A stretch of DNA of 35,342 bases from positions 1 to 35,342 of the forward strand of contig JAJFUH010000052.1 of the NCBI GenBank assembly GCA_021372535.1, written 5' to 3'. The DNA comes from a bacterium. GTDB taxonomy: Bacteria; Latescibacterota; Latescibacteria; Latescibacterales; Latescibacteraceae. Shown here in pieces: positions 1 to 35,342 of the stretch. The translations under genes were made by a program, and so were the position numbers. Positions within the stretch are counted from its first letter, which is position 1. Every line of letters begins with the position of its first letter. Below the pieces are notes generated by a model. It was given only the letters and a program-made list of their open reading frames with translations, ran no database searches and was not told the DNA's origin.

Positions 1-22
1 TGATACCGGAAGTAAAAAAAAC

Positions 23-50
23 ATGGATTCCCGCTTTCGCGGGAATGACG
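23..50. repeat. Hairpin repeat, ATTCCC-N-GGGAAT type (copy 1)
   Basis: An 8-bp perfect stem (ATTCCCGC / GCGGGAAT, 27-34 and 39-46) with a 4-nt loop is preceded by TGG and followed by GACG. A second copy with the same arms and flanks but a different loop lies at 19641-19670. The form resembles dRS3-like intergenic palindromes known from other bacteria. It is non-coding and there is no T-run, so it is not an obvious terminator. Confidence 0.6.
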
Positions 51-116
51 GCTTGGTGCGCAGTTACACAGATTGTATCGAATCACCTTTATAGGGCTCA
101 ATTTCCGAAATATATT

Positions 117-142
117 TCACTGTTTAATCGCCGGAGCAATAT
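117..142 (+). repeat. Dispersed repeat containing CGCCGGAGCAATA (copy 1)
   Basis: The stretch TCACTGTTTAA followed by a CCGGAGCAATA core recurs almost unchanged at 3371-3396, and the core also occurs inverted at 3291-3305. Both direct copies lie shortly upstream of an exported-protein gene (starts 266 and 3413). It could be a mobile-element remnant or a shared leader segment. The sequence alone does not decide. Confidence 0.5.
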
Positions 143-265
143 CTTAATCATTTCGCAGCCCAAGAGAAAGCGATTGAGGAAAAAAGTAAATCAGACTTTA
201 TACCTCGATGCTTGCGTCGAGATAGATATTTCCCATCACGTTTCCGAACATTCGGGAGGTCTGCC

Positions 266-2080
266 ATGAAACGCAGGGAGCTCATGATAAAAGCGGGCAA
301 TGTCGCTGCATTCACACAACTGGCGCCTGTTCTCGCTGCAGGGGTTAAAACGGCCCATGCCGGACAGGCCGGTTCCGCATCCGCGCCCGGAAACGCATCG
401 GTCAGAGTCGCGGATAATAAAGTCCATATCGAAACAAAAACGCTGACCGCGATCATCGACAAAGGTTTCCTCGTCTCGCTGAAAAGTAAAGCCACGGGGG
501 AAGAGTTCATAAAGGGCGTGGATGTCAACCGTTCCGCCGCCCTGCGGATTGTCTATTTTTCGGATGAAACAGTCGGCATCGATGAGGAAAAGTTCGGCAG
601 CATCATAACCCGTCAGCTTTCCGACACAAGGGCGGAGATACTGTTCCAGAGCTGGGACGGCGACGGTGTCATGGCAATCTCGGTCGATCCCGAAACCGGA
701 GACATTCTCGTGGAGCCTTCGGCCTATTCATCGCGGCCGGGGGTACGGGCCTGCCGCTGGTGTCTGACCGGTCTGCGGAACGATCTCCAGCTTGTCGCCC
801 CGTTTTTCCAGGGCGTCAAACTCCCGCTGGACGATCCTCTGATACGGAACAGCCGGTGGGAATGGCCCATGTACTGGGAGGCCGGTCTCGCCATTTTTCA
901 GGCAGGTGAAGGCGGATTCTGGGTCCACACACGGGATGACCGGTACCGGTACAAGGCGCTGAAAGTCGGCTCGGATTCCGAGCCCAATGAAATCGGCCTC
1001 GACAGCGAAGCCTATGGCCCCGTTGACAGTAACCTGAGCGCCGGGGGCATCTGCTGGCGGATCAATGCCTTCCGGGGAGACTGGCATGCGCCCGCGGAAG
1101 AATACCGGACATGGTACTGGCAGGCCTATGATCTGGCTTCGGAAGAGGGGAGACGGCAGCCGTGGATATTCGATGTGAAATTTGCGGTGAGCTGGTGTCC
1201 CGGAAATCCCGACATCCCCGATGCGCTGGCAAAGAAGCTGCCGCCCCGGAATGTGCTTATTCATTATCCGGACTGGCGGACCGATATCTATGACCAGAAT
1301 TATCCCACGTATAAAGCGAGCGACAAGGGGAAAGCATTCATCGAAAAATGCCGGAGCATGGGATTCCGCATCATGCCCCATTTCAATTCGATCGATATGG
1401 ACCCGACGAATCCCGTGTATCCGCTGATCCGTGATTTTCAAATCCGCACCATCGAGAAAAAACAGCTTCTCGGGTGGAGCTGGTACAAAGGCCGGGCTAT
1501 CGGCGTTCCCGAATCGAACTCGAACCGCACGAAAAACCGTGACAAGAATGTCATGGTGAAAGTACATCCTGGTCTGAGCATGTGGCGCTCGATTCTGGGG
1601 GAGAACATACTCGATGCGGCGCAGGAGCTTTCTCTCGACACCGTGTTTATCGATGTGACCCTTCACTCGTATAACCTCTACAACTGCTTCGTTGAGGCGA
1701 CAACGCCTTCCGAGGGCATGAAACGGCTGATTACGCATGTCGCGACGCTCGGGAAAGGTCTCGTTGTCGGCGGTGAAGGACTGAACGAGATTACCGCGCA
1801 GGGCCTGTCTTTTGGGCAGGCGCACCTTTTCAAAAGCTGGCAGGAGTCGGTTGACGGTCTGGAGCGCGCCGGCGGGTGCAACCTCAACGAGGTGCTGTTC
1901 GGAAAACTGTGCCGGACGTTCGGATATTCCAGCCTGAGCGGGCGGAACAAAGACGAGGAGATGCGCATGCGTATTCACCTCGAGCATGGGGCTATTCCGA
2001 CTGTTACGATCAGATCGCCGCAGGATATAAACGACCCCAATCCCGCTGTAAAACGGATGCTTGACAGCGCCGCCGGATGA
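266..2080 (+). CDS. Tat-exported glycoside-hydrolase-like TIM-barrel protein (DUF6259-like)
   Basis: 604 residues, start chosen at ATG 266 because GGGAGGT (254-260) sits 5 nt upstream. A longer in-frame start at 212 has no such site and would put extra residues before the signal. The N-terminus has KRRELMIKAG followed by a hydrophobic stretch and an A-H-A cleavage-like site near residue 30, which reads as a twin-arginine signal. Residues about 45-290 look like a beta-sandwich, and from about 299 (WIFDVKFAVSWCPG, then HYPDWR, HFNSID) the pattern is that of a (beta/alpha)8 barrel as in DUF6259 and related uncharacterised glycosidase-like proteins. Candidate acidic residues are the D in VFIDVT (about 462) and the E in VGGEGLNE (about 502). 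I infer a periplasmic or secreted carbohydrate-active enzyme. Substrate is unknown and the family assignment is from memory of its general look. Confidence 0.7.
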   Translation: MKRRELMIKAGNVAAFTQLAPVLAAGVKTAHAGQAGSASAPGNASVRVADNKVHIETKTLTAIIDKGFLVSLKSKATGEEFIKGVDVNRSAALRIVYFSDETVGIDEEKFGSIITRQLSDTRAEILFQSWDGDGVMAISVDPETGDILVEPSAYSSRPGVRACRWCLTGLRNDLQLVAPFFQGVKLPLDDPLIRNSRWEWPMYWEAGLAIFQAGEGGFWVHTRDDRYRYKALKVGSDSEPNEIGLDSEAYGPVDSNLSAGGICWRINAFRGDWHAPAEEYRTWYWQAYDLASEEGRRQPWIFDVKFAVSWCPGNPDIPDALAKKLPPRNVLIHYPDWRTDIYDQNYPTYKASDKGKAFIEKCRSMGFRIMPHFNSIDMDPTNPVYPLIRDFQIRTIEKKQLLGWSWYKGRAIGVPESNSNRTKNRDKNVMVKVHPGLSMWRSILGENILDAAQELSLDTVFIDVTLHSYNLYNCFVEATTPSEGMKRLITHVATLGKGLVVGGEGLNEITAQGLSFGQAHLFKSWQESVDGLERAGGCNLNEVLFGKLCRTFGYSSLSGRNKDEEMRMRIHLEHGAIPTVTIRSPQDINDPNPAVKRMLDSAAG

Positions 2081-2447
2081 GAGAGTTCAGCGGGGGATGT
2101 GTGTTTTTCGGTATCGGGTGTTAATGGGGAATATTTTTTTTCTGAATATCCCTTTTAATCCGATCTATTCATGATTATTTATAGAACGCGGATTTTTTCA
2201 CAGTGGGCAACCACAGTGGGTTGCCCCTACAATAACCACAGGGAAAAAGCGGACAGGCGAACAGGGAAGCTCCTTCTTTGTTTATAAGGGGGGAAACGAC
2301 GAAGCCGGAGGGATCGATAATAGTGCTGATTTATGGAGATAACCGAATACTTTTTTCACTCTCAAAGGGTATGGTGCCGACACGGACTGTTCACAAATTT
2401 TGATAGAACACGGATGGTTATCGGCAACTGTAAAACGGGGTAAACGA
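2081..2447. repeat. Gene-free repeat patchwork between 2080 and 2448
   Basis: No convincing gene lies here. The stretch holds at least four pieces shared with other intergenic DNA in the window: a copy of the GAACGCGGAT repeat (about 2150-2196), a GGGCAACC hairpin (2205-2226), half of the MITE-like element found at 28457-28668 (about 2270-2352: TATAAGGGGGG, CGAAGCCG, GGGATCGAT, GATAACCG), and another GAACaCGGAT copy (about 2389-2415). I see no clear promoter or terminator. Confidence 0.6.
2205..2226. repeat. GGGCAACC hairpin
   Basis: Perfect 8-bp stem GGGCAACC (2205-2212) and GGTTGCCC (2219-2226) with loop ACAGTG, followed by CCTAC. There is no T-run, so a terminator is unlikely. It lies among dispersed repeats and is probably a REP-like palindrome. 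Confidence 0.55.
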
Positions 2448-3164
2448 TTGTTTCAGCGACCTGTATGGATCATGGCGATCATCGCCGCCGGAACGCTTGT
2501 GGCCGGATGTCTGCCCAATTACTATGCGGGCATCCGCGGCTCTCATGTGCCTCCCATCGCGGCAGCGCCGGTGCGGGATGGGCAGAAGTACCGGCTTATC
2601 GGGATCGACGCCGGCAATGGTACCTCATTTAACAACGGCGAGTATAACCACCTGGCGCGCGCCCGGTTTCTGCTGGCTATATCGGACAGGCGATCCGACA
2701 CGAATCTCGGATTCATGGCTTATCAGGGAAGATACTCCGCGACACACGTGGGTGACTATAACGGCGTCTACGACTACTATGGACTGGCTCCAACGCTGAG
2801 CCATGTCCGGTTCTTTTCGAGACGTCATGTCGATGCGGGAATTGGTGCCCATGTTACGTTTGCCTTCGAAGGCGGTGATTATCTGTCCTTCAGGCGACGG
2901 ACTGACAGAGCGGGCCGTGCGGAGAACGACACAGCCGCGATATCGGCATTCCTGGCACTCTATCCCATGGTGCGGTATCGTCCTGACGACATTTCCAGCC
3001 TGACATTTCAGTTAGCGCTCGGATCGTGGGGACCATTCTCGCCGAGCCTCATGTACCAGAAGAATCGATCGTTTTTCTGGCTTTACTGGATGCCGAATTA
3101 TATGAGCGGGGACACCGTGCATGGCTTTGGCTCGTTTGCGGTCGGTTTCGGTTCGCGGCTTTGA
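2448..3164 (+). CDS. Predicted outer-membrane lipoprotein, unknown function
   Basis: The N-terminus (FQRPVWIMAIIAAGTLVAGC) is a lipoprotein signal with lipobox LVAGC, so the mature protein would start at the cysteine and be lipid-anchored. The start is uncertain. TTG 2448 has GGGG 7 nt upstream and leaves an arginine in the n-region; ATG 2472 lacks a Shine-Dalgarno-like site; TTG 2400 lies inside a dispersed repeat and is unlikely. The mature part (about 220 residues) is rich in aromatic and glycine residues and has alternating hydrophobic segments (TFQLALGSWGPF, HGFGSFAVGFGSRL), which suggests a beta-rich membrane-associated fold. I do not recognise a family. It is flanked by repeats on both sides and shows no clear operon partner. 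Confidence 0.65.
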   Translation: MFQRPVWIMAIIAAGTLVAGCLPNYYAGIRGSHVPPIAAAPVRDGQKYRLIGIDAGNGTSFNNGEYNHLARARFLLAISDRRSDTNLGFMAYQGRYSATHVGDYNGVYDYYGLAPTLSHVRFFSRRHVDAGIGAHVTFAFEGGDYLSFRRRTDRAGRAENDTAAISAFLALYPMVRYRPDDISSLTFQLALGSWGPFSPSLMYQKNRSFFWLYWMPNYMSGDTVHGFGSFAVGFGSRL

Positions 3165-3290
3165 GACTTTGTGTGCCTGATTCATGATCGATGGTGATTT
3201 CCTGTTATTTATAATGGAAGACCTTTCGTTAATGAATAACCTGTGACACAATTAATCACTTGCATGGTGATTATATCGGAGGTTTCTTCA

Positions 3291-3397
3291 ATTATTGCTC
3301 CGGCGAATATATAATGATACTAATATTTGAAATAGATGCCGAAACACGTTCGGCATGACACAATCTTATGTCACTGTTTAACCACCGGAGCAATAAT
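3291..3397. repeat. Inverted CCGGAGCAATAAT pair enclosing a hairpin
   Basis: A perfect 13-bp inverted repeat (3291-3303 and 3385-3397) encloses about 80 bp that contains an 8-bp-stem hairpin, ATGCCGAA / TTCGGCAT (3336-3343 and 3349-3356), followed by GACA. The right arm is part of the repeat also found at 117-142. The unit resembles a tiny non-autonomous insertion. It ends just before the ribosome binding site of the gene starting at 3413. Confidence 0.5.
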
Positions 3398-3412
3398 AAA
3401 GGACTCGTAACC

Positions 3413-5419
3413 ATGAAAAACCGGTCTCTGCTTTATCTGATCGCCCTGTCGGTGCTGTATTCGTTTTTTTTCTGTTTACCGGTCTACTCTGCCGGACATC
3501 AGGAATGGCTGAACCGTCTGATCCCGCTCCCCAAGGAAATTCGTTTTGATGGCGAGATTACCGTGGCGGTGAAGGATGTCTCCGTATGTCTGCGCCCCGG
3601 CGCCGGGCCGGTGGAACGTAACGCGGCGGAAGAGCTGGCCTCGCTCCTCGGAACGAATATAAGGACATCGACGGGAGCGGGGAAATTCGAGATTGTCATC
3701 GGTATGGTTGACAGTCGCGGTACAGTCATGGGTATTAACCTCGCCGGAGAAACGGAGCGTCTGAAAACACTCCCCAACAGCGAGCAGGCATACGTGATCC
3801 GCAGGAAGGAATCGAACAGGCTTGTCCTCGCGGGAATCGATGAGCGCGGGGTTTATTACGCCGTTCAAACGCTCGAACAGCTCCTCGGAAACCGGTTCGA
3901 CAGGGGTATGGTGACCATACCGCTTGCTGAGGTTACGGACTGGCCCGACCTGAAATACCGGGGAATGTGGGACGATACCTTTCCCGCCGATCAGATCGAA
4001 TGGATGGCTTCCCTCAAGATGAACCTCGTCGACTGCCTTACGAATCTCACTGTCGATGAGGACGGCCACGGCAGGGTTACCGCGATACCATCGAAAGGGC
4101 CGACAGAGATCGAGGGCGTCGATTTCCCGACATTCTGCGCCAGGCATGCCGTGCACTTCGTTCCCATCATTCTCCACCTCAGTCACCTGGAACGCACGGG
4201 TATCTACAAGAAATATCCCGATCTCATAGGCCGCGGCGCAACGATCGATGACCGGTTCATCCCCCCCTGCGCAAACAGACCGGAACTCGCCGCCGTACTG
4301 GCCGACTGGATGGAAGCGCTGGCGGGACAACCCTCTGTCGACGAGATTTCCATATGGCTCAGCGAAGTCGAACAGCAGTGCGACTGCGAGGAATGCCGCA
4401 AGGCCGGACAGTATGTCATGGAAACGCGGGCGATTCTCAAGGCGTACGAGCGGGCTCGGGTGAAATACCCTAACCTTCGAATCCGTATACTGCTGACACA
4501 GGGCAGCTATCCGACCAACGAAAAGATTCTGGCGGAGATTCCCGGAGATGTCGGGGTCGTTTATTATCACGGCGAGAAAACGTACGATTCCTCCCGCGAG
4601 CCGATGATATATTTTCCGCTGCGTGAGTATGCGGCGCGCGGACGGATGCTGGGAGTCTGTCCGCAGCTCACCGTTTCCTGGGCAGTCGTGTGCCCGTGGA
4701 GTTCCCCCCAGTTTGTCAGGGCGCGGATGAACGAATATGTCGACAAAGGTTTGACCCTCCTGAGCGCCTATGCCACTCCGAACCTCATGCTGTACGAATT
4801 CAATATCGCCGCCGCAGCGGAGTGGTCATGGAACGCGCACGGCCGTTCCGAACGGGATTTTGCACTCGCATGGGTGACGCGCAGGGGAATGAAGAATCCC
4901 GGGGCCGCCGCTGATTGGGCTGTTCTTCTCGGCTCGGTATCGTGGGATATCTACGGTTCGGCGGTACCCTTCAACTTTGTGCCCGGTTTCGGAATTACCC
5001 GTCGCATGATCGAAAATCGTGTCAGACCGATACTCGGCGAAGATATGTTCCGGTATTTTCCCACGACCGGGGATTTCGACAGGGCGCTGGAAAAGTGTGA
5101 CCGTGCGCTCGCGATTGCCCGTACCCTCGATGATCCGAAGATTCTCGAAGAAACGACGGTTGTCAGGGGATATATCGTGATGGCCCGTGAAATCTACGAG
5201 ATAACGGAACGGATTTCAGGGGGTGTCGCTCCGGATGACAGCGTGCGGAAAGAGATTGAAATGCATCTCGAAAAACTCACCGGGGCATGCAGCGGCACCA
5301 ACGATGCGTTGAAACGATGGGAAGCGCTTTTCGGTGAAGGTGCGGGCGGCGGACGGTTTACCGGCACGCTCAAACTGTCGGAAGACATCACGGCGATGAT
5401 ACGGGAATCGATACGCTGA
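3413..5419 (+). CDS. Exported GH20-like glycoside hydrolase family protein
   Basis: 668 residues. ATG 3413 is preceded by AAAGGA (3398-3403). The N-terminus is a classical signal peptide (KNR, a hydrophobic run with FFFCL, cleavage near YSA). Residues about 30-190 match the N-terminal alpha/beta domain of beta-hexosaminidases (IPLPKEIRF, then IDERGVYYAVQTLEQLL), followed by YRGMWDDTFPADQIEWMASLKMN, the entry into a GH20-like barrel. The usual GH20 acid pair in GGDE is not present. The equivalent place seems to read IWLSEVEQQCDCEEC, with a CxCxxC motif as in DUF4838-type proteins. I infer a periplasmic or secreted sugar-processing protein, perhaps with altered catalysis or a non-hexosaminidase substrate. 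Its neighbours are also exported and sugar-related, but spacing argues against one operon. Confidence 0.7.
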   Translation: MKNRSLLYLIALSVLYSFFFCLPVYSAGHQEWLNRLIPLPKEIRFDGEITVAVKDVSVCLRPGAGPVERNAAEELASLLGTNIRTSTGAGKFEIVIGMVDSRGTVMGINLAGETERLKTLPNSEQAYVIRRKESNRLVLAGIDERGVYYAVQTLEQLLGNRFDRGMVTIPLAEVTDWPDLKYRGMWDDTFPADQIEWMASLKMNLVDCLTNLTVDEDGHGRVTAIPSKGPTEIEGVDFPTFCARHAVHFVPIILHLSHLERTGIYKKYPDLIGRGATIDDRFIPPCANRPELAAVLADWMEALAGQPSVDEISIWLSEVEQQCDCEECRKAGQYVMETRAILKAYERARVKYPNLRIRILLTQGSYPTNEKILAEIPGDVGVVYYHGEKTYDSSREPMIYFPLREYAARGRMLGVCPQLTVSWAVVCPWSSPQFVRARMNEYVDKGLTLLSAYATPNLMLYEFNIAAAAEWSWNAHGRSERDFALAWVTRRGMKNPGAAADWAVLLGSVSWDIYGSAVPFNFVPGFGITRRMIENRVRPILGEDMFRYFPTTGDFDRALEKCDRALAIARTLDDPKILEETTVVRGYIVMAREIYEITERISGGVAPDDSVRKEIEMHLEKLTGACSGTNDALKRWEALFGEGAGGGRFTGTLKLSEDITAMIRESIR

Positions 5420-5558
5420 TTTGGTGTGCATGTGAAACAGGTATTTTTTCATCGCCTTATAAAAAATGAATTTTATTATGTGTCTGTTTTCGATATTATA
5501 TCGTCATGAATTATGGTTTTTCACTATAACACACCTTTATATGAAAGGCGGATACCGT

Positions 5559-6116
5559 ATGCATACAAAGCTTTTAAAATGTGCATTGATTGCCGGCACC
5601 CTGATCATGATTGTCTCCATGAATTCATTTGCTCAGAACCAGTCACCCGTGCGTATTGTATTCGATAAAAATTCACCGAGAATCGATATTGTCACCGGCA
5701 AACAGTTACCCAATTACACACAAGCCCAGCGGGGCAGTATTCAGTTCTACTACGGAAGGCTCGATAAACCCGAAGAAGGTTTCTGGTATTTCTTCGATGG
5801 CCGGAGCTTTCAGAACATCAAAAGTGTAGCGCTCATTCGGAAAATCCCTGCCCTGGGCGCATGGGCGATTCTCGGCGGCGGAGGATGGCAGGGTTCCGAT
5901 AATACCGAGGTGCAAACCAATCCCATATCCATCTGTGAAATCGAGCACCATGCGGTTTCTTTCATTCCGATAAATCCTTCGACCAATAAACCCGATCCAA
6001 AGGTGTATGTGCTGCTCGACGATTTATACATGATTCAATGGAAAGACAACATCAATCACTGGGTGGCGAACAGATCACAGTCGGAACTGGATTCCCAGCA
6101 GGGTATTTTTTATTGA
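5559..6116 (+). CDS. Small secreted protein of unknown function
   Basis: 185 residues. ATG 5559 (MHTKLLKCALIAGTLIMIVSMNSFAQ) gives a clean signal peptide with cleavage near SFA-Q, and AAAGG (5544-5548) lies about 10 nt upstream. An in-frame ATG at 5541 is the alternative. The mature part has WYFFDGRSF, ILGGGGWQG and a C-terminal region with ISICEIEHHAVSFIPINP, and looks beta-rich. I recognise no family. It is 65 nt upstream of the first ThuA-like gene and co-directional, so it may share a transcript with 6182-7030 and 7129-7983, which end at one terminator. Confidence 0.6.
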   Translation: MHTKLLKCALIAGTLIMIVSMNSFAQNQSPVRIVFDKNSPRIDIVTGKQLPNYTQAQRGSIQFYYGRLDKPEEGFWYFFDGRSFQNIKSVALIRKIPALGAWAILGGGGWQGSDNTEVQTNPISICEIEHHAVSFIPINPSTNKPDPKVYVLLDDLYMIQWKDNINHWVANRSQSELDSQQGIFY

Positions 6117-6181
6117 CCGGGAAGCCCATGAACACCGTATGGGCATTTGTGCGGAATTTGAATTCATTCAGGAGAACATAC

Positions 6182-7030
6182 ATGGATATATCACACAAGC
6201 ACTCGCGAAGAACCGTTCTGAAAACAGGAATTGCCGCCGCTGCGGCTGCGGCATTCACTCCTCCCGAAGCGAACGCTCTATTGCCTGAACCTGAGCCGAA
6301 GAAACCGGGAGAGCTCAAGATTGTCGGCGCGATGGGGCATGATTACAGGCTGGAATCAAGTATCCGGCCTGTCATGACCCATATAAAAAACGCCCGTGTC
6401 TGGTTTGCGCGGTGGTATGGTCCCATTACGCCCGAACTCCTCAGCGATACCGATCTGCTCATTACCTACTATGCCGGCGATTCCTTCGAATGGAGCCCGA
6501 GCGGTCTTGCCGACACCTCGGGAACAAAGAGAGCGAGCCTGTACAACGAGGAAAATATTGCGGCAATAAAGGATAATGTAATAAACCGCGGCATGGGCTG
6601 GATTGCAGTCCACAACACACCCTGGTTTACCGGCGATGAGCTCAATACCCTCCTCGGAGCCGATTGCCTGCTCCACCGTGAAATTCAGCCCGTTATCATC
6701 TGTAACCTCAATCAGAATCATCCCATCACTCAGGGCATCGAACCATTCATCATACAGCTCGACGAACAGTTCGGTTTATTCCTGAGGAATCCCGACGATC
6801 CCGATGTTACGGTGCTGTTCAGAAGCCAGGGGGTGCACGACAAACGCTGGACAATTCAGGGAATCTGCTCTCAACGGGGCAAAGGCAGAATTGTCACGCT
6901 GACTCCGGGACATTACGAATGGACATGGTACCAGGTTCAGTATCAGGAGATACTGTGGCGCGCCGCACACTGGTCGATGAACCTTGCTATCGAACCGTTT
7001 TTCAGGAATTTTGATAACTTTATCTGGTAG
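6182..7030 (+). CDS. Tat-exported ThuA-like domain protein (paralogue 1)
   Basis: 282 residues. ATG 6182 has AGGAG (6170-6174) 7 nt upstream. The N-terminus HSRRTVLKTGIAAAAAAAF is a standard twin-arginine signal. The body shows the ThuA/trehalose-utilisation fold pattern of class I glutamine-amidotransferase-like proteins: DTDLLITYYAG, NRGMGWIAVHNTPW, HREIQPVIICNLNQNHPITQGIE, DEQFGLF, GKGRIVTLTPGHYEWTW, and ILWRAAHWSMN at the end. ThuA-like domains occur in sugar catabolism clusters, but their reaction is often undefined. The adjacent gene 7129-7983 is a diverged paralogue with the same motifs, which points to tandem duplication. Confidence 0.8.
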   Translation: MDISHKHSRRTVLKTGIAAAAAAAFTPPEANALLPEPEPKKPGELKIVGAMGHDYRLESSIRPVMTHIKNARVWFARWYGPITPELLSDTDLLITYYAGDSFEWSPSGLADTSGTKRASLYNEENIAAIKDNVINRGMGWIAVHNTPWFTGDELNTLLGADCLLHREIQPVIICNLNQNHPITQGIEPFIIQLDEQFGLFLRNPDDPDVTVLFRSQGVHDKRWTIQGICSQRGKGRIVTLTPGHYEWTWYQVQYQEILWRAAHWSMNLAIEPFFRNFDNFIW

Positions 7031-7128
7031 AAAAATCGACATGGAATATCGGTGATTGCCGGTAATCGGGGAAAAGTGACACGACAATCATTATAATCCA
7101 TAATTACTAATATATTTTGGAGGTTACA

Positions 7129-7983
7129 ATGGATTCAACCGATAAAGAAAGAAGACGGGGTGTTATCGGAGCCGGTCTTGCATCACTGGCTGCGGCCACG
7201 CTTTCAACTCAGGCCGCACATGCCGCCCTCAAGCCCAAAGCTCCCGGAGAAACGAAGGTTGTCGCAATTTTCGGTACGACCGCCTTGAATAACGGGATCG
7301 GGCATGAAATATGTGTCCGCAGGATATTCGAGTCAAAAAAGGACTGGCGGCTTATATTTGTCCGGGCAAACAAGTTTTTTACACCTTCGCTCATCAGCGA
7401 TGCCGATCTTCTCATCACCTGCCGTGACGGGGGAGAGGACCCCATCGACCTGTGCGCCGAAAACGCGGGTGTGGCCGATGCGATTGTCCCGGGCGGGACT
7501 CTCTGGACCGATACGAATGTAAAGGCTGTCATCGACAATGTCAAAAACCGGGGCATGGGACTGCTCGCGCTCCATAATTCGGTCGCCGCCGGAAACAGGA
7601 AGTTCGTGGATTTCCTCGATGTCAAGGAGGAACTGCCGCACGAGTTCGAGCCCCTGTGGGTCACGCATGTGAACAGAGACCATCCGATAACGAAAGGGGT
7701 CGGAAAGTTCCTGATAGCACTCGACGAACAGTTTGCCGTTATTATCAAGTCCGAATCCACCGCGACTCTTTTCGAGACGACTGCGATCCACGAGAAACGT
7801 CAGACTGTGAGCGGATGGGCGCTGGAAAGCGGAAAAGGGAGAATCGTCGGTCTCCTGCCGGGAAGCACGGTTCATGCTTATCAGGCACCGGAATACCAGA
7901 CGATTCTGTGGCGTGCCGCGCATTGGGCCATGAACCGTGAGATTCCGCAGTACCCGAATGCGAAAAACAGGTATTATTCATGA
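7129..7983 (+). CDS. Tat-exported ThuA-like domain protein (paralogue 2)
   Basis: 284 residues. ATG 7129 is chosen because TTGGAGG (7117-7122) is an ideal ribosome binding site 6 nt upstream. KERRRGVIGAGLASLAAATL is a twin-arginine-like signal ending near AHA. Motifs match its neighbour in order: DADLLITCRDGG, NRGMGLLALHNS, VTHVNRDHPITKGV, DEQFAVI, GKGRIVGLLPGS, ILWRAAHWAMN. In the first paralogue HNTPW stands where this one has HNSVA, so substrate preference may differ. A TATAAT lies in the 98-nt gap (about 7093-7098) without a good -35, so it may be co-transcribed or have its own weak promoter. A strong terminator follows at 8003-8040. Confidence 0.8.
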   Translation: MDSTDKERRRGVIGAGLASLAAATLSTQAAHAALKPKAPGETKVVAIFGTTALNNGIGHEICVRRIFESKKDWRLIFVRANKFFTPSLISDADLLITCRDGGEDPIDLCAENAGVADAIVPGGTLWTDTNVKAVIDNVKNRGMGLLALHNSVAAGNRKFVDFLDVKEELPHEFEPLWVTHVNRDHPITKGVGKFLIALDEQFAVIIKSESTATLFETTAIHEKRQTVSGWALESGKGRIVGLLPGSTVHAYQAPEYQTILWRAAHWAMNREIPQYPNAKNRYYS

Positions 7984-8002
7984 TCTGTTGACGATATGAA
8001 GA

Positions 8003-8040
8003 AAGCATCCGGGAAATGTACTTTTCCGGATGCTTTTTTT
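8003..8040 (+). terminator. Rho-independent terminator after the ThuA-like genes
   Basis: The stem AAGCATCCGG pairs with CCGGATGCTT (8003-8012 with the arm ending about 8035), extended by a few A-T pairs and one G-T pair, with a short loop, then T7 (8034-8040). It lies 20 nt after the stop of the plus-strand gene ending at 7983. Confidence 0.9.
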
Positions 8041-8182
8041 ACACATTACAACAAAAAACATGCCTGCTGAGAGGATAGAAGATACTGAAAAATGTCCTAT
8101 ATTTAACTTCAGTCCGTTCGGCAAATCAGGAGAGATGGATTTTCGGATTGCCGTAACGCACTTTCTCCGGTCAATTGCCTTT

Positions 8183-8217
8183 TAATACAAAAACGCCGCC
8201 CGGTTCGGGCGGCGTTT
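8183..8217 (-). terminator. Rho-independent terminator for the minus-strand gene 8239-11187
   Basis: A perfect 12-bp stem (AAACGCCGCCCG at 8191-8202, CGGGCGGCGTTT at 8206-8217) with a 3-nt loop. On the minus strand it ends in TTTTTG, which fits termination of the gene that stops at 8239. Confidence 0.9.
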
Positions 8218-8238
8218 CGTGCTTATGGGGGGATATCT

Positions 8239-11187
8239 TTACTTGACGAGAAGCATTCGTCGGGTGACAACGGTCGAACCGGCTTCGATGCGGTAAATAT
8301 ACGCGCCGCTCGAATGGCCCATGCCATCCCACCTGACCGAGTATGTGCCCGGGACCATTGACGAATTATCGATCAGCGTATCGACCAGCTGGCCAGTTAC
8401 ATTATAGACTGACAGTTTGACCGGAGATGTTTCGGTGAGGCTGAAATTGATTGTCGTGGAGGGATTGAATGGATTGGGGAAATTCTGCGAAATCCGGATC
8501 GCTGCGGGGAGAGTATTCTCCTCGACCGCGACAACGGTGCCGGGTGCATGACTCAGAAAACCGTAATCGTCGAGCGCAGTCCAGCCGATCATCCAGTTGT
8601 CCTTGTCGAACGCGCCCTTGTAAGCGACCGTCTCAAAGAAACCGTCGTTCGGGATCGCCGCAAGGTTCTGATAGGCAGATCCGCTTGTGGCGGGACGCGG
8701 ATCCATGGCGCCATTGGGCTGGCGAGTGATGAAGGTAAGCATCGGATCGGCGATGGCGTTGCCGTTTTGGGCGAGCATATTGGCTGTATAGGCGGCTTCT
8801 CCTGATTTAACCATTGATACGGCTTCAAATGTCGATCCTGCCTTTATGTTGAAAAGAACGTTGTTCTTCATCACGAGCGAACCGTCGGCTACGCGATCGA
8901 CCGAGCCCTGGCCGGATGATGGTGTTTCGATGTAGAGGAGCTGACCGGACAGGTCGCCGATGATGTTGTTGGCCCAGGTACCAGCAGTGTTGTCGCGGAG
9001 GTGCATCCCGATCTTGGTTTCGGTTTCGGGTCCGTTCATGCCGGTACCGAGCAAGGTGCAGTTATACATCTGGGGGCGTGCCCATGGCTGGGCGTCCTCA
9101 GGCGCCACACCGCCGTCCTGCTCGGTGAGGGTGTCATTGCCTGTTCCCTCGCTCTGGATGGCGAAGCAGAACTGGAACTTGGAGCGGCAGCCTTCGTCCG
9201 TATCGAAGCAATCGTCCTCGCAGAAAGCCACCACAAAATGTTTCAGATTGACCGTGCCGCCGAAGATTTCGACACCGTCATCTTTCGATGCATACGATTC
9301 GACATAGTCAATTACGGTGTTATCGCCGACACCGCAGAGGGTGAGACCCTGCATTTCCTTGTTCGGTGCGAACACGATGCCGGTATGGCGGATTGAGATA
9401 TATTTCAGGACGCCGGAATTGTCATGGTCGTCATCGCCGCCGTAATTGGTGAAGGTCCATGTTGTGGGCATGCCTTCCATGGTCTGGACCTTGTTGGCAT
9501 TGTTGGTGGATGCCTTGCCGCAGAGCAGAACGCCGCCCCAGAAACCGGTTTCGAACGGGCCGACATCATCGGTGCTGTTAAGGTTGGTATCGTACTTGGT
9601 TGTGAAAATGATGGGGTGGTCGAGTGTACCGGCAGCGTTGATTTTGGCGCCCTGGCTGATGCAGAGAAAGCTCAGGCTTTCGAGCTGGCCGTCCTCGGCG
9701 CGGATAACCGTGCCCGGATCGATGGTGAGGGTATGGCCCGCGGTTACATAAACGGCACCGTTGAGAAGATAGTCGTTGTCGCTTGTCCAGTGGGTGTCCT
9801 TGTCGATGGGACCGGCATTAATGACGACTGTCTCGATCCCGCCGTGCTTGAGAAATCCGTACTTGTCGAGCGCGGTCCAGCCGATCATCCAGTTGTCCTT
9901 ATCGAATGCGCCCTTGTAGGCAACCGTTTCGAAGAAACCGTCATTCGGGACAACAGCCATGTTCTGGTATGCCGGGCTTCCGGTTTTTGGCCTGGGATCG
10001 AGTTTGCCGTCCGGCTGTCGGGAGATATTGGCGAGCATCGGATCGGTGATTGCGTTGGCATTATTAGACAGCATGGTGGCTGTATAGGCGCTTTCGCCCG
10101 ATTTCTTCATGCTGATCGCATCGAGCGTTGTCCCGGCTTTGATGTTGAAGAAGATGTTGTTTTTCAACACGAGCGATCCATCGGCTACGCGGTCCACGGA
10201 GCCCTGACCCGAGGACGGAGTTTCGATATAGAGGAGCTGACCGGAGAGGTCGCCGATGATATTGTTGGCCCAGGTGCCTGCGGTGTTGTCGCGGAGGTGC
10301 ATACCGATCTTGGTCTCGGTTTCGGGCCCGTTCATGCCGGTACCGAGAAACGTGCAGTTATACATCTGGGGACGCGCCCATGGTTCGGCGTCTTCGGGCG
10401 CCACACCGCCGTCCTGTTCGGTCAGCGTGTCGTTGCCCGTTCCCAGGCTCTGGATGGCGAAGCAGAACTGGAACTTGGCGCGGCAGCCTTCATCCGTGTC
10501 GAAACAGTCGTCCTCGCAGAAAGCCACCACAAAGTGTTTCATATTGACCGTGCCGCCGAAGATTTCGACACCATCATCCTTCGAAGCATACGATTCGACA
10601 TAGTCAATTACAGTGTTGTCGCCGACACCGCAGAGGGTAAGCCCCTGCATTTCCTTGTTCGGTGCGAACACGATGCCGGTATGGCGGATGGAGACGTACT
10701 TCATGATACCGGAATTGTCATGGTCGTCATCGCCGCCGTAATTGGTGAAGGTCCATGTTGTAGGCATGCCTTCCATGGTCTGGACCTTGTTGGCATTGTT
10801 GGTGGACGCCTTGCCGCAGAGGAGAACGCCGCCCCAGAAACCGGTCTCGAAGGGGCCGACATCGTCGGTACTGGCGAGGTCGGTGTCATACTTTGTCGTG
10901 AAAATGATGGGACGGTTTATAGTGCCGACCGCATTGATTTTAGCGCCCTGGCTGATGCAGAGAAAGCTCAGGCTTTCGAGCTGGCCGTCCTCGGCGCGGA
11001 TGACCGTGCCCGGATCGATGGTGAGGGTATGGCCCGCGGTTACATAAACGGCGCCATTGAGAAGATAGTCATTATCGCTTGTCCAGTGGGTGTCCTTGTC
11101 GATGGGACCGGCGTTGACGGTGATGGTCGCCGCGTGGGAAAGTGTCGGTACCGCAAGCATTAGTACAATAAGAAGAAGACGAAACAT
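8239..11187 (-). CDS. Type IX-sorted beta-helix-like surface protein with a 432-residue tandem duplication
   Basis: 982 residues. Start at ATG 11187 (MFRLLLIVLMLAVPTLSHA signal peptide), with GGAGG about 7 nt upstream. A longer in-frame start at 11277 would bury the signal. The mature protein begins with a module (NAGPIDKDTHWTSDNDYLLNG, LTIDPGTVIRAEDG, GVLLCGKA, DDGVEIFGGTVNMKHF, EDDCFDTDEGC) and repeats it almost residue for residue 432 positions later. This kind of sequence is known from FCB secreted proteins predicted to form right-handed parallel beta-helices. From about residue 900 it has FPNPFNPSTTINFSL and ends RRMLLVK, a type A type IX sorting domain, so it is probably surface-attached or released. 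It lies 105 nt downstream of the TonB-dependent receptor gene and is probably co-transcribed, with a terminator at 8183-8217. Its ligand or reaction is unknown. Confidence 0.85.
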   Translation of the reverse strand: MFRLLLIVLMLAVPTLSHAATITVNAGPIDKDTHWTSDNDYLLNGAVYVTAGHTLTIDPGTVIRAEDGQLESLSFLCISQGAKINAVGTINRPIIFTTKYDTDLASTDDVGPFETGFWGGVLLCGKASTNNANKVQTMEGMPTTWTFTNYGGDDDHDNSGIMKYVSIRHTGIVFAPNKEMQGLTLCGVGDNTVIDYVESYASKDDGVEIFGGTVNMKHFVVAFCEDDCFDTDEGCRAKFQFCFAIQSLGTGNDTLTEQDGGVAPEDAEPWARPQMYNCTFLGTGMNGPETETKIGMHLRDNTAGTWANNIIGDLSGQLLYIETPSSGQGSVDRVADGSLVLKNNIFFNIKAGTTLDAISMKKSGESAYTATMLSNNANAITDPMLANISRQPDGKLDPRPKTGSPAYQNMAVVPNDGFFETVAYKGAFDKDNWMIGWTALDKYGFLKHGGIETVVINAGPIDKDTHWTSDNDYLLNGAVYVTAGHTLTIDPGTVIRAEDGQLESLSFLCISQGAKINAAGTLDHPIIFTTKYDTNLNSTDDVGPFETGFWGGVLLCGKASTNNANKVQTMEGMPTTWTFTNYGGDDDHDNSGVLKYISIRHTGIVFAPNKEMQGLTLCGVGDNTVIDYVESYASKDDGVEIFGGTVNLKHFVVAFCEDDCFDTDEGCRSKFQFCFAIQSEGTGNDTLTEQDGGVAPEDAQPWARPQMYNCTLLGTGMNGPETETKIGMHLRDNTAGTWANNIIGDLSGQLLYIETPSSGQGSVDRVADGSLVMKNNVLFNIKAGSTFEAVSMVKSGEAAYTANMLAQNGNAIADPMLTFITRQPNGAMDPRPATSGSAYQNLAAIPNDGFFETVAYKGAFDKDNWMIGWTALDDYGFLSHAPGTVVAVEENTLPAAIRISQNFPNPFNPSTTINFSLTETSPVKLSVYNVTGQLVDTLIDNSSMVPGTYSVRWDGMGHSSGAYIYRIEAGSTVVTRRMLLVK
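8549..11117 (-). repeat. Tandem direct repeat, period 1,296 bp, inside the beta-helix gene
   Basis: Matching landmarks are exactly 1,296 bp (432 codons) apart, for example CCAGTGGG at 9787 and 11083, and the GTCGAGCGC segment near 8569 and 9865. Long stretches are identical at the DNA level and the rest differs mostly at third positions. This indicates a fairly recent in-frame duplication or ongoing gene conversion. Confidence 0.9.
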
Positions 11188-11292
11188 GTATGACCTCCGT
11201 ATGTATGGTGTATGTTGAAAACGTTCGAAAAACGATTTTTTTCCCGAGAATTTCACCTCCTTTGGGTTGTCGTGCAATCGATGGGTCGAACA

Positions 11293-14151
11293 TTAAAGGC
11301 TGTAGGTTATGTTGACCGAATACGACCGTCCTTTGCCGGACCTGCTCCTGAAGAATTCCTCGCCCCGGTAATCCTGAACCTTCTTCTCCTCGGCGTCCAG
11401 CAGGTTTTTAGCTGACATTTTCAACCTGACATGGCTCGACAGGTTTTTTGAGAATGAATAGTTGAGAGTGGGAAAAGGCTTTTCGTACACATCGGGAGTT
11501 CCGCCGAGCGAGTTTTCGGAAAGCCGCCTGCCGTAAATGTTGTAAAACAAGGTGCTCGATACACCCATTCCCTGGTTGTCATAGGAAAAATCGAGGTTGA
11601 AAATATAGGGCGACTGACCCATGAACGGACGGGTGGTTCCGGCGTCGGGGTTGTATGCCCTGATGAAAACCATCTCCTCCTCGGGTATGTCCACGACGGA
11701 TTTAACGAAGGTGCAGTTGGCTCCCACGGTGTAGTTTGCGAGAGATGAGTGCAGAAGGTCGAGCGCCGAGCGTGTCTCGAGCTCGAGCCCTGTCACTCTG
11801 GCCTCCTCTACATTGGAGAATGTAGTTTGTCCATCGTAATCGACGATTACCCGCTCGATGGGATTCTTCATGTCTTTTACGAACAGGCTTGCCGAGAGCA
11901 CCTCTCCGGTCCGGAAGAACCATTCCCACCGGATATCGTAGTTGGTAATGAGCGTTCGCTTGAGATCGGGATTGCCGACCACGAAAGCTCCGGCGCCGAA
12001 ATCGTAGGTGGCGTAGGGCGCCATTTCGCGAATGGTCGGACGGGCTACGGTTCTGCTCCAGGCGAGCCGGAGATTCATATCCGATATCAGTTCGTATACG
12101 AGATTGACCGAGGGGAGGGTGTCGTTGACTTTCACCGTGCCTTTGGTTTCGGGATTTTCCACCGACATGTCGGTCGCCTCGTACCTGAGACCGCCAATGA
12201 ACCGGAGTTTCGAGGTCAGCCCGATATCGATCATGCCATAGCCGGTGTCGATATTCTGGTTGCCGTTGTAGAGCGAGGACGGGTATTTGAGTTCGATGAT
12301 AGTGAGGCCGAAGACATAGGGCGTTTTTGTGCTGTCTATGAGCCCGAGGTGGCTTTCCGAAAAATAGTCCGCGCTGTCGCCGGTATAAATAATGTTCGTT
12401 TTATCGTCCGGCTTCTGGTATTCGAACTGGCGCTGGACAAAGGAGCGCTCTTTTCTCGATATCTGGCCGCCGAATTTGATGGAGTTTTTCTCTTCGTTTC
12501 TGAATTTGAACGGGACACTGATGTCGGCTCCGGTTTCGCCTGTCGATTCCGTCAGCTTGCGGAACGTTCTGGTCGGACGCTGAAAATAGTTATTATAGAG
12601 ATTGTAATTGGGGTTATCGGGCTCTTCGGTGTTGTAGGTATAGGTAAAATACCGGAGATCGGGTTCGTTCTGGGATGTTTTAGACGAACTGTGGCGCCAT
12701 TCGACACGTATCCCCGCTAATCCCGGGAATTTGTGGTCGCCGCTGAACTGGATTGTCCGCAGAAAGCGATCGTTGTAAGAAAGGACATTCGGCTCGAAGG
12801 TACGATCGACGGAGATATTCTCGCGGTAGGTTCCCGAAAGAATGCGAGCTGTCTTTTCGCCGTTCTGGCTCACCAGCGAATTGATTCCGATCTTGTGGTT
12901 CTCGTTAAAACGGTAGGCGAGATCGAGCAGCCCGCCCCACAATACATCTTCAGTACTCTTATAATCGGTAAGCTGCATGTATTCCGAAAGTTCCGGGGCT
13001 TTAGGGTCGGTGAGTTTCCAGAGCCCGACATAGCCGTCATCGTACGATACGAAACTGCGTGCATAACTGAGGCTTCCCAGAATACCCAGCGGACTGCCGA
13101 ACAGCTTGTACTGGTTCCCGAGTGAGACGGCGTAACTCTGGTTGAGTCCCGCGTAGCCATTCGAGGGTTTCATGGTATTGTTGAATACCTTGCTGTAAGA
13201 GTCGAGCTCATATGCGAGGTCCTTGTCTCTGCGGGCGACGGTTGCGCGGGGAATCTCCACATCCGGATCTGCGAGAATACCGGGAATCTCAATCTTTTCG
13301 CCGGCAGTCCCCGTCCACGTGGTTCCGGCGTTGTAAGTCAGATAGTCGCCGGTGAGGTTGGACTGGGGATTGTACGAAGTACCGAGGGAAACGGTGAGGG
13401 TGGGCTTTTCGGGAAACGATTTGGTCTCGATGTTCACTGCGCCACCGGTAAAACTGCCCGGTTTGTCGGGTGTGAACGTTTTCTGGGTCACGATGTTCGA
13501 GATGAGATTCGAAGGAAAGAGGTCGACCTGAACAGTCTGGTTGTACTGGCTCGTGCTCGGGAGTTCCGACCCGTTGAGCTGAATATTCATGTAACGGTCG
13601 CCGAGGCCGCGGACAACGACGCTCTTGCCTTCCACCACCGTGGTGCCTGTCACCTGCTTCATGGCGTCCGCCACATTCGAACCTCCCGCCTTGGAGATCG
13701 CTTCGGCGCTGACAGCGTCGGTCACCGCTTCCGACTCCTGGCGCTCCTTGAGCACGGATGCCTCGGTTTCCTGAATCGCCCGCGCCTTGACCGTGACTTC
13801 TTTAACTTCGAAGGCTTCGGGATTGATGGTGATGGCGAGCGTCACCGTTTTATTTTTTCCGACGATTACGCTGTCGATCCGCGTCTCCGAATAACCCACC
13901 ATACCGGCGATAACTGTGTAAGTCCCCACGGGGACGGAGGGGATGACGAACTTCCCTTCGATATCGCAGACGGCGCCGAGCCTGGTTCCATCGAGCCTGA
14001 CCACCGCACCCACCATGTCCTCTCCCGTCGACCCATCCACCACGTTTCCGGTAATCGTCCCTTTTCCGATGTCTTGCGCCTGCAGGGAACAGGCGAAAGC
14101 GAGAACATACATGATACAGACCATATGAACAGTAAATAAATGTCGATTCAT
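11293..14151 (-). CDS. TonB-dependent receptor with carboxypeptidase-regulatory N-terminal domain
   Basis: 952 residues, ATG 14151 with AAGGATT 7 nt upstream. A signal peptide ends near LQAQ. Residues about 30-115 form a CarboxypepD_reg-like domain (GTITGNVVDGSTGEDMVGAVVRLDG, GTYTVIAGMVGY). Then comes a plug (DAMKQVTGTTVVEGKSVVVRGLGDRYMNIQLNG, DLFPSNLISNIVTQKTFTPDKPGSFTGGAVNIET) and a long beta-barrel ending in SVNITYSL. TonB-dependent receptors import bulky substrates across the outer membrane using TonB/ExbBD energy. The gene downstream encodes a sorted beta-helix-like protein, so the two may act on one surface substrate (inference). ExbB/ExbD/TonB genes lie a few kb away on the same strand. 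Substrate not assignable. Confidence 0.9.
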   Translation of the reverse strand: MNRHLFTVHMVCIMYVLAFACSLQAQDIGKGTITGNVVDGSTGEDMVGAVVRLDGTRLGAVCDIEGKFVIPSVPVGTYTVIAGMVGYSETRIDSVIVGKNKTVTLAITINPEAFEVKEVTVKARAIQETEASVLKERQESEAVTDAVSAEAISKAGGSNVADAMKQVTGTTVVEGKSVVVRGLGDRYMNIQLNGSELPSTSQYNQTVQVDLFPSNLISNIVTQKTFTPDKPGSFTGGAVNIETKSFPEKPTLTVSLGTSYNPQSNLTGDYLTYNAGTTWTGTAGEKIEIPGILADPDVEIPRATVARRDKDLAYELDSYSKVFNNTMKPSNGYAGLNQSYAVSLGNQYKLFGSPLGILGSLSYARSFVSYDDGYVGLWKLTDPKAPELSEYMQLTDYKSTEDVLWGGLLDLAYRFNENHKIGINSLVSQNGEKTARILSGTYRENISVDRTFEPNVLSYNDRFLRTIQFSGDHKFPGLAGIRVEWRHSSSKTSQNEPDLRYFTYTYNTEEPDNPNYNLYNNYFQRPTRTFRKLTESTGETGADISVPFKFRNEEKNSIKFGGQISRKERSFVQRQFEYQKPDDKTNIIYTGDSADYFSESHLGLIDSTKTPYVFGLTIIELKYPSSLYNGNQNIDTGYGMIDIGLTSKLRFIGGLRYEATDMSVENPETKGTVKVNDTLPSVNLVYELISDMNLRLAWSRTVARPTIREMAPYATYDFGAGAFVVGNPDLKRTLITNYDIRWEWFFRTGEVLSASLFVKDMKNPIERVIVDYDGQTTFSNVEEARVTGLELETRSALDLLHSSLANYTVGANCTFVKSVVDIPEEEMVFIRAYNPDAGTTRPFMGQSPYIFNLDFSYDNQGMGVSSTLFYNIYGRRLSENSLGGTPDVYEKPFPTLNYSFSKNLSSHVRLKMSAKNLLDAEEKKVQDYRGEEFFRSRSGKGRSYSVNITYSL

Positions 14152-14366
14152 GAATAATCCTTTTTGATAAGGAAAAAAAAGTGTACAATTGGGGATTTAC
14201 AGGTGCCCTGCCGTTATGATGGTGATAAAATAGAGAAGCACTGTTAGGGGTATATTACGCTTGGGATAGAATTCGGCTAAAATGGGTGGGCGTTTCGTCC
14301 CCTCGTGACATGGAGGACAGGACGCAGCCGGGGGATCAATGGCGGAATATCACAACAATTCCTGCA

Positions 14367-16265
14367 TCAGACAGGTTCATTTCCTCCGTTCACGAACGGC
14401 TGCGGACCGTTAATGAACATCTCGTCGGATATTTCGATAAACGCATACTTGTCGGCAGAATTTTTTGCCTGTTTCTTCAGCTCGGCGAGTATGGTGAAAA
14501 TCGTCTCTTTATCGCAGTGTTTACGATCTTTCGGAACAACCAGACAGCCGGCACTGACTTCAAGGAGGGGATATCTCTTTCTCCGCCCGTTTCTGTCGTT
14601 CGAGATGATGTAACCATTCCTCTGATGTTCCGGCCGATAGATGCTTTTAACATTCTCACGGAACTGATTGATAATATCCCGGACAAGCCCGTTGCTTTCC
14701 TCGAGCGAAACAGCCTCTAAATCGATTCCGATGAAGAAATCGTCACCGCCGATATGACCGATGAACATGTTTCGTCCGTTCTGAAACTTCCGCAGAATAT
14801 CGGAAAAAAGGAGTATGGCTCTGTCACCCTGACGGAAACCGTACAGGTCGTTCAATGGTTTGAAATTATCGAAATCGAAATAGACGAAGAAATACCCGGC
14901 GGTGTTCAAATCGAGCGCCTGTGAGATGTAGCGGTTGATAGCGTTGTTTCCCGGAAGTTTTGTGAGAGGATTCTGCTCGCGCGCTTCGGCGATGTTCTTT
15001 TCGTTCAGCGCCATCAGAAGGGCATTGGCATCAAGAAAACCGACATAACGGCCGTTTTCGGACAGCAATATTCCATCACCGTTCGAATGGGTCGAAAAGA
15101 GCCCGAGAATCGTTTCCACCTGTGTCCGAATCTCGGACACAGGTATTTTCGTGATGAACTTCAGGATGTTTCCGGATGACTTGTTTTTCAGGATATCCTT
15201 TCCGTATGGCGAATATACGTAATCCTTGAGGTCCCGCTCGCGGATGACGCCAACCGGTTCACCGTTGCCGTTGATGACCGGGAAAAAATTGTGGTAATTT
15301 TTCCGGAAGCCTTCGAGCACGGTACACATGCTGGTATAATCGCCTTTTTCGTCGTGCAGGTTGATCGTCTTAATTTTCTGCATCTGGCTGATAATAATAT
15401 CGTGGTCGGAGGAGGGCGACCGGTTGTCGTTAGTTGTGATGTCGGCGATGACGTTGTACTGTTTTTTAATCTCATCGAGAAAAAGGGTGGGCCGCTGGAT
15501 GAAAAAACCCTGGACGTAATCGCACCCGAGCTTCTTGCACTCGAAAATCTCATCCGCGGTTTCCACTCCCTCGGCGATCACCGTTATTCCCATCGTATGG
15601 GCCATCCGGACGGTGGTTTCCACACAGAGCTTCTTACGGGAATCGCCCGCGATCCCTGCGATGAAAAAACGATCGATCTTGATGATGTCCGGCTCGGAAT
15701 GGTAGAGCAGTTCGAGGCCGGAAAAACCCACGCCGAAATCGTCTATCGCTATTCTGATGATTTCGTTCGGTGTGGTGCGAAGCATGCTCTTAATGTCTTT
15801 AACCTTGATATTGTTGAGCACGAGTGTTTTACAGTCGTGACGCTCTGAAATCTCGTAACAGAAAGAGCCCGGGTGGAGGTGAAAACGGTCGATGATTGTC
15901 AGGGAGTTTCCCTTCATATACTCCGGAGTTACGAGCGTTCTGTTGTCTATGTTGTAGAGTATCTTGATCTGTTTGTGAAAGGGGATTTGTGTGAATTTTT
16001 CAAGCACCTTGGGTTTCAGGAGAGAATCGAGATAGTACAGCATCGAATCGGCGTAGGCAGCGTCGAAAACATCCTGTATCGTACTGAATCCCGCCGCATC
16101 GTAGTTCCTGAGCAGCGCTTCAAGTCCGTAACATTCACCGGAATAGATATTCACAATCGGCTGAAAAGCGAAATCGAACGATTCGACGAATCCTTTCCAC
16201 TTCTTTCTGAGGCTTTCGTCCAGGTTATCCAGAGAAAGGACACGATTGTCACATTCAGTAAGCAT
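14367..16265 (-). CDS. EAL-CBS-GGDEF cyclic-di-GMP signalling protein
   Basis: 632 residues, ATG 16265 with an AGAGGTAGA-like ribosome site. Domains in order: EAL phosphodiesterase (about 20-265), a CBS pair (about 285-410) and GGDEF (about 430-610). EAL catalytic landmarks are intact: GLEALLR (about 49), ILYNID, YEISER, IAIDDFGVGFSGLELL (about 177), IKIDRFF, EGVET and QGFFIQRP. The GGDEF half keeps FDFDNFKPLNDLYGFRQGD, but its signature reads IGGDDF (about 505), a D in place of the E, and I see no RxxD inhibitory site upstream of it. Best reading: a c-di-GMP phosphodiesterase regulated by the CBS domains, with the GGDEF half regulatory or weakly active. No transmembrane segment is apparent, so it is probably cytosolic. 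It lies 114 nt downstream of the TPR gene that ends the Exb/TonB cluster. Confidence 0.9.
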   Translation of the reverse strand: MLTECDNRVLSLDNLDESLRKKWKGFVESFDFAFQPIVNIYSGECYGLEALLRNYDAAGFSTIQDVFDAAYADSMLYYLDSLLKPKVLEKFTQIPFHKQIKILYNIDNRTLVTPEYMKGNSLTIIDRFHLHPGSFCYEISERHDCKTLVLNNIKVKDIKSMLRTTPNEIIRIAIDDFGVGFSGLELLYHSEPDIIKIDRFFIAGIAGDSRKKLCVETTVRMAHTMGITVIAEGVETADEIFECKKLGCDYVQGFFIQRPTLFLDEIKKQYNVIADITTNDNRSPSSDHDIIISQMQKIKTINLHDEKGDYTSMCTVLEGFRKNYHNFFPVINGNGEPVGVIRERDLKDYVYSPYGKDILKNKSSGNILKFITKIPVSEIRTQVETILGLFSTHSNGDGILLSENGRYVGFLDANALLMALNEKNIAEAREQNPLTKLPGNNAINRYISQALDLNTAGYFFVYFDFDNFKPLNDLYGFRQGDRAILLFSDILRKFQNGRNMFIGHIGGDDFFIGIDLEAVSLEESNGLVRDIINQFRENVKSIYRPEHQRNGYIISNDRNGRRKRYPLLEVSAGCLVVPKDRKHCDKETIFTILAELKKQAKNSADKYAFIEISDEMFINGPQPFVNGGNEPV

Positions 16266-16379
16266 ATCTCTACCTCTTCCACAGTTTGTTTGAAAGACAA
16301 CAAATTCATGCGGCCAGGACTGTGCATACCGGTCGGTGAGTGTTGCTGCTGTTCCGGTTCGGAAAATTCTGAATCGGCG

Positions 16380-17198
16380 CTATCGGGTCTGTTTCTGTCG
16401 CGCCTCGAACTCCTTCTCGATATCGAGTTCTTCGAGGGTTTGCCTGATCACATCGATGTAGTGTTCGGCGTAAGCTTTTGTTTCGAGGTTTTTCGAAGCG
16501 ATAGTGTATTCCTCGATAGCCTCCCGGTATTTCTTGTTGAAGCGGAGGTAATCGGCGACAGCGACTCGGGCGCGAGCGTGCCCGGGGTCCTTTGTAAGGA
16601 TGATTTGTGCGGTTTTATATGCGTTTTCGATATCACCAAGATCACTGTATGCGATGAGAATCTTTTCGAGAACTTCGATTTTTCCGGGATTGAGCTCATC
16701 GGCCTTTTTGAGGAGGGGAAGAGCATTTTTTTGCTGGCCGAGTTTCATGTAGAGGAGCGCCTTACCGTACCGCAGGTAGAAATTCCCGGGAAGCGCTTCG
16801 ATTCCGCGGTCGTACGCAGTGAGGGCGCTGCCGGTATCACCGGCGTTGTCCAGCGCGACCGGCAGCATCCGCAGGGCTTTCTCGTTGGCCGGGTCGCTTT
16901 CGATTACCCGCGCGAAGGCTTCGGCGGCTTCCTTATAGCGCTTCAGGCCGTTCAGCGACAGGCCGCAGGCGAACTGGGCATTGATGTTCCGTCCATCGAG
17001 CGCGTAGGCACGTTCGAAATGGGCGAGAGCCCCCTTAAAGTCGTTTTTCTTATAAAGGGCCAATCCATCGCGGTACTCGTCTCCGGATTCCCGGTTCACG
17101 ACTACATCACTTTCCTGGGCGCCCCGGATATCCGAAAAAGGCGCAAGAAAAAGCACGACCATCGTCCCCGCGAGTATATACGGAAACAAACTCCTCAT
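16380..17198 (-). CDS. Exported TPR protein of the Exb/TonB operon
   Basis: 272 residues beginning MRSLFPYILAGTMVVLFLAPFSDIRGA, a signal peptide or N-terminal anchor. Several tetratricopeptide repeats follow between about residues 40 and 235, with the usual spacing (YRDGLALYKKNDFKGALAHFERAYALDGRN, YKEAAEAFARVIESDPAN, YREAIEEYTIASKN). The C-terminal end is charged. It starts 10 nt after tonB, so it is almost certainly the last gene of that operon. TPR proteins at this position are common in ExbBD-TonB operons of several phyla and probably act as a periplasmic scaffold for the complex. That role is inferred from context. Confidence 0.85.
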   Translation of the reverse strand: MRSLFPYILAGTMVVLFLAPFSDIRGAQESDVVVNRESGDEYRDGLALYKKNDFKGALAHFERAYALDGRNINAQFACGLSLNGLKRYKEAAEAFARVIESDPANEKALRMLPVALDNAGDTGSALTAYDRGIEALPGNFYLRYGKALLYMKLGQQKNALPLLKKADELNPGKIEVLEKILIAYSDLGDIENAYKTAQIILTKDPGHARARVAVADYLRFNKKYREAIEEYTIASKNLETKAYAEHYIDVIRQTLEELDIEKEFEARQKQTR

Positions 17199-17208
17199 GT
17201 CAGCCCCC

Positions 17209-17883
17209 TCACTGTTCGAGCTCGAATGTGTATTTCATCTGTACCCAGCACTTGACCGGCATATCGTTCTGTTTCGCCGGTTTGAACGTCGTCTTCATCG
17301 CCGCCTGGATCGCGGCGTCCTTGAGCAGCTCCGGCCCTTTCATTACTTCGGCCTTTTCAACGGCCCCGTTCTTACCGACGAGCGCACGGACGAACACCGT
17401 TCCCTGGACACCGGCTTTCCGCGCCTCCTCGGGATAGGCAGGTGCTACCTCGCCGATGCGTTCCGGTTGCTCCTCGACCGCGAAGAACTCGAAAATTTCC
17501 TCCTCCACGGGCGCTTTTTCGACGACCGCCTCCGGTATGATCACCGGTTTCACCTCATTCGAGACCGGAGCATTGAGGTCGAGGGACGTATCGTCGATGG
17601 TGACGTCATCGAGCGAAACATCATCGCTCACTTCGAGAGGCATGGCGAGCTTCGGCGCGGGAGCGGTCACGCGCTGCCGTGTCTCCGGGATGTTTTCGAG
17701 CTGGATGATGACCGGCGGCGTTTTCACCTTTTTCTCGAGTTTTTCCTGCTTCACGATGGGAATGTTCAGCCCGAAACCGATTGCTATGATGGTGACAAGG
17801 GCACTCCCGAGAAGAATACGCGGCGACCGTTTGTGGAGATCGGCGCGTGGATTCTTGAAACCGATTATGGACGTCGATGTCAT
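17209..17883 (-). CDS. tonB: TonB-family energy transducer
   Basis: 224 residues. One transmembrane segment (about 24-42, ILLGSALVTIIAIGFGLNI) follows a short cytoplasmic lead. A periplasmic spacer rich in P, V, E and D (about 43-140) lacks the classical long Pro-Lys repeats. The C-terminal TonB domain (about 145-224) is clear: AYPEEARKAGVQGTVFVRALVGKNGAVEKAEVMKGPELLKDAAIQAAMKTTFKPA, then WVQMKYTFEL. Its start overlaps the exbD stop by 4 nt (ATGA), indicating translational coupling. It would transfer proton-motive-force energy from ExbB/ExbD to TonB-dependent receptors, of which two are encoded nearby. Confidence 0.92.
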   Translation of the reverse strand: MTSTSIIGFKNPRADLHKRSPRILLGSALVTIIAIGFGLNIPIVKQEKLEKKVKTPPVIIQLENIPETRQRVTAPAPKLAMPLEVSDDVSLDDVTIDDTSLDLNAPVSNEVKPVIIPEAVVEKAPVEEEIFEFFAVEEQPERIGEVAPAYPEEARKAGVQGTVFVRALVGKNGAVEKAEVMKGPELLKDAAIQAAMKTTFKPAKQNDMPVKCWVQMKYTFELEQ

Positions 17884-18296
17884 TTTTCCTGCTTCGCTAT
17901 GAATGATACCCGGTTGGCGTTCGCTTTCTTCAGCTCTTCGATGACTCCTGAAATCGTCCGGTAAGGCGTATCCTTGTCAGACTTCACCTGAACGATGATC
18001 CGGGGATTCTCCTGGAGCTTCCCGTTGACCACACCTGCTATGTCTTCGATGTTCACCGTGAACTCATCCACCATCGTTCGGCCGTTGGCACCGACCCAGA
18101 TGCTTACCACGTTCCGCCTGCTTTTAAGCGGGTCGATACGCTTTGCGGCGGGAAGATCGACCGGGAAACCACGGTAGACCACGAACACGGTGGTCACCAT
18201 AAAGAAAATGATCAATAGAAACGAAATGTCGGCCATCGGCCCCGTGGGGATGTCCTGCTCTATTTTTAACCGTTTTTTAAAACGAATCCTGCCCAT
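17880..18296 (-). CDS. exbD: ExbD-like biopolymer transport protein (second copy)
   Basis: 138 residues from ATG 18296. A start at 18326 is possible but would overlap the previous gene by 23 nt, and it adds residues not typical of ExbD. One transmembrane helix (IPTGPMADISFLLIIFFMVTTVFVV, about 15-40) carries the conserved aspartate in MADISFLL that couples to the proton motive force. The periplasmic domain follows (VSIWVGANGRTMVDE, VQVKSDKDTPYRTISGVIEELKKAN). It is diverged from the adjacent copy at 18304-18705. Tandem exbD genes are common in these operons and may form mixed dimers in the ExbB pentamer. Confidence 0.9.
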   Translation of the reverse strand: MGRIRFKKRLKIEQDIPTGPMADISFLLIIFFMVTTVFVVYRGFPVDLPAAKRIDPLKSRRNVVSIWVGANGRTMVDEFTVNIEDIAGVVNGKLQENPRIIVQVKSDKDTPYRTISGVIEELKKANANRVSFIAKQEK

Positions 18297-18303
18297 GTCT
18301 CTC

Positions 18304-18705
18304 TCACTCGGTGTCGGGTTGTGCAATTGATATCTTGTCGTTTCCAGCCTCTTTCACAGCGTCTATGATGTCAACGAACGACTCGTACCTGGCGGCGGGG
18401 TCGGTCTTGATCGACACGATGAGGAGGGGGTTCTGCCCGGTCATGGTTTTAATCCGCTGTTCGAGCGCGTCGAGGGAGACCAGCTCCATGTCCTGCATGA
18501 TCTCGCCGGCGGAGTTGATCCAGACTTTCGTGATGTTCCTGCTCGGCACCCTCGTCGATGCTCCATACTGCGGCAGAGTCAGTCCCAGCCCCTTGTCGTG
18601 GGAGAGGGATGTGGTCACGAGGAAGAACACGATCAGGAGGAACGCGATGTCCGCCATGGTCGAGGTGGGGATAGACGCCCGTACCCGTTGTCGTTTTTTC
18701 AGCAT
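18304..18705 (-). CDS. exbD: ExbD-like biopolymer transport protein (first copy)
   Basis: 133 residues. Start ATG 18705 is chosen because GGAGG lies 9 nt upstream and the next in-frame start (18783) falls deep inside exbB. A short cytoplasmic tail (LKKRQRVRASIPTSTMADIAFLLIVFFLVTT) leads into one transmembrane helix with the conserved D of MADIAFLL (about 19). A periplasmic domain follows with ITKVWINSAGEIMQD and IVSIKTDPAARYESFVDIIDAVKEAG. It lies 19 nt after exbB and 7 nt before the second exbD. Confidence 0.9.
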   Translation of the reverse strand: MLKKRQRVRASIPTSTMADIAFLLIVFFLVTTSLSHDKGLGLTLPQYGASTRVPSRNITKVWINSAGEIMQDMELVSLDALEQRIKTMTGQNPLLIVSIKTDPAARYESFVDIIDAVKEAGNDKISIAQPDTE

Positions 18706-18724
18706 GCCTTGCAGCCTCCATTCA

Positions 18725-19372
18725 TCACTGAACACCGGCTTCGTAGCCGAGGTCCACGAGGGTGTCCACGAACTTGCTCGCATTTTCCTCCATGGATACC
18801 ACGATACGGTCGATCAGGTACACACAGAGGTTGTAAGCCATCTGTATGGGTATCGCCACGAGAAGACCGCCCGCAGTGGTGATCAGCGCCATGGAAATTC
18901 CGGCAGCCACAATCGAGGGTTCGACATCCCCGGCGGCGGCAATGCTCCTGAACGCGGAGATCATACCCGCGACAGTACCGAAAAACCCGATCATTGGCGC
19001 CACATTTGCGATGGTGGCAAGCCATACAAGCCCGTTCTCGAGGAATGCCATCTCAACCGCCCCGGCGCTCTCCACCGCCTTCTCGACGTGGTCAATGCCC
19101 TTGTGCACCCGTGAAAGACCCGCATGGACGATTGTCGCCACCGGACCCGCTGTCTTCGTGCAGATTTCAGTTGCCTTTGCGAGTCCGCCGTTCCTGTCCT
19201 GGAGTGCCGTGTACACCTTGGAGTACAGGCGCCTGGTATTGAACATTGCGATAAAAATGACGACGAGCCGCCAGAGGGTGATGGTCACTCCCACGGCGAA
19301 CAGAGCCACCAGTGTCCACATGATGAGCGGACCGCCGTCGTTGATGTAGGTTAGAAATGTTTCCTTTGTCAT
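18725..19372 (-). CDS. exbB: ExbB/TolQ/MotA-family proton channel protein
   Basis: 215 residues, ATG 19372 with AGGAGG about 8 nt upstream. Three membrane segments are visible: about 13-36 (GGPLIMWTLVALFAVGVTITLWRL), about 108-135 (VWLATIANVAPMIGFFGTVAGMISAF) and about 150-180 (IVAAGISMALITTAGGLLVAIPIQMAYN). The signature AxxAPMIGFFGTVAGM and the TTAGGLLVAIP stretch are diagnostic of the ExbB/TolQ family. It is the first gene of exbB-exbD-exbD-tonB-TPR, and is preceded by a 382-nt gene-free stretch that should hold the operon promoter. Confidence 0.93.
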   Translation of the reverse strand: MTKETFLTYINDGGPLIMWTLVALFAVGVTITLWRLVVIFIAMFNTRRLYSKVYTALQDRNGGLAKATEICTKTAGPVATIVHAGLSRVHKGIDHVEKAVESAGAVEMAFLENGLVWLATIANVAPMIGFFGTVAGMISAFRSIAAAGDVEPSIVAAGISMALITTAGGLLVAIPIQMAYNLCVYLIDRIVVSMEENASKFVDTLVDLGYEAGVQ

Positions 19373-19755
19373 CGATTGCCTCCTGTATGGAATTGTTTAT
19401 TTGAATTGTTTTGGTTTCGCGTATACATCAGACGAATGTATTTCAGGGCGCGCCTGAAAGACGACTTGTTTTAGTCCTGACATGCAGGAACCACCTATTT
19501 TGCATTACGTGGTGAGTTCCCGTAATTAATTGGAGCTATTTATAATCTTGCCATAAACAACAAAATCTTCACTATTTTACCGGACAGTTCTGAATTCATG
19601 TAATAATTTGTTTTATCTGAAAATGTATGCGGGCTGCATATGGATTCCCGATTAAAGATTCGGGAATGACGTCGTTACAGCGACTCCTGAAACCAAACCG
19701 AGGCTTTAGCACCGGAAACTGCAGATGCATTTCAGATAAAATACGGGTTAACGGT
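19373..19755. other. Gene-free stretch upstream of exbB, with hairpin repeat
   Basis: No gene is supported here. It must hold the promoter of the minus-strand exb operon. On the minus strand a TATAAA is readable about 175 nt upstream of exbB, but I find no good partner -35. The part nearest 19755 contains the ATTCCC hairpin repeat (19641-19670) inside a longer imperfect inverted repeat (TTTTATCTGAAA at 19611-19622, TTTCAGATAAAA at 19730-19741). Either structure could also form the 3' end of the TPR transcript that stops at 19756. Confidence 0.5.
19641..19670. repeat. Hairpin repeat, ATTCCC-N-GGGAAT type (copy 2)
   Basis: Stem ATTCCCGA (19644-19651) and TCGGGAAT (19660-19667) with an 8-nt loop, preceded by TGG and followed by GACG, as in the copy at 23-50. 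The loop differs but the arms and flanks are kept. Confidence 0.6.
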
Positions 19756-20871
19756 TTATTCTTTACCGCGTTTGAAAAAAGTGCGCTCGGCTTTTTCCTC
19801 GTCCGATTCGGGTCGTTCTATCTGCCAGATAAGCCGCTGGGCATTCGCGCTCCAGCGGTCGTCCTTCATTGCCTTCCTGAATTCATCGAGCGCCTTGTCT
19901 GTCTGCCCGAGGGTTTTATAATTCACTCCCAGGAGGATATGGAAACGGCCGTCCTCAGGAGCGAGCGCCATGCCTTTCTTCACATATGTGATGCCCTCTT
20001 CGGTCAATTCATCGGGATTGAAGTACTCACAGAGCTCGCCGAGCACCGCTACATTGTCGGGCTCTAACCCGTTGTGACGTTTCAGCGCCCAGACGAGATT
20101 AGCACGGTCGGAAAGGGCACGGTAGATATCCTCGATCACCACGATCACCTCAACCGATGTCGAGTCCGTCTCGGCAAGCCGGCGGTAGTACCGTGCCGCA
20201 CTCTCCCGGTCTTCGAGGAGCATGCTTGCCTTGCCCGATATCTCGAGCGCCCGGTGGTCGTCTTTCCGTTTTCCCATCGCCAGAACGGCATACATCCGCG
20301 CTTTTTCGTAATCACCCTTCCCGAAGGCGAATTCCGAAGCTTTCATAAGATTGTCATACGAATCTTCGCCCGATTCGATCAGAGTTGCCAGATCGGCATA
20401 AGCACCGTCGGAATCGCCGAGATACTCCCTGATGCTGGAGATTGTGGCGAGCAGCCTGGGATTATCCGGTTTGAGCTTGTGCATGAGGATGTACATTTCG
20501 AGTGTCGAAGCGTAATCGCCTTTTTCAGTGTAGAGCGTGGCGAGACGGGCAGCGGCGTTGTAGTAATCCTGTTTCAGTTCGAGGGCATGCCTGAACGCCT
20601 TCACCGCACCGTCCTTGTCGCCCATCTGATCGAGGAGATCGCCATAAGCGTAGTGTACCTGGTAGAGACTGTCCCAGAGAGCGATGGATTTCTCGAACTG
20701 CCTGCGCGCTTCCTCGCTATTTCCCGCGTTCTTCTGCTGCACGGCGAAGCTGTAATGCTTTTTAGCCTCGTTTACCGTCTCGTCGGTTGCAGAAAGACCG
20801 TTCGAGGGTGCTTTTAACACTGTCGCACCAACGACAAGGGCGAACACCGTACAGAAATAAATTCGTTTCAT
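19756..20871 (-). CDS. Exported TPR-repeat protein downstream of the TonB receptor
   Basis: 371 residues from ATG 20871. AAGGA lies 9 nt upstream, and an in-frame TTG two codons earlier is less likely. The signal peptide is KRIYFCTVFALVVGATVLKA. About eight tetratricopeptide-like repeats span residues 30-345 (HYSFAVQQKNAGNSEEARRQFEKSIALWD, GDKDGAVKAFRHALELKQDYYNAAARLATLYTEKGDY, LGVNYKTLGQTDKALDEFRKAMKDD). The C-terminus is charged (ERTFFKRGKE). It lies 119 nt after the receptor gene and may be the last gene of the Fur-controlled unit. Periplasmic scaffold or assembly role is inferred; no enzymatic motif is visible. Confidence 0.8.
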   Translation of the reverse strand: MKRIYFCTVFALVVGATVLKAPSNGLSATDETVNEAKKHYSFAVQQKNAGNSEEARRQFEKSIALWDSLYQVHYAYGDLLDQMGDKDGAVKAFRHALELKQDYYNAAARLATLYTEKGDYASTLEMYILMHKLKPDNPRLLATISSIREYLGDSDGAYADLATLIESGEDSYDNLMKASEFAFGKGDYEKARMYAVLAMGKRKDDHRALEISGKASMLLEDRESAARYYRRLAETDSTSVEVIVVIEDIYRALSDRANLVWALKRHNGLEPDNVAVLGELCEYFNPDELTEEGITYVKKGMALAPEDGRFHILLGVNYKTLGQTDKALDEFRKAMKDDRWSANAQRLIWQIERPESDEEKAERTFFKRGKE

Positions 20872-20990
20872 GGGCAAGTATCCTTCAAATCGATCCGGAA
20901 TGAACGTTTTTTTACAGTGCTCTCAAAATACACCCTGTATGTTAAGGTTCTGTAATAATTCCATATGAATTGTGTGAAAATAGACCGGGA

Positions 20991-23225
20991 CTACAGACCG
21001 AACATAATGCCGGCATAAATCATCCTCGGTGTTGACGGGCCATAGATGTATCCGGCGTCGCGGTCGATGCCGCGGTCGAGATCGTCCTGATAAGTATCAG
21101 TAATGTTTTTGATTCCCACCTTCAGCAAGGTCCCCTGACCGCCCGCCTGCGGGTAAATCAATTCATACGTGAATCCCAGATCCATCGTCACAAAAGAATC
21201 GGTCGTTTCGAGCCGGTCCGTTTCGATATATCCGGCGTAATGGGGCACTTTCATTGCTCCGGTATACTGCATGGCGGCAACAACTGACAGGCGGTGATGG
21301 GGAGTGTAATACACTATGAGATTACCGTATTGTCCGGGAGTCCGGAAGAGCCGTGAAATGCCGAAATCGGGCTCCGGAGAGTCAAGCTTGTCGGACTGGA
21401 AGGTGAAACTGCCCTGTGTCTCGATCGTTTTCACCGGTTTGAATCCGGCCTGGAGCTCCATACCTGAGACGGTCAGTCCATCTCCGTTCCTTCGTTCGAA
21501 CTCGAAGTAATCGGTGGATGGATCGTCGGCCTCCACCAGCTGAAACTGGTCGGTGAGAGAAGTGTGAAATGCGGTGATTCCACACTGTACGGGGTGGTCG
21601 GCCACAACACCCATGTAATCGAGCGTGGCGGACAAACTGATACTCTTTTCCTCGGCAAGACCATCGGAGTTTTTATAAATGTGACCCTCGCCGCCAACCT
21701 GGGTGATATGCAGATCTTCGTCGAACACCTGCGGCGGTTTGAATCCGGTCGACACACTGCCGCGGAGTTTCCACCCGTCAGTGATTTTCATCAGTGTGGA
21801 AACACGCGGGCTGATAACGGGGTTGTCGAGCAGCGAATGTTTGTCAAGACGAACACCTGCAACTACCGTGTATCTCTCAGCAAAAGAAAAGTCATCCTGG
21901 ATGAATATTCCCATGTCGTTATAAGTATCATCGATAATGCGGTTATATGAGACCGCTTCATCTTTAAGATATTCCGACAGATATGTGACGCCGCCGGTCA
22001 TACTATGCGAACCCGCCGAGTAGTGCAGTAAGCCGGATACATAATGAACCGGGTTTTCGGTTCTGCCGTAGGCGTTAGGGTCCCGGCCCGCGCCGTAATA
22101 CGTATCCCGGTTTGCCAGCGCGAACGAGTAACCGGCGTCGAATGAGAGGTTACTATTGACATTGTGCGTATATTTAACATTACCGCCCCACCGATAACTT
22201 TCGATGGCTTCACTGATGTCTGCCTGATGGCTCGGTTTCGTCAGGCTGTTACCGCCGCGGCGGTTCTCATGAATCCGGTGCACACTGCCGGTCAGCTCGC
22301 TCTGCTCAGTTATCGTACGGTACATCGTGAATCCGAGCGTTTCCCCGCTGATTTCTCCAATGTCCGTGAAACCATCATCATCACGGTCATATCCATTCTG
22401 ACGGCGTGCGTTGCCGAAAATGAACATGCCGTATTTGTTGTTATCGGCGGTCATTTCACTGAAAAAACCGGATTCCGCCCGGGCATGATCACCAGCCACT
22501 TTATAATCAAAGCTTACACCGCCGGTATTGACAGCAGGGCGACGGAGGCGGATATTCACCACGCCGCCGATGGCATTCGCACCGTAAAGAGCTGAACCGC
22601 CGCCCTTCACGATTTCGAGAGATTCGATCATCTGTTCGGGAAACTGCTGAAGGCCGTATACGCCGGCCATGGTCGATACGACCGGATCGCCATTGATGAG
22701 AATCTGGCTGTAACCGCCTTCGAGCCCGAGCATGCGCAATTGCGAGAAACCGCAATTCTGGCAGTTGTTTTCGACACGAACCCCTGGAGTAAACTGGAGA
22801 ACTCCGAAAAGGTCGGGTTCCACAACCGCTTCGATCTGCCGTTTCGGAATTACCTCGGTTTTGACCGGGGTATCCTCAAAGAGATGTTTTGTCTGCGTCC
22901 CGGTCACGACGATTTCGCCCATGTTGAACATGGAGACTTCCAGCCGGGCGTGGACAACACCGCCGGTGGCCTTAATCTCGACCGTCCTGTAACCCGTCAT
23001 CTGGAAGACAAGGATAAAGTCTTCATGGGGGACATCGGTCAGCGTCCAGAGTCCATCCTTATCAGTTAAAGTTCCGATTTTTGTTCCTTTCACAAATACC
23101 GCAGCGCCGTAAATTGGCTCCCCGGATTCTTTTTCGGTAACGGTACCCGACACTTCTTTGGCCGAAGCAGCGGAAGTCGATACTATTAACCAGAAAATCA
23201 TTATGGCAGGTATAGATAAACGCAT
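20991..23225 (-). CDS. Fur-linked TonB-dependent receptor with a CxxC plug motif
   Basis: 744 residues. ATG 23225 (MRLSIPAIMIFWLIVSTSAASA signal) is chosen because AAGGGAG lies 7-8 nt upstream. A longer in-frame start at 23501 would overlap the upstream small gene. Residues about 23-105 form a CarboxypepD_reg-like domain (GTVTEKESGEPIYGAAVFVKGTKIG). A plug follows (FGVLQFTPGVRVENNCQNCGFSQLRMLGLEGGYSQILINGDPV, then IVKGGGSALYGANAIGGVVNI), then a 22-strand-type barrel. The NNCQNCG motif recurs in FCB receptors of this type and could bind metal or form a disulfide. A Fur-box-like site (23731-23753) precedes the upstream small gene, so an iron, metal or metallo-ligand substrate is inferred, not shown. 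Confidence 0.9.
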   Translation of the reverse strand: MRLSIPAIMIFWLIVSTSAASAKEVSGTVTEKESGEPIYGAAVFVKGTKIGTLTDKDGLWTLTDVPHEDFILVFQMTGYRTVEIKATGGVVHARLEVSMFNMGEIVVTGTQTKHLFEDTPVKTEVIPKRQIEAVVEPDLFGVLQFTPGVRVENNCQNCGFSQLRMLGLEGGYSQILINGDPVVSTMAGVYGLQQFPEQMIESLEIVKGGGSALYGANAIGGVVNIRLRRPAVNTGGVSFDYKVAGDHARAESGFFSEMTADNNKYGMFIFGNARRQNGYDRDDDGFTDIGEISGETLGFTMYRTITEQSELTGSVHRIHENRRGGNSLTKPSHQADISEAIESYRWGGNVKYTHNVNSNLSFDAGYSFALANRDTYYGAGRDPNAYGRTENPVHYVSGLLHYSAGSHSMTGGVTYLSEYLKDEAVSYNRIIDDTYNDMGIFIQDDFSFAERYTVVAGVRLDKHSLLDNPVISPRVSTLMKITDGWKLRGSVSTGFKPPQVFDEDLHITQVGGEGHIYKNSDGLAEEKSISLSATLDYMGVVADHPVQCGITAFHTSLTDQFQLVEADDPSTDYFEFERRNGDGLTVSGMELQAGFKPVKTIETQGSFTFQSDKLDSPEPDFGISRLFRTPGQYGNLIVYYTPHHRLSVVAAMQYTGAMKVPHYAGYIETDRLETTDSFVTMDLGFTYELIYPQAGGQGTLLKVGIKNITDTYQDDLDRGIDRDAGYIYGPSTPRMIYAGIMFGL

Positions 23226-23323
23226 GGATATCTCCCTTCCGTAAAAAAATAAAAAAATGAGCGTATAGATCACGCTGTGGCGATCAGGAATGTACCATGA
23301 TAATGGCTGAAAAAAGGTGAAGG

Positions 23324-23638
23324 TCAGGCGGCAGCCGGCGGTGCACGGTTGGGAGAAATCGTAATGGAGAATTGGGAATGTGGAAAAAAGTAAAATATCG
23401 AGATAAAACAGCAAGGAATCCGGATAAAACCGAGCAGAACGAGTATGTAGAGAAGTAGCGGTCCCAGTTCGAGGGACAGGAATGAGTCGCAGATGGGGCA
23501 ATACACGTTATTGACGACATCCTCGAATGTATGCCTGTACGTATAATCCCACGAAATGATGCACAAGGAAAGAACCGCGATGAAAAGCATGAAAAGACTT
23601 TTCCGGTTCACAATAAATTCTGGTTCCGAACCCCGCAT
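23324..23638 (-). CDS. Small membrane protein with CPIC motif and RAPP tail
   Basis: 104 residues starting MRGSEPEFIVNRKSLF, with AAGG about 12 nt upstream. Two hydrophobic segments (about 15-30, LFMLFIAVLSLCIIS; about 58-85, GPLLLYILVLLGFIRIPCCFISIFYFF) flank an extracytoplasmic loop containing NNVYCPICDSF. The C-terminus carries NRAPP. Small proteins with two membrane segments, a CPxC loop and a terminal RAPP-like motif sit beside metal-related TonB receptors in other genomes (DUF2946-like). The resemblance here is partial. It lies between fur and the receptor, just downstream of a Fur-box-like palindrome, 98 nt before the receptor gene. I infer a metal- or redox-related accessory. Reality as a gene is supported by context and signal-like composition, not by a firm family match. 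Confidence 0.65.
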   Translation of the reverse strand: MRGSEPEFIVNRKSLFMLFIAVLSLCIISWDYTYRHTFEDVVNNVYCPICDSFLSLELGPLLLYILVLLGFIRIPCCFISIFYFFPHSQFSITISPNRAPPAAA

Positions 23639-23730
23639 AACATACAGCCTTGAAGAGTATGAAACATGGTGAATGTATTTCCGAAGCCGATTATTCGGAC
23701 GATGTCAGCGTCATGGCCGAACCGTCTTCA

Positions 23731-23753
23731 TTGATATTGAGACTCATTCGCAA
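23731..23753 (-). promoter_or_regulatory. Fur-box-like palindrome upstream of the small gene and TonB receptor
   Basis: An 11-1-11 imperfect palindrome, TTGATATTGAG then A then CTCATTCGCAA. The right arm is the exact complement of the left arm of the fur-promoter site at 24224-24246. It lies 93 nt upstream of the gene starting at 23638. A minus-strand TTTACA (about 23760) is a possible -35 element, but the matching -10 is weak. Confidence 0.75.
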
Positions 23754-23774
23754 TAGATGTAAAAAAAAACGAGA

Positions 23775-24209
23775 TCAATCCTTTTTTCGACATTCGCCGC
23801 AGTATCCCCGAATACTCAGATGGTGTTCAACCGCAGTGAACATGTTTTTTCTGCATATCTCATCCTGAAGTTTTTCGATTCTGTCTTCGGAGAATTCAAT
23901 AATTTTCCCGCACTGTATACAGACAAGGTGGTCGTGATGTTTACGACCATATGCATGTTCGTACCTGGTAGCACCGGTACAGTCCAGCGTTTCCTGAATT
24001 ATATGGCTTTCGAGAAGCAGGGGTATGATCCTGTATACCGTGGCCCGTGAAATGTGCGCATTTTTCCTGCGCAGGTTGTCATACAGGTCCTCGACATAGA
24101 AATGACCGTCAAGCGCGGTCACCGCATTCAGAATCATCGCACGGGAGCCGGTATATTTCAGGCCGTTTGCCTGAAGGTATTCCCTGAATTTTATTTCCGC
24201 AGAAACCAT
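23775..24209 (-). CDS. fur: Fur-family metal-responsive transcriptional repressor
   Basis: 144 residues, ATG 24209 with AGAAGG close upstream. The winged-helix DNA-binding part (about 5-80) includes KYTGSRAMILNAVTALDGHFYVEDLYDNLRRKNAHISRATVYRIIPLLLESHII. The metal and dimerisation part has YEHAYGRKHHDHLVCIQCGKIIEF (HHDH, and CxxC at about 97-100), with a second CxxC, GYCGEC, near the C-terminus for structural zinc. Fur, Zur and PerR are hard to separate by eye. The promoter site has the TTGCRAATGAG arm typical of Fur boxes in many phyla, which favours Fur. It appears self-regulated (24224-24246) and lies directly upstream of the small CPIC gene and TonB receptor. Confidence 0.9.
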   Translation of the reverse strand: MVSAEIKFREYLQANGLKYTGSRAMILNAVTALDGHFYVEDLYDNLRRKNAHISRATVYRIIPLLLESHIIQETLDCTGATRYEHAYGRKHHDHLVCIQCGKIIEFSEDRIEKLQDEICRKNMFTAVEHHLSIRGYCGECRKKD

Positions 24210-24223
24210 GTGCCTTCTTTTGG

Positions 24224-24246
24224 TTGCGAATGAGTCTCAATTGCAA
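24224..24246 (-). promoter_or_regulatory. Fur-box-like operator in the fur promoter
   Basis: A 23-bp palindrome with arms TTGCGAATGAG and CTCAATTGCAA around a central T (2 mismatches between arms). It begins at the edge of the -10 element and covers the expected transcription start of fur, a position typical of autorepression. Confidence 0.85.
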
Positions 24247-24274
24247 TTATAACTCCTTCATTCCCGTTTGTCAA
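24246..24274 (-). promoter_or_regulatory. Consensus sigma-70-type promoter of fur
   Basis: On the minus strand, TTGACA (24269-24274) and TATAAT (24246-24251) are both perfect and separated by exactly 17 nt. The -10 is immediately followed by the Fur-box-like palindrome, and the fur start codon is about 37 nt further on. Confidence 0.92.
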
Positions 24275-24327
24275 GTTCAAATTTCAATTTCTTCTCCGAT
24301 TCAGTTTGAGAAACAGCGGGATAGGTA

Positions 24328-25620
24328 TTATCCGGAATTCCGGAAGCGGGCCAACGCAGCATAATCGGGCGCGCGCCTCCCGTTGAAAAAGCCGCACGCA
24401 GCCTGATACATGATATCCCTCAGCCAGAGACGCCCGTAGGCGCGGTCTCTGACGAACCTACCGAGAAGGTCGTACGGCCGCCGTGTCAGGTCGAGAAGCG
24501 GGCCGATCAGCTCCGCCGGGTCACGAAAGCACTCCCATTCGCATGCCCGGCAACAGGATTTGGTGCGGGCAAGCTTCGCGAGGTTCAGTTCCCAGAATTT
24601 ACCCAGGTTTTCACCGCCGCGGAATCCGCATGGATATGTGTCAACACCGGATGCGTCGATGAAGAAGTAGTGGGTGCCGCCGGGACAGGGAAATCCGCCG
24701 GGAACGCCGGTTTCAAAGGAGAGACGCAGGACATGCAGGCACGACAGGGGAGTGAATATCCTGATATACCGCCGAAACGCGGGTATAACTGTCGAGAGAG
24801 CCCTGAAAAGAGCCGCCTTTTCCTTTCCCGAAAAACGAACCGACAGATCGGCGCTGGAGGCACCGTATACAGCGTCGAGGCCGTTTCCACCGCTCTGGAT
24901 GCTCATGGGATAGCAGGCATTGGCGGTGGTGAAACCGAGGTCGATAACAGACCGGTAAAACCGTGAGAACGACCGGGTAAAGTACTCCTCGAACCAATCC
25001 GGATCGCTCTCCGCCCGGGGCCGGAAGCGTTCTTCGTCCCACCATCCGCCGATATGGCGGTTGATGCCGAGGTTCACGGCGGGATAAATGCCGCGCTCAT
25101 GGAAAATCGGCAACGCCTTTTCGATGCCCCGGATGACACCGGGGAGTCCCCGCATTTTCTCGTGAACCTCCGGTTCCGCTGAATCGACACTGATCCAGAA
25201 TGTATAGAGAGATGTCGCGGCGAGGGAGTCCGCCAGCGATTCGATTCGCTTTCGCCAGCCTTCGGAATCATGATGCATGAAAAGAAACCCGTTCGTGCCG
25301 GTCCGCAGGTAAGGAATCCCCGCCCTGCCTGCGCAAGCGAGCAGTTCGATGATGTCGTTCGAAAACAGGAGCGGTTCTCCCCCCGTAAAGGAAAGCGCCT
25401 TGACACCCTGTGCGGCTGCGGTGTCGATGATGCGCTTCATGTCATCCATGGAAATTTTCGTGCGTCTGAAGCCTCCGCCGGCGCGGAGTTCGCAGTGGGG
25501 ACAGGCCGCGTTGCAGGCATTGGTATACTGGATGACTACCTGGCCCGGCATGGTACCGCCCGCAAGAGACAGAATTGTTCTCATGTCCGCAATCCGGGAG
25601 AGAAAATCAAACAGTTGCAT
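24328..25620 (-). CDS. Radical SAM protein with additional C-terminal cysteine cluster
   Basis: 430 residues from ATG 25620 (AAGGGG 5 nt upstream; the GTG one codon earlier is too close to that site). The [4Fe-4S]/SAM motif CxxxCxxC is CNAACPHC (about 36-43), followed by FTGGEPLL (about 79) and the usual barrel. The C-terminal third has FPCPGGTHYFFIDASGVDTYPCGFRGG and CCRACEWEC, similar to SPASM/twitch auxiliary-cluster regions. Reaction unknown. Such proteins modify peptides, sugars or lipids. It starts 9 nt after the PHP-glycosyltransferase gene, with its ribosome site overlapping that gene's 3' end, so the two are surely co-translated and likely share a pathway. Confidence 0.88.
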   Translation of the reverse strand: MQLFDFLSRIADMRTILSLAGGTMPGQVVIQYTNACNAACPHCELRAGGGFRRTKISMDDMKRIIDTAAAQGVKALSFTGGEPLLFSNDIIELLACAGRAGIPYLRTGTNGFLFMHHDSEGWRKRIESLADSLAATSLYTFWISVDSAEPEVHEKMRGLPGVIRGIEKALPIFHERGIYPAVNLGINRHIGGWWDEERFRPRAESDPDWFEEYFTRSFSRFYRSVIDLGFTTANACYPMSIQSGGNGLDAVYGASSADLSVRFSGKEKAALFRALSTVIPAFRRYIRIFTPLSCLHVLRLSFETGVPGGFPCPGGTHYFFIDASGVDTYPCGFRGGENLGKFWELNLAKLARTKSCCRACEWECFRDPAELIGPLLDLTRRPYDLLGRFVRDRAYGRLWLRDIMYQAACGFFNGRRAPDYAALARFRNSG

Positions 25621-25629
25621 CACGTCCCC

Positions 25630-28041
25630 TTACGAAGGGACAGGTGAGAGCGAGGTGGTACGAAACCGTCTGCCCGCTGTGGCCAGCTCGTCCAGTACGG
25701 TATCCCAGTTGGCGTTTTCGAGGACGTTGGCGCGGGCGTTGGCGCAGAGTTCACGGTAACGTTCGGGCTGGTGTTCCCAGAGCGCAAGCAGGTCGTTCAG
25801 CGTTCGTTCCCATGGTTCCGCACTGGAGTCTTGGACGATGAAGCCGGTCTTGCCATGAACGACAAGCTCCTTGGGGCCGCCACGGTCGGTGACTACCGCC
25901 GGAAGCCCGCACGACTGGGCCTCTATGACCACCATGCCGAATGTATCGGTGGTGCTCGGAAAGACGAACACATCGGCGCCGGAATAGAGTTCGGGCAATT
26001 CCTCGCGGTTCAGCCTGCCGGTGAAAACGATACACGGCTCATCCGCGGTCAGCCGCCTGAGCTCGTCGAGGTCGGGGCCGTCCCCGGCAATGACGAGATT
26101 TAAAGCCGGGTGTATGGCTTTTATGTTCCTGAAAATCGTGATAAGGAATACGAGGTTTTTGTCTTTCGACACACGCCCGGCATACAGCATCGTGAAGCCG
26201 CTCCGGATACCGTATTTCCGCGCGAGCGCCTCTTTCGCGCCTGGCCGCGGGGAAAAGATGTCGGTCTCGATACCCCTTTTGAGCACCGTCATTTTCGTCC
26301 TGTCGTAACCGCGCTCATCGAGAATGCGCATGTATTCCTTAGAGGGTACCCGTATTTCGTCGCAGTACGAGTAGAATACTTTCAGATAGGTTTCCGTCAG
26401 TGATTCGACCGAGGCATCTCCGAAAATCTCACGTACCTGGAGCGTGAAGTCCGTATGGAACACTCCGATACTCAAGGTGTTCGTTATCTTCGAGAGGAGA
26501 AGCCCGAACAGGCCTACCGGTCCAGGGGTCGAAAGGTAGATGGCGTCCGGCTCGTACTTGTCGAGGAGCTTAAGACCGTCGAGCAGCGACGGAAACCTCA
26601 CGGTCAGGTTCTCGTAGTTGGGCAGCGCGGTCTCGTAAAAGTACGGAAGGTTGACGACGTTGGGCGGAAGATCGTCGCCAAGACTGTCGGGCGGCAGCGA
26701 GGTTACGATGATGATATCCTTGTCCTTCACCGACGACAGCCACCCGATCTTTCTGACAACCACAGACACACCGTTGAGGTCATTGAGCGTATCCGTGAAC
26801 CAGAGGATGGAACCCGTTGGAGATGACCCTCGTATGTCGAATTCGGTAAGGAGGGCGTCTACCAGTTTTTTACCATCGGAGAAATGCTTTTGCGTGGAGA
26901 AGAAAGGAATAGTGAGGAAAATCCCGGGAAGGGTCAGCGAGATTGTTTTCAGGAGGTCGAAAATATCCCCCTTTGCCAAGCTTTTCTCAAATGAACTAAT
27001 CAACTGCCTGAAAAATTCGTCGCACACGACAGAAATTTTATCATAGAAAAATTCCAGCTTGGTATCGACTGACTCGTGGTTAGAAATCCCATCGAGCACC
27101 TCACGGTAGAGGTCTTCGAAAACCGACATGGAGGCGCTTCTCCGCTTGAATCTGGCGAGCAACCTCAGCGACAGCCGGCTTTTCCGCCTGCCTGCATTCC
27201 TGTCGAAGAGTTTTTCCGTAAGCTGTGCGGCCAGCGATTGGGAGAGCCCGATGCTTTTTCTTCGGGAGAACTCGTAAGCGATTTTATAGATAGCGAACGC
27301 CAGCGACGTATAATTGCTGTAAATCCCCGCGGAAAGCGAATTCCTGCACACGATGCTTTCGAGGAAATCGCGGACGGTGTGGCCGGGTGCCTGAGTATAC
27401 GCCCGCGCGATGAAAAGACCGGAGTGGTCGTCGGAACCACCGGTGAATCCCTTGACCCACGGGGTGTCGCTGAAGGGATCGATCCGGTGCTTTGCATGGA
27501 GGGTATCGATACGCCGAGGTGTCAGGCTCTTGAGCACATGCTCCAGCGGATAATTGTTCAGCCGGTTCCTGCTGCCATTGAGAACCTCGAACACATCGAA
27601 CAGGAGAATCAGCTTTTCGATGTGTTCGACCGTGAGCTTCCCGTTGATGGAGTAGGTAGCATGGGCGACGGAATGGGGGAGTTTCCGTTCCCTGAGAAAA
27701 TCCCGCAGGTCGTAGATATTTGACCGGAGCCTCTGGATGTGAAGGAAAACGTCCTCGTCGATACCGTACACAAGGAGATGAATCTTGCAGTCATCCTCGG
27801 GGAAATAGGTGGTCGCCTCCACGCTGACGAAGCAGTCATCCGGATACTTCCCGGCGAGTTCAAGGGCGCCCTCGATGGAGTTGTGATCGGTGATCGTGAC
27901 AAACCTCATGCCGTTCCTTTTCGCGGTGGCATAAAGCTCCTCGGGCTCCGTATATGACTCGCTGGCGCCTATTCGCTGCAGAAACCACTCTGCCGGATGG
28001 TTGGAGTATTTCGAATGCACATGAAGGTCTACGTTTGCCAT
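25630..28041 (-). CDS. PHP-domain and GT4-type glycosyltransferase fusion protein
   Basis: 803 residues, ATG 28041 with AGGATA about 8 nt upstream. Residues 1 to about 240 are a PHP phosphoesterase domain with metal-binding residues in place (HVHS at 7-10, TITDHNSIEG near 50, SVEATTYFPED, HATYS, GGSDDHSG near 217). Residues about 250-405 are a helical linker I cannot assign. Residues about 410-790 are a GT-B glycosyltransferase of the GT4 type (LWFTDTLNDLNGVSVVVRKIG, HTDFT, VLKRGIETDIFSP, LYAGRVSKDKN, VIAGDGPDLDELR, TDTFGMVVIEAQSCGLPAVVTDRGGPKELV). GT4 enzymes use nucleotide sugars. The PHP half might hydrolyse a phosphorylated sugar or lipid intermediate. Joined with the radical SAM gene it suggests synthesis of a modified glycolipid or glycan (inference). 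Neither domain looks degenerate. Confidence 0.9.
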   Translation of the reverse strand: MANVDLHVHSKYSNHPAEWFLQRIGASESYTEPEELYATAKRNGMRFVTITDHNSIEGALELAGKYPDDCFVSVEATTYFPEDDCKIHLLVYGIDEDVFLHIQRLRSNIYDLRDFLRERKLPHSVAHATYSINGKLTVEHIEKLILLFDVFEVLNGSRNRLNNYPLEHVLKSLTPRRIDTLHAKHRIDPFSDTPWVKGFTGGSDDHSGLFIARAYTQAPGHTVRDFLESIVCRNSLSAGIYSNYTSLAFAIYKIAYEFSRRKSIGLSQSLAAQLTEKLFDRNAGRRKSRLSLRLLARFKRRSASMSVFEDLYREVLDGISNHESVDTKLEFFYDKISVVCDEFFRQLISSFEKSLAKGDIFDLLKTISLTLPGIFLTIPFFSTQKHFSDGKKLVDALLTEFDIRGSSPTGSILWFTDTLNDLNGVSVVVRKIGWLSSVKDKDIIIVTSLPPDSLGDDLPPNVVNLPYFYETALPNYENLTVRFPSLLDGLKLLDKYEPDAIYLSTPGPVGLFGLLLSKITNTLSIGVFHTDFTLQVREIFGDASVESLTETYLKVFYSYCDEIRVPSKEYMRILDERGYDRTKMTVLKRGIETDIFSPRPGAKEALARKYGIRSGFTMLYAGRVSKDKNLVFLITIFRNIKAIHPALNLVIAGDGPDLDELRRLTADEPCIVFTGRLNREELPELYSGADVFVFPSTTDTFGMVVIEAQSCGLPAVVTDRGGPKELVVHGKTGFIVQDSSAEPWERTLNDLLALWEHQPERYRELCANARANVLENANWDTVLDELATAGRRFRTTSLSPVPS

Positions 28042-28352
28042 TTCATATCCTGTATGGAACGTTTATATTGTATCGAACCGATAACGGATGCCGTACACTG
28101 ACTTCAGCTATTTACACGCAGAACCGGGGTTTACCGAGACTGGCGACATGTATATCATTCGATCGTTCCCTGATTGAGTGATCGTTTTCATCGATGAATT
28201 CGGTTCTTTATTTCCGCAGTGTAAAATACCCGATATTTGTTATGTCGGTATTCGGAGAATGTTAGTTTTTCACTATGAGATAGCATATCATACACGAAAA
28301 GAAGGGTCGGTTTTCCCGGGCGAAGAATAGTTATTGGGGAAGTTTTTAACCC

Positions 28353-28416
28353 GACCTATTCACAAAATTTAATCGAACGCGGATTTTCGCGGATCGGACG
28401 GATTTTCGCGGATTTT
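28353..28416 (+). repeat. Dispersed GAACGCGGAT repeat
   Basis: CTATTCACAAAATTT, then GAACGCGGATTTTCGCGGAT, then a further GGATTTTCGCGGATT. Related copies lie at about 2150-2196 (CTATTCATGATTATTT, GAACGCGGATTTT) and about 2389-2415 (TTCACAAATTTT, GAACACGGAT). The preceding GTTATTGGGGAA at 28330 also has a partner at 2122. All copies are intergenic. Confidence 0.65.
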
Positions 28417-28456
28417 ATTCTTTATTTATATTTTTTGGGGTGTTAACATTTAATAA

Positions 28457-28668
28457 TCCGGTTATCCAGTTTGGTAAGCAAAGAAAACTTTATAATCAGA
28501 ATTGATAATTTTTTTCGATAGTATGTGATCCCCCCTGCCTGCGGCATCGCCCCTTTTTAAGGGGGGAGCGGCTTTTTGGGGCGCTTTCATCCCTTTTTCC
28601 TTTATAAGGGGGAAACGGCGAAGCCGAGAGGGATCGATCATATCAGTTGATTAAACTGGATAACCGGA
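28457..28668. mobile_element. MITE-like element with perfect 16-bp terminal inverted repeats
   Basis: The ends TCCGGTTATCCAGTTT (28457-28472) and its exact complement (28653-28668) bound 212 bp with no ORF. Inside is a second imperfect inverted repeat: GATCCCCC ... CCCCTTTTTAAGGGGG from about 28528, and TTTATAAGGGGG ... GAGGGATCGATC up to about 28639. The right half recurs in decayed form at about 2270-2352. Length, terminal repeats and lack of coding capacity fit a miniature non-autonomous element. No target-site duplication is certain. Confidence 0.65.
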
Positions 28669-28776
28669 ATATATTATTTATACTGTCTTTATTAATTGTT
28701 AAACGGTCACTTTTTAAAAAGATAAAAAAACTAGTTAGAATCCATCCGCTCCGCGAAACAGCAGAAGGGTGACGGT

Positions 28777-29229
28777 TTGTTAGAGATTTACGTTGACGCC
28801 GATGCTTGTCCGGTTAAGCAGGAAATCTGCAGAGTAGCGAAACGGTACCGGATGAATGTGACATTTGTCTCGAATTCACGGATGCGATTACCCGATCAGG
28901 AAGGAGTAAAACTGATTGTCGTTGACGGGCAGTTAGACGCGGCAGATGACCTCATCGCCGAGCATGTTGCCCAAGATGACATTGTGGTAACGGCCGACAT
29001 CCCGCTGGCATTCAGGTGTGTCAAGAGCGGTGCCCGGGTTATTGGTCCGACCGGGCACATCTTTACCATCGCCAACATTGGAGATGCGCTGGCAACTCGA
29101 AATCTCATGTCTGAACTTCGTGAAGCAGGGAGCATAACGGGTGGGCCTCCGCCGTTTCAGAAGCGTGATCGCTCCCGGTTCCTCCAGGGTCTCGATCAAA
29201 TTGTTCAGAGCATCAAACGCACTCTTTAA
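28777..29229 (+). CDS. UPF0178 (YaiI/YqxD) family protein
   Basis: 150 residues with a TTG start at 28777, preceded by AGAAGGGT about 7 nt upstream. Family members normally begin just before the [IV][YW]VDADACPVK segment, which is at residues 4-13 here, so the TTG is right. Conserved PIN-like acidic positions are visible: VDADACP, DQEGVKLIVVDG, DDLIAEHV, DIVVTADIPLAFRC. A typical ending follows with GGPPPFQKRDRSRFLQGLDQIV. Length agrees with the family. Biochemical function is undefined; the fold relation to PIN nucleases is known from the family. Plus-strand singleton after the repeat-rich gap. Confidence 0.93.
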   Translation: MLEIYVDADACPVKQEICRVAKRYRMNVTFVSNSRMRLPDQEGVKLIVVDGQLDAADDLIAEHVAQDDIVVTADIPLAFRCVKSGARVIGPTGHIFTIANIGDALATRNLMSELREAGSITGGPPPFQKRDRSRFLQGLDQIVQSIKRTL

Positions 29230-29349
29230 CGTCTCATCAAGGGTCATATTTACACTGGCAACCCCCCATTTTTTAAGAACACTTTTTTTAGGAGGGCTAT
29301 GAAAAAGTATATTTTTCACGAGCCCGATAATGAAATGATTTGTTTCGGT

Positions 29350-29396
29350 GCTGTCAAGGGCATGTAAATCGGCACTTCGTGCCGACCCTTGACAGC
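29350..29396. repeat. Nested double hairpin between UPF0178 and dipeptidase genes
   Basis: Outer stem GCTGTCAAGGG (29350-29360) pairs perfectly with CCCTTGACAGC (29386-29396). Inside, CGGCAC (29370-29375) pairs with GTGCCG (29379-29384) across a TTC loop, leaving a 9-nt bulge on one side. There is no T-run, so it is not a standard terminator. It may be a dispersed palindrome or a structured 5' leader of the dipeptidase gene. Confidence 0.6.
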
Positions 29397-29461
29397 TTAT
29401 ATCCACGTAAATGGTATTTATCACAACTCTTCTATACTGTTCTTACATATCGGGAGGAAAC

Positions 29462-30607
29462 ATGGAAACTCGGCGTAAATTTTTGCAGGAGACAGCAACA
29501 GCAGGAATTGCCGGAATCGTTGTGTCCGGGACAGCACCCGCTTTTGCTAAGGAAAGGGTTGCAAAAGGCGGAGTCACCCTTGAACAAGCATGGGCAGTGC
29601 ACCGTAAATGCCTCATCATCGATGGCCACCAGGATACCTCGGTGAGGCGGTTCGCCCGTAAAGAGAATCCGAATGACTGGATGAAACGCGATACAACCTA
29701 CCATTCGGACATACCCCGGATGAAAGAAGGGGGCCAACGCTACGTCGGACTCTTTCTCATTGAGGACAGTACGGCTACCGACCTCTGGACCATTACCGAA
29801 TTCATACTGGAGCAGCTCGACGCGCATCCCGAGGACCTCATGCTGGTTCTTTCATCAGAAGATGCGGTTCGCGCCGGAAACACGGGTAAGGTCGGTATTA
29901 TCATGGAGATCGAAGGCCCCGCACGGTGGCTGAACGGGAATGTGAATATCCTCCGGCTTCTGTATCGCCTCGGATTGCGCTCGGTACACATCACTCACGG
30001 GGAAGGAGGGAGCGATCCGACCTTCCTTCAGGGCACTCAGAGTATCACCGGTCCATGCACACCCGCAGACCGTGAAGCGCAGCGTAAAAACGCCGTCGGC
30101 CTGACTCCCTTTGGCATGGAAGTGCTGAAGACTGAAAATGAGATGGGTATCATCACCGATCTGTCCCATTCCAATGACAAGGCTTTTTTTGATGTTCTGG
30201 AACATACCACGAGGCCGCCTATCATGAGCCATACGGCTGTCTTTTCTCTCTGTAATCAATATCGGTGCCTGACAGACGACCAGATCAGGGCGCTTGCCGC
30301 AAAAGGCGGAGTCATGGGCATCGTCGTTCTCCCCGGGTTCATCGACGCCGATCCCAGGAAAGCCACCATCGACCGCGTAGTGGATCATATTCTTTATGTG
30401 GCGGACCTTGTGGGCATCGACACGGTGGGTTTCGGCTCCGATTATGACGGTTTTTCGGACCCTCCGATAGTGCCCGATGTGTCGCAGCTTGTACTACTCA
30501 CCCAGGCCATGCTGTCCCGGGGATTGACCGAGGAAGAGATACGGAAATTCTGGGGCGGCAATTTTCTGCGTGTATTCCGGCAGGTAATCGACAAGCCGGA
30601 GAAATAA
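29462..30607 (+). CDS. Tat-exported membrane dipeptidase family protein (peptidase M19)
   Basis: 381 residues. ATG 29462 is preceded by GGGAGGAAAC. METRRKFLQETATAGIAGIVV is a twin-arginine signal ending near AFA. M19 zinc-site landmarks are complete: IIDGHQDTS (HxD, about 57), MEIEGPARW (bridging E, about 149), ITDLSHSN (about 236), MSHTA (about 255) and GFGSDYDGF (about 327), ending with the family's WGGNFLRVFRQV. M19 enzymes cleave dipeptides, including some with D-residues or beta-lactam-like bonds. Tat export implies the zinc site is filled before secretion into the periplasm. Single gene, with a possible -10 TATACT about 29432. Confidence 0.92.
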   Translation: METRRKFLQETATAGIAGIVVSGTAPAFAKERVAKGGVTLEQAWAVHRKCLIIDGHQDTSVRRFARKENPNDWMKRDTTYHSDIPRMKEGGQRYVGLFLIEDSTATDLWTITEFILEQLDAHPEDLMLVLSSEDAVRAGNTGKVGIIMEIEGPARWLNGNVNILRLLYRLGLRSVHITHGEGGSDPTFLQGTQSITGPCTPADREAQRKNAVGLTPFGMEVLKTENEMGIITDLSHSNDKAFFDVLEHTTRPPIMSHTAVFSLCNQYRCLTDDQIRALAAKGGVMGIVVLPGFIDADPRKATIDRVVDHILYVADLVGIDTVGFGSDYDGFSDPPIVPDVSQLVLLTQAMLSRGLTEEEIRKFWGGNFLRVFRQVIDKPEK

Positions 30608-30800
30608 TCCCGCATCATAGACTGAATCCCGATGTGGCACAGAGACCGGGGGCAGGACAGGTCATCGTCCCACGAAAAAAATATCCCAGTTCCGAGAGGA
30701 AATATTTCAGCGAGGAGAGAATGGGGGAATGAAGTAAAAAACGTGACAGACCAGTGGAGTTGCATATAAAAAAGCATGAAAACACATGAAAACGTGATAT

Positions 30801-30841
30801 AAATAAAAAAGGTACTCACGCGATTGACCGCTGTGAGTGCC
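30801..30841 (-). terminator. Rho-independent terminator of tRNA-Leu
   Basis: On the minus strand, GGCACTCAC and GTGAGTACC form a 9-bp stem (one G-T pair; 30833-30841 and 30811-30819), followed by a T-rich run (complement of 30801-30810). It lies 10 nt after the tRNA 3' end. Confidence 0.85.
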
Positions 30842-30850
30842 TTATTGTTT

Positions 30851-30938
30851 TGGTACCGGGAACGGGAATCGAACCCGTACAGCGCTCAGCGCCGAGGGAT
30901 TTTAAGTCCCTTGCGTCTACCAGTTCCGCCATCCCGGC
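30851..30938 (-). tRNA. tRNA-Leu, anticodon UAA
   Basis: The minus strand reads GCCGGGA at the 5' end, D-arm GGCGGAACTGGTAGACGC, anticodon stem-loop GGGAC-TTAAAAT-CCC with anticodon TAA, and a long class II variable arm (CGGCGCTGAGCGCTGT). A T-arm with GGTTCGATTCC follows, then TCCCGGT pairing with the 5' end, discriminator A and an encoded CCA. The long variable arm and discriminator A confirm leucine. Confidence 0.97.
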
Positions 30939-30975
30939 TGCTATCATGTGGAGAAATGAAGAATTATTGCATGAA

Positions 30976-31004
30976 AATATACCATATCCGTGGGGTCATG
31001 TCAA
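30976..31004 (-). promoter_or_regulatory. Near-consensus sigma-70-type promoter of tRNA-Leu
   Basis: On the minus strand, TTGACA (30999-31004) is followed by exactly 17 nt and TATATT (30976-30981). The tRNA 5' end is 37 nt beyond the -10. Confidence 0.88.
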
Positions 31005-31099
31005 AATAAAATACCCGATGTGCATTATATGCTTCTGCCCGGGTAAATCATCGCTCACACCGTGATTTTATTCAAGCTGGCGGGATACTCACCGGCCGG

Positions 31100-31471
31100 T
31101 TACAACCGCCCGAAATCATCCTCGTACCGTTCGATATCATCCTCTCCGAAATAATCGCCGCGCTGAATCTCGACAAAGACAAGATTTTCCGCGCCGGAAT
31201 TTTCAACTCTATGCCTCGCGCCGAGCGGGATATCGACCGATTCCCCGGCTTTACGGGGGACATGGCGGTCATCGAGCGTTACAATCGCTTCTCCGGAAAC
31301 AACATGCCAATGCTCGGAACGTCGCCGATGGCTCTGGAGACTGAGACGTTTGCCGGGATAGACAACTATCTGCTTGACCTTATGGTCGGGCTCGTCGGCA
31401 AGAACAATATAATACCCCCATGGACGGTGTTCTTCACGGTCGGCGGCGGGCTTTTGTGTGCTCGGGCTCAT
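31100..31471 (-). CDS. Mannose-6-phosphate isomerase type cupin domain protein
   Basis: 123 residues, ATG 31471 with AAAGGAG about 10 nt upstream. It matches the stand-alone form of the C-terminal cupin of bifunctional ManC (PMI type II): HRPWGYYIVL, YPGKRLSLQSHRRRSEHWHVVSGEAIVTLDD (metal-binding QxHxxRxEHWxVxxG), ESVDIPLGARHRVEN, and the typical ending GEDDIERYEDDFGR. Role would be interconversion of mannose-6-phosphate and fructose-6-phosphate, cytosolic. No nucleotidyltransferase domain is attached. Single gene with a promoter-like pair upstream (31521-31549). Confidence 0.9.
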   Translation of the reverse strand: MSPSTQKPAADREEHRPWGYYIVLADEPDHKVKQIVVYPGKRLSLQSHRRRSEHWHVVSGEAIVTLDDRHVPRKAGESVDIPLGARHRVENSGAENLVFVEIQRGDYFGEDDIERYEDDFGRL

Positions 31472-31520
31472 GTACCGGCTGCTCCTTTATAAATCGGGTC
31501 TGAACAGTTATGCCGCCGTT

Positions 31521-31549
31521 AAAATAGTACTTTAACCGTGATTTGTCCA
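31521..31549 (-). promoter_or_regulatory. Candidate promoter of the cupin gene
   Basis: On the minus strand, TGGACA (31544-31549) and TATTTT (31521-31526) are separated by 17 nt and lie about 50 nt upstream of the ATG at 31471. The match is moderate (5 of 6 and 4 of 6 to consensus). Confidence 0.55.
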
Positions 31550-31563
31550 GTATTACCTGGCTG

Positions 31564-32265
31564 TCATGCGGTCATATCCAGCGAATTTCCCGATGCGAAA
31601 TTGTCGAGCGCCTCCATGACCAGAGAAATCGTCTGGTCCGCTTCGGATGGTAGAAATCCTCCGAGCGCCTCACGGGCTTCGAGATATCCTTTCATGACCG
31701 CTTCTTTAGCCATGGAAGCGTAGGCTTCACGGTCGCCGCCGTCATAGAAGGAGAGCGCAAAAGACACAATCCTTTTTGCGGTATTTTCGGGTGAATAAGC
31801 ATCGGGAACGGCGATTGTCGCATCGATGGACATTTCACCTGAGACGGAGTACATGCTTTCCGAGGAACTCAATGACTCGTATGCTGCCTGATCGATACTG
31901 TAAATTTTGGAGAACGACGAGGAATCCCCGTTTTTGCCCTGGCCGAATATCTCCTGGAGCAGATATTCGATACGCTTACGTATGATCTCGAGATAGCGGT
32001 TATACAGGTTCTCGGCCAGATTCGATTCTTCGGTTCCGGATTCCTCTTCAACCGGTGCGGTTTGAGACAGGGTTCCCTCCGCCGAGTACGTGACTTCCTC
32101 GTATTCAATTCTGCCTGTCAGCGAGAGCTGGACGGAATCGCCCTGATTCTGATAACTGATATCGGCCGTTGCCGATGTCCGGGATAGTTTCCCGGATGTA
32201 CTCTGACTGTACACTTGATTGCCGTACGTTGGAGATACGGCATTTGCCAACGTTGAAATCTGCAT
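31564..32265 (-). CDS. DUF5610-like protein of unknown function
   Basis: 233 residues, ATG 32265 with GGGGGTG about 6 nt upstream. No signal peptide (MQISTLANAVSPTYGNQVYSQ). The N-terminal half is polar and low in complexity (SLTGRIEYEEVTYSAEGTLSQTAPVEEESGTEE), followed by a helix with basic residues (LYNRYLEIIRKRIEYLLQEIFGQ). The C-terminal third (about 150-228) has DAYSPENTAKRIVSFALSFYDGG, SMAKEAVMKGYLEAREALGGFLPSEADQTISLVMEALDNF, which reads like a DUF5610 domain. Function is unknown. It is a singleton gene between the cupin and the metalloprotease-like genes. Confidence 0.65.
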   Translation of the reverse strand: MQISTLANAVSPTYGNQVYSQSTSGKLSRTSATADISYQNQGDSVQLSLTGRIEYEEVTYSAEGTLSQTAPVEEESGTEESNLAENLYNRYLEIIRKRIEYLLQEIFGQGKNGDSSSFSKIYSIDQAAYESLSSSESMYSVSGEMSIDATIAVPDAYSPENTAKRIVSFALSFYDGGDREAYASMAKEAVMKGYLEAREALGGFLPSEADQTISLVMEALDNFASGNSLDMTA

Positions 32266-32543
32266 AATACACCCCCGTGTTACAGATTTTCCGGTGAATA
32301 AACATGTTCTAGGATTTGTATCGGTAAATACCGGCTGTATCTTGAATGAATGCAGGCAGGATGTGATAAATTTTATGATTTTATATGAATTTCTTCAAAC
32401 GTTTCGTTGGATATTTCATACATTCGGCGGGATGTCAAAAAAAAACGATGAAAAATCGTGAAAACAAAAAAAACAGCTCAATGTATAATAAATTCTGCCG
32501 ATAATGGGAGTTTGCGCCCGTGAAAAACGGTATGACACTGGGA

Positions 32544-34190
32544 TTATTTCAGGAGGGTCATTTTCTTTGTGATGCGGATATCCCCGGCTTGTAGCCTCAG
32601 AAGGTATAAGCCGCTCGGAAGACCCGATCCGTCGAAAAGTATGCTGTGCGCGCCTGCTTCGACTCTCCTGTCCTCGAGTATCCGGATGATCTGACCCTGC
32701 ATGTTGAGGACAAAGAGTGTAACCGGTGTTTCCGATGGCACTGAATAGGTAATGGTTGTCGAGGGATTGAACGGATTGGGGTAGTTCTGGTTAAGGGCGA
32801 CAGGCTGGGGCAGGGGCTTTTCATTTACATCCGTCCGGGATTTGATATCGATTTTGAAAATATAGGTATACACTTTTGAGTGTTCACTCGTATTCGCCAT
32901 AACGAGTACGGCTTTCTGGAATGATTTTGTGATTGGGACCGTCGGTTTTTCCCATGACAGATATTCGACCGTGTAATCGTCGGGGGCGTTATAGAGAATA
33001 AGCTGGTTTTGCCATGCTCCCCCGTCACGGTCTTCAAAACCGTATTTCAGCGTGTCGCCGGCTGCAAGGCCTTTCGTGGGTATAATCTCGATGTATTTGA
33101 AGGTATAGTGGCGAAAATCGAGTGAGTCGACAGCCGGAACGCTGCTTTCGAACCGTTCAGGAGAAACGGTGTATTTGATGATATCCGCTTCACTGAAAAA
33201 ATCTTTCGAATTGGCCCTGTAGCCGGTAAAATACAGCCAGACCGTAAAGTCGGAGATAGCGTGTCCAAGTCCGTCCGTAAGCACTGAATCGAGCAGTTCC
33301 AGTTGTCCGGACTGTTTGTCCTTGAATGTGCGCCAGATGAGCCGTATCGTGTCATTGCCGTATTTTTCCGCGATATAGAATGCGAATAAGCATGCGCTGT
33401 ATTCAAAGGAGTTGTTGTGAGTGTTTAATGGTTTGTCACGGTCGGAGAATATGTCATTGATATAATGGAGATAATCGTTGATTTCATCCCATACCTCATT
33501 CTCGAACCAGACCGCTGTCTGCTCCATCCACCATATCGCATCATCTCCGTCATAGTAAGAAAACTGGGCAACGTGAAAAAATTCATGAGCAGTCGTTATC
33601 TTCAGACCATCGTAGCCCTTTGTCAAAAAGACGGAATCGGTGTAATTATTATCGATGGTGATATACGACGAGGTCATTCCCATAATCCCGTTGTTATCGG
33701 GACTCGTGAAACCATACATGAGCTGGCCTGACAGGTCTTCGATATAACAGTCGACAGCATCGGAACCGCCTTTCCCCGTATCGGATTTTGGGCTTCCGTA
33801 GCTGTAACCGATGACCTTTTCCCATGCTTTCTCAAGATAAACGAGCGTTGAATCGACAAAATCGGGTATGCCGTTTTTATCCAGATCGGTCATGTCCGGA
33901 GCATCGACACCGGAAGTATCATAGTGGGCGCGGAAATGCTTCAGCTTTGAATCGGCGAACTTATCTTTTTCGGGTCTGCCGAGGCTGCCGTACGCACTCT
34001 TGAAAACGCCGTCGTTTTCCGAGGATTCGCTGAGCATCTGTAAAAGCCTGGGAGTGCCGCATTTGATGATATGGGTGTTTCCGAGGTTTTTAAGAAAGAG
34101 ATCGGCCTGATTCTCCGCCTGTTCCGTATGTGCAAAAACCGGTGAAATGTGAATCAGAATCGACAGGATGCATGTATAATACAATTTCAT
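32544..34190 (-). CDS. HEFFH metalloprotease-like protein with type IX sorting tail (MXAN_6640-like)
   Basis: 548 residues, ATG 34190. Signal peptide MKLYYTCILSILIHISPVFA. A region before the active site has DKNGIPDFVDSTLVYLEKAW and a Gly/Asp-rich segment. The zinc-binding motif HEFFH sits at about 202-206 in TTAHEFFHVAQF and is followed by WWMEQTAVWFENEVWD, the pattern of MXAN_6640-type putative metalloproteases. The C-terminal type A sorting domain starts near residue 472 (NYPNPFNPSTTITYSV) and ends RITKKMTLLK. Likely secreted via type IX and surface-bound or released. The start codon lies 4 nt after the stop of the upstream paralogue and no good ribosome site is visible, so translation is probably coupled. 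Confidence 0.82.
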   Translation of the reverse strand: MKLYYTCILSILIHISPVFAHTEQAENQADLFLKNLGNTHIIKCGTPRLLQMLSESSENDGVFKSAYGSLGRPEKDKFADSKLKHFRAHYDTSGVDAPDMTDLDKNGIPDFVDSTLVYLEKAWEKVIGYSYGSPKSDTGKGGSDAVDCYIEDLSGQLMYGFTSPDNNGIMGMTSSYITIDNNYTDSVFLTKGYDGLKITTAHEFFHVAQFSYYDGDDAIWWMEQTAVWFENEVWDEINDYLHYINDIFSDRDKPLNTHNNSFEYSACLFAFYIAEKYGNDTIRLIWRTFKDKQSGQLELLDSVLTDGLGHAISDFTVWLYFTGYRANSKDFFSEADIIKYTVSPERFESSVPAVDSLDFRHYTFKYIEIIPTKGLAAGDTLKYGFEDRDGGAWQNQLILYNAPDDYTVEYLSWEKPTVPITKSFQKAVLVMANTSEHSKVYTYIFKIDIKSRTDVNEKPLPQPVALNQNYPNPFNPSTTITYSVPSETPVTLFVLNMQGQIIRILEDRRVEAGAHSILFDGSGLPSGLYLLRLQAGDIRITKKMTLLK

Positions 34191-34194
34191 GATG

Positions 34195-35342
34195 TCATTT
34201 CAGCAAGAGGACTTTTGTCGTTTTCGATAATGAAGGCGTTTGTATCATGATGAAATAAACACCAGCCGCCTGGCCGGAGGGTTTCCAGAGAACGTACTTT
34301 TCCCCGGCTGTCATATCTCCGGAGAACACATCATCGACTTTCTGACCCTGTGCGTTGAATACCCGTATCGAAACCTGTTCCTCCTGGTGTAGTGAAAAAG
34401 CTATCGTGGTCGATGGATTGAACGGGTTCGGATAAGCCCCGTGAAGATCGAAAACGTACGGTTTGGCGGTTTCAACCGCTGTTCCGGGAATCATTCCGGT
34501 CTCGAAGGTGAAAGTACTGGTATTGTTTAAAAGCTCGGCGGATGATGTTACAAGTATTGCCCTGTTCCAGTGTTTTGAAAGTATGAGCTCCGTGTTCTGC
34601 TGCGTTACCGGCTGGATTTCATAGTCGTAGGGATCGTTGAAGAAAACCACCGAACTCCTGTATAATTGGGTATTATGGGGAATCACATTGATTTTCAGTA
34701 TATCGTTTTTATCCCAGTTGCCGACAAAGAGAAGCTCGACATATCTGCTCGTCAGATTTTTAATGCCTATTGAATCGCTCGCGGGGCTGTATGACCAGAA
34801 AAAATCGCTGTCGATTGCCACATTGAAACGGTCGCTGTCTGAATAAAAATCCACCGTATTTGCCCGTTCGCGGGTAAAGTAGTTCCAGATGGCAAATTCA
34901 TTGAGCGCGTCAGGGAGTCCAGATGCCCCCGATGTATTGTTTTTTATGGCTTTGTCAAAATCCGCAATATGAGGATAACTTGAATCCCTCAGCGTTTCCC
35001 ATATGGTCCTTATCTGAGAATCCCCGTATCGTTTTGCGAGAAACATCGCCCATATTGCGGCACCGTATTTGAAATTCGAGGGATAATTCTCGTTGAGAGA
35101 AGTCACTTTGTAATACTCGGGGTACGTTTCATTACCGATTGATCCCCCGAAGAAATGATGAAGATACGCAAGGTAATCGTTCACATCATCCCATGCCCGT
35201 TCTTCCATCCACACAGCCGATTGTTCCATCCACCATGAAAGGTCGAAATTATACAAATACCGGAACTGTATCGTATGGAAAAACTCATGCGCCGTGGTGA
35301 CCTTGAGCGCTGCATATCCATGGGTGGCGTACTGGGTTTCGC
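34195..35342 (-). CDS. HEFFH metalloprotease-like protein with type IX sorting tail (partial, runs off the window)
   Basis: The 5' part lies beyond 35342, and the reading frame is open to the edge. The first readable residues (ETQYATHGYAALKVTTAHEFFHTIQF) contain the HEFFH motif at about 35272-35289, then WWMEQSAVWMEERAWDDVNDYLAYLHHFFGG. It is a paralogue of the downstream gene, with the same motif order and the same tail (YPNPFNPSTTIAFSL, ending TTKVLLLK). An internal TTG at 35256 is not the real start, because the catalytic motif lies upstream of it. Confidence 0.85.
   Translation of the reverse strand, partial: ETQYATHGYAALKVTTAHEFFHTIQFRYLYNFDLSWWMEQSAVWMEERAWDDVNDYLAYLHHFFGGSIGNETYPEYYKVTSLNENYPSNFKYGAAIWAMFLAKRYGDSQIRTIWETLRDSSYPHIADFDKAIKNNTSGASGLPDALNEFAIWNYFTRERANTVDFYSDSDRFNVAIDSDFFWSYSPASDSIGIKNLTSRYVELLFVGNWDKNDILKINVIPHNTQLYRSSVVFFNDPYDYEIQPVTQQNTELILSKHWNRAILVTSSAELLNNTSTFTFETGMIPGTAVETAKPYVFDLHGAYPNPFNPSTTIAFSLHQEEQVSIRVFNAQGQKVDDVFSGDMTAGEKYVLWKPSGQAAGVYFIMIQTPSLSKTTKVLLLK

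Follow-up and report, generated by a model that had tools for sequence, protein, structure and literature searches.

An iron-responsive Fur protein very probably represses both its own promoter and the adjoining run of genes for a CPIC-motif protein and a TonB-dependent receptor, acting through two Fur boxes, in the 35,342-nucleotide stretch of DNA analysed here (the window). Judged from sequence, this would be an ordinary case of Fur autoregulation with a single neighbouring operon as further target, new in an uncultured Latescibacterota-related genome. The finding leaves the understanding of how Fur works unchanged; what it offers is a concrete, testable predicted iron switch for this genome, a Fur-box matrix that is usable across several candidate phyla, and a suggestion as to the one TonB receptor, out of 13, that is under iron control.

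The Fur protein and the adjoining genes

The fur gene and the genes that follow it, down to the second TPR gene, all lie in the same direction on the minus strand, with 136 nt between fur and the CPIC gene. The features of this region are as follows.

23775–24209, minus strand: fur, Fur-family repressor, 144 aa (Pfam, NCBIfam, PDB, alignment)
23324–23638, minus strand: small membrane protein with a CPIC motif (CPxC) and a C-terminal RAPP, 104 aa; homologues in G001 and G002
23260–23276, minus strand: terminator-like hairpin with a T run between the CPIC gene and the receptor (pattern scan, not above shuffled background)
20991–23225, minus strand: TonB-dependent outer-membrane receptor, 744 aa, CarboxypepD_reg-Plug-barrel (Pfam)
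19756–20877, minus strand: TPR protein (Pfam TPR)
18725–19372, minus strand: ExbB (MotA/TolQ/ExbB; PF01618, E 1.6e-30)
18304–18783, minus strand: ExbD (PF02472, E 2.7e-24)
17880–18326, minus strand: second ExbD (PF02472, E 9.5e-23)
17209–17883, minus strand: TonB C-terminal protein (PF03544, E 5.3e-19)
16380–17198, minus strand: TPR protein, final gene of the co-directional run

By its sequence, the product of 23775–24209 is a Fur protein, nearer to Fur than to PerR or Zur. It matches the FUR family (PF01475) over residues 15–133 (E 8.4e-33), covering the winged helix and the C-terminal dimerisation domain, and its nearest PDB entries are Fur proteins, e.g., 6d57, 4ets, and 2xig. Among the NCBIfam models, those for Fur gave E-values of 1e-24 to 1e-25 (85–89 bits), against 1e-16 for PerR (61 and 46 bits) and 6e-10 for Zur (39 bits), all of these scores lying under the curated cut-offs. 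In an alignment of seven sequences, H36, E84, H91, H92, H94, C97, C100, C137, and C140 were invariant; they include an HHDH motif at 91–94 and the CxxC pairs C97/C100 and C137/C140, which we take from Fur structures generally to have regulatory or structural roles as metal ligands. A phylogenetic tree set the protein apart from paralogues with PerR and Zur contexts and grouped it, with modest support (87), with Furs of Omnitrophota, Aerophobetes, and Elusimicrobia. An orthologous Fur was absent from the genome of the same genus that was searched (G001). The circuit is therefore not present throughout the lineage, and either horizontal acquisition in the present genome or loss from G001 may account for this.

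The genome holds two further FUR-family members. One (contig C10) scores best against PerR in NCBIfam and lies near thiol-peroxidase-like and desulfoferrodoxin-like genes, and the other (C96, L069) is Zur-like and adjoins znuABC. A perfect 7-1-7 palindrome, TGCAAATCATTTGCA, is present upstream of the Zur-like gene at 5082–5104.

The CPIC protein has homologues in two relatives (E 2.8e-12 and 3.7e-9), namely G001 (L236) and G002 (L237 and L238). Directly downstream of L236 and L238 lie genes resembling TonB receptors or other outer-membrane proteins, the one in G001 being receptor-like. No Pfam family was found for the protein, and neither of the two regions scanned upstream of its homologues contained a Fur box. 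A role as a Fur-linked partner was not retained, the homologues being in genomes in which no orthologous Fur was found; the protein may serve as a small partner connected with metal or haem. The best PDB match of the TonB receptor is the colicin I receptor (E 7e-21). Rfam gave no match to a leader RNA or riboswitch ahead of the receptor, the only hit in the window being a tRNA elsewhere. Also in the window, a long open reading frame (8239–11277) is internally duplicated, its two halves of about 450 aa each being nearly identical, and has a C-terminal segment resembling a secretion tail.

A consensus promoter and two candidate operators

Three sites around fur make up the candidate regulatory region.

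24246–24274, minus strand: fur promoter, TTGACA-17-TATAAT, 12/12 consensus
24224–24246, minus strand: operator 1, candidate Fur box, TTGCAATTGAGACTCATTCGCAA (matrix score and core match)
23731–23753, plus strand: operator 2, candidate Fur box, TTGATATTGAGACTCATTCGCAA, between fur and the CPIC gene and TonB receptor

A preliminary description of this DNA had called the fur promoter fully consensus, and it is: TTGACA (24274–24269) and TATAAT (24251–24246) are separated by 17 nt on the minus strand. The same description held such a promoter to be rare, which carries less weight than was claimed. The arrangement is uncommon, but 13 exact copies, including that of fur, occur in the genome, and matches with at most one mismatch number 126 against 35 for a reversed-pattern control, from which it follows that the genome does use the TTGACA-17-TATAAT consensus. 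Operator 1 begins on the last T of TATAAT, as had been noted, so that box and -10 have exactly one base in common. The second palindrome reported upstream of the CPIC gene and the TonB receptor is likewise present, is identical to operator 1 at 21 of 23 positions, and has an 11-nt arm exactly in common with it. Beside operator 2 there is no clear promoter, the best -35/-10 combination reaching 8/12.

The palindromic character of the sites, on which the preliminary description had leaned, is a weaker argument than their agreement with a conserved motif. Read as 11-1-11 palindromes, operators 1 and 2 have 9/11 and 8/11 complementary arm positions; in the window, 69 such positions have at least eight complementary pairs (58 with eight, 8 with nine, 3 with ten). 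Arm complementarity by itself is thus within chance, and we rejected it as the main evidence. A motif matrix built from related fur promoters scored the operators at 28.7 and 28.3 bits, with the next window site at 9.7. A second matrix, which took the E. coli Fur box as its sole seed and was trained on fur promoters from outside the phylum, gave 27.9 and 27.6 bits; the runner-up in the window, about 17 bits lower at 10.4, is the same site read at a shifted, overlapping position. In the register of TGAnnnTGAnnnTCAnnnTCA, operator 1 fits 10 and operator 2 fits 11 of the 12 specified positions. A pattern search of the genome (5.35 Mb, 95.9% complete) found the two operators to be the only full 14/14 core matches to TTGNNANTGANNNTCANTNNCAA.

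Box conservation and the reach of the regulon

A Fur box of at least 9 bits lies upstream of 44 of 84 related fur genes, where shuffling predicts 2.9, and its position relative to the -10 is alike at orthologous fur genes. Taking the best promoter in each case, the -10 and the box share exactly one base in 17 of 43 box-bearing fur promoters; nine of the 43 have a 12/12 promoter (shuffled flanks average about 7.5/12). In whole-genome scans of five relatives from the phylum, the best box matches fell at the fur locus. In many genomes the box is also found ahead of feoA/feoB, frequently together with a full-consensus promoter, and feoAB adjoins orthologous regulators that carry this box. TonB receptors homologous to that of the window are preceded by a box in Elusimicrobia, Latescibacterota, and KSB1 genomes (L081, L103, and L142), accompanied in L103 by a 10/12 promoter. 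These associations with feoAB and TonB receptors tie the box to iron independently of the window, and the comparative evidence as a whole supports the earlier suggestion of a strong promoter that would be clamped by its own repressor, together with one local target. At loci L075–L081, L096, L104, L105, and L108, from several phyla, feoA/feoB is preceded by a full or near-full consensus promoter that has a single -10 base in common with a Fur box.

In the genome itself, the expectation of a wider regulon was not borne out: the motif scan gave no further sites upstream of TonB receptors or other transport genes. The pattern search of 5.35 Mb found no match to TTGNNANTGANNNTCANTNNCAA with one mismatch, and 14 with two mismatches, compared with 11 in the reversed control. 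The two-mismatch sites examined, C229:17795 being left out, are within coding sequence, except for one that has no recognisable iron gene beside it. Near matches on C70 and C93, inside coding genes, and on C49, inside a 334-aa open reading frame resembling FliM, were put down to chance. The claim of uniqueness rests on the pattern search because the sequence-model search of the genome scored 150 of 3510 first-look candidates. No strong box was found near the other 12 plug-domain TonB receptors of the genome; the best score there, 13.5 bits, falls inside the stretch downstream of the plug of one receptor. Nor was a box found at the feoAB genes, whose single feoB (C215, L248) is part of a run of a dtxR/mntR-type gene, feoA, and feoB. 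Upstream of the dtxR/mntR-type gene, GTTAGGCACTCCTAAC directly follows TATACT and resembles a DtxR-type box. A further cluster with a TonB receptor, an FecCD permease, and related genes (C75) probably serves B12 uptake, as it contains a cobalamin riboswitch (L249, 11315–11507, 109.9 bits).

The lack of a box at 12 receptors and at feoAB, together with the DtxR-type gene at feoAB, fits a local regulon in which Fur controls the TonB receptor run only. The preliminary description had regarded a lack of other hits near transport genes as grounds for abandoning its idea. Although no such hits were obtained, the idea is not overturned, because other genomes point to the function, and the regulon here appears local. 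A broader proposal has two parts that would both have to hold, and for the pair together we see the case as evenly balanced: that an exact sigma-70 consensus fur promoter, overlapping a 23-bp Fur box by one base of its -10, is an ancient arrangement retained in many uncultured phyla, and that the iron system in this lineage is split, with Fur governing one TonB-receptor operon and FeoAB under a DtxR/MntR-type regulator with a TTAGG..CCTAA box.

Proposed mechanism, alternatives, and known systems

In the mechanism that we propose, Fe2+-loaded Fur dimers would occupy two boxes in the canonical register, TGxnnnTGAnnnTCAnnnxCA. At operator 1 the dimers would cover the -10 and the start region of the full-consensus fur promoter, giving negative autoregulation, and at operator 2 Fur would repress the run of CPIC protein, TonB-dependent receptor, TPR, ExbB, ExbD, ExbD, and TonB. 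At low iron both sites would be freed, and the receptor and its energising complex would be made. We infer iron as the co-repressor, the binding and its repressive sign, the extent of the operon, and an iron chelate or haem as the substrate of the receptor; passage across the inner membrane would presumably follow via FeoAB after reduction. As no recognisable promoter stands beside operator 2, the target of this site might be transcription reading through from fur, or a promoter that escaped recognition or is of another type.

The weak -35/-10 match near operator 2, nowhere above 8/12, and the common direction of fur and the downstream run also leave some room for operator 1 being the only functional site, with operator 2 a duplicated remnant or a block to fur read-through rather than the operator of a promoter of its own. 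We regard this as rather unlikely, given that operator 2 matches operator 1 in strength and that boxes precede the receptor gene in L081, L103, and L142, in L103 with its 10/12 promoter. That both palindromes are products of chance and fur is not autoregulated is scarcely credible: arm palindromy of 8–9/11 is frequent in the window, but so close an identity between the operators, the 17-bit gap to the next site, their uniqueness in 5.35 Mb, and the conservation of the box in other phyla all speak for real sites.

Fur, PerR, and Zur have a common fold and similar palindromic sites, which lends some plausibility to a regulator that is a peroxide-sensing PerR or zinc-sensing Zur homologue acting on PerR or Zur boxes. 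This is improbable here. The NCBIfam scores favour Fur, and the surroundings of the gene are a TonB-ExbB-ExbD system instead of peroxide or zinc genes. Both alternative roles appear to be filled by the paralogues, PerR-like on C10 and Zur-like beside znuABC with its own TGCAAATCATTTGCA box, whereas orthologues of the window regulator with the same box adjoin feoAB. An iron-responsive, autoregulated Fur with two operators is therefore the reading that we prefer.

Much of this circuit is known from other bacteria: published work (PMC545781) covers Fur autoregulation, the box register, small regulons of local reach, Fur control of feoAB and of exbBD-tonB clusters, and box pairs offset by 6 bp. 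In the literature searched, Fur boxes of this lineage were nowhere described. Worth keeping are the cross-phylum geometry of promoter and box, a modest extra, and the way in which Fe uptake appears to be divided between Fur and a regulator of DtxR type. In delta-proteobacteria, the FUR box WTGAAAATNATTTTCAW, sometimes as two boxes shifted by 6 bp, occurs upstream of fur itself and of iron uptake genes, with small local regulons in Geobacter; Desulfovibrio has overlapping boxes at a 6-bp offset and an exbB-exbD-tonB cluster that Fur controls (PMC545781). The present system resembles these in its box before fur and putative iron uptake genes, its local regulon, and its exbBD-tonB genes under predicted Fur control, but differs in that the TonB-receptor run is the sole target found and feoAB is without a box, beside a DtxR/MntR-type regulator. 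Three Fur-family paralogues (Fur, PerR, and Zur) have been predicted in Leptospirilla (PMC2631029). The trio recurs in the window genome, which unlike those of Leptospirillum and Acidithiobacillus has one single Fur-box-bearing receptor and belongs to a different phylum.

Fur box models have been treated elsewhere (PMC7536154). The E. coli-type box, GATAATGATNATCATTATC (cited in PMC545781), is in the same register as the window boxes, its TGA/TCA elements recurring every 6 bp, and the matrix built from related fur promoters gives its consensus 26.5 bits. The window boxes depart from it at the outer half-sites, where most arms have TGC/GCA in place of TGA/TCA, and at the centre, with GAC/GTC instead of TAA; a further difference is that the box adjoins a full-consensus -10 directly.
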